A DNA stretch of 64,000 nucleotides from Lachnospiraceae bacterium (GTDB lineage: Bacteria; Bacillota; Clostridia; Lachnospirales; Lachnospiraceae): assembly GCA_017935565.1 (NCBI GenBank), contig JAGBHK010000008.1, positions 1 through 64,000 on the forward strand. Reading direction: 5' to 3'. The notes under the pieces were generated by a model that saw nothing but the letters and a program-made list of their open reading frames with translations, searched no databases and was not told the DNA's origin. The translations under genes were made by a program, and so were the position numbers. Positions 1-64,000 of this stretch are shown here, piece by piece. Within the stretch, counting starts at the first letter, position 1, and each line of letters begins with the position of its first letter.

Positions 1-2
1 AA

Positions 3-806
3 GCAGGTTTAATGTTTTTACGTCCATTCACTGATAGAATTCGTGCAACAGTAAGCCTTAAAGAGCAAACAATGGACGTTCAACCGCAAAGCGTTATTAC
101 AAAAGATAATGTTACAATTAGAATTGATACTGTTGTTTTCTTCCAAATTACAGATGCTCAAAAAGCTGTATATGAAATTGAAAATTTGCAAAACGGTATT
201 AGGTATTTAACAACAACTACAATTCGTGATGTTGTTGGCAAAATGGATTTAGATAGCACATTTAGTTCAAGAGAAGAAATAAATTTAAAATTACGTCAAA
301 CACTTGACGAAGCAACTGATAAATGGGGATGTAAAGTAAATCGTGTTGAAATCAAAGACATTAACCCACCAAAAGACATTAGAGATGCGATGGAAAAACA
401 AATGAATGCTGAAAGAACAAAACGTTCTTCTATCTTACTTGCTGAAGGTGAAAAAGAATCAGCTATTAGAATCGCTGAAGGTCAAAAAGAAGCTAGAATT
501 CTTGAAGCTGAAGCTGATAGAGAAACAAACATTAAAAGAGCTGAAGGTATTAGACAAGCAAAAATATTAGAAGCAACTGGTGAAGCTGAAGCTATTGAAA
601 GAATTGCCGAAGCTAAATCAAGAGAAATTGAAGTTGTATATGGTGCAATCAAAAACGCTCAACCTGACGATAAATTAGTAGCATTAAAATCACTTGAAGC
701 ACTTGAAAAAGTTGCAAATGGTAGCGCAAATAAAGTATTTATTCCATTTGATACAACTAAAGCACTTGGTGCATTAGGTACTATGAAAGAAATAACAAAA
801 GACTAA
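3..806 (+). CDS. SPFH/Band 7 (prohibitin-like) protein, 5' end cut by window edge
   Basis: C-terminal part of an SPFH-domain membrane-scaffold protein of the stomatin/flotillin type. The reading frame is open to the left edge (codons for Ala-Gly-Leu precede the first ATG at 12), and SPFH proteins normally carry an N-terminal membrane anchor that is missing here, so the true start lies outside the window. Visible are the end of the SPFH core (VQPQSVITKDNVTIRIDTVV, then IRDVVGKMDLD and ...REEIN) and, from about residue 125, a long Ala/Glu/Arg-rich coiled coil with AEGEKE, AEGQKE and AEADRE repeats typical of flotillin/HflK-like proteins. Such proteins oligomerise at the inner membrane and organise membrane domains; the specific role here is unknown. 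All Gln codons are CAA. Followed by a strong hairpin terminator. Confidence 0.9.
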   Translation, partial: AGLMFLRPFTDRIRATVSLKEQTMDVQPQSVITKDNVTIRIDTVVFFQITDAQKAVYEIENLQNGIRYLTTTTIRDVVGKMDLDSTFSSREEINLKLRQTLDEATDKWGCKVNRVEIKDINPPKDIRDAMEKQMNAERTKRSSILLAEGEKESAIRIAEGQKEARILEAEADRETNIKRAEGIRQAKILEATGEAEAIERIAEAKSREIEVVYGAIKNAQPDDKLVALKSLEALEKVANGSANKVFIPFDTTKALGALGTMKEITKD

Positions 807-811
807 TAAAC

Positions 812-838
812 AAAAAACCTGGCTAAGCCAGGTTTTTT
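812..838 (+). terminator. Rho-independent terminator of the SPFH gene
   Basis: Perfect 12-bp stem (812-823 with 827-838) with a TAA loop, built as A6-CCTGGC / GCCAGG-T6. It sits 5 bases after the stop codon. The flanking A and T runs mean it could also act on the other strand. Confidence 0.9.
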
Positions 839-880
839 CATTAACTATTCGTTATTCACTATTATTTATTATCTACTATT

Positions 881-914
881 TTTAAAAACAAGAGAAAAAT
901 CTCTTGTTTTTAAA
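881..914 (-). terminator. Terminator of the rseP operon
   Basis: 14-bp perfect inverted repeat (881-894 with 901-914) around CAAGAG/CTCTTG with a T5 run in the minus-strand 3' arm. It overlaps the rseP stop codon (910-912), so the stop lies inside the stem. Confidence 0.8.
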
Positions 915-2163
915 ATAGTTTTATTATGTCTCCTACCGTTACTATCAATGCAACTGTTATTAATAACGCAAAACCAATAAGTTGTATTGTTATTTCTGTT
1001 TTTTCTTTCATCGGTTTTCTTCTAATCAATTCTATTAATAATATTAAAAATTTACCACCATCAAGTGCAGGTACAGGAAGCAAATTAAATATTCCTAAAC
1101 TCAAACTTATGGCTGACATTAACAAGAACAAATTAGTCAATTTTTCTGTTGACGATATTTCTTGTGCTATTCCAACAGGTCCCATAACTTGCACATTTTC
1201 CATTTTCCCCGTAAACATTTGAATCATTGCCATTATATTCGCATTAAAATAATAACCAGTTTCATCAATAGCATAATATAAATTTTCAAATATATTTGCA
1301 TCTTCTTTTCTTTCATATTCAACATCGAAATCTTTAATTTCATACGATGATGGTGTCAATAAATAGTCTTTAACATCGCCTTCTGTATCTTCAAATACAA
1401 ATTTCATTTCTTTGTTAGGATTATCACGAATTATATCAATATATTCTTCAATCCTCAAATTTTCAGATTCATTAATTGAAATTATTTTGTAACCAGGTAA
1501 TAGCTTTGCTTTTTCAGCAGCAGAATTTTTTTCAACACTTTTAATAATATTGTTTTCCGAATCAAAAACAACTCCTAAAAGTCCAATTTCCTTCATTGGT
1601 ATATTTGCCATTATTTCTTGTTCTTGGCCATCTCTCTCAATTAAAAACACCATACCGTTTGGATTCTCTTTTGTAATCAATTCTTGAACATGATTAGCTG
1701 TTACAGTCTTTTTACCATTTATTGCTTTAATTGTATCTCCCGCTCTTATTCCTGCTTTATAAATAGCTGTATCTTCAGCCACTTCTACTAAAGTGGTTGT
1801 TATATATGTGTTATCAACAAGACACACTCCACAATAAACAGCAAGTGCAAAAACTATATTTACAGTTGCACCTGCAACTATTATAAGCATTCGTTGCCAA
1901 ATAGGCTTATTATTAAATGCTCTTGGATCATCGCTTCTTTCGTCTTCACCTTCAAGCTGTACAAATCCTCCAAAAGGAAATAATCTAATTGTATATTCCG
2001 TTTCACCTTTTTGTTTACAAAATAATTTTTTACCAAAACCAATCGAAAATTTATGGACTTTTACATTACAAGCTTTTGCAACTAAAAAATGTCCTAATTC
2101 GTGAATTGTTATCAATGTTCCGAGCACTATTATAATTTTAATCGCACCCCAAATAAAACCCAT
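910..2163 (-). CDS. rseP: RseP-family site-2 intramembrane zinc metalloprotease
   Basis: M50 membrane protease that cuts anti-sigma factors or other membrane substrates within the bilayer. Zinc motif HELGH lies at residues 21-25 in the first membrane segment. A second membrane segment is near 91-115, two PDZ-like segments cover about 125-265, and the C-terminal NLLPVPALDGG motif supplies the third zinc ligand, followed by a last membrane helix. 417 residues is normal for the family. GGAGGA lies 8 bases before the ATG. It is the last gene of pyrH-frr-uppS-cdsA-rseP. In most Firmicutes dxr lies between cdsA and rseP and ispG follows; neither is present here (only 21 bases separate cdsA and rseP). 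Confidence 0.95.
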   Translation of the reverse strand: MGFIWGAIKIIIVLGTLITIHELGHFLVAKACNVKVHKFSIGFGKKLFCKQKGETEYTIRLFPFGGFVQLEGEDERSDDPRAFNNKPIWQRMLIIVAGATVNIVFALAVYCGVCLVDNTYITTTLVEVAEDTAIYKAGIRAGDTIKAINGKKTVTANHVQELITKENPNGMVFLIERDGQEQEIMANIPMKEIGLLGVVFDSENNIIKSVEKNSAAEKAKLLPGYKIISINESENLRIEEYIDIIRDNPNKEMKFVFEDTEGDVKDYLLTPSSYEIKDFDVEYERKEDANIFENLYYAIDETGYYFNANIMAMIQMFTGKMENVQVMGPVGIAQEISSTEKLTNLFLLMSAISLSLGIFNLLPVPALDGGKFLILLIELIRRKPMKEKTEITIQLIGFALLITVALIVTVGDIIKLF

Positions 2164-2184
2164 TTATAGTCTCCTCCTCACGAA

Positions 2185-3006
2185 TTATAGTATTCCCATA
2201 TTAAGTAAAGTTAAACAAGCATATACTAATGGCGATATTAATAATATGCTATCAAACCTATCAAGTATTCCTCCATGGCCAGGCATTATTTCACTATAAT
2301 CTTTTATCTCACAAAATCTCTTGATTGAAGAAGCTGCAAAGTCACCAATTTGTGAAACTATACTTACCAAGAAACCTAAGCTTCCTATTAATATATAATT
2401 TATTTCTAATCCATCAATATTATTATTTAAGAAATATGTGTAAATTAAGAAAAACGCAATACATCCAGTCACTCCACCAATACAACCTTCTATTGATTTT
2501 TTAGGACTAATTTTTGAAAACTTGTGTTTTCCAATTGCCATTCCAACAAGATATGCAAATGTATCAGTTATCCATGCCCCACCAAAAATAAACCATATCA
2601 AATAATCACCATAAGGCATAACTTTTGTATAACATATAAAACTAAATAAATATGTTATATATAAAATACCCATTAGTGTAATAGAAATATCAAAAACATC
2701 ATATTTAATGTTGGTCAATATTGATGTGCAAAATGCAATAAATAGCAATAACGGAAGCATTAGCAATACTATCATAATCAATATATCTTTAGAAAGATAT
2801 CCTATTCCTAATAAAACAATTGTTGAAAGATATCCTATAAATGATATTGGTTTTAATCCTTTTTTCTTAACAGCTGCATAGAATTCCCATAAAGCTATAT
2901 TGGAAATTACTGCAACTGCTAAATTAAATATAAATTGATTTTTTTGTACTAATACAAAAGCAAGTATTCCTAGCCCAACTATTGTCGAAATAATTCTTTT
3001 CAGCAT
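2185..3006 (-). CDS. cdsA: Phosphatidate cytidylyltransferase
   Basis: Makes CDP-diacylglycerol from phosphatidic acid and CTP, the branch point of phospholipid synthesis, in the cytoplasmic membrane. The protein is almost entirely hydrophobic with about eight membrane helices. The C-terminal family signature is intact: SSIKRF...KD.....PGHGG followed by LDRFDS near residues 228-255. 273 residues is the usual length. AGGAGG precedes the ATG. Sits 18 bases after uppS, consistent with co-transcription. Confidence 0.96.
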   Translation of the reverse strand: MLKRIISTIVGLGILAFVLVQKNQFIFNLAVAVISNIALWEFYAAVKKKGLKPISFIGYLSTIVLLGIGYLSKDILIMIVLLMLPLLLFIAFCTSILTNIKYDVFDISITLMGILYITYLFSFICYTKVMPYGDYLIWFIFGGAWITDTFAYLVGMAIGKHKFSKISPKKSIEGCIGGVTGCIAFFLIYTYFLNNNIDGLEINYILIGSLGFLVSIVSQIGDFAASSIKRFCEIKDYSEIMPGHGGILDRFDSILLISPLVYACLTLLNMGIL

Positions 3007-3024
3007 TTTATACCTCCTATAGTA

Positions 3025-3714
3025 CTACTTTCCAAAGTTTCTCTTTCTATTATTAAATTCATCAATAGCTTTGTCTAATTCTTTTTCATCAAAATCAGGC
3101 CACAACACATCTGTAAAATAAAATTCCGAATATGCCGATTGCCATATCAAAAAGCCACTAAGCCTTTGCTCGCCCGCAGTTCTTATAATCAAATCTGGAT
3201 CAGGCGAATCGTATGTATACATATATCTATTAACCGCTTCTTCTGTAATATCAACAATTCCATCATCTTTCATTTTTTGTATTGCATGAACAATTTCTGC
3301 TCTACCGCCATAATTTATCGCAACATTTACAGTTAATCCTGTTTTATTTTTAGTTCTTTCTTCTATTTTTAATATTCCTTCTTGCAAATCTTTTGGAAGT
3401 CCATTTATATCTCCAACAAGTCTTATTCTAACATCATCATTTTCAAATCGTTTGTCAAAATCTGATATATTTTCTGCAAGAAGCTTCATTAAATAATTAA
3501 CTTCTTCTTCTGAACGCTTCCAGTTTTCTGTCGAAAAAGCATATACCGTTAAGTATTTAACACCACGCTCTTGACATGCAATAGCTATTTTTTCAAGCGC
3601 TTTTGCGCCTTGGCTATGACCTACATTAGTTGGCAATAATCTTTTTCTTGCCCACCTTCTATTTCCGTCCATAATCATAGCAATATGTGTAGGAATAATT
3701 CTGTCCATCAGCAT
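3025..3714 (-). CDS. uppS: Undecaprenyl diphosphate synthase (cis-prenyltransferase)
   Basis: Condenses isopentenyl diphosphate onto farnesyl diphosphate to make the C55 lipid carrier for cell-wall synthesis. The catalytic Asp motif HIAMIMDGNRRWA and the C-terminal signature RTAGEQRLSGFLIWQSAYSE are present. The frame is open to an ATG at 3729, but an AAGGG ribosome-binding site lies inside that extension, 7 bases before the ATG at 3714, so 3714 is preferred (ATG at 3708 is a further alternative). Only a few bases follow frr, so the two are translationally close. Confidence 0.95.
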   Translation of the reverse strand: MLMDRIIPTHIAMIMDGNRRWARKRLLPTNVGHSQGAKALEKIAIACQERGVKYLTVYAFSTENWKRSEEEVNYLMKLLAENISDFDKRFENDDVRIRLVGDINGLPKDLQEGILKIEERTKNKTGLTVNVAINYGGRAEIVHAIQKMKDDGIVDITEEAVNRYMYTYDSPDPDLIIRTAGEQRLSGFLIWQSAYSEFYFTDVLWPDFDEKELDKAIDEFNNRKRNFGK

Positions 3715-3732
3715 AACACAACCCTTCATATT

Positions 3733-4278
3733 TTATACAGACATTATTTCTTTCTCTTTATCATCATATGCTTTATCAATTAAACCAACATATTTATCTG
3801 TTAATTTTTGAATTTGATCTTCAGCACTTCTTAAATCGTCTTCTGTGATTTCAGATACTTTTTGTTTTGCTTTAAATTCTTCTATTCCATCTCTTCTAAT
3901 ACTTCTTATTGCAACTTTTGCATCTTCAACCATTTTTTTAATGTCTTTAACTAATTCTTTTCTTCTTTCTTCTGTTAAATCTGGAAATACTAATCTTATC
4001 ATTTTTCCATCATTATTTGGATTTATTCCAATATCAGATTTTTGAATTTCTTTTTCAATTTCTTTTAATACACTAGCATCCCATGGTTGAATTGTTATCA
4101 TTCTTGCTTCTGGAACCATTATATTAGCTAATTGGTTAATTGGTGTTGGAGCACCATAATAATCAACCATTATTTTATCTAATATTTTAGGATTAGCTCT
4201 TCCAGCTCTAACATTACCTAATTGATCTTCTAATACTGCTAAAGATTTTTTCATTTTTTCTTCAATATGACTATACAT
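3733..4278 (-). CDS. frr: Ribosome recycling factor
   Basis: Splits post-termination ribosomes together with EF-G. 181 residues against the usual about 185. The N-terminal helix reads MKKSLAVLEDQLGNVRAGRA and a conserved IRSIRRDG lies near residue 123. Follows pyrH by 24 bases in the conserved pyrH-frr order. AGGAG precedes the ATG. Gln codons are all CAA, as in the rest of the left-hand block. Confidence 0.97.
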   Translation of the reverse strand: MYSHIEEKMKKSLAVLEDQLGNVRAGRANPKILDKIMVDYYGAPTPINQLANIMVPEARMITIQPWDASVLKEIEKEIQKSDIGINPNNDGKMIRLVFPDLTEERRKELVKDIKKMVEDAKVAIRSIRRDGIEEFKAKQKVSEITEDDLRSAEDQIQKLTDKYVGLIDKAYDDKEKEIMSV

Positions 4279-4302
4279 AAATTTATTCTCCTTTTTAATA
4301 AT

Positions 4303-5013
4303 TTATTCTCTTACATAAGTTCCTATGTTTTCACCACAAACTGCTTTTATAACATTATCTGTATCGGATAATGCAAATATCATAGTTTCTATATGATTAT
4401 CTCTGCATAAAGATGCAGCTGTTGAGTCCATAACCTTTAGATTTTTGTTTAAAATTTCTGTATAAGAAATTTCATCATATTTAACAGCGTTTGGATTTTC
4501 CTTAGGATCAGAGTCATATACTCCATCTATAGTTTTTCCAAACAATATTATTTCTGCGTTTATTTCAGTTGCACGAAGTGCAGCACAAGTATCTGTTGAG
4601 AAGAACGGATTTCCTGTACCACCTGAGAATATAACAACTCTTCCTTTTTCTAAATGTCTAACTGCTTTTCTCCTTATATACAATTCAGCAATTTGTCTCA
4701 TTTCGATAGAAGATTGTAATCTTGTGTCTAAACCTCTATATTCAAGTGCATCTTGAAGCGCTTGGCCATTCATTATTGTAGCTAGCATCCCCATATAGTC
4801 TGCTGTTGTTCTTTCCATGTCGACTGCTTTTCTTCCCCTCCAGAAGTTTCCACCACCTACAACAATTGCAACTTCAACACCCATGTCTGCAACTTTTTTA
4901 ATACTATCACAAACTTTTCCTAATGTTTCAGAATCAATTCCAAATCCTTTTTCACCTGCCAATGCTTCTCCACTTAATTTAAGTAAAATTCTTTTATACT
5001 TTGGTTTTGGCAT
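4303..5013 (-). CDS. pyrH: UMP kinase
   Basis: Hexameric amino-acid-kinase-fold enzyme that phosphorylates UMP to UDP. Visible: [12 protein letters not shown] at the N terminus, [26 protein letters not shown] and [11 protein letters not shown]. 236 residues, normal for the family. AGGGAGG lies 7 bases before the ATG. First gene of the pyrH-frr-uppS-cdsA-rseP operon; rpsB-tsf, normally directly upstream, is separated here by two inserted genes and by terminators. Confidence 0.97.
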
Positions 5014-5045
5014 AATTTACCTCCCTATATTATTTTACTACATAA

Positions 5046-5074
5046 TTTATATCATATTTTCAGCTATAAATAAA
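5046..5074 (-). promoter_or_regulatory. Possible sigma-A promoter for pyrH operon
   Basis: TTTATT (5069-5074) and TATAAA (5046-5051) on the minus strand with a 17-base spacer, about 30 bases before the pyrH ATG. The -35 match is imperfect in an AT-rich region, so this is only moderately supported. Confidence 0.45.
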
Positions 5075-5089
5075 CTTTTTTATTAAAAT

Positions 5090-6055
5090 TTATTTAGATT
5101 CTGATATATTTTCTATAGTTTTACTAATTATTCTATTTACAGCTTCTATACTGTTAAAAGCATTATGTGGTGTTATAACTACATTTTCATTTTCTAACAA
5201 ACGTTTGCTTTCAGCGATTAATTTTCCAGCCTTTTCTATAGGAGAATTAAATATATTCTCTTCTAGTAATAACTCTTCACCCTCAATAACATCAAGCCCC
5301 ACACCTGAAAGTGTTCCATCTTCTAATGCTTTTAGAACAACTTCTGTATCTACCAAGCCTCCACGTGCTGTGTTTATCAAAACTGCGCCTTTTTTTAATT
5401 TCTTTATACTATCAGCATTTATCATGTGATACGTGTAATCATTAAGAGGTACATGTAACGATATTATATCTGACTCTTTATAAATTTCATCTAGTGAAAC
5501 ATATTTGAAGTTTATAAGTTCTGCTAAAAATTCATCTTCTTTAATATCATAAACTCTAACATGCATACCAAAACTCTTAGCCATTCTAGCAACATGAAGC
5601 CCAATTCGCCCACCGCCAATAATACCAAGGGTTTTATCTTCTAAATCAAACCCTTGAATTCCATCTGGTGAAAAGTTGCCATTTATAGTTCTAATATATG
5701 ATTTATGAATTTTTCTGGATAAAGATAATATCAATGCAAAAGTATGCTCTGCAACCGTATTTTCGCCATATAAAGGAACATTTTTAATTGCAATATCTCT
5801 TTCTTTACAATAGTTAGCATCTATGTGATCCACACCTGTTGAACGTGTAGTAATCGTCTTTAAATTAGTCATTTTTTCTAAAATATCTTTTGATACTTTA
5901 GAATGAACAAATACAGAAATAATATCTGCATCTTTAAATCTATCAATATCAACATCTTGAATTTCTTCTTCAAAAAATACTAAATCATTATCTTTAAAAG
6001 CTTCTTCAAACATATTTCTTTCATGTTCTGTTGTTTCAAAAAAAGCTATTTTCAT
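5090..6055 (-). CDS. D-isomer-specific 2-hydroxyacid dehydrogenase (D-lactate dehydrogenase-like)
   Basis: NAD-dependent dehydrogenase of the D-2-hydroxyacid family, probably reducing pyruvate or a related 2-oxoacid. The Rossmann motif GIIGGGRIG is central, followed by VRVYDIK (Asp typical of NAD preference), HVPLNDYTYHMI, the catalytic Arg in NTARGGLVD, and the catalytic His in ITPHNAF. The frame extends upstream to 6112, but GAGGTGA lies 5 bases before the ATG at 6055, giving 321 residues beginning MKIAFFETTEHERN. It lies between tsf and pyrH, where Firmicutes normally have nothing, so it is an insertion in a conserved block. The exact substrate cannot be read from sequence. Confidence 0.85.
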   Translation of the reverse strand: MKIAFFETTEHERNMFEEAFKDNDLVFFEEEIQDVDIDRFKDADIISVFVHSKVSKDILEKMTNLKTITTRSTGVDHIDANYCKERDIAIKNVPLYGENTVAEHTFALILSLSRKIHKSYIRTINGNFSPDGIQGFDLEDKTLGIIGGGRIGLHVARMAKSFGMHVRVYDIKEDEFLAELINFKYVSLDEIYKESDIISLHVPLNDYTYHMINADSIKKLKKGAVLINTARGGLVDTEVVLKALEDGTLSGVGLDVIEGEELLLEENIFNSPIEKAGKLIAESKRLLENENVVITPHNAFNSIEAVNRIISKTIENISESK

Positions 6056-6128
6056 ACAAATCACCTCACATATTAATATTAGCATATTTAATAATTTATA
6101 GCCATAATTCACATTATTTTCTTAAATT

Positions 6129-6163
6129 AAAAAGAAAAAAGCTACTTGCAAAATGCAAGTAGC
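6129..6163 (-). terminator. Terminator of the GC-rich SH3-like gene
   Basis: 10-bp perfect stem GCTACTTGCA / TGCAAGTAGC (6141-6150 with 6154-6163) with an AAA loop; on the minus strand it is followed by a T6 run (6135-6140). It closes the single-gene unit 6174-6755. Confidence 0.88.
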
Positions 6164-6173
6164 AAAACTTGAA

Positions 6174-6755
6174 TCACTCAATCGGGATATCGATGTACTT
6201 TGCGGTAACGTATCGCTGCACATAGATATCACCCTTCTTCATCCTAATCGGGTAATATTCGTTACCCTGCTCATCTTCCACAATTTCACCATTGATTTCC
6301 ACTTCATCGCCAGCATGAAGAATCTTGTCACCCTTAGATTCTCCTTCATCGAAGACACTCTTAGGTTCATAGCGCGCCCAGACCTGCCAGCCTTCGCCGA
6401 CAATGCCAATGGTAATCTTATCAGTAGATACATTGCTTCCAGGCACAGAGGGAATCTGACCAGGAGCGTTTGGAATCTGAGTTCCAGTGCCCAGGTTGTG
6501 CTCACCCGTTTCGATGAACAAGGCGCCAAACTCATCACCATACTTGACAACCAGCCAGCCATCGTATTCACCAATGACAGTCACAACCATACCAGCGAAC
6601 AGCTGATACCGCTGGTTAACAGAAACATTGCCGAAGGGAGTGGTGTTAGCTACAGTGTCATTGCCGAGCGTAATGGTTTTGCTTTCGGCGGATGCGGTGC
6701 ACAGCACAGAAAACATCATCACAAGAGCCACGATCAGAATGCAGAGCTTCTTCAT
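6174..6755 (-). CDS. Secreted SH3-like protein, compositionally foreign
   Basis: 193 residues with a clear signal peptide (MKKLCILIVALVMMFSVLCT, cleavage near ASAES). The mature part has two beta-rich segments resembling bacterial SH3 folds (about 30-80, with GMVVTVIGEYDGWLVVKYGD, and about 115-190) joined by a Pro/Gly/Asn linker (IPNAPGQIPSVPG). Function unknown; probably cell-surface or extracellular. It uses CTG, CGG, CAG and GCC-type codons and is roughly half G+C by eye, unlike its AT-rich neighbours. It has its own consensus promoter and terminator and lies between tsf and the dehydrogenase. GGAGG precedes the ATG. Recent acquisition is likely (inference). Confidence 0.8.
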   Translation of the reverse strand: MKKLCILIVALVMMFSVLCTASAESKTITLGNDTVANTTPFGNVSVNQRYQLFAGMVVTVIGEYDGWLVVKYGDEFGALFIETGEHNLGTGTQIPNAPGQIPSVPGSNVSTDKITIGIVGEGWQVWARYEPKSVFDEGESKGDKILHAGDEVEINGEIVEDEQGNEYYPIRMKKGDIYVQRYVTAKYIDIPIE

Positions 6756-6795
6756 ATAGAAATACCTCCATTTTGTTATTTGTTCTCCAGATAAT

Positions 6796-6824
6796 ATTAT
6801 ACCTTAATTTACATAATCTGTCAA
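6796..6824 (-). promoter_or_regulatory. Consensus sigma-A promoter for the SH3-like gene
   Basis: TTGACA (6819-6824), a 17-base spacer and TATAAT (6796-6801) on the minus strand: a perfect match to the consensus, about 40 bases before the ATG of the 6174-6755 gene. Confidence 0.92.
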
Positions 6825-6835
6825 TGTATTTAAAC

Positions 6836-6869
6836 TACAAAAAATCCCTTGGAATTTTCTCCAAGGGAT
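6836..6869 (-). terminator. Terminator of rpsB-tsf
   Basis: 10-bp stem ATCCCTTGGA / TCCAAGGGAT (6844-6853 with 6860-6869), followed on the minus strand by T6 (bases 6839-6844 are the A run on plus). It lies just after the tsf stop and separates rpsB-tsf from everything downstream. Confidence 0.88.
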
Positions 6870-6875
6870 AATCTA

Positions 6876-7523
6876 TTAACCATTAATTTGTTTCATTACT
6901 TCGTCAGCAAAGTTTTCTTCTTTCTTTTGAATTCCTTCGCCTCTTTCAAATCTTACAAATCTTCTGATTGTTATGTTTTCACCGATATTTGCAATTTTAT
7001 CTGTTAATAATTTTCCAATTGTAATATCTGGATTCTTAACAAAATCTTGTTCTAATAAGCAAATTTCTTTAAAGAATTTATCAATTCTTCCAGCTACCAT
7101 TTTTTCAGCAATTTCAGCTGGTTTTCCTTCATTCATAGCTTGAGCTTTGATAATTTCTTTTTCTTTCTCAACTACGTCTGCTGGAACTTCTTCTCTTCTT
7201 ACATATTCTGGTTTTGCAGCTGCAATTTGCATTGCAACGTCTTTAACGAATTCTCTGAATTCTGGGTTTTTAGCAGCAAAGTCTGTTTCAATGTTAACTT
7301 CTACTAATACACCAATTCTACCATCACCATGAATATAGCTATCAACTAAACCTTCAGCAGCAATTCTTCCCGCTTTTTTAGCTGCTTTTACAACTCCTCT
7401 TTCTCTTAGTAATTCTGCTGCTTTTTCCATGTTACCATCTGTTTCTTCTAAAACTCTTTTGCATTCCATCATACCAGCACCAGTCATTTCTCTAAGTTCT
7501 CTTACTTGTTCTGCAGATATCAT
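6876..7523 (-). CDS. tsf: Elongation factor Ts, short form
   Basis: Nucleotide exchange factor for EF-Tu. The N-terminal UBA-like domain ([19 protein letters not shown]) and the core motif [10 protein letters not shown] are intact, followed by [13 protein letters not shown]...[10 protein letters not shown]. At 215 residues it is of the short type known from Thermus, cyanobacteria and some Clostridia, with one core subdomain, rather than the roughly 280-310-residue type of E. coli and many Firmicutes. Co-transcribed with rpsB (18-base gap), with its own terminator. AAGGAGG precedes the ATG. Gln codons are CAA. Confidence 0.95.
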
Positions 7524-7541
7524 ATCATTTTCCTCCTTATA

Positions 7542-8288
7542 TTATTCTTGTACTTCTTCTACAGCTTCTTCTGTTTCTTCAGCTGCTTGTGGCGCAACAT
7601 AAGCTTCACCTTGTTTAGATTCGATAACAGCATTAGCCATAGCTTCAACTATTAACTTAATAGCTCTGATTGCATCGTCATTACCTGGAATAACATAATC
7701 AACGTCTTCTGGATTACAGTTTGTATCAACTAATCCGAAAACTGGAATTCCTAATTTTCTAGCTTCTAAAATAGCAATTCTTTCTTTCTTAGGGTCTACT
7801 ACGAACATAGCTCCTGGAATTTCAGTCATATCTTTAATTCCACCTAAGTTTTTCTCTAATTTTTCAATTTCTTGTTTTAATTTACTAACTTCTTTCTTTG
7901 GAAGAACATCAAATGTTCCATCAGCTTCCATAGCTTCTAATTCTTTTAATCTGTTAACTCTTCTTCTAATTGTTCCAAAGTTTGTTAACATACCACCTAA
8001 CCATCTTTCGTTAACGTAGTACATACCACATCTTTCAGCTTCTGTCTTAACTGCATCCTGTGCCTGCTTCTTTGTACCAACAAAAAGAATTTCGCCACCT
8101 TCAGCTGCGATATCAGCGATAGCCTTGTAAGCTTCGTCTACCTTACCAACTGACTTCTGTAAGTCGATGATATAGATACCATTTCTTTCTGTGTAGATGT
8201 ACTCTGCCATCTTAGGGTTCCATCTTCTTGTCTGATGTCCAAAGTGAACACCTGCTTCTAATAACTGTTTCATTGAAATAACGCTCAT
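7542..8288 (-). CDS. rpsB: 30S ribosomal protein S2
   Basis: S2 binds the small-subunit head/platform junction and recruits S1. Conserved starts and motifs include [50 protein letters not shown] and GLVDTNCNP; the tail is Glu-rich. 248 residues. GGAGG lies 7 bases before the ATG. Odd feature: Gln codons at residues 8, 19, 44, 75 and 77 are CAG, whereas all later ones are CAA, and Leu/Lys usage shifts to TTA/AAA near residue 85-95. The 5' third therefore resembles genes to the right of the window and the remainder resembles genes to the left. Confidence 0.97.
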
Positions 8289-8418
8289 TTTCTTACCTCC
8301 ATTGGTTTTCTAATATTTTTTTCTTTCATACGCTTCAACTTTTAAGGGAACCTCGAGCTAAAAAGGCACCATCCTTAAAATCCACATATGTGTTTACTAC
8401 GGCCACAATTAGCCGACC
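8289..8418 (-). promoter_or_regulatory. Structured 5' leader of rpsB (possible S2 autoregulatory site)
   Basis: About 130 bases of untranslated leader lie between the promoter and rpsB. On the minus strand it can form a GGC/GCC hairpin near 8401-8418 and a longer hairpin in which TTTTAAGG (near 8370-8380) pairs with CCTTAAAA (near 8339-8347). Ribosomal-protein operons commonly use such leaders for feedback control. I do not recognise a named family, so the role is inference. Confidence 0.45.
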
Positions 8419-8423
8419 TTATG

Positions 8424-8452
8424 ACTTTATCACAAATATTACCAATATGCAA
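8424..8452 (-). promoter_or_regulatory. Sigma-A promoter for rpsB-tsf
   Basis: TTGCAT (8447-8452), a 17-base spacer and TAAAGT (8424-8429) on the minus strand, about 135 bases before the rpsB start. Confidence 0.6.
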
Positions 8453-8460
8453 GTACTTTT

Positions 8461-8502
8461 TTCATATAGTAACAGATTTTTTTCATATAGTAACAGATTT
8501 TT
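8461..8502. repeat. 21-bp perfect tandem duplication at the edge of the 234-bp element
   Basis: TTCATATAGTAACAGATTTT plus T occurs twice head-to-tail (8461-8481 and 8482-8502). The second unit runs into the terminal inverted repeat of the palindromic element, so the first is a duplicated stub of its end, left by slippage or a nested or aborted insertion. It lies just upstream of the rpsB promoter (8424-8452). Confidence 0.9.
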
Positions 8503-8722
8503 ATTTGTTTTAAGAACTCTCCCGTATTACTAGAAGATTATTATTTTCCTAATCACCGCAAGATAATAATGATATTAAACTTCGCATACATAAACTCACA
8601 AGCTACGCTTGTTCAAACAGTATGTATTGCGAAGTTACATTAATTATCTTGCGGTGATTGGAAAATTACGTAATCTTCCAGATATACGTACGCGTTCTTA
8701 AAACAAATAAAAATCTGTCACT
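8489..8722 (+). repeat. 234-bp palindromic (MITE-like/structured) element, copy 1
   Basis: Almost the whole element is one long imperfect hairpin. Terminal inverted repeats of 29 bp (8489-8517 with 8694-8722, one mismatch at 8492/8719) begin AGTAACAG and end CTGTCACT. Inner arms pair at AATCACCGCAAGATAAT (8551-8567 with 8643-8659) and at ACTTCGC..ATACAT (8580-8591 with 8622-8632), and the centre is ACAAGC-TAC-GCTTGT. No ORF. A copy of identical length lies at 16322-16555 in opposite orientation, about 90% identical, with compensatory changes in the stems. It fills most of the non-coding stretch between rpsB and the gene ending at 8776. Confidence 0.9.
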
Positions 8723-8723
8723 T

Positions 8724-8762
8724 ATTAAAAAATATAGCGAGATACCATATGATATCTCGCTA
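8724..8762 (-). terminator. Terminator of the Ig-like/zinc-ribbon operon
   Basis: 10-bp perfect stem TAGCGAGATA / TATCTCGCTA (8735-8744 with 8753-8762), followed on the minus strand by TATTTTTTAATA. It ends the 14221-to-8776 transcription unit; the 234-bp element begins directly beyond the T run. Confidence 0.88.
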
Positions 8763-8775
8763 ATAACTCTTTAAT

Positions 8776-10473
8776 CTATTCTTCTGTTTCTTCTTCCTCT
8801 TCTGGCGCTGTGTATCCACCATCTGTCTTTGTTGCCTGAAGAATGTTTTTATTATTTGTGTTAATTACATAATATTCTGGTTCTGCTGGAACTTCTAATT
8901 CAGTATTTTCTGTATTATTCTCTACAGTAACCTCAATTAAATAATATTCCCAGTTATTAAGAATCAACATATCCTTATACTTGAATTTATATTCCAAACC
9001 ATTTATGTCTTTAGCATTTTCATCAAGCTGTTTTTCTTTTATACAAAAGTCTTTTACAAGAGTTGTTCCTTCTCCGGTTTTAATAACTCTATCCAATGTA
9101 AGGTTATATGTTACAGAGGTAATGCTTGTTGGTACGCCATTTGCATCAATACATACAAACTTATAATCACTTCTACCATATGGCATCTCAATAGGTTCTT
9201 TATACTCTGTAGACTTTTCTGTTGGGTCAGTTCCGTCAGTTGTGTAATATACTTTGCTACCGTCTGGAACTGCAACTGTAATATCCTTCTTTTCCTTATA
9301 AGAACCTGCGATAGGTGTTACAACCGGACCGGATAAAACAACATCACCAATAATATATTCAACCTTCAAAACTTCACTAATTATACCATTTGCATCCATA
9401 GCATATGCTTTAAGATTTGTTGTACCTTCTGAATAAAGTTTAATTGGTTCAGTATAAACTAATGCATTTACATTGCCTTTAGGTTCAGAACCATCCAATG
9501 TATAATAAATAGTCATACCTTCTGCTGCAGTTAACTGAACATCAAGGAATGTATCATATACACCCTTTTCATAGTTTGTCTTTGGCATTTCAGGAAGATA
9601 CTTCAACATATTTTCAGTCGTTCCCTTACCTTCCAATTTAGCGAATAACTCGTTAAACTCAACAAACATCTGATTATTATAGTAATAATCAAGAACTGCT
9701 TCATTATATTTTGTAATATCATCAGGCTTAAGTGCTATTATAGCTAATAAATTATCTAAATAATCTTTTTCCATCATTTCATAATGTACATATATATCAT
9801 TCAATAATCTTCTAGCTTTTATCTCCTCTGTATCACTACGAGCAACATCGATTGCTTCCCAAGCTTCATCAATAGCTTCATCTTTCTCGTTGTTGTCATA
9901 ATGCTCCTTCGCAATATTGTACTGTTTTTGGAAATTACTGCTGTCTCCAAGCCAATTTGTCGAAACAACCTGCCATAATACAACAAATATAAGTATCACG
10001 GCTATTATACATCCAAATATAATAGCAATATTTGAAACAATAGATAATGTACTATTTTTCTTCTTTGGGGCCTTCTTTGGATCTGGTCTTGGAGAAGAAA
10101 TTTTCTTTATAGGAGGATTTTCAACTTTACGAACTGGTTCTGCGATATCTTCAATATCATCTTCTTCCTCTTCGTCGTCATCAATAAGGCTTAATTCCTC
10201 ATCATCAAAATTGAATCTTCCTCTATTTATATCTACCATTTTAAGTTCCATACTAATATCATCAACAGGAACATTAACTGTTTTCATCGGTTCTGAATTG
10301 TCGTTTTCCTTAAGACTATTTTCATTAATTTCATCATCCATCAATGCGCCGACATCATTTGCCAACTCCGCTTCGATTAAATTAAAGTCAGGAACTACAT
10401 GTATTGGATTTCCACATCTTAAGCAAAACGCTTGATTTTCCTTATATTCTTCACCGCATTTATTGCATTTCAT
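8776..10473 (-). CDS. Zinc-ribbon membrane protein with two chitobiase-C-terminal-like repeats
   Basis: 565 residues. An N-terminal zinc ribbon (MKCNKCGEEY...FCLRCGNP, two CxxC pairs) is followed by an acidic, low-complexity cytoplasmic stretch (about 40-135) and one membrane helix (about 145-172). The outer part has a helical TPR-like segment (about 180-275) and then two repeats of about 75 residues with YYTLDGSEP and YYTTDGTDP signatures (CHB_HEX_C-like beta-sandwiches), and a C-terminal beta domain with an acidic tail. Probably a surface or envelope protein of unknown ligand. It follows the Ig-like repeat protein by 31 bases, so the two are likely one operon. GAGGTG precedes the ATG. Confidence 0.8.
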   Translation of the reverse strand: MKCNKCGEEYKENQAFCLRCGNPIHVVPDFNLIEAELANDVGALMDDEINENSLKENDNSEPMKTVNVPVDDISMELKMVDINRGRFNFDDEELSLIDDDEEEEDDIEDIAEPVRKVENPPIKKISSPRPDPKKAPKKKNSTLSIVSNIAIIFGCIIAVILIFVVLWQVVSTNWLGDSSNFQKQYNIAKEHYDNNEKDEAIDEAWEAIDVARSDTEEIKARRLLNDIYVHYEMMEKDYLDNLLAIIALKPDDITKYNEAVLDYYYNNQMFVEFNELFAKLEGKGTTENMLKYLPEMPKTNYEKGVYDTFLDVQLTAAEGMTIYYTLDGSEPKGNVNALVYTEPIKLYSEGTTNLKAYAMDANGIISEVLKVEYIIGDVVLSGPVVTPIAGSYKEKKDITVAVPDGSKVYYTTDGTDPTEKSTEYKEPIEMPYGRSDYKFVCIDANGVPTSITSVTYNLTLDRVIKTGEGTTLVKDFCIKEKQLDENAKDINGLEYKFKYKDMLILNNWEYYLIEVTVENNTENTELEVPAEPEYYVINTNNKNILQATKTDGGYTAPEEEEETEE

Positions 10474-10504
10474 AATAAGTTACACCTCGTTTTAGATTTT
10501 TGTA

Positions 10505-13500
10505 TTACTTACTTATTTTAACAACATTTACCTTACAACGCAAGATTTTTCCGTTAACTTTTGCAGTAATTATTGTCGAACCTACTGAACGACCTATAAC
10601 TTCGCCGTTTTGATTAACTGTTGCAACCCTTGCATTGCTTGTATACCATGTTATTTTTTCAGTTGCTCCGAATACATCAAGAATATGGCTATCATACTGT
10701 TCTACTGTAATTTCTGTAGAATTAAGTGCAAGAACAATGATTTCACATGCACTTTCAACTCCTGAATCAGCAATACAATATACTTCTGCATTACCCTGTC
10801 CTACAGCTGTAACAACGCCCTTACTATCAACCTTAACTACTGATGTATCTGTTGATACCCAATAATAACCATCTGTTGATGTTGAAGGTTTTAATCTAAC
10901 TGTAAGTTCTCTTGTATTACCAGGCAATAATACAACCTGACTAGCATTAATAACAACTCCTGTTGCTGGAATTCTAGGCTTAATTGTAACCTTTACTCGT
11001 CCTACAATTTCGTTTCCATCTGTTGATGTTGCGTATACATAACAAATCCCTGCTTTAACACCTGTAATTGTACCATTATGGTCAACTGTTGCAATTTCCT
11101 CATTTGATGATGACCAATCAACTTCTGAGAATGTAGCATCCGATGGTGTCACCGTTGCATTTACGTCTGTAGAATCCCCTTCTAACAAGGTTACGCTTGA
11201 AGGTGCAACAGTAATACTTGTAACTGGTTTTACAACCGTCAATGTAATAGAATCCCATACGCCACTACCATCTGCTGCTGTTGCTGTAATTTCAGCTGTA
11301 CCATATCCAACTGCTGTTATCTTACCTTTAGCATCAACTGTAATAACATTTTTATTGCTTGTACTCCATACAACACCTTTATTTGTTGCTGTATCTGGTT
11401 TAACTGTTGCGTTTAACTTACGAGAAACGCCATAATTAATATACTTAAAATCTTCTTCAATATTTACTGATGTAACAAATTCATAAACTGTAACCTTACA
11501 ACTTGCTACCAAACCTCTTTCTTCAGTTGTTACAATGATGATTGCTGAACCACCCTTAACACCTGTTACAATACCATTTGGATCAACTGCTGCCACTGCT
11601 GGGTCGCTTGATACATATGTTACTTTCTTATTATCCGCATCAATAGGTGAGATAGTTGGAATAATAACAAACTTATCACCTGTATACATTGAATATTCAG
11701 TATAATTCAAATAAATACCTGTTACAGGTTCTGTTACTATTACTTCACATTTAGCATTAACACCACTATCCTGGCTAGTTGCTGTAATCATAACTTTTCC
11801 TGGAGACAATGTTGTAACCATACCTGTCTGGTCAACTGTCGCAATTGACTCGTCAGATGATGACCAAATGATTGTCTTATTTAATGCGCCCTCTGGATTA
11901 GCTGTTGCATTTAACCAGAAAATCGTTCCTTTTCTTACTGAAATCGAATTTGTATTAATTGAAACATCTGTTACCGGTTGGTAAACAGTTACATTACATA
12001 CATCAATAACGCCACTGTCTGCTGACTGAACGATAATAGTAACAGTACCACTACCAACAGCTGTAACAAGACCTGTTTCATCAACTGTTGCTTTAGTAGC
12101 ATCAGATGTACTCCACCATAATTCCTTATTAGTAGCATCATCTGGATTTACTTCCGCTGTAAGTCTAAATGTTTCATTTATTTTAATTGTAATATCTGTA
12201 TAATCAAGTGTTACCGAAATAACAGGCTGATTAATATAGAACTCACATGTAGCTATAAGGTTTGTTCCATCAACTCCTGTATCAACAGTCTGACAAATAA
12301 TTGTAGCCTTACCAGGACTTACAAATGTAACAAGACCATTTGAATCTACTGTAGCAACCTTTTCATTAGATGATGACCATTCAACAGCTCTGTTAACACC
12401 ATCACCCTCTGGTAAAATTGTATATGACAACTGATATGTTCCCTGTGAAAGACTTGTATCAACTCTATCCTTTGTCAATGTAATACCTGTTACAGGAACT
12501 CTTACATGAATCTTACATGATGCAACCTTTATACCATCTTCTGTAATTACGGAAATAACTGCATCACCACCATTTATCGCTGTTACAAGACCATTTACTG
12601 ATGTAGAAGCCTTTACTGTTGCAATATTTTCGTCTGATGATACCCATTTAACATCAAGATTATCAGGAATAGTTCCTTCTATATTATTGAACATCAGTGT
12701 AAGCTGGTATGAATCACCTTTTGTAATTTCAACTTCTGTATCTGTAATTACAATATCGTAAACAGGTTCCTTGATTGAAACCACACAAGTTGCATACTTT
12801 GTAACACCATCAGCTGATGTCTGTATAGCAGTAATTGTTACTGTACCTGTTTCTAAAGCTGTGATAATACCTACGCATTTATCATCTTCGCTACCCTGTA
12901 CTGTTGCAATTCTATCATCTGAAGACATCCATGAAATAGTTGTTGTTTCACTTGTATCAGTAGGAATCGCTGTAAGTTCAAAAGTTTCACCTTTATTCAT
13001 AATATGTTCTGTAGCATTTACTGCAAAATTATTTACTACATGAACTGTGATAGACGATTTATGTGTTGTTGCTGTATCATCCGGATACAATGTTGTTCCT
13101 TCAAGAATAGCTGTGATTGTAGCCTGTCCACTACCAACCGCTGTAACCTTACCTTGCGAATCAACTATTGCAACTGTTGTATCACTAGAAATCCAGTTTA
13201 CACCTTTTGCAATACTCTGATCTTCAATATTAACCGAGAGATTAGCAATATCACCAACTGTTAACACCTTATCTCCACCATTAACACCAAATAAAACTTT
13301 AACATTAAGTCTTTGACCAAATTCATCAATAATTTCCTCAGTTGTCATACCTTGGAACTGTTCCATCTTATCATAGCCGTACTTTGTATACATATAAATC
13401 TGTGTAACACCGGCATTTAAACCATAAATTCTACCAATGTTATCAATTGTAATATGTTCACCTTCTGTATCGTATGTTCCCCATGTAAGATATGATGCAT

Positions 13501-14221
13501 CAAAAGCATTTGTTCTACCATCAAATGCACTTGCGTAATGACTTGCTTCAACATTAATAGTGCTTGTATCTGTAAATGCAGCCTTTACAATAAATGTAAA
13601 TTCCACCGCCTGTGAGTCTGGTGCAGGAGTTTTTGCAGAAACAGTTGCAACACCAGCTCCAACGGCTTTTACTGTACCAACATAACGTCCTGTATTTCCA
13701 TCACCTTCCACAATTTCAACAATATTTGTATCTGATGATTCCCAAATCATACCTGTTGCTTCTACTGCATTATTATAGTTTGTATATAAAGTTCTGTAAT
13801 CTCCAACTGAAACAGTATTAAACTTATCTGATGAGGTGTCAAGTTTAACTGTTATATCCTTTGTTGTAACCTTTGAGATAGTTGCACCGTCAGAATACTG
13901 ACATGTGATAGTTGTTCTACCAGCACCTACGGCTTTAACCATTGCTGTTCCTGTCTCTGTATTTTTAACAACAGTAGCTACATAAGGATTCGAAGAAGTC
14001 CAAGAAATGTAGTCAACATTGACTTCTTCCTCAAGACCTGTAATCGTAACCGTAAACATATCCTCTTCGTTTACTGTCCACATAACATCATGCATGTTCT
14101 GTGATTCAATTGTTAAGATAACATCCGTGGCAAACGCCATCACAATTCCGACAATGATAGCGGTAAGTGCCACCATCGTCACTATAATTTGTTTCCAAAA
14201 TCTCTTAATCTGTCTCATCAT
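10505..14221 (-). CDS. Large surface protein with about 14 bacterial Ig-like (BIG2) repeats
   Basis: 1238 residues. A short basic N terminus and one hydrophobic segment (about 11-31) form a signal anchor. The rest is a string of Ig-like group 2 domains; I count about 14 copies of the W(S)SS(N/D)..VATVD..G.VTAVG.G pattern, spaced about 80-85 residues, the best preserved in the C-terminal half. Some N-terminal copies are divergent (e.g. LTWGTYDTEG). No sortase motif or catalytic domain is visible. BIG2 arrays act as stalks or adhesive modules on cell surfaces; the ligand is unknown. AGGT precedes ATG-ATG, either of which could start translation. It shares an operon with the zinc-ribbon protein at 8776-10473. 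Confidence 0.85.
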   Translation of the reverse strand: MMRQIKRFWKQIIVTMVALTAIIVGIVMAFATDVILTIESQNMHDVMWTVNEEDMFTVTITGLEEEVNVDYISWTSSNPYVATVVKNTETGTAMVKAVGAGRTTITCQYSDGATISKVTTKDITVKLDTSSDKFNTVSVGDYRTLYTNYNNAVEATGMIWESSDTNIVEIVEGDGNTGRYVGTVKAVGAGVATVSAKTPAPDSQAVEFTFIVKAAFTDTSTINVEASHYASAFDGRTNAFDASYLTWGTYDTEGEHITIDNIGRIYGLNAGVTQIYMYTKYGYDKMEQFQGMTTEEIIDEFGQRLNVKVLFGVNGGDKVLTVGDIANLSVNIEDQSIAKGVNWISSDTTVAIVDSQGKVTAVGSGQATITAILEGTTLYPDDTATTHKSSITVHVVNNFAVNATEHIMNKGETFELTAIPTDTSETTTISWMSSDDRIATVQGSEDDKCVGIITALETGTVTITAIQTSADGVTKYATCVVSIKEPVYDIVITDTEVEITKGDSYQLTLMFNNIEGTIPDNLDVKWVSSDENIATVKASTSVNGLVTAINGGDAVISVITEDGIKVASCKIHVRVPVTGITLTKDRVDTSLSQGTYQLSYTILPEGDGVNRAVEWSSSNEKVATVDSNGLVTFVSPGKATIICQTVDTGVDGTNLIATCEFYINQPVISVTLDYTDITIKINETFRLTAEVNPDDATNKELWWSTSDATKATVDETGLVTAVGSGTVTIIVQSADSGVIDVCNVTVYQPVTDVSINTNSISVRKGTIFWLNATANPEGALNKTIIWSSSDESIATVDQTGMVTTLSPGKVMITATSQDSGVNAKCEVIVTEPVTGIYLNYTEYSMYTGDKFVIIPTISPIDADNKKVTYVSSDPAVAAVDPNGIVTGVKGGSAIIIVTTEERGLVASCKVTVYEFVTSVNIEEDFKYINYGVSRKLNATVKPDTATNKGVVWSTSNKNVITVDAKGKITAVGYGTAEITATAADGSGVWDSITLTVVKPVTSITVAPSSVTLLEGDSTDVNATVTPSDATFSEVDWSSSNEEIATVDHNGTITGVKAGICYVYATSTDGNEIVGRVKVTIKPRIPATGVVINASQVVLLPGNTRELTVRLKPSTSTDGYYWVSTDTSVVKVDSKGVVTAVGQGNAEVYCIADSGVESACEIIVLALNSTEITVEQYDSHILDVFGATEKITWYTSNARVATVNQNGEVIGRSVGSTIITAKVNGKILRCKVNVVKISK

Positions 14222-14353
14222 AATCTTTACCTCATCTTTAAAATTACAGAATAATTAGTCTCTTATTTTAGGATATAATAAACCCTAATCTTTTTATCGG
14301 ATTTTCAACAAAAAAACTTAAGCATTTTTTGTAATTTTTTTAATATTTTTTCA

Positions 14354-14403
14354 AACAAAAGACAAAGTCCTCAAACACACTAATTTCAGTGCATTTAAGG
14401 ACT
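14354..14403 (-). terminator. Terminator after the DUF1653 gene
   Basis: Interrupted stem on the minus strand: AGTCCT (14398-14403 side) pairs with AGGACT (14366-14371 side), with an inner GCACT/AGTGT helix, followed by a T-rich tract (TTTGTCTTTTG). It lies just after the stop of the 14410-14973 gene. Confidence 0.65.
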
Positions 14404-14409
14404 CTTTTA

Positions 14410-14973
14410 TTAATTTCTTGTTATTTCAAATTTGGCCTTTGTAGTTATACACGCTAATAAACTTTCATATCTAGCCCATGTATCAGTTTCTTCTACAACA
14501 ACATCCATAGAAGCAGCCATATCATCAATAAGTCTGTCAGTTATTCTATGACGAAGTCCAACTAACACATTTCTTTTTTGTTCATAAGTTTCTGCATTCA
14601 AAAACTCAAGAAGATCTGCATTTGGATTTTCTTCATCAACCTCGTTATTTTCTACTATGGTATCTTCTGCTATCGATACTTCTTTTTCATGTGGTATTTC
14701 TTTAACAACAGACATCTCTTTTTCGAGAGCATCGGCTAAAGGTGTAACCTTCTCAAAACGATATTTTTGAGTCACATCTGGATATTTTTCTCTATCAACT
14801 TCGCTCATAAACATCGACAATGGTCTGGCATGAACCTTGAAATCATCGTAAAGTTTCTGATAAATTACTAATTCTTCACCAGTTTCACTGTGTATGGCAA
14901 TAGCCACTATCTGATACATTTTCCCTTTAAAATGTTTGTAAAATTCTCCCTGTTTTGGTACGTCCCTGTACAT
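14410..14973 (-). CDS. DUF1653-domain protein
   Basis: 187 residues. The N-terminal 75 residues match the small DUF1653 domain (GEFYKHFKGKMYQIVAIAIH, then SETGEELVIYQKL, and RPLSMFMSEVDREKYPDV). The remainder is an acidic linker and a helical tail (RNVLVGLRHRITDRLIDDMA). DUF1653 proteins are soluble and of unknown function. GGAGG lies 6 bases before the ATG. It follows icd by 22 bases and shares its transcript, ending at a terminator. Confidence 0.85.
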   Translation of the reverse strand: MYRDVPKQGEFYKHFKGKMYQIVAIAIHSETGEELVIYQKLYDDFKVHARPLSMFMSEVDREKYPDVTQKYRFEKVTPLADALEKEMSVVKEIPHEKEVSIAEDTIVENNEVDEENPNADLLEFLNAETYEQKRNVLVGLRHRITDRLIDDMAASMDVVVEETDTWARYESLLACITTKAKFEITRN

Positions 14974-14995
14974 TAAATTCCTCCATATCTATATT

Positions 14996-16204
14996 TTAGA
15001 GCATAGCCTCTAAAGTTTCTCTAATAGCTTTGATAAACTCTTCACTATTCAACACTGTTGGATTAGGGTTTGTTGTGATAATAGCTAAATCGTTTGTCAT
15101 TCTACCATCTTCAATAGTCTTAATACAAGCAGCTTCAAGTTTATCTGCGAAATCGCATAATTCTTTAATATTATCAAGTTCACCACGTTTTCTCAAAGCA
15201 CCTGACCATGCAAATATTGTAGCAATTGGGTTTGTAGATGTCTTCTCGCCCTTTAAGTGCTTGTAATAATGTCTCTGAACTGTTCCGTGAGCTGCTTCAT
15301 ACTCGTAATTTCCTTCTGGAGAAACAAGTACTGAAGTCATCATTGAAAGCGAACCAAACGCTGTTGCAACCATATCACTCATAACATCACCATCGTAGTT
15401 CTTACAAGCCCAAATATATCCGCCTTCTGAACGAATTACTCTTGCAACTGCATCATCAATAAGTGTATAGAAATATTCAATGCCCGCTGCCTTGAACTTT
15501 TCATCGTATTCCTTATCATAGATTTCCTGGAAAATGTCCTTAAATGTATGATCGTATTTCTTTGAAATAGTATCTTTTGTCGCAAACCATAAATCCTGCT
15601 TTGTATCTAATGCAAAATTAAAGCAGCTTCTTGCAAAACTTTCAATTGATCCTTCAAGATTGTGCTGTCCCTGAAGAACACCCGCACCCTTAAAATTATG
15701 AATAAGTGCTCTTTCCTCTGTTCCATCCTCTGCTGTAAATACAAGTTCAGCCTTGCCTGCACCAGGAACCTTCATCTCTGTTGCCTTATAAACATCACCA
15801 TAAGCATGTCTAGCGATTGTAATAGGCTTCTTCCATGTTTTTACATATGGTTCAATTCCTTTTACAATGATTGGCGCTCTAAATACTGTACCATCAAGAA
15901 TCGCTCTGATTGTACCATTTGGACTCTTCCACATTTCCTTCAATGTGTATTCTGTCATTCTAGCTGCATTTGGTGTGATTGTAGCACACTTAACAGCTAC
16001 GCCATACTTCTTTGTAGCATTGGCTGCGTCAACTGTAACCTGGTCATCTGTTTCATTTCTATATTCCAAACCTAAATCATAGTATTCTGACTTAAGGTCT
16101 ACGAATGGGTTGATTAATTCATCTTTAATCCATGCCCATAAAATTCTTGTCATTTCATCTCCATCCATCTCAACGATAGGAGTTGTCATTTTAATCTTTT
16201 CCAT
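14996..16204 (-). CDS. icd: NADP-dependent isocitrate dehydrogenase (dimeric, eukaryote-like type)
   Basis: Converts isocitrate to 2-oxoglutarate with CO2 release and NADPH formation. The N terminus ([20 protein letters not shown]) and [28 protein letters not shown] and [19 protein letters not shown] are typical of the roughly 400-residue homodimeric IDH class also found in eukaryotes. The frame begins with GTG at 16222, but AAAGGA lies within that extension 9 bases before ATG 16204, so the shorter 402-residue form is preferred. With no other citric-acid-cycle gene nearby, its likely role is supplying 2-oxoglutarate for glutamate synthesis (inference). Confidence 0.95.
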
Positions 16205-16293
16205 CTTTATTGTTCCTTTCACTACAAAATATTAATATACATAACGATAAAATTTTACCACGAATGCTATTTTTTAGCAATAAGTTTATTAAT

Positions 16294-16584
16294 CTTCAAT
16301 TCGCAAAGTAGATATTTTAAGAGTGACAGATTTTTATTGGTTTTAATAACACGTACGTATATCTGGAAGATTATGTAATTTTCCAATCGTCGCAAGATGA
16401 TTTATGTAACTTCGCAATACACACTGTTTGAACAAGCGTAGCTTGTGAGTTTGTGTATGCGAAGTTTAATATCATTATCATCTTGCGATGATTAGGAAAA
16501 TAATAATCTTTTAGTAATACGGGAGAGTTATTAAAACCAATAAAAATCTGTCACTATATAAAAAATGTTCTTTGCGAATTGAAG
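16294..16584. repeat. 15-bp outer inverted repeat flanking the second 234-bp element
   Basis: CTTCAATTCGCAAAG (16294-16308) and its exact complement CTTTGCGAATTGAAG (16570-16584) bracket the 234-bp element. The right arm is 3 bases from the P-type ATPase stop codon (16588-16590), and on the minus strand it is followed by a T6 run, so it may be half of a former terminator or small palindrome. A related AATTCGCAATGTAGAT palindrome exists at 28193-28242. The remaining bases between icd and the ATPase hold no gene. Confidence 0.8.
16322..16555 (-). repeat. 234-bp palindromic element, copy 2 (inverted relative to copy 1)
   Basis: Same length and about 90% identical to 8489-8722 when reverse-complemented. 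Its 29-bp terminal inverted repeats (16322-16350 with 16527-16555) are perfect. Relative to copy 1, five paired positions have changed on both sides (e.g. T:A to G:C, G:C to T:A, C:G to T:A, A:T to G:C, T:A to C:G), and the mismatch at the fourth terminal base is repaired to G:C. No ORF. It lies between icd and the P-type ATPase, inside a 15-bp outer inverted repeat. Confidence 0.9.
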
Positions 16585-16587
16585 TTA

Positions 16588-18891
16588 TTAATATTTTCCT
16601 ACCAATCGCTTAAATACAGCATATTGTATTAATAATAGCATCCCGAATCCTGCCATAAATATCCAAAGTTTCACATTTAATAATGTGAACTCAAAAAATT
16701 CTGCTGCAAGTATGATAATCCCAACAAATATCGCAAATAATACTGAAACTATAGTCAATCTAAACTTTGAAAATGGTCTACACACATTTATTAAATTCAA
16801 AAACGAAACAAATGCTAATACATATGCGCAAATAGCTTTAATATGAATCAATTCCGTTCCTGTTTTTCTACCTAATGCAAGTGTGAATATGATTCCTGCC
16901 ACAATGGTAAGACCAGCCGGTAATGCATTTGACAAGACCTTTTTCAAAAAGTTGCCCTCTATCCTGTTATGGTTCTTTTCCATTGCCAAAATAAATGATG
17001 GAATACCTATCGTTAATGTACCAACCAGTGTCAATTGAATTGGCTCTATTGGATATGCTATTGGTAAAAATATAAACATAAATGCAAATATTGTGGAATA
17101 TACCGTTTTATTTAAATACAATGTTGCAGACCTACATATATTATTAACAATCTGTCTTCCTTCTGCTACAACATGAGGCAATGAAGAAAAATCCGATTTC
17201 ATAAGAACCAACATGGACACATTTCTTGCCGCATCTGCACCTGCCTCCATAGCCACACTACAATCCGCTTCTTTCAAAGCCATTACATCATTTACTCCGT
17301 CTCCTATCATTGCTACGGAATTTTCCTCTTTTAATATCTTAATAATTGATAACTTCTGCTCAGGAGTCACTCGTCCAAAAACATTATACTTTCTAACTGC
17401 AACTCTTAATTTTTCATCAGTATCAAGTATGGTCGCATCCACATAGTTTCTGGCGCCTTCAATACCTGCCTTCATTGCAATATACGAAACTGTTGCCGGA
17501 TTATCCCCCGAAATAACCTTAACTAAAACATCTTGTTTCTTAAAGAAATTAATAGTTTCATATGCATTCTCTCTAATCTTGTCAGCTAACGATACAATAC
17601 CTAAAACTTGCATATCTGACGGAATAGTATCATTGATTATAGGTCTTGTAGACCACGCAAATGTTAAAACTCGCAAACCTCTAGAAGACATTTCCTCTAT
17701 CATCTTCTTAACTCGCATATCTTGCTCATTGATTATAAATTCATAAGCACCTAATACCAATGTCCCCGTTCCCTTTATTTCAAGGGCGCTATACTTCTTT
17801 TCAGAAGAAAAATCAATGCGACATGTAACATCTAGATTGTCACAGTTTTCACTAGTGCCTAAATATTCCAAAAGCGCTTTGCCCGTTGCATTTTCATCCC
17901 CCATAACAGTTACATATCGTTGCAATAACTGTTTAATACTGTCAACATCCTTTTCGCACACCGAAATGACGTCTTCAACTTCCATACTTCCTTCAGTAAG
18001 AGTTCCTGTTTTGTCAATACATAAAACATTTACCCTCGCCAACTCTTCAATAGAATACAATTCCTTTACCAATGTATCTTTTCGTGCAAGTTTAATAACT
18101 CCAACGGCTAATACCATCGTTGTAAGTAATACCATGCCTGATGGAATCATACCAATAACAGATGCTACTGTTGCCTCGATAGCCTCTTTTATATTTCCGT
18201 TCATTATCTTCATTTGATTTAAAAAGAATAACACTCCAACAGGAAGCAAAATAATAGTTACAAATTTAATAATCTGCTTAATAGACTTCATCATTTGCGA
18301 ATCATGTTTTTTAAAATATTTTGCTTGTTTTGTAATCTTATTAACATAATTATCTTCGCCAACATTGATAACCTTCGACACGGCATTTCCTGAAACCACG
18401 AAACTTCCTGATAACAACGTGTCACCCTCTTTTTTACGAATCAAATCACTTTCGCCTGTAAGAAGACTTTCATTAACTTGGCAATTTCCTTCTAAAATCA
18501 ACGAATCTGCTACAATTTGTCTGCCACCTTTATACAACACAATATCATCTAAAACAATTTCTTCTACACCTACTGTAATTTCTTTACCTTCTCTTAATAC
18601 TACAGCCTTTGGTTCTTGTAATAACGACAATTTATCAATTATTCTCTTCGAGCGTATTTCTTGAAAAATACCAATAAAAAGATTCCAAAACACAACGCCC
18701 ATAAACATCATATTTTTATATGAGCCAACCATAATAAGCATAATGGCAAGAAACAAATTTATACCATTAAACAATGTAAATGTGTTTGAAATCAATATTT
18801 CACCAATTGATTTAGTTTTTACGGTGTAATTTCCATTAAATTTTCCCTCTTTAATTCTCTCTTCTACTTCTTTACAACTTAACCCTTGCAT
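16588..18891 (-). CDS. P-type cation-transporting ATPase (CtpE-like)
   Basis: Membrane cation pump. The actuator motif TGES lies near residue 145, the phosphorylation motif DKTGTLT near 293, and the hinge MIGDGVNDVMALKEAD later on. The fourth membrane segment carries IGMIPSGM, resembling the CtpE-type proteins (PEGL/PSGM) rather than the CPx heavy-metal pumps, and there is no N-terminal metal-binding domain. The ion may be calcium by analogy with mycobacterial CtpE, but this is unproven. ATG 18891 is preferred (AAAGG 8 bases upstream); an in-frame extension reaches 18939. It directly follows the subtilase gene, suggesting one transcript. Confidence 0.88.
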   Translation of the reverse strand: MQGLSCKEVEERIKEGKFNGNYTVKTKSIGEILISNTFTLFNGINLFLAIMLIMVGSYKNMMFMGVVFWNLFIGIFQEIRSKRIIDKLSLLQEPKAVVLREGKEITVGVEEIVLDDIVLYKGGRQIVADSLILEGNCQVNESLLTGESDLIRKKEGDTLLSGSFVVSGNAVSKVINVGEDNYVNKITKQAKYFKKHDSQMMKSIKQIIKFVTIILLPVGVLFFLNQMKIMNGNIKEAIEATVASVIGMIPSGMVLLTTMVLAVGVIKLARKDTLVKELYSIEELARVNVLCIDKTGTLTEGSMEVEDVISVCEKDVDSIKQLLQRYVTVMGDENATGKALLEYLGTSENCDNLDVTCRIDFSSEKKYSALEIKGTGTLVLGAYEFIINEQDMRVKKMIEEMSSRGLRVLTFAWSTRPIINDTIPSDMQVLGIVSLADKIRENAYETINFFKKQDVLVKVISGDNPATVSYIAMKAGIEGARNYVDATILDTDEKLRVAVRKYNVFGRVTPEQKLSIIKILKEENSVAMIGDGVNDVMALKEADCSVAMEAGADAARNVSMLVLMKSDFSSLPHVVAEGRQIVNNICRSATLYLNKTVYSTIFAFMFIFLPIAYPIEPIQLTLVGTLTIGIPSFILAMEKNHNRIEGNFLKKVLSNALPAGLTIVAGIIFTLALGRKTGTELIHIKAICAYVLAFVSFLNLINVCRPFSKFRLTIVSVLFAIFVGIIILAAEFFEFTLLNVKLWIFMAGFGMLLLIQYAVFKRLVGKY

Positions 18892-18939
18892 ATTCACGCC
18901 TTTCATCCATCGCCAAACTATATCCATTATATACCACAA

Positions 18940-19818
18940 TCAAAAAATATACAACTTATCAATATTTAATAATCCATTTCCTTGCACTGAAACATCCTTC
19001 CCCATATCAAGTGCTGAATCCAACAACATTTTCTTTATTATTTTAGGCGTATGCTCATTATTCTTTTCCATAATTGTTCCAATTACTGCTGTAGTCACAG
19101 CTGTTGCCATTGATGTTCCACTTCTTATAATATAACCATTGTTCTTATTACTTAAATTAAAAATATTGCTTCCGACAGTAACAATATCAGGCTTTATCAC
19201 ACAATTACACAAAGGTCCGCGGCCTGAATAATTAATTCTTCCAGCGGTACTTTTTACCTCATCATCACACGCGCCAACCGTAATTACCTTTTGGGAATTT
19301 CCAGGAACTGTTATACTTTGCTTTTTTGGACCATTATTTCCACCTGCACACACAACAACAAGCCCCTTTTCCCAAAGACTTTCAACATATTTTAGAAGCA
19401 TTTTCTCCTCTTCGCTTTCCTGTTCCGCTTCGGCACCCATTGAAATATTTACAATTCCAATATTTAATTGGTCCTTTCTTTTCAAAATATATTCAATACC
19501 TTTTATTACATTTTCCACCTTGCCATTTCCGTTTTTATCTAAAACCTTCACTACAATCTGTTTACAGTTCAAATTAATCCCTTGCTTCTTTGCACTAATA
19601 ATTCCACTTATGTGTGTTCCATGGCCATTGTCATCATACAAAGAATGTTTATCATTAACTAAATCTTTAAAATCAATGATTTTTCCATTTAGTTCCTTAT
19701 GGGCATATGCACCTGTGTCAAGAACCGCAATATTTTTAGGCGAAGCATTAATTATCCTTCCCTCATAAATTTTACTCTTACTCATTATATACTTATAATC
19801 AACTAAATCTTTATACAT
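18940..19818 (-). CDS. Subtilisin-like serine protease (S8), no signal peptide
   Basis: 292 residues with a complete catalytic triad: Asp34 in AVLDTGA, His66 in DDNGHGTHISG, Ser235 in RSGTSMATA, and oxyanion Asn161 in AGGNNG. There is no signal peptide and only a very short N-terminal extension, so it looks like an intracellular subtilase without a long propeptide. AAAGGTG precedes the ATG. It lies just upstream of, and nearly abuts, the P-type ATPase gene; a functional link between the two is only suggested by position. Confidence 0.92.
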   Translation of the reverse strand: MYKDLVDYKYIMSKSKIYEGRIINASPKNIAVLDTGAYAHKELNGKIIDFKDLVNDKHSLYDDNGHGTHISGIISAKKQGINLNCKQIVVKVLDKNGNGKVENVIKGIEYILKRKDQLNIGIVNISMGAEAEQESEEEKMLLKYVESLWEKGLVVVCAGGNNGPKKQSITVPGNSQKVITVGACDDEVKSTAGRINYSGRGPLCNCVIKPDIVTVGSNIFNLSNKNNGYIIRSGTSMATAVTTAVIGTIMEKNNEHTPKIIKKMLLDSALDMGKDVSVQGNGLLNIDKLYIF

Positions 19819-19954
19819 ATATACACCTTTACTATTAAATAAGTATGTAATAAATTATTAAAAATATTTTTTAATGTTACTGTAAAATTTTTAATCACAG
19901 TGACAGGCTATACTACATATTATTTAGTGTAATCAAAAATATGGAGGCTTTATT

Positions 19955-20233
19955 ATGAGCGATTTATCAGCAGCAAACTGTGGCAATGGTTGTGGATGCG
20001 AATGTGCATCAGGTTTTGGAGGTGGAAATAACTGTTTATTCCTCATCCTCATCTTATTATTCTGTGGCGGTGGATGTGGCAATTCATTCGGCGGTAATAA
20101 CAGCTGCTTATGGATAATTCTTTTACTTTTCTGCTGCGGCAATGGTTGTGGCAACAACAATAACTACAACAATTGTGGTTGTGGCTGCGGTTGTGATTCA
20201 GGCTTTAATATGAACAACAACTGTGGTTGCTAA
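19955..20233 (+). CDS. Small Cys/Gly/Asn-rich protein with two hydrophobic repeats (spore-coat-like?)
   Basis: 92 residues of unusual composition with about 20 Cys, mostly in GCG or CGC clusters, plus many Gly and Asn. Two near-identical modules carry a hydrophobic strand or helix: NNCLFLILILLFCGGGCGN and NSCLWIILLLFCCGNGCGN. The tail is Cys/Asn-rich (NCGCGCGCD...NNNCGC). It recalls the short hydrophobic-Gly coat/sporulation proteins of the YjcZ kind in Bacilli, but the cysteine density is much greater; I cannot assign a family. GGAGG lies 9 bases before the ATG, and a hairpin terminator follows, so it is a real monocistronic gene. Confidence 0.75.
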   Translation: MSDLSAANCGNGCGCECASGFGGGNNCLFLILILLFCGGGCGNSFGGNNSCLWIILLLFCCGNGCGNNNNYNNCGCGCGCDSGFNMNNNCGC

Positions 20234-20252
20234 TTATTAACAACTAGTATAT

Positions 20253-20283
20253 TAGGCGCTTAAGTATCTAAGCGCCTATTTTT
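20253..20283 (+). terminator. Terminator of the Cys-rich small gene
   Basis: 10-bp perfect stem TAGGCGCTTA / TAAGCGCCTA (20253-20262 with 20269-20278), AGTATC loop, then T5. Confidence 0.92.
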
Positions 20284-20344
20284 ATGCATTTTTTTATTAT
20301 TACTGCATATATTTTATTAATATTGTCGCTTACTTTGGACTCAT

Positions 20345-20776
20345 ATGAATAAGTACTCAAACAACATTGATATGATTATCAATAATAAAGAACTAAATAT
20401 CCTAAAATCAATTTTCCCGTTATTACCGGCAAATGCCAAAAAAGGATTAGCTGTTTATATTGCAATAAATGAATTGACAACAGCATTATCAATTTTAAAG
20501 TTAATCGGTAATAACAATAATTTCAACACCCCATCAACAGGAGAACTTGATTTTAGCAAGATATTTGAAGTTTCTAAAGCTTATTTAAGCAAAGAAGAAG
20601 TAGAAAACATTGAAAACTACATAAATATTTTCAATATGATGAAAATGTTTAACGAAATGTCCTCTACATTTTCAGATGAATCTGATTCTACAGGCTTTAA
20701 TCCTGATATACTTAAATCTATGCTTAGTCCAGAGCAAGCTGCAATATTTGAAACATTCTCAAATAACAATCAATAG
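20345..20776 (+). CDS. Unrecognised helical protein
   Basis: 143 residues, predicted mostly helical, no signal peptide or membrane segment. Notable stretches are LNILKSIFPLLPANAKKGLA, then VYIAINELTTALSILKLIG, and a C-terminal ILKSMLSPEQAAIFETF. The last motif resembles the end of the next gene's product (LKTKMSPQDIKKIETI), suggesting distant paralogy. The start has only a weak ribosome-binding site (GGA, 6 bases before the ATG). It is followed 8 bases later by the 96-residue gene and preceded by the Cys-rich gene with its terminator. Function unknown. Confidence 0.65.
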   Translation: MNKYSNNIDMIINNKELNILKSIFPLLPANAKKGLAVYIAINELTTALSILKLIGNNNNFNTPSTGELDFSKIFEVSKAYLSKEEVENIENYINIFNMMKMFNEMSSTFSDESDSTGFNPDILKSMLSPEQAAIFETFSNNNQ

Positions 20777-20784
20777 GAGGTTAT

Positions 20785-21075
20785 ATGTCAAATAAAGAAT
20801 GGATGAATAATCCTGCACTTAAAAACATTGATGCTACAAAATTGGCATTATTAACAGAATTGGTAGAACAAGCCGAAACTAAAAGTAAAGATGAGTTGCT
20901 ACCTTTCTTTTTATCCATCAATATGAAGGCAAAAGAAAAAGGAATCGATTTTAACGATGCAGAAACCGAAGTAATTTTAAATGTATTAAAAACAAAAATG
21001 TCTCCTCAAGACATAAAAAAAATAGAGACCATACGTAATATTACTAATATGATCTCTAAAAAATCTAAAAAATAA
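20785..21075 (+). CDS. Unrecognised small helical protein
   Basis: 96 residues, Lys/Glu-rich, helical, soluble. It starts MSNKEWMNNPALKNIDATKL and ends with a Lys-rich tail (ISKKSKK). The segment VLKTKMSPQDIKKIETIRN is similar to the C terminus of the preceding 143-residue protein. AGGAGG lies 5 bases before the ATG, clear evidence of translation. The stop codon abuts the stop of the convergent phosphatase gene (21076). Function unknown; probably co-expressed with 20345-20776. Confidence 0.75.
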   Translation: MSNKEWMNNPALKNIDATKLALLTELVEQAETKSKDELLPFFLSINMKAKEKGIDFNDAETEVILNVLKTKMSPQDIKKIETIRNITNMISKKSKK

Positions 21076-21786
21076 TTATCCGTCAAATCTTTCGCAGAAG
21101 AATCCTGAATTTGAAGGTGGCTCATTAACATTGATTAAATGGTTTACATCTCCTAATGTCTTAACTCTAAAACAGGCTATACCTTCTTCTCTTTCTTCTG
21201 TGCAAAGTGTTGTCACCGATGTAGGTGCAACAAAGAATCCCTGCCATAAAATCGTAGGTGGTATGTTTAAAAGATGTGACAACATTACAAATGACACACC
21301 AAGGTGACAGAAAAATACTATTGTATCCTCATTTCCCTCTTTAACTCTGTAATATCCTTTTTCTCTCTCATATCCGTGATTTTTAAGAATTTCATCAAGT
21401 CCATTACAAACCTTCTCATATTCTTCACGAACTTTACCAGATTTCATAACATCTGTATCAAGCCATTTTTCATTATCAAACAAATCTTTTTGCTCTGTAA
21501 AATATGCCGGCATAAAATCCCAAGGAATTCTATCAAATCCTGCAATTGGATCTTTAACATTTACATAAAATTCCTTCAACCAATCATATATTTTTGCTTC
21601 TCTTCCCATTTTTTTCAAAGAGTAAGCAGCTGTATCCTTTGCTCTTCCAAGAGGCGAGCAATAGAATTCTTTAACATCCCAATCTTTAACTCTGTTTGAA
21701 AGTGCCTCTGCCTCTCTTCTTCCCTTTTCAGTTAATGTATCATTAGCATAATCAGGGTCACCATGTCTTATAAAAACTATTTTCAT
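21076..21786 (-). CDS. Histidine phosphatase (phosphoglycerate-mutase-like) family protein
   Basis: 236 residues. The catalytic motif IVFIRHGDPDY contains the phosphorylated His at the N terminus; FYCSPLGRAKDTA follows, and the second His is in FFCHLGVSFVM. This branch of the superfamily covers broad-specificity phosphatases, and the substrate cannot be told. AAGGAGG precedes the ATG. It follows the CobW-like genes on the same strand (12-base gap), so it may be part of that operon. Confidence 0.88.
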   Translation of the reverse strand: MKIVFIRHGDPDYANDTLTEKGRREAEALSNRVKDWDVKEFYCSPLGRAKDTAAYSLKKMGREAKIYDWLKEFYVNVKDPIAGFDRIPWDFMPAYFTEQKDLFDNEKWLDTDVMKSGKVREEYEKVCNGLDEILKNHGYEREKGYYRVKEGNEDTIVFFCHLGVSFVMLSHLLNIPPTILWQGFFVAPTSVTTLCTEEREEGIACFRVKTLGDVNHLINVNEPPSNSGFFCERFDG

Positions 21787-21798
21787 AAAAACCTCCTT

Positions 21799-22737
21799 TT
21801 AAAATCCTTTTACTAACGGATCTTTCATAGGTAATGTTTTTTCTGCTGTCTCTGCGTATAAAACAGGACCCTCTCCACCATAATCCGATCTGTACTCAAC
21901 TACAACTTTTGCCACTAAATCTATAGTGTCTTTATTTTCAAGGCGTTTAGCCTCTTTAGACTTACATATAAGTCCCATAAACACAATATCATCTTCACAA
22001 CATGTCATCGCTGGACGTCCTGCAACAAAGAAATTTTTTGGAAGCCCTGGTTCTTTCATAACCATCGTTGTAAAGTGGAATGTCTTTCCTGCATATCTAT
22101 CAGGATTTTCCCACAAATCAAGGTAAAAAATACCATAATGATCATCAGCAATTTCAACTATAGGAGTTTTCAAATTATATGGCAATTCTTCCTCTGTAAT
22201 CGGAACATCAACTTCTCCATTTTCATCTTCAAACACCACGTCTACGTTAGTGTTTATTGCTAAGATATTGCGTTTATATCCATTCAATTTTTCAACATCG
22301 CGACATCTGTTCATTATGACAAGTTCTGAATTTCTCACCATATCAGCAAACAATGATTTCATATTTGAAAAATATGTTTCAAAGGTAACTGCATCAACCA
22401 TTGTAATCTGCTGACGAACAACCCAATTAGATGGTAATTTTATATTCTTACAATCCCACATGCCGTTGTATTCAATAAGAACTCTCTCTGGCTTATGAAA
22501 TTCATCTAACTTTTCGAGATATTCTAATGTAAAGTCTTCTTCATCCTCTACATATTCAACTGATGTGTTATCTTTTATTAAAGATACTTCATCATACTCT
22601 TCCATACCTTCTTCACAAGCTATTATAAGTGTTTTTCCATCCATCTTAAAATAGTCTTGCTCAGTAGTAAAATTTATAAATTGTGTTTTACCGCTTTCTA
22701 AAAAGCCGTATATCATAAATACCTGACATTCTCGCAT
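21799..22737 (-). CDS. Degenerate CobW-like GTPase fused to a YcgQ (DUF1980)-like C-terminal domain
   Basis: 312 residues. The N-terminal half resembles G3E/CobW GTPases: a P-loop variant YGFLESGKTQF, then an Asp/Glu-rich stretch, ERVLIEYNGMW (Walker-B-like), and MVDAVTFETY. It lacks the CxCC metal motif of true CobW proteins. The C-terminal part (about 215-312) has AGKTFHFTTMV...FFVAGRPAMTCCEDDIVFMG, resembling the YcgQ/DUF1980 proteins of zinc-linked permease loci (RxxMTCCxxD). It sits between the histidine phosphatase and a His-rich CobW protein, so a joint role in metal (probably zinc) handling is inferred. Confidence 0.7.
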   Translation of the reverse strand: MRECQVFMIYGFLESGKTQFINFTTEQDYFKMDGKTLIIACEEGMEEYDEVSLIKDNTSVEYVEDEEDFTLEYLEKLDEFHKPERVLIEYNGMWDCKNIKLPSNWVVRQQITMVDAVTFETYFSNMKSLFADMVRNSELVIMNRCRDVEKLNGYKRNILAINTNVDVVFEDENGEVDVPITEEELPYNLKTPIVEIADDHYGIFYLDLWENPDRYAGKTFHFTTMVMKEPGLPKNFFVAGRPAMTCCEDDIVFMGLICKSKEAKRLENKDTIDLVAKVVVEYRSDYGGEGPVLYAETAEKTLPMKDPLVKGF

Positions 22738-22770
22738 ATTTATTCCTCATTTCTAAAATGGGCTAGGTTT

Positions 22771-23898
22771 CTATGCAAACATTTTTTCTAATGCATCTTC
22801 TGATAATCCAGCTGCAATCACACAAATCTTGCCGATAGAATCCTTACTACCATATCTAATGTCAATCTGACCTGGAACATAATCAAAGTACAACCATTCA
22901 TCGCATCCTTCAGCCTTTACGATACCTTTTGAACGAAGAATTGTTCCCTCTTCACATTTCTCAAAACCAGATAAAATCTCTTCAAGTTTTTCTTTAGAAT
23001 AAGTCTTAACAGTTTCACATCCCCAACTTGTAAATACATCATCTGCATGATGGTGATGGTGATGATGTTCGTGATCATGGTCATGACAGCCACATGTACA
23101 CTCTTCACCATGTTCGTGATGATGGTCATGCTCGTGATGATGCTCATGGTCGTGATGATGTTCATGATGATGTTCATGGTGATGTTCGTGATCGTGGCAT
23201 CCACATGTACATTCTTCATCGTGGTCGTGATGATGGTGTTCGTGGTCATGATCGTGATGATGATGTTCATGTTCCATCTCTTTCATCATATCTTTTGCTG
23301 TATTTTTCTTTTCAAAAGCTGCAATTAAATTTTCTGTAGAAAGTTCTGTAACAGGAGTTGTTATAATAGCTGCTTCATTATTAATTTCTTTTACAATTTC
23401 AAGTGCAGTTTCAACCTTATCTTCTTTAGCAATATCAGTTCTACTAAATATAATAGTATTCGCATTTTCAATCTGATTCTTGTAGAATTCACCGAAGTTC
23501 TTTGAATACATCTTGCACTTTGTTACATCGAGTACTGCCACCTTAAATGCAACCTCTAATCCCAACTCATCTTTCACATCAAGTACTGCCTTCTCAACAT
23601 CTGAAAGTTTACCAACACCTGATGGCTCAATGATAATTCTATCTGGATGGTATGTGTCTACAACTTCCTTTAAGGATGTTGCGAAATCACCAACCAATGA
23701 ACAACAAATACAACCTGAATTCATTTCTCTAATTTCAATGCCGGCTTCCTTTAAGAAGCCGCCATCAATACCAATTTCACCAAATTCATTTTCAATAAGA
23801 ACCACATTTTGGTTCTTGTATACTGTTGTCAATAAATGCTTAATTAATGTTGTCTTACCAGCTCCTAAAAAGCCTGAAATCAAATCAACTTTAATCAT
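22771..23898 (-). CDS. CobW/G3E-family metallochaperone GTPase with His/Cys-rich insert
   Basis: 375 residues. GTPase domain with Walker A GFLGAGKTT (9-17), the metal-binding CICC motif (SGCICCSL, residues 63-66) and IIIEPSGVGK; the C-terminal CobW domain lies from about 300 (ILSGFEKCEEGTILRSKGIV). Between them, residues 210-284 form an exceptional insert of His and Asp/Glu with two copies of EECTCGCHDH, giving many metal ligands. Proteins of this family deliver zinc, cobalt or nickel to client enzymes under limitation; the two CTCGC modules favour zinc (inference). GGAGG precedes the ATG. The 71-base gap after leuS carries a small TACGGA/TCCGTA hairpin but no recognisable Zur box. Confidence 0.9.
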   Translation of the reverse strand: MIKVDLISGFLGAGKTTLIKHLLTTVYKNQNVVLIENEFGEIGIDGGFLKEAGIEIREMNSGCICCSLVGDFATSLKEVVDTYHPDRIIIEPSGVGKLSDVEKAVLDVKDELGLEVAFKVAVLDVTKCKMYSKNFGEFYKNQIENANTIIFSRTDIAKEDKVETALEIVKEINNEAAIITTPVTELSTENLIAAFEKKNTAKDMMKEMEHEHHHHDHDHEHHHHDHDEECTCGCHDHEHHHEHHHEHHHDHEHHHEHDHHHEHGEECTCGCHDHDHEHHHHHHHADDVFTSWGCETVKTYSKEKLEEILSGFEKCEEGTILRSKGIVKAEGCDEWLYFDYVPGQIDIRYGSKDSIGKICVIAAGLSEDALEKMFA

Positions 23899-23969
23899 TT
23901 TTCTACCTCCATTTTTATAATACCTACGGATTGTTCCGTACTTCGTACTCTCACAATCGACCCTTAGTA

Positions 23970-26384
23970 TTACTTCATTACGATGTTTACAATTCTTCCA
24001 GGAACATAGATTTCTTTTACAATATTTCCTGTCAACTTGTCCGCAATCGCTTCCTTTGCCTGTGCAATTGCAATATCCTTTTCTGCATCTTTGTCTATTG
24101 CAATTGTTGCTCTTGTCTTACCATTAATCTGAACAGCAATTTCAACTGTACTGTCTACTGTTTTAGCTTCGTCATACTGTGGCCATGGCTCGTATGCGAT
24201 TGTGTCGCTTGCACCAAGTTTTGCCCATATTTCTTCACCTACGTGTGGACAAATACAAGAGAACATTTTAATCAAACCTTCTGCATATTCTCTTGGGCAC
24301 TTTGAGGCCTTATAAACTTCATTTACAAAAATCATCATCTGGCTGATTGCTGTATTGAAACCAAGCTGTTCAAAGTCATTAGTAACCTTCTTAACTGTCT
24401 GATGATATACTTTTTCAAGGGTACCATCATTCTCCTCCGTGATATTTTCTGGATTTGTGAAGAAGTTCCATACACGAGTAATAAACTTTCTCGCACCAAC
24501 AACACCATTAGAGTTCCATGGTTTAGACACTTCAAGAGGTCCCATGAACATCTCATATAATCTTAATGTATCTGCACCATACTCTTCTACGATATCACTT
24601 GGATTTACAACGAACTCAGGGAAACGTTTACCCATTTTAATGCCGTTTTCACCTAAAATCATACCCTGATGAACTAATTTCTGGAATGGTTCTTTTACCG
24701 GTGATAAGCCCTTGTCATATAAAAAGCGATTCCATATACGTGCGTACATCAAGTGACCTACTGCATGCTCAGGTCCACCTACATATAAATCAACTGGCAA
24801 CCAATGTTTCAACAATTCCTGATTTGCAAATTCTTCATCATTATTTGGATCAATATATCTCATATAATACCATGATGAACCTGCAGAACCTGGCATTGTA
24901 GATGTCTCACGGATACCTTTTACTCCGTTTGCATTGTACTGTTTCCATTCTTCAGCATTTTCAAGAGGTGCTTTACCATTTTTGCCCTTGTAATCTTCAA
25001 GTTCTGGTAAAATAAGTGGTAATTCTTCGTCTGGAATAAAGTAAATATCTCCATCCTCTTTATAAACACATGGAACAGGTTCGCCCCAATATCTCTGACG
25101 TGCAAAGATCCACTCACGGAAATGATAATTTACTTTTCTTCTTGCAACATTTTTATTCTCTAATTTTACTGTAATAGCCTCTTTTGCATCTTCTACAGTA
25201 AGACCTGTAAATTCTTCTGAATTAATTAACTTGCAGCCTTTTCCAAGGTAATCCTGTTTTTCAAATGCACATTCAGAAACATCGCGTCCTTCAATAACCT
25301 GAATCATATCGATATTATGAGCAATTGCATATTCAAAATCACGCTGGTCATGGCTAGGAACCGCCATAACTGCACCTGTACCATAGCTTGCAAGTACGAA
25401 GTCACCAATGAAAAGTGGCACTTCTTTGCCGTTTACAGGATTGATTGCATATAAACCTTTTAATGGACAACCAGATTTTGTCTTATTTAATTCTGTACGG
25501 TCCATATCATTTTTCTTCAATGTCTCATCGATATATGCCTGTACTTCTTCCTTATTCTCTACACGATCCATAAGGCCTTTTACGATTTCTCCGTCTGGAG
25601 CAAGTACCATAAATGTGATACCATAAATAGTTTCAATACAAGTTGTAAAAATAGAGAAACTACCACCACCTACGATTTCAAAATCAACTTCTACACCAGT
25701 ACTCTTACCAATCCAGTTCTTCTGAATCTCTTTAGTAGAATTTGGCCAGTCAATTTCTTCTAATCCTTCTAATAATTTTTCAGCAAATGCAGGCTGATCA
25801 ATTACCCATTGCTTCATATTCTTTCTAACAACTGGATAACCACCACGTTCTGATTTACCGTCAATTACTTCGTCATTTGATAAAACAGTACCTAATTCTT
25901 CACACCAGTTAACTGGCATATCAATATGTTTTGCATAACCATCTTCGTATAATTTTTTAAAAATCCACTGTGTCCATTTATAAAATGATGGGTCAGAAGT
26001 TGCAATCACTTTTGACCAGTCATAGTCAAATCCTAACTCTTTTAACTGCTTTGAGAAAGTCTCAATATTCTGCTGTGTAAATCCGTTTGGATGATTACCT
26101 GTAGAAACTGCATACTGTTCTGCTGGTAAACCAAATGAATCGTAACCCATCGGATGAAGGACATTGTAGCCCTGCATACGTTTCATACGTGACATAATAT
26201 CTGTAGCTGTATATCCTTCTGGATGTCCAGCATGAAGACCTACACCTGATGGATAAGGGAACATATCAAGCGCATAGTACTTTGGCTTACTAAAATCCCA
26301 AACATCCGTCTTAAAAGTCTCATTTTCTTCCCAATAATTCTGCCATTTTTTCTCAACAACTTTGTGATTGTATAATTCTGCCAT
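23970..26384 (-). CDS. leuS: Leucyl-tRNA synthetase
   Basis: Charges tRNA-Leu. The class I signature reads YPSGVGLHAGH (HAGH at residues 51-54). The editing-domain region with GTGAVMAVPSHDQRD is intact. The KMSKS loop is altered to KMGKR (GENGIKMGKRFPEFV), a variant I believe also occurs in related Clostridia. The C-terminal anticodon and tRNA-binding parts are present. 804 residues. ATG 26384 is preferred because GGAG lies 6 bases upstream; an in-frame ATG at 26408 precedes it. I see no T-box leader; only about 70 bases separate it from the upstream SGNH gene. Confidence 0.97.
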   Translation of the reverse strand: MAELYNHKVVEKKWQNYWEENETFKTDVWDFSKPKYYALDMFPYPSGVGLHAGHPEGYTATDIMSRMKRMQGYNVLHPMGYDSFGLPAEQYAVSTGNHPNGFTQQNIETFSKQLKELGFDYDWSKVIATSDPSFYKWTQWIFKKLYEDGYAKHIDMPVNWCEELGTVLSNDEVIDGKSERGGYPVVRKNMKQWVIDQPAFAEKLLEGLEEIDWPNSTKEIQKNWIGKSTGVEVDFEIVGGGSFSIFTTCIETIYGITFMVLAPDGEIVKGLMDRVENKEEVQAYIDETLKKNDMDRTELNKTKSGCPLKGLYAINPVNGKEVPLFIGDFVLASYGTGAVMAVPSHDQRDFEYAIAHNIDMIQVIEGRDVSECAFEKQDYLGKGCKLINSEEFTGLTVEDAKEAITVKLENKNVARRKVNYHFREWIFARQRYWGEPVPCVYKEDGDIYFIPDEELPLILPELEDYKGKNGKAPLENAEEWKQYNANGVKGIRETSTMPGSAGSSWYYMRYIDPNNDEEFANQELLKHWLPVDLYVGGPEHAVGHLMYARIWNRFLYDKGLSPVKEPFQKLVHQGMILGENGIKMGKRFPEFVVNPSDIVEEYGADTLRLYEMFMGPLEVSKPWNSNGVVGARKFITRVWNFFTNPENITEENDGTLEKVYHQTVKKVTNDFEQLGFNTAISQMMIFVNEVYKASKCPREYAEGLIKMFSCICPHVGEEIWAKLGASDTIAYEPWPQYDEAKTVDSTVEIAVQINGKTRATIAIDKDAEKDIAIAQAKEAIADKLTGNIVKEIYVPGRIVNIVMK

Positions 26385-26457
26385 AACTAACTCCTTTAGT
26401 CTCTTCATTTTGTTTTTTTATTTTAATACATCAAATGTATTTTTTCAATATTTAATA

Positions 26458-27495
26458 TTATTCGCTGGCTTTCACACCAACGCCCACTTCTTTGATTAAT
26501 TCTTCAAACCAATATTGTGAATAGAATTTTTCATAGAAATGTAATCCGTCTGGATTAAATACTGATGGATGCTCATACACAATATGTCCTCCATCTATAA
26601 ATTCAATCCCCATTGTGACACAAACCTTGTATAATTCAACATTAAAGTCATTAATATACTTCATACGAGGTTGCTCTATTATAAATTCATCTGTAACAGG
26701 AAATACTGCTGCAACAATAATTCTAGTATTAGGTAATGCAGTTTTTATTTCCTCTAATAATCCTTTATACCTTGCAACCAATTCTGCTCTAGCTGTTGCA
26801 GAAGTAGATAATGAATTAACTCCGTAATTTAACACTATTGTTTCAGGATTACTTGCTAGTAACTCCTGCATATAAGTTTCTAAATGATCTAATCCAACAC
26901 CATTTTTCGCAATAATCTTATCTTTACCAAGCAAATTTCCACTTCTCATAGCCAAGGTTCTTGAATCACCACAGAATATTACGCCTTCAAAAGCTTCATC
27001 GTATGTGATTTCGCCTTCTCTAATATCTGATAGAAGCTTGTCTGCCTCCTTGCTATCGTACTCATATAAAATATAATTATTAGTTGAAGTAATAGAATTC
27101 AAACTTACTCCATATACTTTTACTGTTGTCTTCAATCCTGCATACTCTAGTTCAAACTCGTTATTACCTTGCGTTATAGGTCCTAATGATTGATTCCAAT
27201 CTGTAACTTGGATTCTTGCACCATTTTCTGTAACACCATATACTTTTACTGATTTATTATCAAGATAATCGCCCGTATAAGTAAGTGTTTTTTTATTTTC
27301 AGCATAAATGTCTACGAAAATATGAACATTGTCTTCTATAACAACTTCAACCGACTCAGGTTCTGGCTCAGTTTTTGGTTTATCAGTATTAATAATAACT
27401 ACTGTTATTACACAACTTACAACAACCATAACTGTACACAATATTACCAAAATCTTATCAAATGCAGACTTTTTTGTTTTATTACTTGTTTTCAC
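26458..27495 (-). CDS. Membrane-anchored SGNH/GDSL-hydrolase-like protein
   Basis: 345 residues, GTG start with GGAG 7 bases upstream. An N-terminal membrane anchor (about 14-35, ILVILCTVMVVVSCVITVVI) is followed by a Pro/Glu linker, an Ig-like beta domain (about 50-150; LTYTGDYLDNKSVKVYG), and a C-terminal SGNH-type hydrolase domain with block I FCGDSRTLAM, block III NYGVNS, and block V DGLHFYEKF. Such anchored esterases often remove acyl groups from cell-wall polysaccharides; the substrate here is unknown. It lies between leuS and another anchored protein in the same direction. Confidence 0.75.
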   Translation of the reverse strand: MKTSNKTKKSAFDKILVILCTVMVVVSCVITVVIINTDKPKTEPEPESVEVVIEDNVHIFVDIYAENKKTLTYTGDYLDNKSVKVYGVTENGARIQVTDWNQSLGPITQGNNEFELEYAGLKTTVKVYGVSLNSITSTNNYILYEYDSKEADKLLSDIREGEITYDEAFEGVIFCGDSRTLAMRSGNLLGKDKIIAKNGVGLDHLETYMQELLASNPETIVLNYGVNSLSTSATARAELVARYKGLLEEIKTALPNTRIIVAAVFPVTDEFIIEQPRMKYINDFNVELYKVCVTMGIEFIDGGHIVYEHPSVFNPDGLHFYEKFYSQYWFEELIKEVGVGVKASE

Positions 27496-27523
27496 TGTTA
27501 TTCTCCATTCTAATTCACATTAT

Positions 27524-28102
27524 TTATTCAACAATGTATTCATATGATGTCTTTGAAATAATATATTCATTATCTGCGGCAGCATTTTCATCTACATACG
27601 CAATAATTTCAACCACATCTCCCACATCATAAGAATCTTTTTCTTTGTTAACACTAAAAATAACATTTTCTTTTACAAATTCACTGCACAATGAATTATC
27701 TAATACAACTTTTCCCGCTTGCGAATCATAACTAATTGTTAAATCTTTAAATACATCCAGTTTGGTTCCTTCATTCAAACCATCTACCAAATAAACATAG
27801 ATGTCCTCATTAATTTGAACATTCGCCTTCTCTGTAATCTTAACTGAAATTACATCGCCATTTGAAATCATATTTGTTTTGTTAATTTCGTATGAAAACT
27901 TTTCAGTATCCAAGCCTGATTTTTCAATAAAATCCGGATTAACTTTCACATTAGCATATCCATATCCGTCACATCCAAGTATTTCAACTACAAAAACCTC
28001 ATTGATATCGTAGGATTTACTCTTTTTTATGCCTAAATATGAACAGACGCCAATACCAATTAGCGCAACTGCAACTGTTGCTATAATATAATTCTTCTTC
28101 AT
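27524..28102 (-). CDS. Unknown anchored extracytoplasmic protein
   Basis: 192 residues. N-terminal hydrophobic anchor (about 5-23, IIATVAVALIGIGVCSYLGI); the Cys of IGVC could be a lipobox, though weak. The outside part has two beta-rich segments beginning YDINEVFVVEILGCDGYGYA and, near 95-175, a second similar one (YDVGDVVEIIAYVDENAAAD), perhaps a repeated domain. No catalytic motif. GAGGT precedes the ATG. The downstream SGNH gene begins 28 bases later, so the two are probably co-transcribed. Confidence 0.6.
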   Translation of the reverse strand: MKKNYIIATVAVALIGIGVCSYLGIKKSKSYDINEVFVVEILGCDGYGYANVKVNPDFIEKSGLDTEKFSYEINKTNMISNGDVISVKITEKANVQINEDIYVYLVDGLNEGTKLDVFKDLTISYDSQAGKVVLDNSLCSEFVKENVIFSVNKEKDSYDVGDVVEIIAYVDENAAADNEYIISKTSYEYIVE

Positions 28103-28192
28103 AAAAACCTCATCTTTCTTAAATTTAAACTCCTAAACAATTATTATACAACATATCCAAAGATATTTCCATAAATTTCTTTCAGAATCTTA

Positions 28193-28242
28193 AATTCACA
28201 ATGTAGATTCTTTCACTATATTAAGAATCTACATTGCGAATT
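28193..28242. repeat. 20-bp inverted repeat in the divergent tyrA region
   Basis: AATTCACAATGTAGATTCTT (28193-28212) pairs with AAGAATCTACATTGCGAATT (28223-28242) with one mismatch and a 10-base loop. Its right arm includes the tyrA -35 region. The core AATTCGCAA(A/T)GTAGAT is shared with the outer arm beside the palindromic element at 16301-16313, suggesting a dispersed small palindrome family. Confidence 0.8.
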
Positions 28243-28261
28243 AAATTTTATGTGATATAAT
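28234..28261 (+). promoter_or_regulatory. Promoter for tyrA, overlapping the inverted repeat
   Basis: TTGCGA (28234-28239), 16-base spacer, TATAAT (28256-28261). The -35 box lies in the 3' arm of the 28193-28242 inverted repeat, so a protein or cruciform there could affect initiation. Confidence 0.6.
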
Positions 28262-28314
28262 ATTTTATATTTTAGTTTATAGTTGCGTTTTGACGCATCA
28301 GATTGGAGATTATT

Positions 28315-29415
28315 ATGAAATCATACACTTATGGTTTTATTGGATTAGGCTTGATTGGTGCATCCATTGCCAAATCCATTAGACGAGTATATAAAGATTG
28401 CACTATCATTGGATATAATCGCAGCGAAGGTGCTAGAACACTTGCACTTTCTGATGGTACAATCGATGTTGCCACTGATAAAATCGATGAGAATTTTTCA
28501 AAATGTGATTACATTTTTTTGTGTACTCCAGTTGAGTATAATTGCGAATATTTGAAGCAATTAAAAAACATTATTAAAGATGATTGTATAATTACAGATG
28601 TTGGCAGTACAAAAGAGTCTATCCACAAAATGGTTTCATCTGAAGGTTTAGAGAAAAATTTCATCGGTGGGCATCCTATGGCAGGTTCTGAAAAAACAGG
28701 ATACGAAAACTCAAGCGACAGACTTGTTGAAAATGCATTTTTTGCAATCACGCCTACCAAAGATTCGCCTCGTGAAAAAATAGATGAATACAAACAACTT
28801 GTTACAGATATTGGTGCTATACCAGTTATTTTATCTTGCGAGGAACATGATTTTTGTGTGGCTGGCATTTCACATTTACCACATATTATCGCTTCACAGC
28901 TTGTTAATTTGGTACACGATAATGATATACCAAGTCAAACTATGCATCAGCTTGCTGCAGGTGGTTTCAAGGACATTACAAGAATTGCATCTTCATCTTC
29001 TAATATGTGGGAACAGATTTGTATGACAAATACATCCAATATTGTTACTCTTCTTGACAAATATATTGGACTCTTGTCAAAGACCAAATACGAACTTGAA
29101 CAAAAAAATGGTAAGTACATATATGATATGTTCACCGATAGTCGTGAATACAGAGATACCTTTGAAGAACGTGGTCATGGACCTATACAAAAAACTTTCA
29201 GACTTTATACAGATATTATTGATGAAACAGGAGCCATTGCTAGAATCTCAACTATATTAGCACTTAATAAAATCAACATCAAAAATATCGGCATAACTCA
29301 TAACAGAGAGTTCCAAGAGGGCGTTCTTGCAATTGAATTCGAATCTCAAAATGATATGGATATGGCTAAAGATACTCTTATTAAATTTGGATTCACTGTA
29401 CATAATCCAAGATAA
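28315..29415 (+). CDS. tyrA: Prephenate dehydrogenase with C-terminal ACT domain
   Basis: Oxidises prephenate to 4-hydroxyphenylpyruvate for tyrosine synthesis. The NAD-binding motif FIGLGLIGAS is N-terminal. Catalytic-domain segments include GGHPMAGSEKTGYENS, HDFCVAGISHLPH and the helical dimer domain. The C-terminal ACT domain (about 295-366, ETGAIARISTILALNKINI) likely binds tyrosine for feedback control. ATG 28315 is chosen because GGAG (28306-28309) lies upstream; a TTG extension to 28303 would include that site. Convergent with aroA of the same pathway across a shared terminator. Confidence 0.95.
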   Translation: MKSYTYGFIGLGLIGASIAKSIRRVYKDCTIIGYNRSEGARTLALSDGTIDVATDKIDENFSKCDYIFLCTPVEYNCEYLKQLKNIIKDDCIITDVGSTKESIHKMVSSEGLEKNFIGGHPMAGSEKTGYENSSDRLVENAFFAITPTKDSPREKIDEYKQLVTDIGAIPVILSCEEHDFCVAGISHLPHIIASQLVNLVHDNDIPSQTMHQLAAGGFKDITRIASSSSNMWEQICMTNTSNIVTLLDKYIGLLSKTKYELEQKNGKYIYDMFTDSREYRDTFEERGHGPIQKTFRLYTDIIDETGAIARISTILALNKINIKNIGITHNREFQEGVLAIEFESQNDMDMAKDTLIKFGFTVHNPR

Positions 29416-29434
29416 TTATAAAAATAAAGTTTGC

Positions 29435-29486
29435 AAAAAAGGAATGAGTTTAAACTTAAATAATAGGTTTAAACTCATCCTTTTTT
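29435..29486. terminator. Bidirectional terminator between tyrA and aroA
   Basis: ATGAGTTTAAAC (29444-29455) pairs with GTTTAAACTCAT (29467-29478), extended by AAAAAGG and CCTTTTTT on the two sides, giving U runs on either strand. Confidence 0.92.
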
Positions 29487-29490
29487 ATCA

Positions 29491-30762
29491 TTAGCACAAT
29501 GTATCTAATAGGTCAAAATATTCCTCAAAGGTCTTTCTGCAACACATAGGATTTGTAATCACAATTCCTTCGCCCAAAAGACCTGTAACCGCAAAAGACA
29601 TTGCTACTCTATGGTCATCATAAGTTTCTATACGTGCAGGATTAATGTCACCATTATAGATAACTATGCTATCTTCGCTTTCCTCACATTTAATACCCAT
29701 TCTTGTGAGTTCACTAGCCATAGCGTGAAGTCTGTCACACTCTTGACCTCTAAGATGTGCGACATTCTTAATTGTTACTGGTGAATTTGCAAATGGCGCA
29801 ATTGCCGCCAATGTAAGCGCCTGATCTGAAAAATTATTCATATCAACCTCAACGCCTTTGAGTTTACCAGTTTCAGGTCCAATTACGACAATACCTTCAT
29901 CAGTATCCTCGACATAACACCCCATAGTTTCTAACAATTTAACAAACCTGATATCACCTTGCATACTGTCAAAATGCACATTATAAACCAAAGCCTTGCA
30001 ACTATTAGTCGCAGCCATTGCATAAAAATAGCATGCCGCAGATACATCTGGCTCAATTTGATACGTAGTTCCTGTATACGCCTCGTCCGAAACATAATAA
30101 TCACCTTCAGAAAAAGCAACAAGTTTTCCAAATGAGGCCATCATCTTTCTTGTAATGTCAATATATGAACCAGTCTTCTTTTCGCTTGTAATATGTATCT
30201 TAATTCCACCCTTAACGAGCATTCCTGTCATAAGAAGTGCACTTAAAAACTGGCTGCTCTTACTAATATCAAGGCATATTTCATTCTTAAGCCCCAAATT
30301 TCCCCCTGTTTCTATAGGTAGACAACCTTCATTTTCCAAATATTTGATATTTGCGCCCATAGAAATGAGTGCATCAAACAATGGTTTCATTGGTCTTTTC
30401 TTCATTTGTTCAGAAGCATCAATCACATAAGTTCCTTCTGACAACGCAAGATATGCCGTTAAAAATCTAGCTGCAGTTCCAGCACTTCCCACATATACTT
30501 TAGCGTTTTTATTTGGAATGTCGCCACCAAGGCCATTAACAACAACCTCTTTTTTTTCTTCATCAATATTTACTTCAAATCCTAAATCAATAAGTGCCTG
30601 TAAGAAATGTCTTGAATCATCACTAAACAAAACTCCCTGAAGTTTTGTTTTTCCTTTAGTCATTGCAGCTATCAACAAAGCTCTGTTTGTAATACTTTTC
30701 GAACCTGGTACCGCCACCCTTATATCCTTAGTTTTCAAATGTTTAACCTTATATTCGTTCAT
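29491..30762 (-). CDS. aroA: 3-phosphoshikimate 1-carboxyvinyltransferase (EPSP synthase)
   Basis: Joins shikimate 3-phosphate and phosphoenolpyruvate in the chorismate pathway. Visible: VPGSKSITNRALLIAAMTKG (N-terminal PEP and S3P site), GSAGTAARFLTAYLA, KKRPMKPL, and the catalytic Asp region NNFSDQALTLAA, plus RGQECDRLHAM. 423 residues from ATG 30762 (AGGAAG 8 bases upstream; a GTG three bases earlier is less likely). Follows queA by 14 bases. It is the last gene of the long minus-strand series. Confidence 0.96.
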   Translation of the reverse strand: MNEYKVKHLKTKDIRVAVPGSKSITNRALLIAAMTKGKTKLQGVLFSDDSRHFLQALIDLGFEVNIDEEKKEVVVNGLGGDIPNKNAKVYVGSAGTAARFLTAYLALSEGTYVIDASEQMKKRPMKPLFDALISMGANIKYLENEGCLPIETGGNLGLKNEICLDISKSSQFLSALLMTGMLVKGGIKIHITSEKKTGSYIDITRKMMASFGKLVAFSEGDYYVSDEAYTGTTYQIEPDVSAACYFYAMAATNSCKALVYNVHFDSMQGDIRFVKLLETMGCYVEDTDEGIVVIGPETGKLKGVEVDMNNFSDQALTLAAIAPFANSPVTIKNVAHLRGQECDRLHAMASELTRMGIKCEESEDSIVIYNGDINPARIETYDDHRVAMSFAVTGLLGEGIVITNPMCCRKTFEEYFDLLDTLC

Positions 30763-30776
30763 CACATTTACTTCCT

Positions 30777-31802
30777 TTATATGATAATCATAGCATCGCC
30801 AAAACTAAAGAATCTATATTTATCCTCTACTGCTTTTTCGTACGCATTTAACATTATCTCCCTTGAAGAAAATGCAGACACTAACATTAAAAGTGTAGAC
30901 TCTGGCAAGTGGAAATTCGTAATAAGTCCATCTATCATCTTAAACTTATATCCTGGATAAATAAATATCTCTGTATTCTTACTTTCTGCTCTTAATATAC
31001 CATCTTCACCAGTTGCAGATTCCAATGTTCTACAACTTGTTGTACCAACAGCTATTACTCGCTTGCCATTCTTTTTCGCATTGTTTATCTTTTCAGCTTC
31101 GGCTTCTTCAATCATATAAAACTCTGAATGCATATGATGTTCCAAAATATTATCAACCTTTACCGGTCTAAATGTGCCAAGACCTACATGAAGTGTAACA
31201 TTTGCAATAACAATGCCTTTATCTTCAATCTTCTTCAATAATTCTTTTGTAAAATGCAAACCTGCTGTAGGAGCCGCTGCTGAACCTTCATGTTTAGCAT
31301 ACACAGTCTGGTATCTGTTTTTATCCTGTAATTTATGTGTAATATATGGCGGCAAAGGCATCTGACCTAATTTGTCAAGTATCTCCTCGAAAATACCTTC
31401 ATATTCGAACTGAATAAGTCTATTGCCTTCTTCAACCACATCTATAACTGTACCTACAAGAAGTCCTTCACCAAAAATAATTTTTGTTCCAGGCTTACAC
31501 TTTCTTCCTGGTTTTACAAGTGTTTCCCATATATCATTTTCTCTACGTTTTAATAATAAAACCTCAATAACCGCTCCAGTTCCTTCGCGTTCTCCCATCA
31601 ATCTAGCTGGAATAACCTTTGTATTATTAATAACAAGGCAATCCCCTTCATTTAAATAATCTATAACATCCTTAAATATCTTATGCTCAATCAATCCATT
31701 TTCTCTATCTACATGCATCAATCTACTAGAAGAACGGTCTTCTATAGGGTCTTGCGCTATTAGTTCCTCTGGTAAATCATAATAAAAATCTTTTAACTGC
31801 AT
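30777..31802 (-). CDS. queA: S-adenosylmethionine:tRNA ribosyltransferase-isomerase
   Basis: Makes epoxyqueuosine at tRNA wobble position 34 by transferring the ribose moiety of SAM. Visible: [60 protein letters not shown] and [18 protein letters not shown]. 341 residues from ATG 31802. The frame extends upstream to 31892, but that extension would overlap the spoIID-like stop at 31810 and matches nothing. tgt, a common neighbour, is absent here. Confidence 0.96.
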
Positions 31803-31809
31803 CCTAAAC

Positions 31810-33327
31810 CTACTTTCTAATCTCAACATTTGTATAATAATGCTGCAATATTTCCTTGTATGTGAATCCGTTTTCTGCCATTCCTCTTGCACCTGACTGA
31901 CTCATTCCTACGCCATGCCCATATCCCATGCCTGCAAGATAAAATGTATCTGCATCTTTAGGTGCGACTCTTGGATAATTAGTTAAATTATCTGCACTTA
32001 AAACCACGTATTGGTCAATATTTTGCGAGGCCTTTGTCGCCCCACCTTTTCCACTAATAATATATGAACTTCCAATGTCCACCGCAGAAACCTTACTATC
32101 AGTCACAACTGAAACATAATCCGGATTATCATCATATTTTACCACTTTATATTTTGTACTGTAAATACTAAAATATATTCTTAATTTTTCCTTAGTAATA
32201 GTGTGTTTTCCCTTATCTCCTATTACTTCCATTGCATACACTCTATTAGAATTTGTATATATACAAGGTCTAATGTCCGTTATATTTCCAACATCAATGT
32301 TATTTTCTAAAAGCACTTTCTTTATATCGTCTTTTGTAAATTCTTTAATCCATGGATCAAGTTCTGGATTCAATTCATATATATCCGAAACCTGTCTTAA
32401 ATACCCATAAGGACTTCCCCACACATCTTCTACGTTTTCGGTACTTCCACCACTAGTTGAGGAATAATAACCTCTTACAACTTGATTTTTATAATAAATC
32501 ATCTCGCCAGTTGTCGCTTTAACAGCTGCGATACTTCGTTCATGTTCACTATTATATCCTCTATACACTTGACTTTGGGATGTATCATTTATTGTATAAG
32601 GCGAAGAAACATTGGTTGAACCACCAAATCCTGCCTGACACACCGCATAACTTCTTGCACATACCGCTTGCGATTTTAATGCTTCCATATGCCAACTTGC
32701 CGTCATCTCACATGCAACAACACTATAAAGGTATTCTTCCAATTCAACAATATTTATAGTTTTCAATTTACTATTACCATATGTACCAATTTCAATTCTG
32801 CCACGATATTGTCTCTCACCTAAATCCACATATACTCCATCATCCGATGCGAACTGTGGGTACTGACCTCTATCATCAATTGTATACAATATATCAATTT
32901 CATTTGACTTAAGTCTTACCGCATATTTATCAGTTTTACCACTATTAAGGGTCGCAACTGACCATTGTCCGACGTATGTTAGCATCGGTATTGCATTATT
33001 ACCTTTGTCTTTAGCGGCTTTTAAAGCATCCTCATAAGATGAATAGCTACCACTTACAGAAAAACTGTCTTTGTATGGAATAAAAGTTATTTCTCCTTTT
33101 ATTGTAATTTCTTCATTAAATGAATTATTCACACAATATCCTAGTACAATCGACTTATTTCTTATGGTCATAGATGACATATTATGGTAAATGCCCTCAA
33201 GTCCAACTCTAATAACACTAGTATCTCCTGGCGCTGCAATGCCCTCAGACTTAGTGTTATAAATGCACAAGAAAAATATAAATATAATCAATATTAAATT
33301 TTTAAATATCTTATTTAAATTCTTCAT
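31810..33327 (-). CDS. SpoIID/LytB-domain protein (SpoIID-like)
   Basis: 505 residues. N-terminal signal or membrane anchor (about 10-25). SpoIID domain with [35 protein letters not shown], and the C-terminal [18 protein letters not shown]. SpoIID is a lytic transglycosylase that degrades glycan stripped by SpoIIP during engulfment; this gene's longer N-terminal part (30-180) has beta-rich SPOR-like material ([20 protein letters not shown]). Adjacent to queA as in several Clostridia. AAAGG lies very close to the ATG, so the start is less certain. Whether it is the sporulation protein or a vegetative paralogue cannot be told. Confidence 0.85.
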
Positions 33328-33341
33328 ACCTTTTAATACAT

Positions 33342-33369
33342 TTAGCAGTAGACATACATCTACTGCTAA
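33342..33369 (-). other. 11-bp hairpin between rpe and the spoIID-like gene
   Basis: TTAGCAGTAGA (33342-33352) pairs with TCTACTGCTAA (33359-33369). It lacks a clear minus-strand T run, so it is a weak or processing-type hairpin rather than an established terminator. Confidence 0.5.
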
Positions 33370-33390
33370 TAATTGTTGTTTTTGTTATTT

Positions 33391-34065
33391 TTACGCTTCT
33401 ACGCTATTGTCATATCCCTTAAACACATCAAGGAAATTCTTAACATTTGCTGTCTTATCACCTTTAAATACTGCTGATCCAGCTACAATGATATTTGCCC
33501 CGGCATCAATTACCGTGTTGACATTATCTAAAGTTATTCCACCATCAACAGAAATATCAACATCAAAGCCTCTTTCATCTATCATTCTTCTAAGTTCACT
33601 GATTTTTCTAGTCATACTTGGAATATATTTTTGTCCTCCAAAACCTGGATTAACACCCATAACAAGAACTAAATCAATGTTTTCAAGCACAAAATCAAGC
33701 ATACTAAGTGATGTCGCTGGATTTAAAGCTACACCAGCCTTACATCCTAATTCTTTAATTTTCGCAATTGTGATGTCAAGCTGATTACACGCTTCAGCAT
33801 GAACAGTAATGATATCTGCTCCTGCATCCTTATATGCCTGCAAAAATCTAAGAGGTTCTGTTACCATAAGATGTACATCAAAAACTGCATCTGTAACTTT
33901 TCTAATACTTCTAATTACTGGCATACCAATGGACATACTTGGAACAAAATTTCCATCCATACAATCAAGATGAATATACTGTGCTCCGGCTGCCACAACT
34001 GTTTGTATTTCTTCTCCTAATTTTGAATAATCCGCAGCTAATACGGAAGGTGATAATTTTATCAT
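33391..34065 (-). CDS. rpe: Ribulose-phosphate 3-epimerase
   Basis: Interconverts ribulose 5-phosphate and xylulose 5-phosphate in the pentose phosphate pathway. TIM-barrel motifs: LSPSVLAADYSKLGEEI, IHLDCMDGNFVPSMSIG, VFDVHLMVTEP, MGVNPGFGGQKYIP, and VDGGITLDN. 224 residues. It follows rsgA by 19 bases, a conserved adjacency in Firmicutes (prkC-rsgA-rpe). AAGGGATG lies upstream of the ATG. Confidence 0.97.
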   Translation of the reverse strand: MIKLSPSVLAADYSKLGEEIQTVVAAGAQYIHLDCMDGNFVPSMSIGMPVIRSIRKVTDAVFDVHLMVTEPLRFLQAYKDAGADIITVHAEACNQLDITIAKIKELGCKAGVALNPATSLSMLDFVLENIDLVLVMGVNPGFGGQKYIPSMTRKISELRRMIDERGFDVDISVDGGITLDNVNTVIDAGANIIVAGSAVFKGDKTANVKNFLDVFKGYDNSVEA

Positions 34066-34084
34066 AAGCCCACATCCCTTTACA

Positions 34085-34963
34085 TTAATATCTTTTTTTA
34101 TCTTTTATCTCATTGTAAAGTAATACGTAATTATCATAACGAGACTTCCCAATAACGCCTTCGTTAATCTTCATTTTAACCTTACAATCTGGTTCGTTAA
34201 TATGTACACACCCATTAAAACGACATTCTCCTTCATATTCATATATTTCTGGAAAAAATTGTTTTAATTCTTCTTTTTCACACTCACATACATACATTGA
34301 ACTAAATCCAGGTGTGTCCATAAGATATGTATTACCTTCAACATTATAAATTTCTGTATGTCTGGTTGTGTGTTTACCTCTTTGTATTTTTTTACTGATA
34401 TCTCCAGTCTGAGAATTTGCCATTGGCATTATTGCATTAAGAATTGATGACTTTCCAACACCCGATGGACCAGCAAACGCAGTTGTCTTATCTTTGATAA
34501 CCCTAACCACATCATCAATACCCTGTCCATTATTTGCACTGGCAAACAAAACCTTATATCCTGCACTCTCGTATGTTGTCTTTAATTCCTTTATCTCCTC
34601 TTCTGAAACTAAATCAAGTTTATTAAAACATATAACTGTCTCAACGTTTTGAGTTTCCATCATAACCAAAAATCTATCCAATAGATTTAAATTGGGCATA
34701 GGACTTTTAAGCGCAAATACTACTAATGCCTGGTCAATGTTTGCAACTGCCGGACGAATCAATTCATTATCTCGTTCTGAAATATCAGTAATATTCCCAA
34801 TTTTCAATTCTTCATCAAGAATTTCTATTTCAACATTATCACCGACTAACGGCTTAATGTTCTTATATCGAAATATTCCTTTTGCTTTACATTCGTAGGT
34901 CCCACTATGTACTACGTGTACATAGTAGGAGCCTGCAATACCTTTTATAATTTTACCAATCAA
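34085..34963 (-). CDS. rsgA: Ribosome small subunit-dependent GTPase A
   Basis: Circularly permuted GTPase acting in late 30S assembly. N-terminal OB-fold (about 1-65), G4 motif CFNKLD, G1 GPSGVGKSSIL, G3 DTPGFSS, and the C-terminal zinc knuckle CRFNGCVHINEPDCKVK. 292 residues with a TTG start (AGGATGG 6 bases upstream). Translated 12 bases after prkC; the kinase PrkC phosphorylates RsgA in Bacillus, making the neighbourhood meaningful. Confidence 0.96.
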   Translation of the reverse strand: MIGKIIKGIAGSYYVHVVHSGTYECKAKGIFRYKNIKPLVGDNVEIEILDEELKIGNITDISERDNELIRPAVANIDQALVVFALKSPMPNLNLLDRFLVMMETQNVETVICFNKLDLVSEEEIKELKTTYESAGYKVLFASANNGQGIDDVVRVIKDKTTAFAGPSGVGKSSILNAIMPMANSQTGDISKKIQRGKHTTRHTEIYNVEGNTYLMDTPGFSSMYVCECEKEELKQFFPEIYEYEGECRFNGCVHINEPDCKVKMKINEGVIGKSRYDNYVLLYNEIKDKKRY

Positions 34964-34975
34964 ATCAAACCATCC

Positions 34976-37228
34976 TTAGTTAAATGCCTGCTGAGATGTG
35001 TAAATTTCTGCAACCATACCATCACCATATGTTAAAGTAATAGTAAGTGTAGCAACAACACCTTCTACATCATCTTCTGTTTCATACTTAACATTAAATG
35101 ATTCTGGATAATCAGCACTGAATGTTGCATTTGGAAGATATGTTGTAACATCAATTTCAACATTCTTATCACCATCTTTGTAAGTAATGATTGCTGATAA
35201 TTTACCTTCTGATACTGGAACTAACTGTGTTTCTGGTTCATCTGTATTTTCTGATGATTCTGTTGTTTCAGTTGTTTCTGTTGTTTCAGATGTAGCATCT
35301 TCTGAACCAGGTTCTTCACCACTATTATCCACAGGTACTTCAATCTGAGGAATATTCATACCCTGAACATAGAAGCTTACAGTAAACTTATCTGCTTCTG
35401 TTTCTTCTTCTGTTGTTGTTTCAGATTCTGTAGGTTCCTCACCTAAACTGATAATAAGTGTAACAGTTTCCCCCTTAGGAAGTTTTGTACCTGGTTCAAG
35501 GTCTGTACCAATAACTCTGCCCTCTGACAATGTTTCATGGTATTCTTCTTCAAATGCAACCTCAAAACCTAATTCCTTCAATGCTTCTTCAGCTTCATCC
35601 TTCATCTTTCCTGAAAGATCTGGAATTTCTGCCATTTCATCCTCACCAAGGCTTACATAAATTGTGATTCTATCACCCTTCTTAAGCTTAATAGGATATT
35701 CTGGACTTGTCTTGAATACTGTGTTGTCTTCATGTTCATCAGATTTTTCGTAAATTGGATTAACCTCTAAACCTGCATCTGATAATATCTTCATAGCCTC
35801 TGAATATGACTTGCCAATTACGTCTGGAATTTCAAATTCAGCGCCACCTTCACTGATTGTGATAATAACTGTTGTACTCTTTGAAACAACTGTGTCAGGG
35901 TCAACGCTCTGCTTAATTACAAGACCTGCTTCTACCTTATCACTTGTTTCTCTCTTAATTGTATACTTAAGGCCAGCTGCCTCTAATGCTGCAGTAGCTT
36001 CTGCTTCCTTAAGGCCTAATACTGATGGTACCTTTGTATTCTTAGCATTATTTGCTTCATCGACTGTTGTAGTTTCTTCTACAGGTTCACTTGTACCACC
36101 ACACTGATCCATACCTTTTGAAATAATCAAAATAAGTACAATCAAAATAACAATACCAGCAATAATTGCACCAATCGCAACAATCTTATCTAATTTTGGA
36201 TTTCCCTCATCAATATCATCTGAAGCAGACATCCATTCATCATCTTCTGTTACTTCATTCTGTTCAACTTCATTTTCATCAGTTAATTCCACTGGTTCTT
36301 CAGCTGAAACCTTTCCTGCATTCTCCTTAATTACAGAAATCTCATCATCTGTAATCATAATAGTCGCATTGTTATTTGTAACAGGCGCAATAACTACAAA
36401 ATCTTCATCAGGAGAAATCAATGATTTCTTCAAATCTGCAATAAGTGATGAAACCTTTAAATATCTTCTCTCAGGCTTCTTCTGAGCACATTTTTCAATA
36501 ATCTTAGCAACGCTTACAGGTAAATCTGGCACAAACATCTTTGCACTTGGAATTTCTTCCTGAATGTGCTGTAATGCTATAGTCACTGTTGAATCACCTT
36601 CAAAAGGTACTCTTCCTGTAATCATTTCATAAAGAGTTATACCTAAAGAATAAATATCACTCTTCTCATCAATATATCCACCTCTAGCCTGTTCAGGAGA
36701 AATGTAATGTACAGAACCCATAGCATTAGAGTTGATAGTATTCGCAGATGCAGCTCTAGCAATACCAAAGTCTGTAACCTTAACCTTTCCTTCTCTTGAA
36801 ATAATAATGTTCTGAGGTTTAATATCTCTATGAACAATATGATTGTTATGAGCAGCTTCAATACCCTGAGCTACCTGAATAGCGATACTAATAGCATCCT
36901 TTACTGGTAATTTACCCTTCTTTTCAATATACTTCTTAAGAGTAATACCTTCAATAAGTTCCATAACAATGTAATATATACCCTGGTCCTCACCAACATC
37001 ATATACATTTACAATATTTGGATGAGCAAGTCCTGCTGCTGACTGAGCTTCAATCTTAAATTTTGAAACAAAGCCCTTATCTTCACAAAACTCTGATTTT
37101 AATACCTTTACTGCAACAAATCTGTTTAATTTGTGATCTTTCGCCTTGTATACATCAGACATTCCGCCTGATCCAACCTTGTCTATAACTTCGTAACGAT
37201 CTCCAATAAACATTCCTTTTCTTATCAT
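34976..37228 (-). CDS. prkC: PASTA-domain Ser/Thr protein kinase
   Basis: Membrane kinase that senses peptidoglycan or lipid II fragments and phosphorylates cell-wall and translation targets. Kinase domain: VGSGGMSDVYKA, Lys in VAVKVLK, catalytic HRDIKPQN, DFGIARA, then SPEQARGG. A membrane helix (about 350-371) follows a Glu/Asp-rich juxtamembrane stretch. Three PASTA repeats (about 395-590, e.g. VPSVLGLKEAEATAALEAAG, IPDVIGKSYSEAMKILSDAG, IPDLSGKMKDEAEEALKELG) lead to a Thr/Glu-rich linker and an additional C-terminal beta domain of about 100 residues. 750 residues, longer than the usual about 620-700. Pairs with prpC upstream. Confidence 0.95.
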   Translation of the reverse strand: MIRKGMFIGDRYEVIDKVGSGGMSDVYKAKDHKLNRFVAVKVLKSEFCEDKGFVSKFKIEAQSAAGLAHPNIVNVYDVGEDQGIYYIVMELIEGITLKKYIEKKGKLPVKDAISIAIQVAQGIEAAHNNHIVHRDIKPQNIIISREGKVKVTDFGIARAASANTINSNAMGSVHYISPEQARGGYIDEKSDIYSLGITLYEMITGRVPFEGDSTVTIALQHIQEEIPSAKMFVPDLPVSVAKIIEKCAQKKPERRYLKVSSLIADLKKSLISPDEDFVVIAPVTNNNATIMITDDEISVIKENAGKVSAEEPVELTDENEVEQNEVTEDDEWMSASDDIDEGNPKLDKIVAIGAIIAGIVILIVLILIISKGMDQCGGTSEPVEETTTVDEANNAKNTKVPSVLGLKEAEATAALEAAGLKYTIKRETSDKVEAGLVIKQSVDPDTVVSKSTTVIITISEGGAEFEIPDVIGKSYSEAMKILSDAGLEVNPIYEKSDEHEDNTVFKTSPEYPIKLKKGDRITIYVSLGEDEMAEIPDLSGKMKDEAEEALKELGFEVAFEEEYHETLSEGRVIGTDLEPGTKLPKGETVTLIISLGEEPTESETTTEEETEADKFTVSFYVQGMNIPQIEVPVDNSGEEPGSEDATSETTETTETTESSENTDEPETQLVPVSEGKLSAIITYKDGDKNVEIDVTTYLPNATFSADYPESFNVKYETEDDVEGVVATLTITLTYGDGMVAEIYTSQQAFN

Positions 37229-37273
37229 CTTTTTACACCTTGATTTTATGGTTTATACCATATGCCTTTCCAA

Positions 37274-37996
37274 TTATTCTACCTTTGCAAGCAGCACTGC
37301 GATATTATCCTTGCCGCCATTTTCGTTTGCTACATCTATCAATGTATGTACCATGTCCTCAACTTCTCCATTACTTTTAAGAATGGTTTTTATCTGTTCA
37401 TCATTAACCATATTGGTCAAACCATCAGAACACATAAGAATATAGTCACCATCACTTAATTGAACCTCGAAGAAATCAGCCTCCGTACCTTTAACAACAC
37501 CTATCGCTCTGGTAATAATATTTTTCTTTTCATGAGTTCTAGCACTCTCTTTGTCAAGTTCTCCAATGCTAACCATCTCTTCAACATAAGAATGGTCTCT
37601 AGTTATCTGATGAATTTCATCATTTACAAGATACAGCCTTGAATCACCTATATTTGCTACATACATAGAATCTTCTACAATGGTTGCTAAAACCATCGTT
37701 GTGCCCATTCCTTCGTATTTAGCATCTGACTGAGATAACTTAATCAACTCATCATTTGCACATGTTATCGCTTCTTGTATAATCGAAACAATATCCTTTT
37801 GCTTACTGCTTGTAACAGACTTAACAACTGTCATAACTGCGTTTTCAGAAGCAACCTCTCCTGCCTTATGACCGCCCATACCATCTGCAACAATCAACAA
37901 ATTGGGGAGAGCACCTACAGCATCTATCGATAAATAGACGTAATCCTGATTAGTAGTTCTACTTTGCCCCACATCTGTCAACGCAAATGCTTTCAT
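37274..37996 (-). CDS. prpC: PP2C-type Ser/Thr phosphatase (partner of PrkC)
   Basis: Metal-dependent phosphatase. Motifs: DVGQSRTTNQDYVY, VADGMGGHKAGEVAS, TTMVLATIV, VANIGDSRLYLV, DHSYVEEMV, and MCSDGLTNMV, including the metal-binding Asp residues. 240 residues. Its ATG overlaps the rlmN stop by 4 bases (ATGA), so the genes are translationally coupled. It reverses PrkC phosphorylation in this conserved cluster. Confidence 0.96.
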   Translation of the reverse strand: MKAFALTDVGQSRTTNQDYVYLSIDAVGALPNLLIVADGMGGHKAGEVASENAVMTVVKSVTSSKQKDIVSIIQEAITCANDELIKLSQSDAKYEGMGTTMVLATIVEDSMYVANIGDSRLYLVNDEIHQITRDHSYVEEMVSIGELDKESARTHEKKNIITRAIGVVKGTEADFFEVQLSDGDYILMCSDGLTNMVNDEQIKTILKSNGEVEDMVHTLIDVANENGGKDNIAVLLAKVE

Positions 37997-39051
37997 GTTT
38001 CTCCCTCCTTTACCTTTAATAGTTCATCGTTATAACTTTTCCTTAACTGCCCACATGCACCATTTATATCTCTTCCCATTTCTCTCCTAATTGTAACATT
38101 TATTCCGTATCTTTCAAGTCGATTTTTAAATTTTTCTATATTATCTTTTTCAGATTGCTTGAAATCCCTCTCTTTTATAGGGTTTACGGGGATTAAATTA
38201 ATATGGCAATTTATGTCTTTTAATAATTCACCCAACTTTGATGCGCCATCCACAGTATCGTTAACACCTGCTACCAAACTATACTCAAATGTAAGCCTTC
38301 GTCCAGTCTGTTCAAAATAGTATCTGCACGCCTCTAAAATCTCATCAATTGAATATCTTTTAGCAATAGGCATAAGTTCTTTTCTAGTTTCATCATCTGA
38401 CGCATGTAATGATATCGCTAAAGTGATTTGATACTTTAAATCTGCCAATTTATATATATTCGGAACCAGTCCACATGTAGATAAGGTTAAATTTCTTTGG
38501 CTAATGTTCAAACCGTTTTCATCGGAAATCATATCCAAAAATGCTAAAACATTTTCAAAATTATCAAGTGGTTCTCCACTTCCCATTAACACAACATTTG
38601 AAATTCTCTCACCTGTGTGTCTTGTAATGGCATAAATCTGCTCAAGCATCTCTGATGCCGTCAAATTTCGCTCCATACCGTCTAGCGTAGATGCACAGAA
38701 TTTACATCCCATTCTACATCCAACTTGCGTCGAAATACATACCGAATTACCGTGTTTATATTTCATAAACACACTTTCAATAACATTATGATCTGACAAC
38801 TCAAACAGATATTTTCTTGTCCCATCAATTTTAGATTCAAGCACCTGCAATATATTGAATTTAGTAATATAACTATCTTCCTTTAACTTTTCCAAAAGAT
38901 TTTTAGGCATATTAGTCATCATATCAAAATCTGTTACTAACTTCTCATGAAGCCACTGATATAATTGTTTCGCTCTAAACTTCTTTTCACCTAAGTTAAC
39001 TATATATTCGCACAATGAATCGTAATTCATAGACTTAATATCTTTTTCCAT
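37993..39051 (-). CDS. rlmN: Dual-specificity RNA methyltransferase RlmN
   Basis: Radical SAM enzyme that methylates C2 of A2503 in 23S rRNA and A37 of some tRNAs. The iron-sulfur CxxxCxxC motif reads CRMGCKFCAS; GSGEPLDNFENV and the catalytic Cys in the C-terminal NGACGQLR are visible. 352 residues. A 6-base gap follows rsmB; it overlaps prpC. Confidence 0.97.
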   Translation of the reverse strand: MEKDIKSMNYDSLCEYIVNLGEKKFRAKQLYQWLHEKLVTDFDMMTNMPKNLLEKLKEDSYITKFNILQVLESKIDGTRKYLFELSDHNVIESVFMKYKHGNSVCISTQVGCRMGCKFCASTLDGMERNLTASEMLEQIYAITRHTGERISNVVLMGSGEPLDNFENVLAFLDMISDENGLNISQRNLTLSTCGLVPNIYKLADLKYQITLAISLHASDDETRKELMPIAKRYSIDEILEACRYYFEQTGRRLTFEYSLVAGVNDTVDGASKLGELLKDINCHINLIPVNPIKERDFKQSEKDNIEKFKNRLERYGINVTIRREMGRDINGACGQLRKSYNDELLKVKEGET

Positions 39052-39057
39052 TGTACT

Positions 39058-40413
39058 CTACCCTTTCTTCCTCATTTTACTAATAAAGAAGCCATCTGTA
39101 TGGTTTATTCCCGGCAACATTTGTATGTAGCCATCCTTCATAGTTTCACATTTGTACTCATCATCGAAGTAATTACTAATATCTTCCGCTTCCAATGGAA
39201 ACTCATTTAATAACCAATTCAGATTTTCTATATTTTCTTTTTTATTGATTGTACAAGTACTGTAAATCAATACGCCATTAGGTTTTAAATATTTCCATGC
39301 ATTTGCTAGGATTTTTCTTTGCAATGCAACAAGTTCTTCCTGTTTTTCCATGGTCATATTATACTTAATATCGCTTTTCTTGCCAATCACACCAAGTCCT
39401 GAGCAAGGTAAATCTGCAATAACCACATCTGCTTTTTCTATAAGTTTCTCATCCAAAACAGTGGCATCAGCCAATTCTACCTCGACATTTTCAAGACCAC
39501 ATCTTTCAATGTTATCGGCCAAAAGTCCTAATTTATATTCACTGACATCCCTTGAAATAACATTTCCAGTTCCTTCAAGTAATTCTGCCAGATGAATTGT
39601 CTTTCCACCAGGTGCTGCACATAAATCAATACAAAAATCATCTTTTTTAGGATTAGCTATATGTGCCACCAACATTGAACTTACATCTTGAACATTAATC
39701 TTACCTTCGTTAAATACATTTAACTTTGATAAGTAATCATAATCCTTTATATCCAATGCGTATTTGTATAATGGATTTTGTATTACTGTCACACCTTCAG
39801 ACTCTAATTCTTTAACAATATCTGAAACCTCATACATTATACCACATCTAACAGTTAAATATTCGTATCTTTTTTCGAAGCCTTCAATGATACGAACTGC
39901 ATCTTCAACGCCATATTGATGAACTAATTGCTCGATAATCCAATCTGGCATACTATGCTTAACCTTGAGGTATAATACTAAATCTTCACTAGGATTTGGA
40001 TATTTAATATTATCTTTGTTTCTTGAAATATTTCTTAGCACTCCATTTACAAAGCCTTTAAGGCCACTAAAGCCTCTCTTTATTGACAACTTAACCGCTT
40101 CATTACAAGCAGCCGAGTCTGGCACACTATCCATATAAAAAATCTCATACACTGACATTCGAATGATATTTCTTATAACTGGTTTCATCTTACGTACTTT
40201 AGTATTTGAAAAGCTATCAATGATGTAATCCAATTGAATAATCTTCTCAACAGTACCTTCTGTAACCTTTGTAATGTAACTTCTTTCCTGCTTTTGTAAA
40301 TATTGATACTTACTTAACATCTTTTTCAGCACAACATGCGAAAAAGCATTATTTTCATTAATTTCAATGAGCATATCCAAAACTAATTCTCTTAAGTTTA
40401 TGGAATTAGTCAT
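39058..40413 (-). CDS. rsmB: 16S rRNA cytosine-5 methyltransferase RsmB
   Basis: Methylates C967 (E. coli number) of 16S rRNA. N-terminal NusB-like RNA-binding helical domain (about 1-150; DYIIDSF...KMKPVIRNIIRMSVYEIFY), Rossmann methyltransferase with DLCAAPGGKTIHLAELL, and catalytic cysteines in ADLPCSGLG and STCTI. ATG 40413 (451 residues) is chosen as GGAGGA lies 7 bases upstream; a TTG extension would include it. Overlaps the end of the Zn peptidase gene by 8 bases. Confidence 0.95.
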   Translation of the reverse strand: MTNSINLRELVLDMLIEINENNAFSHVVLKKMLSKYQYLQKQERSYITKVTEGTVEKIIQLDYIIDSFSNTKVRKMKPVIRNIIRMSVYEIFYMDSVPDSAACNEAVKLSIKRGFSGLKGFVNGVLRNISRNKDNIKYPNPSEDLVLYLKVKHSMPDWIIEQLVHQYGVEDAVRIIEGFEKRYEYLTVRCGIMYEVSDIVKELESEGVTVIQNPLYKYALDIKDYDYLSKLNVFNEGKINVQDVSSMLVAHIANPKKDDFCIDLCAAPGGKTIHLAELLEGTGNVISRDVSEYKLGLLADNIERCGLENVEVELADATVLDEKLIEKADVVIADLPCSGLGVIGKKSDIKYNMTMEKQEELVALQRKILANAWKYLKPNGVLIYSTCTINKKENIENLNWLLNEFPLEAEDISNYFDDEYKCETMKDGYIQMLPGINHTDGFFISKMRKKG

Positions 40414-41101
40414 CTCTTCTTCCTCCAAACAGTATAATAAGTCTTAATAACTGTAAGATAGAAGCCGCTGCTGCCGCAAGATATGTGAGCGCCGCTGCAT
40501 TTAAAACTTTCTTTACACCTTTTACTTCATTAGTTCCCAAAATCCCTTGATTTCCTAATATTTTCAAAGCTCTATTTGATGCATCGAACTCAACAGGCAA
40601 TGTTATAAGATGAAATACAACTGCTGCCGAAAATGCTAATATACCTGCTGTAACCAAAATATTTGGTGTTCCATTAGAAATCAAAAATCCAACCAATATA
40701 AGTGGCCAAGATATTTTTGCTCCAATATTTGCAATAGGTACAAACATTGATCTAAATGAAAGTGGCGCATATTCCATAGAATGTTGAATAGCATGACCAC
40801 ATTCATGTGCTGCAACTCCTATTGCCGCAACTGAACTGCTGTTATATGTGCTATCTGATAATCTTAAAATTTTTGAAGTTGGGTCATAATGGTCTGTAAG
40901 ATTTCCACTTATATGTTCTATGGAAACATCATATAACCCCTGACTCTTTAAGATTCTATCAGCAACCTCAGCACCTGTCATATTTGACATAGCATGCACT
41001 CTGCTATATTTGCTAAAGTTACTTTGCACTGCTGCCTGTGCCATAAGTGACAATATCATACCAATAATAATCAGTATGTATGTCGGATCAAAATAATACA
41101 T
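40406..41101 (-). CDS. Membrane zinc metallopeptidase (YugP-like)
   Basis: 231 residues. HECGH zinc motif in GVAAHECGHAIQHSMEY near residue 97, flanked by membrane helices at the N terminus (ILIIIGMILSLMAQAAV) and several at the C terminus (about 125-220). This conserved neutral zinc metallopeptidase family (YugP) is common beside fmt/def/rsmB in Clostridia; the substrate is unknown. Its stop overlaps the rsmB start region. Confidence 0.9.
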   Translation of the reverse strand: MYYFDPTYILIIIGMILSLMAQAAVQSNFSKYSRVHAMSNMTGAEVADRILKSQGLYDVSIEHISGNLTDHYDPTSKILRLSDSTYNSSSVAAIGVAAHECGHAIQHSMEYAPLSFRSMFVPIANIGAKISWPLILVGFLISNGTPNILVTAGILAFSAAVVFHLITLPVEFDASNRALKILGNQGILGTNEVKGVKKVLNAAALTYLAAAAASILQLLRLIILFGGRRDD

Positions 41102-41113
41102 AATTTTTCCTCC

Positions 41114-42046
41114 TTATTCTCCCAAAATGGTTCCTTTTTCAATATTATTTCCTCTCAAGAAATCAGCTATGTCCATAGCTTTCTTTCCCTCTAGCTGAAG
41201 ATTTTTTACATCAAGAATTCCATCTCCTGTTTTAATGTACATACTGTTTTTATCAATATATACTATCTCACCAGGAATCCCTTCATATTCTTCATAAATA
41301 ACCTTCGCCTGGTATATCTTAAGGTTTTTACCCTTAATTCTGGTATATGCACTTGGCCATGGATTAAGGCCTCTAATTAGCCTTTCTATTTTCCAAGCCG
41401 GATTTGAGAAATCAATATTTCCCATTTTCTTATCTAACATTTTGGCATAACAACTATCTTCATCATTTTGCTTAATTCTAGTTATAGTGCCATTTTCCAA
41501 TTTTTCTAAAGTATCTATAATAAGTTTAGCGCCCGCTTCCATAAGTTTGTCGTGAAGTGTTCCGCCAGTTTCATCATCTGCTATAGGCACTTCAACCTTA
41601 TCAAGCATGTCACCTGTATCCAAACCAACATCCATCAACATAGTTGTCACACCTGTAACTTCTTCGCCATCAATAATCGACCACTGAATAGGTGCCGCAC
41701 CTCTGTACTTAGGCAACAATGATGCATGTATATTAACACAACCATATCTAGGTATATCAAGTATTTCTTGAGTCAATATCTGTCCATATGCTGCTACTAC
41801 AAACACATCTGCATTGCTTTCTCTCAACTTTGCAACAGACTCTGGCTCTTTAGCCTTTACAGGCTGGAAAACTTCAATTCCATGCTCTAAAGCAACCTTC
41901 TTAACTGGTGTAAACTGAACTTCCTTGCCTCTACCCTTTGGTTTATCAGTTTGAGTCACTACAAGCACAACTTCATGTCCATTATCAATCAAGGATTTTA
42001 ATGCACCTGCCGCAAAATCAGGTGTTCCCATAAATAAAACTTTCAT
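41114..42046 (-). CDS. fmt: Methionyl-tRNA formyltransferase
   Basis: Formylates initiator Met-tRNA using 10-formyl-THF, supplied by Fhs and FolD encoded just upstream. Motifs: MGTPDFAAGALKSL, VVTQTDKPKGRG, catalytic NIHASLLPKYRGAAPIQWS, and the C-terminal tRNA-binding domain (LIRGLNPWPSAYT). 310 residues from ATG 42046 (GGAG 8 bases upstream; a TTG two codons earlier is unlikely). Directly follows def, 11 bases apart. Confidence 0.96.
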   Translation of the reverse strand: MKVLFMGTPDFAAGALKSLIDNGHEVVLVVTQTDKPKGRGKEVQFTPVKKVALEHGIEVFQPVKAKEPESVAKLRESNADVFVVAAYGQILTQEILDIPRYGCVNIHASLLPKYRGAAPIQWSIIDGEEVTGVTTMLMDVGLDTGDMLDKVEVPIADDETGGTLHDKLMEAGAKLIIDTLEKLENGTITRIKQNDEDSCYAKMLDKKMGNIDFSNPAWKIERLIRGLNPWPSAYTRIKGKNLKIYQAKVIYEEYEGIPGEIVYIDKNSMYIKTGDGILDVKNLQLEGKKAMDIADFLRGNNIEKGTILGE

Positions 42047-42057
42047 TGACAACTCTC

Positions 42058-42543
42058 CTATTCTTCACTACTTACGGCATCAGCATCCATAAGTTCTCCT
42101 TCAACATGTTCAACATATAAAATACCATCTAAATGGTCACATTCATGGCAAATTGCTCTTGCCAAGAGTTCTGTTCCCTCTAATACAAATTCATTCATAT
42201 CTGTATCAAAAGCCTTTACTTTAACATAGTTAGGTCTCGTAACCATTCCAACCTTGCCTGGAGCACTCAAACAACCTTCACTTCCTGTCTGCTCACCGCT
42301 TGTTTCCAAAATAACCGGGTTAATCAAAACTATAGGTTCTGGCTCTTCCATATTAACATCAATAACAACGATTCTCTTTAATATACCTACCTGAGGTGCT
42401 GCAAGCCCAACACCGTTAGCCTCATACATAGTGTCAATCATATCATCAACTAACTGTAATAACTTTGGAGTAATCTCTTTTACTTCTTTACATTTTTTGT
42501 TAAGGACCTCATCGCCCATATATCTAATATTTCTAAGTGCCAT
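42058..42543 (-). CDS. def: Peptide deformylase
   Basis: Removes the N-formyl group from new proteins. Motif I GVGLAAPQVG, motif II EGCLSAPG, motif III HECDHLDGIL with the metal-binding His pair. 161 residues, type I length. Lies between priA and fmt in the conserved priA-def-fmt order. Confidence 0.97.
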   Translation of the reverse strand: MALRNIRYMGDEVLNKKCKEVKEITPKLLQLVDDMIDTMYEANGVGLAAPQVGILKRIVVIDVNMEEPEPIVLINPVILETSGEQTGSEGCLSAPGKVGMVTRPNYVKVKAFDTDMNEFVLEGTELLARAICHECDHLDGILYVEHVEGELMDADAVSSEE

Positions 42544-42567
42544 TTTTTCCTCCGTTCTGTAGCAATA

Positions 42568-44817
42568 CTAATAACCGTTCATAGGATTAAAATCGAATTG
42601 AACTGCCACATTTTTTAATTCTTCATCCAACTTAATAACATCTTCTAGATAATTCTTAATATCAATTATCTTGTTCTCATTAGATGATTTTATGTATATG
42701 ACTTTTCGATACAAATCATTAATTTTAGAAACGCTTGCATCTACAGGACCTATACATTTCATATCATTATAACACAAATTTGTGTTTTTTTGTTGTTTTT
42801 CAATTATCTCTTTAAGTTTATTAGATGCATTATCTAATATTTCCTGATTTTCATCAGTTATTAAAATAGCCATAATATTTCCAGCAGGTGGATAATCCAT
42901 TAATTTTCTATACATTATCTCTTGTTCATAGAACTCTTTATAATTCTGATTAGCCGATGAAACTATTGCATAATTATCAGGACTATAAGTCTGTACAACT
43001 GCTTCTCCATCCTTTTCGCCTCTTCCGGCTCTTCCCACCGCCTGCGTCAATAACTGAAAGGTTCTTTCACTGGCTCTATAATCATTTCCATACAATGATA
43101 AATCTGCCGCAATAACACCAACCAATGTAACATTAGGAAAATCATGTCCTTTTACAATCATTTGTGTGCCAACCAAAATATCCGCTTCCATATCTGCAAA
43201 AGACTCTAAAATATCCTGGTGCGCGTTTTTCTTTGAAGTGGTATCCATATCCATTCTAAGAACCTTTGCCATCGGATACTGTTTTTTCACAAAATCTTCA
43301 ACCTTTTGAGTTCCTGTTCCAAAGGCTGCAATATACTTCGACGAACATTTAGGACATTTTTCAGGCTTCTTAATAGTATATCCGCAATAATGACATTTTA
43401 AAGAGTCATCCGCCTTATGAAATGTTAATCCCACATCACAATGCGGACATTTCATTGCCTCGCCACATTTTCTGCAGGAAACAAATCCACCATAACCTCG
43501 TCGATTAATAAATAGCATTATCTGCTCTTTCTTGCTTAATCTGTCAAGAATTAGCTCATTAAGTTTATCACTAAATATGCCTCTATTGCCCTTTTCCAGT
43601 TCTTCTCTTAAGTCAACAATGTGAACTGTAGCCATCTTTGAAGATTTAGCCCTATATTCTAACTCATGTAATACATATTCACCGCTTAATGCTTTAAAAT
43701 AAGACTCTACAGACGGTGTTGCTGAACCTAAAACAACTGTTGCATTTGAAAGGGATGCTCTATATATAGCAGTTTCTCTAGCGTGATACTTTGGAATCTG
43801 CTCGCTCTTATATGATGCCTCATGCTCTTCGTCAATAATGATTAATCCCAAATTTGAAAATGGTGTAAATATAGCCGAACGAGGGCCAATCATTATATTT
43901 ACCAAACCCTTTTTTGCTCTTTCAAACTGGTCATACCTTTCACCAGCTGACATCCTTGAATTAATAATAGATACTGTATCACCAAATCTATTATAAAACC
44001 TTTTTACAGTTTGATAAGTCAACGCAATTTCTGGTATCAATACAATAACTTGTTGACCTTTTTTAATTACTTCGTCAATCACATCCAAATACACTTCTGT
44101 TTTACCGCTTCCAGTAACACCATGTATTAAATGCGCATTTTTAGGAGTCCCACCAAGACTATTTTTAATCTTATCAGCAATCTCTCTTTGTTTTTCATTA
44201 AGTTCTATTGCTTGACCTAAATCCTTTTGCTTTATACTTATTGGATTTCTATAAGCAATATTTTCTTCCACCTTAATAATTTGCTCTTTTTCAAGGCTTT
44301 TTATTACGTCAGAAGATATTTTTAAAACTTTCATTGCGTATGTGTAATCAATTTCATTGACACTAACTACTGTTTCCAATAATCTAATCTTGGCAACTGC
44401 TCGCTTTCTACCATAAACTTCCAATTTTTCATTTACAGTAGTTTCATCCGCAATGAGTTTTATCTTTCTATCCAATTTTTGATTTACCTGATACTTTACA
44501 GGTATAACCGTTTTTAAGGCCTGATTCATAGTCGAACCATATGTATTCCTGATAAACCATGCCATATTTATCAATGTAGAATTAATAGGAATTGTCTTAC
44601 TCGTAAGCCCTATAATATCTTTAATCCTACTCTCATCAAAATCTACAGTCTCTTTGATGTCTACTACATAACCCGTAGTTACTCTATTCCCATTTCCAAA
44701 AGGAATATCCACCATACTTCCTATCTGTACGCTATCTAGCATACCATCAGGAATCCTGTATGCAAACACTCTATCTAATTTTTCATGGGATATATCCACT
44801 ATTATATCTGCAAACAT
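42568..44817 (-). CDS. priA: Primosomal replication-restart helicase PriA
   Basis: 3'-5' DNA helicase that reloads the replisome at stalled forks. N-terminal 3'-DNA-binding region, Walker A GVTGSGKTEV, IIDEEH, GSATPSVESY, an eight-cysteine zinc module (CRKCGEAMKCPHCD...CHYCGY...CPKCSS), GTGTQKVED, and helicase motifs through AVGRAGRGEKDG. 749 residues from the second ATG (44817), better spaced from GAGG than the first at 44820. Starts 23 bases after folD. Confidence 0.96.
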   Translation of the reverse strand: MFADIIVDISHEKLDRVFAYRIPDGMLDSVQIGSMVDIPFGNGNRVTTGYVVDIKETVDFDESRIKDIIGLTSKTIPINSTLINMAWFIRNTYGSTMNQALKTVIPVKYQVNQKLDRKIKLIADETTVNEKLEVYGRKRAVAKIRLLETVVSVNEIDYTYAMKVLKISSDVIKSLEKEQIIKVEENIAYRNPISIKQKDLGQAIELNEKQREIADKIKNSLGGTPKNAHLIHGVTGSGKTEVYLDVIDEVIKKGQQVIVLIPEIALTYQTVKRFYNRFGDTVSIINSRMSAGERYDQFERAKKGLVNIMIGPRSAIFTPFSNLGLIIIDEEHEASYKSEQIPKYHARETAIYRASLSNATVVLGSATPSVESYFKALSGEYVLHELEYRAKSSKMATVHIVDLREELEKGNRGIFSDKLNELILDRLSKKEQIMLFINRRGYGGFVSCRKCGEAMKCPHCDVGLTFHKADDSLKCHYCGYTIKKPEKCPKCSSKYIAAFGTGTQKVEDFVKKQYPMAKVLRMDMDTTSKKNAHQDILESFADMEADILVGTQMIVKGHDFPNVTLVGVIAADLSLYGNDYRASERTFQLLTQAVGRAGRGEKDGEAVVQTYSPDNYAIVSSANQNYKEFYEQEIMYRKLMDYPPAGNIMAILITDENQEILDNASNKLKEIIEKQQKNTNLCYNDMKCIGPVDASVSKINDLYRKVIYIKSSNENKIIDIKNYLEDVIKLDEELKNVAVQFDFNPMNGY

Positions 44818-44843
44818 CATTTCACCTCATAGATTCTATGAAA

Positions 44844-45692
44844 TTAACAATTTTGGAATTCAAAAGCCTCCACACAATTGTTCATAAGCATAGCGATTGT
44901 CATTGGACCAACACCACCTGGAACAGGTGTAATAGCAGAAGCCTTATCCACTACTCTGTCAAAATCCACATCACCACATAACTTATTATTTTCATCTCTG
45001 TTAATACCAACATCAATAATAACCGCACCATCTTTTACATATGTTTCATCAACAAATTTAGGCTTACCAATAGCTACAACAAGGATATCTGCCTGCTTTG
45101 TAAGTTCCTTAATATCCTTTGTTCTTGAATGAACGGTTGTAACTGTACCATTAGCCTTAAGAAGAAGCATACCCATTGGCTTACCAACAATATTACTTCT
45201 GCCAATGATTACACAATGCTTACCATTAACATCAATATTTGTTCTTTCTAAAAGTTTCATAATTCCGTATGGTGTACATGAAATGAAACCACGTCTACCA
45301 ATAGATAATGCACCAACATTCATTGGATGGAAACCATCAACATCTTTAATTGGGTCAATTGTTTCAATAACCTTATCTTCATCAATATGCTTTGGAAGTG
45401 GAAGTTGAACCAAGATACCATTAATATCGCATCTTCCATTCAATTCTTTAATTAAATCAAGAAGTTCTTCTTCTGTTGTTTCTTCTGGCAATTCATATGC
45501 AACTGACTTAATACCAACATATTCACAAGCCTTCTTTTTATTACCTACATATACTGTAGATGCTGGATTGTTACCAACCTGAATAACCGCAAGGGAAATT
45601 TCCTTACCCTCTGCCTTATAAGCTGCAACCTTTTCCTTTACTTCGTTTTTAATATCAGCAGAAATCTGCTTTCCATCGATTAATGTAGCCAT
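44844..45692 (-). CDS. folD: Methylene-THF dehydrogenase / methenyl-THF cyclohydrolase
   Basis: Bifunctional FolD makes 10-formyl-THF from methylene-THF. Motifs: YVGNKKKACEYVGI (catalytic Lys), LVQLPLPKHID, DPIKDVDGFHP, IIGRSNIVGKPM and PVPGGVGPMT. 282 residues. AAAGGAG precedes the ATG. Separated from fhs by a 15-bp inverted repeat, so it may have its own transcript start. Confidence 0.97.
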   Translation of the reverse strand: MATLIDGKQISADIKNEVKEKVAAYKAEGKEISLAVIQVGNNPASTVYVGNKKKACEYVGIKSVAYELPEETTEEELLDLIKELNGRCDINGILVQLPLPKHIDEDKVIETIDPIKDVDGFHPMNVGALSIGRRGFISCTPYGIMKLLERTNIDVNGKHCVIIGRSNIVGKPMGMLLLKANGTVTTVHSRTKDIKELTKQADILVVAIGKPKFVDETYVKDGAVIIDVGINRDENNKLCGDVDFDRVVDKASAITPVPGGVGPMTIAMLMNNCVEAFEFQNC

Positions 45693-45745
45693 TTTTTATC
45701 TCCTTTATAAAATTACATTTTGCTAATAACTTTCGTTTATAATAT

Positions 45746-45797
45746 GAATAATTAGTGTATGTGTACGAACATCGGAGTGAGAATACACTAATTATTC
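45746..45797. repeat. 15-bp inverted repeat between fhs and folD
   Basis: GAATAATTAGTGTAT (45746-45760) and ATACACTAATTATTC (45783-45797) pair perfectly around a 22-base loop, just after the fhs stop. No T run follows on the minus strand, so it may be an attenuating or mRNA-protecting hairpin rather than a classic terminator. Confidence 0.7.
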
Positions 45798-45801
45798 TAT
45801 C

Positions 45802-47472
45802 CTAAAATAATCCTGTTATTGTACCATTCGAATCAACATCAATATTAAACGCTGCTGGAGCCTTTGGAAGTCCTGGCATTGTCATGATACTTCCTGTTAC
45901 AGCAACTACAAAGCCTGCACCTGCTGACAAATAAACCTCTCTAATATTGATTTCAAAATCTGTTGGTCGACCAAGTTTCTTTTCATCATCTGATAATGAA
46001 TACTGAGTTTTAGCCATACATACTGGAAGATGTCCATAACCCATATCCTCTATCTGCTTAATTACCTTTGTTGCCGCTGCTGAATATGTTACACCGTCTG
46101 CACCATAAATCTTTGTAGCAACTGCATTTATCTTGTCCTTAATTGGTAATTCATCTTCATAAATAACCTTGAAATTACTTTCTTTATTTTCAAGTGTATA
46201 CAATACCTTTTCGGCTAATTCTACACCGCCTTCGCCACCTTTTTCCCAAACTCTGGCAAGTGCGAATTCACAACCTCTGTCTTCGCAGAACTTCTTAACA
46301 AAATCTGTTTCTGCCTGTGTATCTGTAACAAATGAATTAAGTGTTACAACTACAGGCACACCAAATCTCTGTAAGTTCTCAATGTGTTTTTCAAGATTTA
46401 CAATACCTTTTTCCAATGCAAATAAATTCTCTTCGTTAAGGTCAACCTTTGCAACTCCGCCATTGTATTTTAACGCTCTTACTGTTGCAACAAGCACTAC
46501 TGCATCTGGCTTAAGTCCAGCCATTCTACACTTAATATCAAAGAACTTTTCCGCACCAAGGTCTGCACCAAAACCTGCTTCTGTTATAACATAATCAGCC
46601 ATTTTAAGAGCAGCCTTTGTAGCTCTTACTGAGTTACATCCATGAGCAATATTTGCAAATGGTCCACCATGAACTAATGCAGGTGTATGTTCCAATGTCT
46701 GAATCATATTTGGTTTCATTGCATCTTTAAGAAGTGCTGCCATAGCGCCAACTGCCTTTAAGTCCTTTGCAGTAACAGGCTCTCCTGCCATATTGTAAGC
46801 AACAATAATTCTACCAAGACGCGCCTTTAAATCATCCATATCATTTGCTAAACAAAGGATAGCCATAATTTCTGTAGCAACTGTAATTACAAAATGGTCT
46901 TCTCTAACAACACCATCCGTCTTTGAACCAAGACCTACAACAACATTTCTCAATACTCTATCATTCATATCAAGACATCTCTTAAACACAATATTTCTTG
47001 TATCAATGTTAAGTTCATTGCCTTGCTGAATGTGATTATCTAAAAGTGCTGCAAGTAAATTGTTTGCAGAAGTAATTGCATGGAAGTCTCCTGTAAAATG
47101 GAGATTTAAATCTTCCATAGGTACAACCTGCGAATATCCACCACCTGCTGCGCCACCTTTGATACCAAAGCATGGTCCCAGTGATGGCTCTCTAAGAGCA
47201 ATTATAGCCTTTTTATTGAGTTTACCAAAAGCCTGTCCAAGACCAACAGTAACTGTTGTCTTCCCTTCTCCTGCTGGTGTAGGATTGATAGCTGTAACTA
47301 AAACAAGTTTACCTTCTTTGTTATCCTTAATCTTTTCAAGGTATTCATCGCTAATCTTAGCCTTGTACTTTCCATACATTTCAAGATCATCTGCGTTAAC
47401 ACCAATACCTGCTGCAACTTCAGTAATCGGGAGCATTACAGCTTCCTGTGCGATTTGAATATCTGTCTTCAT
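45802..47472 (-). CDS. fhs: Formate-tetrahydrofolate ligase
   Basis: ATP-dependent formylation of THF; in acetogens and amino-acid-fermenting Clostridia it links formate to one-carbon metabolism. Motifs: [20 protein letters not shown] (P-loop), [20 protein letters not shown] and [12 protein letters not shown]. 556 residues, the usual length. GGAG precedes the ATG. It follows ftsK by 18 bases and precedes folD, an enzyme of the same pathway. Confidence 0.97.
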
Positions 47473-47490
47473 AAATTAATCTCCATTCTT

Positions 47491-50172
47491 TTATTTGTAT
47501 TTTTCTTCAAACTCTGATAGAGTCATTAACACTTTTCTTGGCTTTGTGCCTTCTTCACTTCCTACAATTCCTTCCTGATAAAGCTGGTCTACAATTCTAG
47601 CTGCTCTATTAAATCCAACCTTAAACATCCTTTGAATCATACTTGTTGAAGCCTTTTCTTTCTCGATAACAAATCTTGCTGCATCGTAGAAATATTCATC
47701 CCTTCCATCGTCATCACCGCTCGTAGAATCCGTATTACTTGGTTGTGACTGTAAATACTCCTCTATTCTATTATCATAAACTTCATTTCCTGCTTGATTT
47801 TTCCAGAAATCAACAACCTTCTGTACTTCAGCATCTGATACAAATGCGCCTTGTAATCTCACTGGTTTTACATATCCTGACGGATAGAATAACATATCAC
47901 CATTACCAAGAAGTTTTTCTGCACCATTAGAATCTATGATAGTTCTTGAATCCACACCGGATGACACCATAAGCGCACATCTCGATGGAATATTTGCTTT
48001 AATAAGACCTGTAACTACATCAACTGAAGGTCTCTGAGTTGCAATAATCAAATGGATACCCGCTGCTCTGGCAAGCTGTGCAAGTCTACAGATCGACTCT
48101 TCTACTTCTTTTGCCGCAACCATCATAAGGTCCGCCAACTCATCAATTACTATAAGAATCTGTGGTAAACTTTCAAGAGGTTCTCCATTTTCATCTTGCA
48201 TAGTCTTTATCTTTTCATTGTAACCCTTTAGGTCTCTAACATTTACATCGGCAAACATTTTATATCTGTTTGACATTTCTGCAACTGCCCACTTCAATGT
48301 GTTTGATGCCTTTTTAGGATCTGTAACAACTGGTTGTAATAAATGAGGTATTCCATTGTATACACCAAATTCAACCACCTTTGGATCCACTATAATAAAT
48401 CTAACTTCATTAGGTGTTGCCCTAAACAAAATACTCATAATTATTGAGTTGGTAAATACTGACTTACCAGAACCTGTGGTTCCTGCAACCAACATATGTG
48501 GCATCTTTGCAATATCTCCTACCACAACATTACCTGCAATATCCATACCTGCTGGAAAAGTAAGCATTGAACCATGACTTGAAAGTTCTTTTGTTTCGAT
48601 TAAATCTCTTAAAAGTACCGAATCTCTTCCCTTATTAGGAACTTCAATACCAATAGTCGACTTACCAGGTATCGGCTCAATTCTAATGTCTGTCGCCGCC
48701 AAATTAAGTTTAATATCATCTGCTAAGGATGTGATTTTACTTAATCTTGTGCCCGTTTCTGGCTGAATTTCATATCTTGTAACCGATGGTCCCCTGCTAT
48801 AATCTGTAACAGATGCCCTTACACCAAAGTTCTCTAAAATAATTTCAAGATTTTTAGCCACTTGCTTAAGCTCAGACTGTTCGCCTAAATTAGCCTGTCT
48901 TGAACCTTTATTAAGCATAGATGTGCTTGGTAAAATGTATTTTTTATTTTTCTTTTTAGACGAACCCTGCGTTGCCACTTTTTCGCTTACAACTGCTTTT
49001 TCAGTCGACACCTTTTCTCCGCTTCTATTAACCGACGCTGTAGTTTCGAAAGGTTTTCTCGCCATAGTTCCCTTAGCTTCTTTGCTAACTATAATCTGTT
49101 CCTTTGGCTTAAATAATCCTTCTTCATCATACTGTGGTTCACTGACCTTATTATCAAACGAAGTTATCTCTTCCATATCTGCAGACGGCCTACTGGTTCT
49201 TCTTGTCTGTCTTGTAGGCTTTTCGGTTCTTTCAGCTGATGTTTCTTTGGTTTCGTACTTAGCCGTATCTACATGGCCTCTATAAACCTGTGCATATTCA
49301 GGTAATTTTTCATGAATATCTCTTATTTCATGTATGTCTTCTTCGTTTTCCCTGCCATCAGACAATTTTTGAATTCTAACGCCTTTAACTTTTTTATTAA
49401 TTCTTCTATTCTTCTTATATCTTCGCTCTTTTACAATATTTGCTGAGGTTTCTCTAATCTTTTCAACATCATTTTTTGCTGTATCATATACCTTCTTACT
49501 GCTTGTTTTTACACCACCAATAAATGATTTTTCAGTAAGGAGTATAACAGTTATTATTATCAATAATATCAATATAAAGTATGTACCAATTCCACCAAAC
49601 AATGAATATAATGCCTTTTGAATCATCGCACCGAAAATACCACCGCCCGATTTACCTGCACCGCATACCTTATAATATCCTAACACTGAAACTGAAGTAT
49701 CTTTTCCAAATTTTATCATTTGTATAAATGCACAAATTAAAATGTACATTGATACACCAGCTATCAATTTAACAATACATTTATGATTGTTTCGGTTTGA
49801 CAAGTAAAATGCAACGCCAATAAATGCGCATACTGGCAATCCGTATGCCAAAAAGCCAAACAAACCAAACATAAAGTATGAAAGGTAATCTCCAAATGGT
49901 GACAATAATCCAAAATTCGCAAGGGTAAGCAATACTGTTATAGCCAAACCTACCAACAATACTATCTCATTCTTTAACTTAATATCCTGCTCTGTAGGAA
50001 CATAAGGTTCTTTTTGAACTGGTTTATTAACTGAATTCTTTGTCACTGTGTTCTTTTTTGCTGGCGCACTTTTTTTAGCTGTAGTACTCCTCTTTACAGG
50101 TGCATTCTTCTTTGCCGTAGAACTATTTTTAGTTGTTGTTTTTCTTTTCGTCGTATTTTTTCCGTTAGCCAA
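47491..50172 (-). CDS. ftsK: DNA translocase FtsK/SpoIIIE
   Basis: Pumps chromosome DNA through the division or sporulation septum. A basic Lys/Thr-rich head (about 1-50) precedes four or five membrane helices (about 65-220), a low-complexity linker, and the RecA-like motor (Walker A GTTGSGKSVFTNS, Walker B IVIDELADLM, IATQRPSVDV). The C-terminal gamma winged-helix domain reads STSMIQRMFKVGFNRAARIV. 893 residues. TTG start with GGAGG upstream. The SpoIIIE-versus-FtsK role cannot be separated by sequence alone. Confidence 0.95.
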   Translation of the reverse strand: MANGKNTTKRKTTTKNSSTAKKNAPVKRSTTAKKSAPAKKNTVTKNSVNKPVQKEPYVPTEQDIKLKNEIVLLVGLAITVLLTLANFGLLSPFGDYLSYFMFGLFGFLAYGLPVCAFIGVAFYLSNRNNHKCIVKLIAGVSMYILICAFIQMIKFGKDTSVSVLGYYKVCGAGKSGGGIFGAMIQKALYSLFGGIGTYFILILLIIITVILLTEKSFIGGVKTSSKKVYDTAKNDVEKIRETSANIVKERRYKKNRRINKKVKGVRIQKLSDGRENEEDIHEIRDIHEKLPEYAQVYRGHVDTAKYETKETSAERTEKPTRQTRRTSRPSADMEEITSFDNKVSEPQYDEEGLFKPKEQIIVSKEAKGTMARKPFETTASVNRSGEKVSTEKAVVSEKVATQGSSKKKNKKYILPSTSMLNKGSRQANLGEQSELKQVAKNLEIILENFGVRASVTDYSRGPSVTRYEIQPETGTRLSKITSLADDIKLNLAATDIRIEPIPGKSTIGIEVPNKGRDSVLLRDLIETKELSSHGSMLTFPAGMDIAGNVVVGDIAKMPHMLVAGTTGSGKSVFTNSIIMSILFRATPNEVRFIIVDPKVVEFGVYNGIPHLLQPVVTDPKKASNTLKWAVAEMSNRYKMFADVNVRDLKGYNEKIKTMQDENGEPLESLPQILIVIDELADLMMVAAKEVEESICRLAQLARAAGIHLIIATQRPSVDVVTGLIKANIPSRCALMVSSGVDSRTIIDSNGAEKLLGNGDMLFYPSGYVKPVRLQGAFVSDAEVQKVVDFWKNQAGNEVYDNRIEEYLQSQPSNTDSTSGDDDGRDEYFYDAARFVIEKEKASTSMIQRMFKVGFNRAARIVDQLYQEGIVGSEEGTKPRKVLMTLSEFEEKYK

Positions 50173-50200
50173 TTTAGTTGCCTCCGTCTGTTATTTTTTA

Positions 50201-51070
50201 TTAGCAGAAAAATCCAATAATACAAACCGCTCCCATAATGAAACAGTAGTATGCAAAGTATTTATACTTTTTCTGTCTTACAACTTTAAGCATAGTTTTA
50301 ATACAAATATAACCAACAACTGCTGCAACTAACATTCCCACAGCATAATTAGTTATATCTGAACCTGATAAGTTTTCCTGTCCTAAATCCTTTATTTTTA
50401 AAATTGCCGCTCCTAATATTACAGGTATCGACATAATAAAAGAATACTTCACCGCGAAATTTCTATCCATCTTACTTACCAAGCATGCAACAATTGTCAT
50501 CCCAGATCTTGAGATACCTGGCAAAGTTGCTATACCTTGACATACACCTATACCAAAAGCATTTTTGTATGTCACTGTATTCTCATCTTTTTTACCTTCA
50601 TGAGTTAAGTCCGCAATCAAAAGCAATACACCTGTAATTAAAAGACAAATTCCAGGTATAATAATCGCTTTAGAAGCATTTTCTATCACATCATCAAATA
50701 AAATACCCATAATTCCCGTAGGTATAGTTGTAATGATAATCATCATTGCAAATCTTCTATAAGGTGTGCTTATTACCTTGTGATAGTTAGTTGACTCTTT
50801 TTTTATTTTATTTTTAACAAATATGCCAACATTCTTTAACGAGTCAATTACTATTCCAAAGCCATTGACAAAAAGTTCCTTAATATCATTAAAAAAAGCT
50901 ATAAACACTGCGATTAAAGTTCCTAAATGAAGCAACACATCAAACGCAATGCCCACATCCTTCAGTCCAAAAAAATGTTTGAAAATAGCCAAGTGTCCCG
51001 AACTACTTATTGGCAAAAATTCGGCAACGCCTTGAATAAATCCCATTATTATCGATTCAAAAAGATTCAT
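50201..51070 (-). CDS. uppP: Undecaprenyl-diphosphatase (BacA/UppP)
   Basis: Recycles undecaprenyl diphosphate to the monophosphate at the membrane, complementing UppS. Motifs: GFIQGVAEFLPISSSGHLAI and TLPGISRSGMTI, both diagnostic. 289 residues with seven to eight membrane helices. GGAGG precedes the ATG. Starts the downstream series with ftsK (28-base gap). Confidence 0.97.
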   Translation of the reverse strand: MNLFESIIMGFIQGVAEFLPISSSGHLAIFKHFFGLKDVGIAFDVLLHLGTLIAVFIAFFNDIKELFVNGFGIVIDSLKNVGIFVKNKIKKESTNYHKVISTPYRRFAMMIIITTIPTGIMGILFDDVIENASKAIIIPGICLLITGVLLLIADLTHEGKKDENTVTYKNAFGIGVCQGIATLPGISRSGMTIVACLVSKMDRNFAVKYSFIMSIPVILGAAILKIKDLGQENLSGSDITNYAVGMLVAAVVGYICIKTMLKVVRQKKYKYFAYYCFIMGAVCIIGFFC

Positions 51071-51150
51071 ATATCCTCCAACTTAATGTGCATAATTTTT
51101 CATAATATATTTTACTATTATTCTTACTTTAATTCAACCAAAATTATTCT

Positions 51151-51203
51151 AAAAAAACACAAAGAATCTCTAAATTTTCAACATATTGCCGAAAATTTAG
51201 AGA
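51151..51203 (-). terminator. Terminator of the GH43 gene
   Basis: 13-bp stem TCTCTAAATTTTC / GAAAATTTAGAGA (51167-51179 with 51191-51203). On the minus strand TTCTTTGTGTTTTTTT follows. Confidence 0.9.
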
Positions 51204-51219
51204 CTCCTTTTATAATAAC

Positions 51220-52734
51220 TTATTCAATTACATTTACCCTAAAGAAATCAAAATCTACATATCCACCATTTTCAATGGTAGCGTAATTAAACAAACCAAT
51301 TCTGTAGCCCATAAAATGGTCCAAAGTATAAAGCATCTTAACACTTGCACCTATCAAACTATAGTTTTCACCATCTTTTGAATAATAAAAATCTGCAATG
51401 TCTCTGCTATTTTCAAAATCAAAAAAGATTTTCAAATATACCCTTGGCATTTCCGTTTCTACTTGTTCAAGTACAAACTCGCCACCAACACCATCCTTTA
51501 CAGTCATTGTAATAAATGTTTTTCCATTTTCTTTTTTCACACCAACCGTTCCAAATCTAGACTGTAATGCAACAATGCCTGCATAATCGCCGTCCTTCAT
51601 ACCTTCAGTTTCTATAGCTACTGTTACCTCAAACTTTGGTCCAACAGTACGCTGCGTCAATGTATTTCTTGCACTTAAGACACAATTCGTGAGTCCTACT
51701 GTCTTCAATCTAAGATATCCTGGTCGTTCAGTAACAGACCAACTATCATTATCAGGATTATGGTTCCACTGCCATTGCTTTATCAATTCATTTTTTTCAT
51801 AACTAAACTCATCATCGCAAACAATAAACGATGTTTTACACTCATCAAATGGTACTTCTAATACTTGCGGTGTTTTTCCATCAACGCCTATTACTGGCCA
51901 ACCGCCTTCCCATTTCACTGGTAATAAATGCGGAATTCTACCTACTGCATCATGGTCTTGGAATAATATAGAATACCAATCACCACTTGGTGTATCAAAC
52001 AATGCGCCTTGCGCAATACCTTTATTGTAATATCCCATATTGTCATCAAACAGTACTTTTCTTTCGTATTCTCCTAAAAGCCCATTACTTCTATAACATA
52101 CAACTCTTCTTCTTCCTGCACATTCCTCACTTCCAAAAGGCCATTCAATAAACATCAGATAGTAATACCCATCTTTTTTATATGCATGAACTCCCTCGCA
52201 TCGAAGAGAAATTCCTTCTTTTTGTGTCGAAAGAAGAATTCTGTCAACACCACCTTCTTTTATGCCAGACAAATCTTTTTCTAATTCTACTATCCTGATT
52301 TCTCCGCATCCCGATAAAATATACGGTGTATCACCATCAAAAATAATTGATGGGTCATGCATTAATTGATTAATTCTTACCACATTCCAGTTTGATTTTT
52401 CTATATCGTCCGTAGTAAAAATAAGAGTTTGGTCAATATTTCCGCAACTACATGCTGCATAAAAATAATCATCGTGTTTTCCCAAACATGTAGCCCATTG
52501 ATTCTGACCGTACATATTCTGACCATTTTGCAATGTTGCTTTTGCATTATCAGATGTAATATCAAATAAATATGATACAATCTCCCAATTTTTTAAGTCC
52601 TTTGACTTTAATATAGGTGCGCCAGGACTCATATGCATAGTCGTGCTGACCATATAAAATGTATCATCAACTCTTAGTACATCTATGTCTGGCAAATCCG
52701 CATAAAACAAAGGGTTCTTTACTATAGTACTCAC
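51220..52734 (-). CDS. Glycoside hydrolase family 43 (xylosidase/arabinosidase-like)
   Basis: Five-bladed propeller hydrolase for xylan- or arabinan-derived oligosaccharides. N-terminal KNPLFYADLPDIDVLRVDD holds the likely general base Asp, MHDPSIIFD the second Asp, and RCEGVHAYKKDGYYYLM the acid Glu. The C-terminal about 190 residues are a concanavalin-like beta-sandwich typical of GH43 xylosidases (DNDSWSVTERPGYLRLKT). No signal peptide, so it acts on imported oligosaccharides. GTG at 52734 (AGAGG 8 bases upstream) gives 504 residues. Single-gene unit with its own terminator; no transporter beside it. Confidence 0.88.
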   Translation of the reverse strand: MSTIVKNPLFYADLPDIDVLRVDDTFYMVSTTMHMSPGAPILKSKDLKNWEIVSYLFDITSDNAKATLQNGQNMYGQNQWATCLGKHDDYFYAACSCGNIDQTLIFTTDDIEKSNWNVVRINQLMHDPSIIFDGDTPYILSGCGEIRIVELEKDLSGIKEGGVDRILLSTQKEGISLRCEGVHAYKKDGYYYLMFIEWPFGSEECAGRRRVVCYRSNGLLGEYERKVLFDDNMGYYNKGIAQGALFDTPSGDWYSILFQDHDAVGRIPHLLPVKWEGGWPVIGVDGKTPQVLEVPFDECKTSFIVCDDEFSYEKNELIKQWQWNHNPDNDSWSVTERPGYLRLKTVGLTNCVLSARNTLTQRTVGPKFEVTVAIETEGMKDGDYAGIVALQSRFGTVGVKKENGKTFITMTVKDGVGGEFVLEQVETEMPRVYLKIFFDFENSRDIADFYYSKDGENYSLIGASVKMLYTLDHFMGYRIGLFNYATIENGGYVDFDFFRVNVIE

Positions 52735-52824
52735 TATAATCACCTCTCACACATTAAATCTATATCTATTATAAATAATAAAAGAGAAATCTACAAGAGG
52801 TTTTTTAATTATGTTTTTGCTTTA

Positions 52825-52903
52825 CGAATACCACGTCAGTCCGCAGGCAAATGCCTGCTCCCGCGCGGTATTCGCCAAATGACGACATATATGTCGTCAT
52901 TTG
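52825..52903. repeat. GC-rich nested hairpin and 28-bp perfect palindrome (REP-like)
   Basis: CGAATACC/GGTATTCG (52825-52832 with 52867-52874) encloses GCAGGCA-AA-TGCCTGC (52843-52858). Directly next to it lies a 28-bp perfect palindrome CAAATGACGACATA/TATGTCGTCATTTG (52876-52903). Much richer in G+C than the surroundings. No ORF. It sits between the pnp terminator and the GH43 start. Confidence 0.85.
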
Positions 52904-52908
52904 AAGAT

Positions 52909-52969
52909 AAAAAGAAAAGACTATGTAACCTTGCAAGCAAGTACATAGCCTTCCCTTTTTATCTTTTAA
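52909..52969 (-). terminator. Terminator of rpsO-pnp
   Basis: CTATGTA-AC-CTTGC-AA-GCAAG-TACATAG (52921-52948) hairpin with a 2-base bulge; TCTTTTCTTTTTATC follows on the minus strand. Confidence 0.85.
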
Positions 52970-52993
52970 AGCAACTCAACGTCGCTTGGCTCA

Positions 52994-55078
52994 TTACTTC
53001 ACGTCCTTGATTGAGAAGCTGATTCTTCCCATCTTGTCCTTACCCATGCATACAGCCTTAACTACATCACCTAATGTAAGAACATCTTCTACATGATTAA
53101 TTCTTTCGTTAGAAATCTTTGAAATATGAACCATTCCTTCCTTACCTGGAGCAAATTCAAGGAATGCACCAAATTCTTTAATGCTGATAACCTTACCTTC
53201 AAATACCTGACCTTCTTCGAAGTCTGTAGTAATTGTTTCGATCATCTTCTTAGCTTTTTCTAACATATCTGCGTTTGTACCACAGATTGAAACTGCGCCT
53301 TCATCAGAAATATCAATCTTAACGCCTGTCTGGTCGATAATTGCATTGATTGTCTTACCCTTCTGACCAACAACATCACCAATCTTAGCTGGGTCAATCT
53401 GAATCTGGATAATCTTTGGAGCAAATTCGCCAACTTCTGGTCTTGGAGCTGCGATAGCCTTGCTCATACATTCATCCATAATTACAAATCTAGCAGCACG
53501 ACAGTTCATAATAGCGCCTTCAACGATTTCTCTTGTAAGACCATGAATCTTAATATCCATCTGAATAGCTGTGATACCGTCTTTTGTACCTGTAACCTTA
53601 AAGTCCATATCGCCAAAGAAGTCTTCTAAGCCCTGAATATCTGTAAGTAATACGAACTGATCATCTGTATCTCCTGTTACTAAACCTGTTGAGATACCAG
53701 CAACCATCTTCTTAATTGGAACACCAGCAGCCATAAGTGACATACAAGATGCACATGTTGAAGCCATTGATGTTGAACCATTTGATTCGAATGTTTCAGA
53801 AACTGTTCTAATTGCGTATGGGAATTCTTCTTCTGAAGGAAGCACTGGAAGAAGCGCTCTTTCAGCTAAAGCTCCGTGACCGATTTCTCTTCTACCAGGA
53901 CCTCTTGAAACCTTTGTTTCACCTACTGAGTATGCTGGGAAGTTATAGTGGTGCATGTATCTCTTTGATGTCTCATTTTCATCAAGACCATCAAGTTTCT
54001 GAGCCTCTGACAATGGTGCCAAAGTACATACATTACAAATCTGTGTCTGTCCACGAGTAAACATAGCAGAACCATGAACTCTAGGAATAATATCAACTTC
54101 TGCTGCTAACTTTCTAATTTGATCTAAAGCTCTACCATCTGGACGCTTCTTATCAACAAGAATCATCTTTCTAACAGTCTTCTTCTGATACTGATATAAA
54201 GCTTCGCCGATAAGTGGTAACCACTCTTCATTTTCAGCAAATGCAGCTTCTAATTTTTCTCTAATCTGACGAATATTTTCTTCTCTAACCTGCTTTTCGT
54301 CTGTGAATACTGCAACTTCCATTTCTTCTGGAGTAACAATCTTCTTCATTTCATCGAATAATTCTGCAGGAATTGCACAACTTTCATATGTGTGCTTAGC
54401 TTTACCAACTTCAGCAACGATTTTCTCGATGAATTCAATAACCTTCTGGTTGATTTCATGAGCAGCGTAGATAGCTTCAATCATCTTTGCTTCTGGAACT
54501 TCATTAGCACCAGCTTCAATCATAATAACCTTTTCCTTTGTAGAAGCAACTGTAAGCTTCAAATCAGAAACAGCATTCTGTGCTGAGTTAGGGTTGAAGA
54601 TGAATTCTCCATCAATCATACCTACCTGTGTTGTTGCACAAGGACCATCAAATGGAATATCAGAAATAGCAACACAGATAGCTGAACCAAGCATAGCTGT
54701 AAGTTCTGGGCTACACTGTGGGTCTACAGACATAACCATATTGTTGATTGTAACATCATTTCTGTAATCCTTAGGGAATAAAGGTCTCATTGGTCTATCG
54801 ATTACACGTGATGTAAGGATAGCATTTTCTGAAGCCTTACCTTCTCTCTTATTGAAACCGCCAGGAATCTTACCTACGGCATATAATTTTTCTTCGTATT
54901 CAACACTGAGTGGGAAGAAATCAATACCATCTCTTGGCTTTTCTGATGCTGTAGCTGTTGATAATACTACAGTATCTCCATAATGCATTAATGCTGCTCC
55001 GTTTGCCTGTGCAGCTACTCGGCCTACGTCAACTCGCAATGTTCTTCCAGCGAGTTCCATTTCAAAACTTTTGAACAT
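52994..55078 (-). CDS. pnp: Polyribonucleotide nucleotidyltransferase (PNPase)
   Basis: 3'-5' phosphorolytic exoribonuclease of mRNA decay. Two RNase PH domains (second with RVHGSAMFTRGQTQICNVCT and GHGALAERALLPVLPSEEEF), a KH domain (KIGDVVGQKGKTINAIIDQT) and a C-terminal S1 domain (EGQVFEGKVISIKEFGAFLE). 694 residues, standard. AAGGAG precedes the ATG. A long leader hairpin (55112-55198) lies upstream. It follows rpsO as in most bacteria. Confidence 0.97.
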   Translation of the reverse strand: MFKSFEMELAGRTLRVDVGRVAAQANGAALMHYGDTVVLSTATASEKPRDGIDFFPLSVEYEEKLYAVGKIPGGFNKREGKASENAILTSRVIDRPMRPLFPKDYRNDVTINNMVMSVDPQCSPELTAMLGSAICVAISDIPFDGPCATTQVGMIDGEFIFNPNSAQNAVSDLKLTVASTKEKVIMIEAGANEVPEAKMIEAIYAAHEINQKVIEFIEKIVAEVGKAKHTYESCAIPAELFDEMKKIVTPEEMEVAVFTDEKQVREENIRQIREKLEAAFAENEEWLPLIGEALYQYQKKTVRKMILVDKKRPDGRALDQIRKLAAEVDIIPRVHGSAMFTRGQTQICNVCTLAPLSEAQKLDGLDENETSKRYMHHYNFPAYSVGETKVSRGPGRREIGHGALAERALLPVLPSEEEFPYAIRTVSETFESNGSTSMASTCASCMSLMAAGVPIKKMVAGISTGLVTGDTDDQFVLLTDIQGLEDFFGDMDFKVTGTKDGITAIQMDIKIHGLTREIVEGAIMNCRAARFVIMDECMSKAIAAPRPEVGEFAPKIIQIQIDPAKIGDVVGQKGKTINAIIDQTGVKIDISDEGAVSICGTNADMLEKAKKMIETITTDFEEGQVFEGKVISIKEFGAFLEFAPGKEGMVHISKISNERINHVEDVLTLGDVVKAVCMGKDKMGRISFSIKDVK

Positions 55079-55111
55079 AACTTTCTATCTCCTTATAAAT
55101 ATATTATTCTT

Positions 55112-55198
55112 AGACAGAAATTTCCGAAAACACTGAAAAACTCAAACCATACGCTTCCTTTTGAACTTTTCAGTGGTCTCGGCTGAAAATTTCTGCCT
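55112..55198 (-). ncRNA. Long hairpin in the pnp 5' leader (possible autoregulatory element)
   Basis: An 87-base imperfect hairpin: 55112-55123 pairs with 55187-55198 (12 pairs, one G-U), CCG with CGG beyond a 4-base bulge, CACTGAAAA with TTTTCAGTG (9 perfect pairs, 55131-55139 with 55167-55175), then a partial stem and terminal loop. In E. coli an analogous pnp leader duplex is cut by RNase III and then degraded by PNPase, repressing pnp. A similar role here is inference. Confidence 0.6.
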
Positions 55199-55207
55199 AT
55201 AAATATG

Positions 55208-55242
55208 GTTAAAGGATAGACAAGTTATTTACTTGTCTATCC
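55208..55242 (-). terminator. Hairpin after rpsO (attenuating terminator)
   Basis: Perfect 12-bp stem GGATAGACAAGT / ACTTGTCTATCC (55214-55225 with 55231-55242). Only TTTAACC follows on the minus strand, so termination is probably partial and allows readthrough into pnp. Confidence 0.65.
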
Positions 55243-55254
55243 CTAACAATCTTA

Positions 55255-55521
55255 TTATTTTCTGATTCCTAACTTAGCGATTAAAGCACGGTAACCTTCA
55301 AGGTCATTCTTCTTTAAGTAGTCAAGTAAACCTCTTCTCTTACCAACCATCTTAAGAAGACCTCTTCTTGAGTGGTGATCCTTCATGTTAGACTTTAAAT
55401 GCTCTGTTAACTCATTAATTCTGTAAGTTAAAATAGCGATCTGAACTTCTGGAGAACCTGTATCACCAGCTGTTCTACCATATTCTTTAATAAGTTCTGC
55501 TTTTGTTTCCTTTGAAATCAT
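55255..55521 (-). CDS. rpsO: 30S ribosomal protein S15
   Basis: Primary 16S rRNA-binding protein. 88 residues, the usual length; motifs [33 protein letters not shown] and [15 protein letters not shown] precedes the ATG. It has its own consensus promoter and leader. The typical ribF-rpsO neighbourhood is split here by the accessory region 55647-61321. Confidence 0.98.
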
Positions 55522-55604
55522 TTTAAATTCCTCCTAAATATTATATTTACCTAACACCAAGTCCTGGTCGGAGTTGTCCTAAAACTTAGCATTGGCACAA
55601 TTAC
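55522..55604 (-). promoter_or_regulatory. rpsO 5' leader (candidate S15 autoregulatory site)
   Basis: About 80 bases between the predicted start of transcription and rpsO; includes an inverted CCAGG/CTTGG hairpin (55556-55566) and a second possible stem. S15 leaders regulate rpsO in many bacteria; the assignment here is inference. Confidence 0.4.
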
Positions 55605-55610
55605 CGTAAA

Positions 55611-55639
55611 AGTATACAATAAAACTAAGTTATTGTCAA
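55611..55639 (-). promoter_or_regulatory. Sigma-A promoter for rpsO
   Basis: TTGACA (55634-55639), 17-base spacer, TATACT (55611-55616) on the minus strand. It overlaps the region just downstream of the lipoprotein stop at 55647. Confidence 0.92.
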
Positions 55640-55646
55640 ACACTTT

Positions 55647-56009
55647 TTATTTTTCCCTATCAAATCCACTGATTTTATCAAATAAATCCAAATCGATTTT
55701 ACTCGTTTTATAGTACTTATCTTCATAAGATATTTTATATTCATCAATAATTACGATTTTATGTTCGTCATCATCATTAGAATATACAATTTCATATATC
55801 CAACCCTTAGTATTATCATTTTCGATTTCCTCACATTCCAAACCTTTGAGATAATTAATAATAGATTCAATATCTTCTGTATCTTTTACCTCTTTCTCGT
55901 TATTCTTCCATATAAGTTTCATCTTCTCTGAATCATCTTCTTTACTTGTACAAGCAAAAAAACAGCTCATAGAAATACATACCATAATTAAAACAATTAT
56001 TTTTTTCAT
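55647..56009 (-). CDS. Small lipoprotein of unknown function
   Basis: 120 residues with a lipoprotein signal peptide (MKKIIVLIMVCISMSCFFAC, lipobox FFAC at Cys20). The mature part is charged and has one beta/helical domain of about 90 residues (ESIINYLKGLECEEIEN..., IYEIVYSNDDDEHKIVIIDE), resembling small DUF5301-type lipoproteins. It is the last gene of the accessory operon, 57 bases after the ABC ATPase. By position it may act as immunity or substrate-binding partner (inference). Confidence 0.75.
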   Translation of the reverse strand: MKKIIVLIMVCISMSCFFACTSKEDDSEKMKLIWKNNEKEVKDTEDIESIINYLKGLECEEIENDNTKGWIYEIVYSNDDDEHKIVIIDEYKISYEDKYYKTSKIDLDLFDKISGFDREK

Positions 56010-56066
56010 AAAAACACCTAACCTTCCTTATGCACAAAGCACACTCGTAGCCACACAATACTTTAT

Positions 56067-56675
56067 TTACAGTTCAATGCACCTACTTCCAACCTGCTTA
56101 TACTCTTCAACATGCGTAACCAAAACTACCGTCTTTCCCTCTTTATTTAATTCAGAAAGTATCCCCATTACAATTTCAGAATTTTTTTTATCAAGGGAGC
56201 CCGTTGGCTCATCTGCTAAAATCACTTGACAATTTTTAACCATTAGACGTGCAAGTGCTACTCTTTGTTGCTCTCCACCTGAGAGTTTATATACTTTCGT
56301 ATTAAGTTTATCTATTAATCCAACCCTTTTTAATGCTTCTTCTATTGATACTGAATTTTTGCTTTTACACCTGACAAGCATTAAATTTTGTCGAACGGTT
56401 TTCCTATCAACCAATGCAAAATTTTGAAACAGAAAACCAACAACTTCTCTGTAATACTTCATTCTATTCTTGTGTTTGGTAACCTCAATATCATTTACAA
56501 CGATACTACCACAATCAACTGGTTCCAAACCGCCAATCATATTAAGCAAAGTGGTCTTTCCTGCACCACTTTCCCCAGAAAGCACTACGTATTCACCGTC
56601 AGTAATATCTAAATTATAGTTATCAAAAAGAACCTTTTCTTTAAATCGTTTGCTCAATCCTTTTATTTTTATCAT
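56067..56675 (-). CDS. ABC transporter ATP-binding protein (LolD/MacB type)
   Basis: 202 residues. Walker A SGESGAGKTTLLNMIGG, Q-loop FLFQNFALVD, signature LSGGEQQRVALARL, Walker B VILADEPTGSLD, and the switch His in VTHVEEY. ATG 56675 overlaps the permease stop by 4 bases (ATGA), so the two are coupled; a TTG two codons upstream is unlikely. It powers the permease, probably by mechanotransmission-type export or immunity rather than classical import. Confidence 0.93.
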   Translation of the reverse strand: MIKIKGLSKRFKEKVLFDNYNLDITDGEYVVLSGESGAGKTTLLNMIGGLEPVDCGSIVVNDIEVTKHKNRMKYYREVVGFLFQNFALVDRKTVRQNLMLVRCKSKNSVSIEEALKRVGLIDKLNTKVYKLSGGEQQRVALARLMVKNCQVILADEPTGSLDKKNSEIVMGILSELNKEGKTVVLVTHVEEYKQVGSRCIEL

Positions 56676-58651
56676 AAACAACCACCTTTTAATGTTTTAA
56701 TTACATTTTCATTTTCTTGTCTATATATACAAACACTCAAAATAATAATATCCAAAAAGATTAGTACTGCACCAATTGCCAAAATATTAAAAATTGATAC
56801 TGGAATTCCACTATACTTAATCCCACCTGTGTAATACTTCGTATATAAAACTGCTAATGTATCAAATACAAATGAAAATATATACATTTTTTTATATCTA
56901 ATAAACACATTGTAACCCAATGTTTTTTTTACAGCAATTTCGATTGAATCTGCAGTATACAATATCTGTACCAAAAGACGATTAACTATAATATAAATTA
57001 TAATCAAAATAACTATAATACCTATTTTAAACATAGCCATCCGTTGCAGTACAACAAGTTCATCTAAATATTTGTCATACGCATTTGTAACCACAACATT
57101 AATATTGTTGTCTGGATCAAGTTTCTTTACTTCTTCTGCGATTTCTTCTTCAGTACAATCCCAAAGAACCAGTTTAAACATTATGCCATACTGCACAGGA
57201 CTTTTAAACTCACATTTCCTGTAATCAGATATGTTATTTAAGACAATAATCGGATTTTTAGCTACACTCGTTTTCTCCAAAGCATCCTTTGAAATATAAC
57301 CTATTACCTCTGATTTTTTATATGGTAACATAACATATTCAGGTTCACTCTCGCCAACATACATTCTACGTGATATACTTTTCGCCTCTTCAATTGCCTG
57401 ATTTGACAATTCATCATTCTCATTATATATTATATATATCTTTTCTTTAAAATCATAGTCACTAAATTCTTTAATTCTATCTTTAATATATTCAACTGAA
57501 TATTTATTTGCAGATATAATATTTACTCCATTGTCACCAGCAGTATCATCCACAAAATAAATTAATTTTTTACTATTCAAATTATCTCTAAATAATTTTT
57601 CCTCATAATACCATAAATCATCTATAACTTCTCTCTTTCTAGCCTTCACAGTAACTGAGTTGTGATTCTTAAAATACGAATAATATTCTTCTGATTTCCT
57701 AAACTCATAATATTCCTTTACATCTCCCACGCAGCTGACAACTAATATAGTTATTATTGTAGTTGCCAATAGTTTCAATAAATAATTCAAAAAAACCAAA
57801 TCTTTTGAAATGATTGCATTAGACAAAACTTTTGAAATGTCAAAAAACACAATACTCACTTGCATAAATGCGCAAATTGCTCCCGCAACATATACCAATG
57901 TTCTAACCGAATTTATATTAAAATCGGTAATCTGAACATAACTAAATATATATCGTGCAATCTCAAAACTTCCGCATATCAAAAAAAACTCAATTGCAAT
58001 ATTTTTTAAAACAAGTATTTTAGTATTTGCTCCCAACGATATCTTAATTATATTTTCTTTTTTTTCAGTTTCTAATACATAATACGAGAACAAAAAAACA
58101 ACAAAAAGAAGTATCCCCCATATATATAACGAACTTCTTTGCGCCTGTATAAGCATATAATCTCCATTACCTTTAGAAATGTTTACATCACAAAACTGTG
58201 AAATATCCGAACGGAAATTGCTCACATTTCTACTTTCACCGTATACATATATCTCTGTTTTTTCAATTACTTTATCAAAATTGTTATCTGACAAATTTTC
58301 CAACGAATCATATTCTATATTTACAGTTCCTGATATAAAACCTTTATGTTTACCCGCAATCAAATACCTTTGTTTTTCCAACGTGTTTTTTAATTCTTCA
58401 GAACAAAAAACTATCATTTCGGAAGAATATGCGCTATTTATCTCATTTACAACAACACACAACTCCGTTTTGCTCTTTTTGGCATATTCATTTAACATAA
58501 TAATATTTTCTTTATTCTTTTCATCTCTATTATTTATATCCAATACACTTAGATCGGAAAAACTAGAAATATAATCAATGTAAAACTCATTTGAAATTGT
58601 AAATCCTATTATCATCAGAATAATAATGATTAAAAATTGTACTTTTCTCAT
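56672..58651 (-). CDS. ABC permease resembling bacteriocin-associated integral membrane proteins
   Basis: 659 residues with an N-terminal membrane helix (about 5-22), a soluble outside segment, membrane helices near 170-190, 210-232, 240-262 and 285-305, a second soluble domain (about 310-540) and three helices at the C terminus. The arrangement and partner resemble the DUF1430/TIGR01654 membrane proteins found next to lactococcin-972-like bacteriocins, and MacB/FtsX permeases. The FtsX-type conserved helix is visible as YYVLETEKKENIIKISLGAN. Identification as immunity or exporter is inference; the family needs a profile search. Upstream genes encode two secreted or anchored proteins. Confidence 0.75.
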   Translation of the reverse strand: MRKVQFLIIIILMIIGFTISNEFYIDYISSFSDLSVLDINNRDEKNKENIIMLNEYAKKSKTELCVVVNEINSAYSSEMIVFCSEELKNTLEKQRYLIAGKHKGFISGTVNIEYDSLENLSDNNFDKVIEKTEIYVYGESRNVSNFRSDISQFCDVNISKGNGDYMLIQAQRSSLYIWGILLFVVFLFSYYVLETEKKENIIKISLGANTKILVLKNIAIEFFLICGSFEIARYIFSYVQITDFNINSVRTLVYVAGAICAFMQVSIVFFDISKVLSNAIISKDLVFLNYLLKLLATTIITILVVSCVGDVKEYYEFRKSEEYYSYFKNHNSVTVKARKREVIDDLWYYEEKLFRDNLNSKKLIYFVDDTAGDNGVNIISANKYSVEYIKDRIKEFSDYDFKEKIYIIYNENDELSNQAIEEAKSISRRMYVGESEPEYVMLPYKKSEVIGYISKDALEKTSVAKNPIIVLNNISDYRKCEFKSPVQYGIMFKLVLWDCTEEEIAEEVKKLDPDNNINVVVTNAYDKYLDELVVLQRMAMFKIGIIVILIIIYIIVNRLLVQILYTADSIEIAVKKTLGYNVFIRYKKMYIFSFVFDTLAVLYTKYYTGGIKYSGIPVSIFNILAIGAVLIFLDIIILSVCIYRQENENVIKTLKGGCL

Positions 58652-58671
58652 ATCCTACCTGCATAATATAA

Positions 58672-58773
58672 TTAATTTATTTCCCACATTTTATTCATTT
58701 CTTCATATACTTCGGCTATATCATCCTTATATTCTTCAAAAAATCTTTCTTCCTCTTCTGTCGGCTCATAATA
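58672..58773 (-). pseudogene. Possible readthrough extension of the 58774-59184 gene, after an amber codon
   Basis: After the TAG at 58774-58776 the frame stays open for 33 codons to a TAA at 58672-58674. It encodes a Glu/Tyr-rich helical peptide (YYEPTEEEERF... ending NKMWEIN) of protein-like composition, without its own start near the beginning. It ends 20 bases before the permease ATG, leaving just room for its AGG site. Either the TAG is a nonsense mutation that trims the upstream protein from about 170 to 136 residues, or it is read through, or the resemblance to coding sequence is accidental. Confidence 0.5.
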
Positions 58774-59184
58774 CTACTCCATATTTTCGTCAAGAATAAT
58801 TGTTCCCATCAACTCTTGTTTACCATTTAGACCTGTTTCATCCATCACCATTTTATATATTTTGACATAAATCTCATATCCATCTAATTTAGGAAAAATA
58901 AGCATAGATACTTTGGGAATATCTTCAGTTCTTACTTCACCTCTACTTATAGACAAATTTCCAGCGTATGATAAATATTGTGGTAAAAAAGCACCATATA
59001 TATATCTTCCTTTTTTACCTCTTTCACCCACAAACAAAGAATAGTCACCATCCCCTATATACTCCAATGGTTCACAAAACGGACGCCATCTAATATAAGT
59101 GAATACACTCCAAAATATATTGTACACTATAAACAAAACTATAATCCCTATTAGAATCTTAATTTTCAAACTTAATTTTTTCAT
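58774..59184 (-). CDS. Membrane-anchored small protein, amber stop
   Basis: 136 residues. Signal anchor at about 8-30 (IKILIGIIVLFIVYNIFWSV), then an exposed beta-rich domain with no cysteines paired to a known motif (GDGDYSLFVGERGKKGRYIY, LPQYLSYAGNLSISR, KVSMLIFPKLDGYEIYV). Ends ILDENME at a TAG, after which the same frame remains open for 33 further codons. AGGATGG precedes the ATG. Lies between the secreted 145-residue protein and the ABC permease; family unrecognised. A role in processing, export or self-protection is possible from context only. Confidence 0.7.
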   Translation of the reverse strand: MKKLSLKIKILIGIIVLFIVYNIFWSVFTYIRWRPFCEPLEYIGDGDYSLFVGERGKKGRYIYGAFLPQYLSYAGNLSISRGEVRTEDIPKVSMLIFPKLDGYEIYVKIYKMVMDETGLNGKQELMGTIILDENME

Positions 59185-59256
59185 TTTAACACCATCCTAT
59201 TGTTCCCTCTGCAACCATTTATACTCCCCTACTACTATTCAATAAATTAACTATTA

Positions 59257-59694
59257 TTAATCATAAATATGTTTTACAGTAAATTTCCAATCCACATCTG
59301 TTCCTGTATTTTTGATTGAATACTCCTTTGATACTTCACCATCCTGCATCCATGGTGTGTACACATCATCATACGAAGCATTTACAAGTCTTCCTTGGCA
59401 CTCCATTCCAAAAGACACTCCACCAACTTCTTTCATTAAATCCTTATTACCAAATGCACCATCTTTAAAACCTACATATGCCTGATATCCATATTCAAAA
59501 CCAGCGATAATGATTTCTCCTTCGACAGGTTCATACCAAGATTCATCTTTACCCCATTTTTTATCAGCTGATTCCTCACCAACATCACCCGGATCAACCC
59601 AAACATATGCAGAATATTCTCCTGCTGATGCCATTCCTACCATACCCAATGTTGCAACTACAACAGTTACTAAAGTTACTAATTTTTTCTTCAT
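59257..59694 (-). CDS. Secreted protein of unknown family controlled by a c-di-GMP riboswitch
   Basis: 145 residues. Clear signal peptide (MKKKLVTLVTVVVATLGMVG, cleavage near ASA-GEY, residue 24). The mature about 120 residues are acidic and aromatic-rich (YSAYVWVDPGDVGEESADKK, YEPVEGEIIIAGFEYGYQAY, VGFKDGAF) with one Cys (GMECQGRLV) and a beta-rich end (DVDWKFTVKHIYD). No sortase or choline-binding motif. GGAG lies 9 bases before the ATG. The leader contains a c-di-GMP-I riboswitch and terminator. Followed by an anchored protein and an ABC transporter. It could be an adhesin, matrix component or bacteriocin-like effector; I do not recognise it. Confidence 0.8.
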   Translation of the reverse strand: MKKKLVTLVTVVVATLGMVGMASAGEYSAYVWVDPGDVGEESADKKWGKDESWYEPVEGEIIIAGFEYGYQAYVGFKDGAFGNKDLMKEVGGVSFGMECQGRLVNASYDDVYTPWMQDGEVSKEYSIKNTGTDVDWKFTVKHIYD

Positions 59695-59723
59695 TTTGTC
59701 GTACTCCTTTATATACTTATTTG

Positions 59724-59752
59724 TTTACACATATATAAAAAAGTAGTATACT
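59724..59752 (+). promoter_or_regulatory. Plus-strand sigma-A promoter inside the riboswitch leader region
   Basis: TTTACA (59724-59729), 17-base spacer, TATACT (59747-59752) on the plus strand. It points away from the 59257-59694 gene and toward the hairpin at 59790-59826, so it may produce a short RNA opposite the riboswitch leader. The -10 sequence is palindromic (AGTATACT), but on the minus strand no good -35 is spaced from it. Confidence 0.65.
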
Positions 59753-59758
59753 ATCCAT

Positions 59759-59836
59759 GGCACTTATTATATATATGTGTCAGTCCTTGGGCTCTGGAGA
59801 TTTTGTCGCGAATTTTCTCCAGAGCCTCTTTTTATA
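59759..59836 (+). ncRNA. Candidate small antisense RNA with terminator
   Basis: Predicted transcript of about 78 bases from the promoter at 59724-59752, ending in an 11-bp perfect stem GGCTCTGGAGA / TCTCCAGAGCC (59790-59800 with 59816-59826) followed by TCTTTTTATA. It would be antisense to the leader between the riboswitch and the secreted-protein gene. The stem also exists in the minus-strand leader but has no U tract there. Transcription has not been shown. Confidence 0.5.
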
Positions 59837-59871
59837 TATAATACTCATAAAAGTATAATATATCGAAATAT

Positions 59872-59913
59872 AAACAAATAAAAAGGTTGCAATATTTCAT
59901 CAATATTGCAACC
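59872..59913 (-). terminator. Riboswitch expression-platform terminator
   Basis: 12-bp stem GGTTGCAATATT / AATATTGCAACC (59885-59896 with 59902-59913), followed on the minus strand by TTTTTATTTG. Its 5' arm GGTTGC is also the conserved 3' element of the aptamer, so ligand binding and terminator formation compete. Confidence 0.9.
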
Positions 59914-60005
59914 GAACTATCATAATAACCATTAACCATCCCAATTAATCATTACTTTAGACTTCTAGCTTTGCGTCCCTACATTTCTATAAGTTTGCTA
60001 ACATT
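59908..60005 (-). ncRNA. c-di-GMP-I (GEMM) riboswitch
   Basis: On the minus strand the leader matches the GEMM-I aptamer: GCAAAC (P2 region), a stem with GAAA tetraloop (CTTATAGAAATGTA), then the hallmark GGGACGCAAAGC (59968-59979), GTCTAA, a P3 helix, and ATGATAG..CGGTTGC at the 3' end. The segment from CAAAC to GCAAAGC has the same length and layout as the Vibrio Vc2 aptamer. A sigma-A promoter lies just upstream and a terminator overlaps the 3' end, so c-di-GMP is expected to control transcription of the 59694-to-55647 operon. Whether it turns the operon on or off is not settled by inspection. Confidence 0.92.
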
Positions 60006-60022
60006 ATTCATACACTTTGCAT

Positions 60023-60051
60023 ATTATACCCCCCCCGACAAATTTTGTCAA
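60023..60051 (-). promoter_or_regulatory. Consensus promoter with G8 spacer, driving the riboswitch operon
   Basis: TTGACA (60046-60051), 17-base spacer, TATAAT (60023-60028) on the minus strand, a perfect match. The spacer contains a run of eight G (60029-60036 as C on plus). Homopolymer length change would shift the spacing away from the 17-base optimum, so this could be phase-variable. Lies directly after the stop of the NlpC/P60 gene. Confidence 0.93.
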
Positions 60052-60058
60052 TATTTTC

Positions 60059-61321
60059 TTACGGTATAACCCTCACCGCACAATATGGTCTTGTATAATA
60101 CGCATTACTTATAGTAATACCACTTCTTGGTGTCGAAGCGTGAATAATCTGATTATTACCTATGTAGATGGCAACATGTCCAATTCTTGAGCCGTATTTA
60201 TATAACAATAAATCTCCTGGCTTAATTTTATTCAATGGAATCTGTGTACCAACATACAAATAATCCCCTGATGAACGAGGCAAATCATATCCAAAATGTG
60301 CAAAAATTAATTTTGTAAATCCTGAACAGTCTGTCCCATTTGTAAGGCTATTGCCACCTGAAACATAAGGATTACCCAAAAACTGCATTGCATAATTAAT
60401 CAAATCTACCGCTGTTTGAGATACTTCATCAGATAATTGTGAAGTATCAATTGATGGAACATTCACATTTGGTTTAGTAACAATTACTTCCTTTACTTCA
60501 ATGGCTGTAGGTAAAATATTTCTTTTTTCAACAAATTCAGCTGAAACATAACCAACAAGATTGTTGATATTTATTTTGTACCATCCATCAACTTCGTCTT
60601 CTACTATTTCAAGTAACTCACCATTTGAAACCTGTGTATCAACATCGCAATTTGTATTTGGCTGTTCTCTTACGTTCAAAACATCAGTTGTAACAACTAA
60701 TTTTTCTTCCATATATTCCATAGCAAGTACATTTGCATCGTAACCTGTAACCATAAGTTCAGCATAAACATAACCTTCTACTTTTCCAGACTTAATTTTG
60801 TACCAGCCATTTTCTTCACCCAAAATCTCACAGGCACAGTATCCAGGCATTTTCCCAATAATTTTATCATCAAGGCTTGGACCTTTTCTTACATTGAGAT
60901 ATTCATACGCATTTGAAATACCTAAATTTGTATATCCTGAAACAACTGAATCTTTTGGCACCTCTCCTGTTGTTTCATCAAGATTCTGCACCATATCCTT
61001 TTTCTCTTCTTCAGAAATATCTTCCGAGTTAATCAATTCACTATAATTGTTTACATCTTTAATAAACCCAACAGACTCATAACTTAAAAGACCGGTAGGC
61101 TTATTTAAAACTTCGTCATTTATAATTCCATTTTCCAAAACATCAGCAAATCCAACCTGACTAGCCGATAATTTTCCTGTATATTCAACCTGAATCTCTT
61201 CATTTGATTCAGATTCATTTGAACCATCATTATTTTCTTTTTTTCCAAATTTATTAGCTGCTAATAATAAAACTGCTAATGCACCAACCGCAATACCGGC
61301 CATAAGCAATCTTTTTTTCAT
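60059..61321 (-). CDS. Secreted/anchored NlpC/P60 peptidoglycan endopeptidase with two SH3 domains
   Basis: 420 residues. An N-terminal membrane anchor (about 4-22) is followed by a Ser/Glu/Asn-rich linker. SH3b domains lie at about 130-195 (YLNVRKGPSLDDKIIGKMPG, YKIKSGKVEGYVYAELM) and 208-268 (VLNVREQPNTNCDVDT, WYKININNLVGYVSAEFV). The catalytic NlpC/P60 domain (about 302-420) has Cys332 in NGTDCSGF, His382 in RIGHVAIYIG and the third polar residue His394 in IIHAS. It cuts gamma-D-Glu-diaminopimelate bonds. GGAGG before the ATG overlaps the ribF stop region. Not normally found between ribF and rpsO. Confidence 0.92.
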   Translation of the reverse strand: MKKRLLMAGIAVGALAVLLLAANKFGKKENNDGSNESESNEEIQVEYTGKLSASQVGFADVLENGIINDEVLNKPTGLLSYESVGFIKDVNNYSELINSEDISEEEKKDMVQNLDETTGEVPKDSVVSGYTNLGISNAYEYLNVRKGPSLDDKIIGKMPGYCACEILGEENGWYKIKSGKVEGYVYAELMVTGYDANVLAMEYMEEKLVVTTDVLNVREQPNTNCDVDTQVSNGELLEIVEDEVDGWYKININNLVGYVSAEFVEKRNILPTAIEVKEVIVTKPNVNVPSIDTSQLSDEVSQTAVDLINYAMQFLGNPYVSGGNSLTNGTDCSGFTKLIFAHFGYDLPRSSGDYLYVGTQIPLNKIKPGDLLLYKYGSRIGHVAIYIGNNQIIHASTPRSGITISNAYYTRPYCAVRVIP

Positions 61322-61324
61322 AGG

Positions 61325-62245
61325 CTAACCTCCAAAATTATATTCTCTGCAACCTTTTACATCTTCTTCAATCTGAGCCTTCAAATCTTCAACCGAGCTA
61401 AACTTCTTTTCAGGTCTTACAAATTTGAAAAACTCAATTTCAACACTTTTCCCATACAAATCTCCCGAAAAATCAAGGAAACATGTCTCAACATTTATAG
61501 TTTCATCATTGTTTACTGTTGGCTTTTTACCAATGTTTGTGACACCTTTATATTCATTTCCATCGATACATGCTTTTGTATAATACACACCATTTGGCGG
61601 CAAAAGTTTTGTATTTTCAGGATTTATATTTGCTGTTGGAAAACCGAGTTTTCTTCCAAGTTTCATGCCAGAAACCACTTTACCAATTATTGTATAAGTA
61701 TATCCTAAAAGTTTATTGGCAAGTTCTATTTCGCCAACTCGCACTGATTCTCTAATTCTACTACTGCTGATATCCTTTTTATCATATTTTAATTTTTCTA
61801 AAATTATGACTTCAAATCCATATTCTTTGCCAAGCCTATGAAGTAAAGAAACATCACCAACTCTATCTTTTCCGAAATGAAAATCATCACCACAAACAAT
61901 ATATTTTGCGCCAATCTTATCTACAACAATATCTTTCACAAATTTCTCTGCCGACATACTTAATACTGAAGTATCACACGGATATTCAATGTAGTAATCA
62001 ACATTTCTATTTTCAAGAAACAACTCTTTTTCATATGAAGTGAGAATGCATTCACCTTCCTCCATACCAAGAACCTTTCTTGGCGCAGTCTTAAATGTAA
62101 AAACCACTGATGAAAGACCTTTTTCTTTCAATGAATTCAATCTGTCTATTAACATTTGATGTCCCTTATGCAAGCCATCAAATTTTCCTATTGTTAAGGC
62201 TGTATTATCTAACTTTTCAAATTCCTTATTTGAAATTTTCTCCAT
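61325..62245 (-). CDS. ribF: Riboflavin kinase / FAD synthetase
   Basis: Bifunctional enzyme making FMN and FAD. N-terminal FAD synthetase with GKFDGLHKGHQMLID and SSSRIRESV; C-terminal kinase with GRKLGFPTANI and GVTNIGKKPTV. 306 residues. Co-transcribed with truB (10-base gap). rpsO usually follows; here it is displaced by about 6 kb. Confidence 0.97.
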   Translation of the reverse strand: MEKISNKEFEKLDNTALTIGKFDGLHKGHQMLIDRLNSLKEKGLSSVVFTFKTAPRKVLGMEEGECILTSYEKELFLENRNVDYYIEYPCDTSVLSMSAEKFVKDIVVDKIGAKYIVCGDDFHFGKDRVGDVSLLHRLGKEYGFEVIILEKLKYDKKDISSSRIRESVRVGEIELANKLLGYTYTIIGKVVSGMKLGRKLGFPTANINPENTKLLPPNGVYYTKACIDGNEYKGVTNIGKKPTVNNDETINVETCFLDFSGDLYGKSVEIEFFKFVRPEKKFSSVEDLKAQIEEDVKGCREYNFGG

Positions 62246-62255
62246 AGTGCCTCCA

Positions 62256-63176
62256 CTAATTTAAAAACATTTTTTCAACTTTCAAAAGCCCTTCTTTTTC
62301 ATTGTACGAAAATAAGCCAACAAACTTCTTATTCGTATCATATAACTTTATTTTCTCCCCTGGGGCTATATTTAATTCTTTGTAATTTTCAATAAACTTA
62401 AGTCTAAGAGCATTTCCATTATATAAATTCTTTTCGAACTCACTCTTTATATAAGCGTCTTTATATTGTTCAAATGCCTTTGTAACAGGCATAATATATT
62501 CATTAATCTTTTCTGGTTCACTATTTATTATCTTACTTATTTCATCTAAGGTCAATGCATTTTCAATGGTAAAATTTGAAACTTTTGTTCTCTTCAAACT
62601 CTCCATTGCTGCACCAACACCTAATTTCTTTCCAATATCGTGACAAAGAGTTCTAATATATGTACCTTTAGAACAATCTACAGTCATATATACTCTTGGA
62701 AAATCAATTTTAATGTCTGTTATTCCGTTAATAACAACATGTCGTGGTTCTACCTCTATTTCAATTCCTGCTCTTGCAAGTTCATACAACTTCTTGCCAT
62801 TAACTTTAATTGCACTATACATAGGAGGTGTTTGCATATAGTCACCTTCAAAACTTTTGATTACATTAAGCAATTCCTCATCTGTAAAATCCTCACGATT
62901 AACTACAGTTTCTGAAATTACTTTACCAGACATATCTTGTGTATCAGTAACATATCCTAAAAGCATTACTGCCTCATAGGTTTTATCCTTATCTGTAAGC
63001 ATATCGCACAGTTTTGTACCAACACCAAGACACACAGGCAACACCCCAACCGCATCCGGATCGAATGTTCCTGTGTGACCTATTTTCTTTTGTTTTAATA
63101 TACCTCTTAATTTAGCAACCACATCATGGGATGTAAAAGCTTTTTCTTTATATACATTTATAATGCCATGGTACAT
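62256..63176 (-). CDS. truB: tRNA pseudouridine-55 synthase
   Basis: Forms the T-loop pseudouridine at U55. Catalytic Asp in GHTGTFDPDAVGVLPVCLG, plus GDYMQTPPMYSAIKVNGKKL, and the conserved RTLCHDIG. 306 residues from ATG 63176 (AGGATGG 7 bases upstream); ATG 63188 overlaps that site and is less likely. Directly downstream of the DHH gene. Confidence 0.96.
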   Translation of the reverse strand: MYHGIINVYKEKAFTSHDVVAKLRGILKQKKIGHTGTFDPDAVGVLPVCLGVGTKLCDMLTDKDKTYEAVMLLGYVTDTQDMSGKVISETVVNREDFTDEELLNVIKSFEGDYMQTPPMYSAIKVNGKKLYELARAGIEIEVEPRHVVINGITDIKIDFPRVYMTVDCSKGTYIRTLCHDIGKKLGVGAAMESLKRTKVSNFTIENALTLDEISKIINSEPEKINEYIMPVTKAFEQYKDAYIKSEFEKNLYNGNALRLKFIENYKELNIAPGEKIKLYDTNKKFVGLFSYNEKEGLLKVEKMFLN

Positions 63177-63194
63177 ATTTTTTACCATCCTAAA

Positions 63195-63998
63195 TTAAAT
63201 CTGCTTTTCGATTTCTCTTGTAATATTATTAATTACATCATATACACTACCGTTAAGTACACAGCCTGCCGCTCTTATGTGACCGCCACCGCCAAAATAT
63301 CCGGCAACCTCATTACAATCAACATATTTTTTAGAGCGTAAGCTCACTTTATATTCATATACATCTGTCTGATATATAAATACGGCCACTTCCACACCTA
63401 CAGTAAGTCTTAATTGTTCAACAATGCCGCCTAAATCCTTATGTGTAATTCCAAAGAATTCCATTTCTCTTTTTGAGATTTTTGCAATAATACATTTTCC
63501 ATCAAAAACCAATATGCTCTCCATCAATGCTTTTCCAAGAACCTGATTTTGAACATAACTTCTCGCATAGAAACCTTCATCGATTATGTCAGTAATTTCA
63601 ATACCTTTTTCGATTAGATTTCCTGCAATAGTCATTGTCTTTTTAGATGTACTTTGATATTTAAACACACCTGAATCATGCACCATACCTGTGTATAAAC
63701 ATTCCGCAGTGTTTTTACTAATTTTTTCATCGTCTAATAACTCATACAACACTTCACATGCAGAACTTGCAGTATGATCAACAATATTAATGTCACCATA
63801 TTTTGTATTACTAATATGATGGTCAATAACAAGTGTTTTAATGCCTTTGTTTAAAAGTCCCGCGGCTATCCCAATCCTTTCTGGGTCTGCTGTATCAATA
63901 ACGATAAATAAATCGTAATCGTCATCCTTTACCTCGTCTAGAACTTCATCTAACCCAGCTACATACTTAAGCCTGTCACTGAAATCCTCTAAAAAGGC
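63195..63998 (-). CDS. nrnA: DHH-family phosphoesterase (NrnA-like nanoRNase), 5' end beyond window
   Basis: The reading frame continues to the right edge. Visible motifs are IVIDTADPERIG, the diagnostic DHHISN, and the C-terminal DHHA1 signature GGGGHIRAAGCVL. NrnA degrades nanoRNA and converts pAp to AMP. The gene is cut by the window; about 267 residues are present of the usual about 310-320, so the N-terminal part is missing. It precedes truB-ribF, the normal order (rbfA-nrnA-truB-ribF). Confidence 0.93.
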   Translation of the reverse strand, partial: AFLEDFSDRLKYVAGLDEVLDEVKDDDYDLFIVIDTADPERIGIAAGLLNKGIKTLVIDHHISNTKYGDINIVDHTASSACEVLYELLDDEKISKNTAECLYTGMVHDSGVFKYQSTSKKTMTIAGNLIEKGIEITDIIDEGFYARSYVQNQVLGKALMESILVFDGKCIIAKISKREMEFFGITHKDLGGIVEQLRLTVGVEVAVFIYQTDVYEYKVSLRSKKYVDCNEVAGYFGGGGHIRAAGCVLNGSVYDVINNITREIEKQI

Positions 63999-64000
63999 AT

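What the first reader, a model, noticed from the sequence alone, without database searches (positions are those of the whole stretch)
55647..60051. c-di-GMP-I riboswitch operon encoding an unrecognised secreted protein and a bacteriocin-type ABC transporter
A promoter, GEMM-I aptamer and overlapping terminator lead into five same-strand genes: a secreted 145-residue protein, an anchored 136-residue protein, a 659-residue ABC permease that resembles bacteriocin-associated membrane proteins, its ATPase, and a lipoprotein. I recognise none of the three small exported proteins. c-di-GMP riboswitches in Clostridia usually control motility, adhesion or matrix; a transport/antagonism-like cassette under one would be unusual. 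The seen part is the riboswitch and gene order; the biological role is inference.
Basis: partly seen in the sequence, partly recalled or inferred. Interest (0 to 1): 0.85.

Follow-up and report, generated by a model that had tools for sequence, protein, structure and literature searches.

The report
c-di-GMP-switched bacteriocin-type operon, antisense brake
A gut bacterium appears to switch on a bacteriocin-like secretion operon when the 'settle down' signal c-di-GMP is high, and a small antisense RNA gene hidden in the operon's leader, repeated at similar loci in related bacteria, probably holds it in check.

Summary
A c-di-GMP-I riboswitch (RF01051, 59 bits), whose terminator uses the aptamer's own 3' strand, precedes a secreted 145-aa orphan, a small membrane protein, a permease and an ATPase. 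A leave-out profile (1.5e-101) places the permease in a family most of whose scanned members match the bacteriocin-associated TIGR01654/DUF1430. A second permease cassette in the genome also has its own c-di-GMP-I switch.

Between switch and secreted gene, on the opposite strand, lies a predicted antisense RNA gene: promoter TTTACA-N17-TATACT, about 70 nt, terminator. A model of it finds 24 loci in 11 of 395 related genomes. The first ORF starts 26-38 nt away in 18 of 24, and 11 of 24 have a c-di-GMP-I switch within 300 nt upstream. The terminator stem covaries (9 of 10 pairs). Rfam has no family for it, and nine literature searches listed no description.

Best reading: c-di-GMP turns on a bacteriocin-type cassette restrained by a cis-antisense RNA. 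No transcript or killing activity was measured.

The parts
60023..60051 (-). sense promoter TTGACA-N17-TATAAT
   Evidence: 12 of 12 consensus positions
59904..60009 (-). c-di-GMP-I riboswitch aptamer (RF01051)
   Evidence: 59 bits, gathering 35
59885..59913 (-). intrinsic terminator; its 5' arm is the aptamer's 3' end (ON-type platform)
59724..59752 (+). antisense promoter TTTACA-N17-TATACT, similar hexamers and spacing at the other loci
59759..59833 (+). predicted cis-antisense RNA of about 70-75 nt (start inferred from the promoter), complementary to the 5' leader of the secreted-protein mRNA
   Evidence: model R1 match 59724-59827, 96.6 bits (the window is one of the 3 model sequences); transcription is inference
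59789..59827 (+). terminator hairpin of the antisense RNA; T tract follows to 59833
   Evidence: 12 bp; covariation over 23 loci; T tract in 22 of 23 on this strand, 0 of 23 on the other by a fixed-offset check
59257..59694 (-). secreted 145-aa orphan protein, in the bacteriocin position
   Evidence: signal-like N-terminus (sequence); no Pfam/NCBIfam family near a cut-off; no convincing homologue in 395 genomes
58774..59184 (-). small membrane protein (136 aa to an in-frame TAG); similar proteins in four related cassettes; immunity/accessory candidate
56672..58651 (-). 659-aa permease of the bacteriocin-associated (TIGR01654/DUF1430-related) family
56067..56675 (-). 202-aa ABC ATPase, closest to TIGR03608 (lactococcin 972 group)
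   Evidence: 235.2 bits, cut-off 254.85
55647..56009 (-). 120-aa lipoprotein, possible but unsupported fifth gene
   Evidence: co-oriented, no family above cut-off

Best explanation
This is a c-di-GMP-induced bacteriocin-type operon with a built-in antisense brake. At low c-di-GMP the aptamer's 3' strand forms a terminator and transcription stops. At high c-di-GMP the folded aptamer holds that strand, the terminator cannot form, and the leader, the secreted 145-aa protein, the small membrane protein and the permease/ATPase are transcribed (ON switch; predicted from sequence). The secreted protein leaves through Sec and acts outside, most likely on competitors; the ABC transporter and the small membrane protein protect the producer or handle the protein (inferred from the lactococcin 972 family). 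From the opposite strand of the leader a promoter, taken to be constitutive, makes an RNA of about 70 nt, ended by its own terminator, that is fully complementary to the mRNA leader upstream of the ribosome site. It pairs with leaky mRNA and lowers its translation or stability, so only strong c-di-GMP-driven transcription gives product. Shown by computation: aptamer match, platform geometry, family of the permease, conservation and covariation of the antisense element, its association with bacteriocin-type loci. Inferred: c-di-GMP binding, transcription of the antisense RNA, its effect, and the antibacterial activity.
For: RF01051 match. Strict ON-type platform in 6 of 9 switches of this genome (the window's among them), 20 of 23 tested of the same genus (24 found; one dropped because its contig ends), 0 of 22 from other genera in the permease-bearing sample and 5 of 9 in other genera that carry the antisense element; shuffles 0.6-1.6%. 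The permease cassette occurs twice in the genome, both times under its own c-di-GMP-I switch. Leave-out profile hits the window permease at 1.5e-101; relatives match TIGR01654 and DUF1430. Secreted proteins of one pattern occur at 11 of 23 loci scanned (two identical); two of ten of them match Lactococcin_972 below threshold. Antisense gene: 3 of 32 genus leaders by promoter+terminator scan, all three in secreted-protein plus ABC cassettes, against 5 of 1920 shuffled leaders. Model R1: 11 of 395 genomes, 24 loci; over 23 of them the stem is paired in 95.9% of 220 cells, 9 of 10 pairs with double changes, 30 such cells against 5.5 in shuffles; T tract on the antisense side in 22 of 23, on the other side in 0 of 23. 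First ORF at +26 to +38 in 18 of 24 loci, RF01051 within 300 nt in 11 of 24. Two C39 peptide exporters scanned at element loci score over the TIGR01193 cut-off.
Against: No transcript, binding or killing data. The secreted protein matches no bacteriocin family, and the profile of relatives' secreted proteins scores it only 2.9 bits. One relative's secreted protein finds the lactococcin 972 structure 2lgn only at E 0.79, and the family profile does not list it. The secreted proteins of the window and of C38 are not detectably alike. AlphaFold models were unusable (pLDDT 40.8 and 37.9). The window permease itself does not reach TIGR01654. Outside this genome, none of the permease places has an RF01051 match beside it (one weak hit, G022, was checked instead). 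Of the 24 antisense loci, 13 have no switch within 300 nt (2 of these lack upstream DNA), so the two parts are separable. Only 15 of 24 show an ABC/C39 motif nearby by a crude scan, and 2 of 24 show no first ORF. Promoter-like matches are common here (40 found, 33.4 expected). The C32 cassette has no secreted gene or antisense element in front. The switch of one antisense-bearing genus leader (G006 C7) fails the strict ON test, as do those of three of the six element loci of other genera with a switch within 300 nt. The alignment behind the covariation count was fitted to the model's structure.
Confidence: 0.6

Rival explanations
1. The leader element works on the sense strand: two conserved hairpins in the mRNA that stabilise it or control ribosome access; the antisense promoter is incidental.
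For: Both hairpins also form in the predicted sense RNA; loops carry palindromic runs at several loci (CCTAGG/CCATGG, TTCGCGAA).
Against: A T tract follows the stem on the antisense side in 22 of 23 and on the other side in 0 of 23; -35 and -10 hexamers with about 17-nt spacing are kept in most rows.
Confidence: 0.2
2. The cassette is a c-di-GMP-controlled surface or matrix system: the secreted protein is a structural or adhesive protein and the transporter removes or detects envelope-active compounds.
For: Known c-di-GMP switches control adhesins and motility; other switches of this genome precede a GH16 enzyme, a serpin and an RTX protein.
Against: Permease/ATPase relatives sit next to secreted proteins with faint lactococcin 972 similarity, and the same leader element precedes double-glycine-type peptides, some near C39 exporters.
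Confidence: 0.22
3. The switch is an OFF switch, as class I switches in Clostridioides difficile are said to be, so the operon is made at low c-di-GMP.
For: Class I switches in C. difficile are described as OFF switches (passage of PMC11477304).
Against: One C. difficile class I target rises over 30-fold with c-di-GMP (passage). Here the terminator 5' arm is the aptamer's own 3' strand, so bound aptamer and terminator should exclude each other; the two C19 switches that lack this overlap have separate downstream terminators.
Confidence: 0.1
4. A type I toxin-antitoxin module: the secreted protein is an intracellular toxin and the antisense RNA its antitoxin.
For: Predicted antisense RNA over the leader; C. 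difficile prophage antitoxin RNAs lie behind c-di-GMP-I switches.
Against: The product is 145 aa with a signal-like sequence and a neighbouring transporter, not a short membrane peptide; homologous elements precede exported proteins and peptides.
Confidence: 0.08

Closest known systems
Lactococcin 972-type cassettes (lcn972-orf2-orf3; scbABC of pneumococcus)
   Same: secreted protein with a large permease and an ATPase of the TIGR01654/TIGR03608 kind
   Different: secreted protein not recognisable as Lactococcin_972; extra small membrane protein; c-di-GMP switch and predicted antisense RNA, where scbABC is under competence control (passages)
c-di-GMP-I (GEMM) riboswitches of Clostridia
   Same: RF01051 aptamer with an intrinsic terminator
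   Different: ON-type geometry by strand sharing between aptamer and terminator; target is a bacteriocin-type cassette, while targets listed for C. difficile include flagella, an adhesion protein, PPEP-1, an SH3 protein, small proteins and antitoxin RNAs (passages)
Type I toxin-antitoxin RNAs behind c-di-GMP-I switches in C. difficile prophages (RCd11, RCd12)
   Same: a c-di-GMP-I switch and a cis-antisense RNA in one locus
   Different: there the switch lies in front of the antitoxin RNA, which also has a second, stronger promoter (passage); here the switch drives the putative effector mRNA and the antisense RNA has its own promoter
Class II double-glycine bacteriocins with C39 exporters (PF10439, TIGR01193)
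   Same: the same leader element precedes such peptides at several relatives' loci
   Different: the window cassette has a signal-peptide protein and another transporter type

Membership tests
c-di-GMP-I riboswitch RF01051 | covariance match over gathering score | tested here: met
   59 bits against 35
c-di-GMP-I riboswitch RF01051 | binds c-di-GMP | not testable with these tools
   needs in-line probing
TIGR01654 bact_immun_7tm permease | score over curated cut-off | tested here: not met
   window permease not listed at E<=1; C32 paralogue 1.4e-9 but 35.8 bits against a cut-off of 189.35
TIGR01654 bact_immun_7tm permease | homology through intermediate members | tested here: met
   at E<=1, 16 of 24 relatives match TIGR01654 and 18 of 24 DUF1430; leave-out profile 1.5e-101
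TIGR03608 L_ocin_972_ABC ATPase | score over curated cut-off | tested here: not met
   235.2 bits, cut-off 254.85, best of 207 families
Lactococcin_972 bacteriocin PF09683 | sequence match of the secreted protein | tested here: not met
   no match for the window protein; two of ten relatives subthreshold, 15 and 11.7 bits against 22
Lactococcin_972 bacteriocin PF09683 | beta-sandwich fold | tested here: inconclusive
   AlphaFold pLDDT 40.8 and 37.9
Lactococcin_972 bacteriocin PF09683 | lipid II binding, killing | not testable with these tools
   wet-lab assay
Type I toxin-antitoxin | antisense RNA overlapping the effector mRNA | tested here: inconclusive
   gene predicted from promoter, terminator and covariation; transcript not shown
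Type I toxin-antitoxin | short hydrophobic intracellular toxin | tested here: not met
   145-aa protein with a signal-like N-terminus and adjacent transporter
Known Rfam RNA family for the leader element | match over gathering score | tested here: not met
   only RF01051 in the window; on the leader the best others are mir-7918, 21.5 bits against 80, and Srn266, 22 against 63

The most novel reading that the evidence does not exclude
A family of cis-antisense RNAs, not described in Rfam or in the papers searched, sits in the leaders of bacteriocin and bacteriocin-like exported-protein genes across nine genera of one family of gut Clostridia (Lachnospiraceae by the titles of two relatives), and 11 of 24 of these leaders also carry a c-di-GMP-I riboswitch, ON-type in 7 of these 11 by the strict test. 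Chemical warfare would thus be tied to the sessile state and held below a threshold by antisense RNA; palindromic loops could let one RNA act on several loci.
Probability: 0.5. Interest if true: 0.88.

Novelty: new variant of a known kind. Interest (0 to 1): 0.8.

Why it matters
c-di-GMP in Clostridia is known for motility, adhesion and matrix. Switches that turn ON bacteriocin-type loci would link the sessile lifestyle directly to antagonism. The antisense element is a sequence tag for finding bacteriocin-like loci whose products are orphans, such as the 145-aa protein here, and makes a threshold mechanism directly testable with reporters.

Tried and rejected
Single-sequence and four-sequence AlphaFold models of secreted proteins were unusable, so no fold search was run. 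The profile of relatives' secreted proteins did not recognise the window protein. The short pattern TAGTATAC-CTTTTTT first used for the leader element occurs in 47 of 195 genomes, and the reversed control looks similarly frequent by eye (not summed), so I dropped it in favour of the covariance model. A looser terminator-overlap scan had a high shuffle background and was replaced by the strict one. I first read the ON platform as special to this genus; one search shows it in 5 of 9 switches of other genera that carry the element, so that claim is dropped. I first read the element as two sense hairpins and changed to an antisense gene after the + strand promoter match. A defence-system scan gave only ATPase hits. 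An exact stretch of the element was not found in viral contigs. rpsO was found in 5 of 7 genus genomes: a switch with other genes lies between NlpC/P60 and rpsO in G005, while G002, G003, G004 and G006 have no insertion there, so no common origin is claimed. A hand-made stem table overstates compensatory changes; I rely, whose alignment was itself fitted to the structure.

Limits of the counts: the 31 genomes are those with the permease plus the genus, not a random draw; 46 switches were found, 24 in the genus (23 tested, one dropped because its contig ends) and 22 elsewhere (all tested; two look identical). One search used stricter filters that lose weak matches. The signal/GG-leader classes and ABC motif are crude pattern tests; the opposite-strand T-tract check uses a fixed offset. 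Model R1 was built from three loci including the window; 19 of the 24 loci were first found by it. The partial match at G006 C38a was left out of the 23-row alignment.
Full report
Observation. The window carries one Rfam match, RF01051 (c-di-GMP-I), at 59904-60009 (-), 59 bits against a gathering score of 35. A 12-of-12 promoter lies before it and a 12-bp terminator (59913-59885) overlaps its 3' end. The ATPase start is best placed at 56675, overlapping the permease stop.

Cassette identity. Pfam and NCBIfam give no family near a cut-off for the secreted protein, the 136-aa protein, the permease or the lipoprotein. The ATPase's best NCBIfam match is TIGR03608, lactococcin 972 group, 235.2 bits with a cut-off of 254.85. 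The same genome holds a second permease/ATPase cassette at C32, also with its own c-di-GMP-I switch. By position alone, a crude estimate that both permease operons sit under a switch is about 2e-6. A profile of five permeases finds matches in 24 of 397 genomes of the family, this one included. Among 24 aligned permeases, 16 match TIGR01654 (best 7.2e-16) and 18 match DUF1430 (best 1.1e-8) at E<=1; the window member matches neither. A profile built without the window and C32 members scores the window permease at 1.5e-101, against nothing below E 0.1 among the other ORFs of a 93-ORF set. At relatives' loci a secreted protein of one pattern (YG[YF]N or CGYNT) lies near the permease, 11 sequences from 23 loci scanned, two identical; two of ten scanned match Lactococcin_972 below threshold. 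A single such protein finds the lactococcin 972 structure only at E 0.79 and the profile does not list it. A small membrane protein also recurs in the four relatives aligned. The window's secreted protein is an orphan: in 395 genomes the next best E-value is 0.003, inside longer ORFs, and it is not detectably like the C38 secreted protein.

Lactococcin 972 background. In the passages I read (PMC11796350) these cassettes have a bacteriocin, a predicted immunity protein and a transporter, with the functions of the last two not verified; the family is said to act through lipid II. In one search (PMC4055356, passages) orf2-orf3 are called putative immunity genes. So the roles given here to the permease, ATPase and small membrane protein are inference.

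The switch is probably ON. In a strict test the terminator's 5' arm is the aptamer's 3' strand in 6 of 9 switches of this genome and 20 of 23 tested of the genus (24 found), but in 0 of 22 switches from other genera of the permease-bearing sample, with shuffle rates of 0.6-1.6% (Fisher 5e-10). A later sample, nine switches at loci fetched for the antisense element in other genera, gives 5 of 9. So the geometry is not confined to this genus. The two C19 switches without the overlap (one before a GH16 enzyme) have separate downstream terminators; the C19 serpin switch also failed the strict test. C. difficile class I switches are described as OFF, though one target rises with c-di-GMP.

Regulon. 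In this genome the nine switches precede: the window cassette; the C32 cassette; a secreted protein with two FtsX permeases and an ATPase (C38); at C41, one switch before 159- and 160-aa proteins and two SUKH-family proteins and a second before a 146-aa protein and a 2349-aa RTX protein; at C11 a 160-aa protein like those of C41 by eye; a GH16 enzyme; an unclear site; and a serpin with a similar gene behind it. In the sister genome G006 they precede, among others, two secreted-protein plus ABC fusion cassettes, an 86-aa double-glycine-type peptide, a 1783-aa RHS-repeat protein, and a locus with an Imm30 protein. Other switches of the genus precede surface proteins or unclassified genes, so antagonism is one theme, not the only one. 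The genes behind the 22 switches from other genera were read by eye only; I recognised no bacteriocin-type cassette there, and three had no ORF in the DNA held.

The antisense gene. The gap of about 210 nt between switch and secreted gene holds two hairpins. Comparison with the C38 leader and the + strand promoter match suggested an antisense transcription unit: TTTACA-N17-TATACT, about 70 nt, a 12-bp hairpin and a T tract. A promoter+terminator scan of 32 leaders of the genus finds it in 3, all in secreted-protein plus ABC cassettes, against 5 of 1920 dinucleotide-shuffled leaders. By eye it is also in the G006 C17 leader, and the model finds a partial copy in the leader of the 86-aa peptide.

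A covariance model from three loci (window, G006 C7, G006 C17) finds 25 places in 11 of 395 genomes from 9 genera; one is the opposite strand of another, leaving 24 loci, 19 of them new. In the combined table the first ORF begins 26-38 nt from the element in 18 of 24 loci; by crude patterns 7 first ORFs look like double-glycine peptides, 15 like signal or membrane proteins, and 2 loci show none; an ABC or C39 motif lies within 6.5 kb in 15. RF01051 lies within 300 nt upstream on the coding strand in 11 of 24 (6 of the 19 new loci) and at 561 nt in one more; 2 loci lack upstream DNA. Two C39 exporters scanned score 702 and 699 bits to TIGR01193 (cut-off 523.85), and two of six peptides scanned match Bacteriocin_IIc below cut-off. 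Over 23 rows the terminator stem is paired in 95.9% of 220 cells, 9 of 10 pairs have changes on both sides, and 30 such cells compare with 5.5 in shuffles, 0 of 500 reaching it. A T tract follows the stem on the antisense strand in 22 of 23 and on the other strand in 0 of 23. Rfam has no family for it (at gathering scores the new loci gave only RF01051 and a tRNA).

Mechanism. The antisense RNA would be complementary to the leader ending about 65 nt before the secreted gene's start, so it could block ribosome access or expose the mRNA to double-strand cleavage. With a steady antisense supply and c-di-GMP-driven mRNA, the output would be thresholded. The palindromic loops (CCATGG or CCTAGG; TTCGCGAA in many loci) are plausible pairing starts. 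All of this paragraph is inference.

Literature. Searches for c-di-GMP riboswitches with bacteriocins, lantibiotics, toxin/immunity terms, RHS, Lachnospiraceae and downstream genes, and for antisense RNA or riboswitch with bacteriocin and Lachnospiraceae, returned no paper whose listing describes this link. I read passages only, of PMC11796350, PMC4055356, PMC3649979, PMC11477304, PMC6200980 and PMC3766115. The library is open-licence only, so absence is weak evidence.

Source organism. Two same-genus genomes correspond, by equal contig lengths, to goat-gut Lachnospiraceae metagenome-assembled genomes by record title; the window's genome itself is unnamed, 2.48 Mb in 45 contigs, 81% complete.

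Noticed in passing
window 58672-58776 (-): The 136-aa membrane gene stops at an in-frame TAG and the frame stays open for 33 more codons to a TAA, over the region where relatives have their C-terminal stretch; truncation, recoding or assembly error.
   Followed up: partly
L177 9037-9145 (-), own genome C10: A third copy of the antisense element in this genome, before a 135-aa exported-looking protein with further membrane proteins and an ATPase, without an RF01051 match in the fetched stretch.
   Followed up: partly
L027 1902-12470 (-): Two c-di-GMP-I switches at C41 of this genome, one before two SUKH-family proteins, one before a 2349-aa RTX-repeat protein.
   Followed up: partly
L100 2545-2636 (-): G005 has a c-di-GMP-I switch with other cargo in the same NlpC/P60-rpsO interval as the window; four sister genomes have nothing there.
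   Followed up: partly
L024 3764-3845 (+): A c-di-GMP-I switch 75 nt after the GH16 gene with no clear gene behind it on its strand.
   Followed up: no
L053 upstream of the permease: In G123 the small membrane protein appears split into 119-aa and 70-aa ORFs.
   Followed up: no
L064 195-1184 (+): Two c-di-GMP-I switches flank an ORF that looks like an IS200-type transposase (label recalled) in G002.
   Followed up: no
L062 and L064: Switches precede genes that look like PP2C phosphatase and Ser/Thr kinase in G006, and a 1743-aa surface protein then a PP2C-like gene in G002 (enzyme labels recalled, not searched).
   Followed up: no
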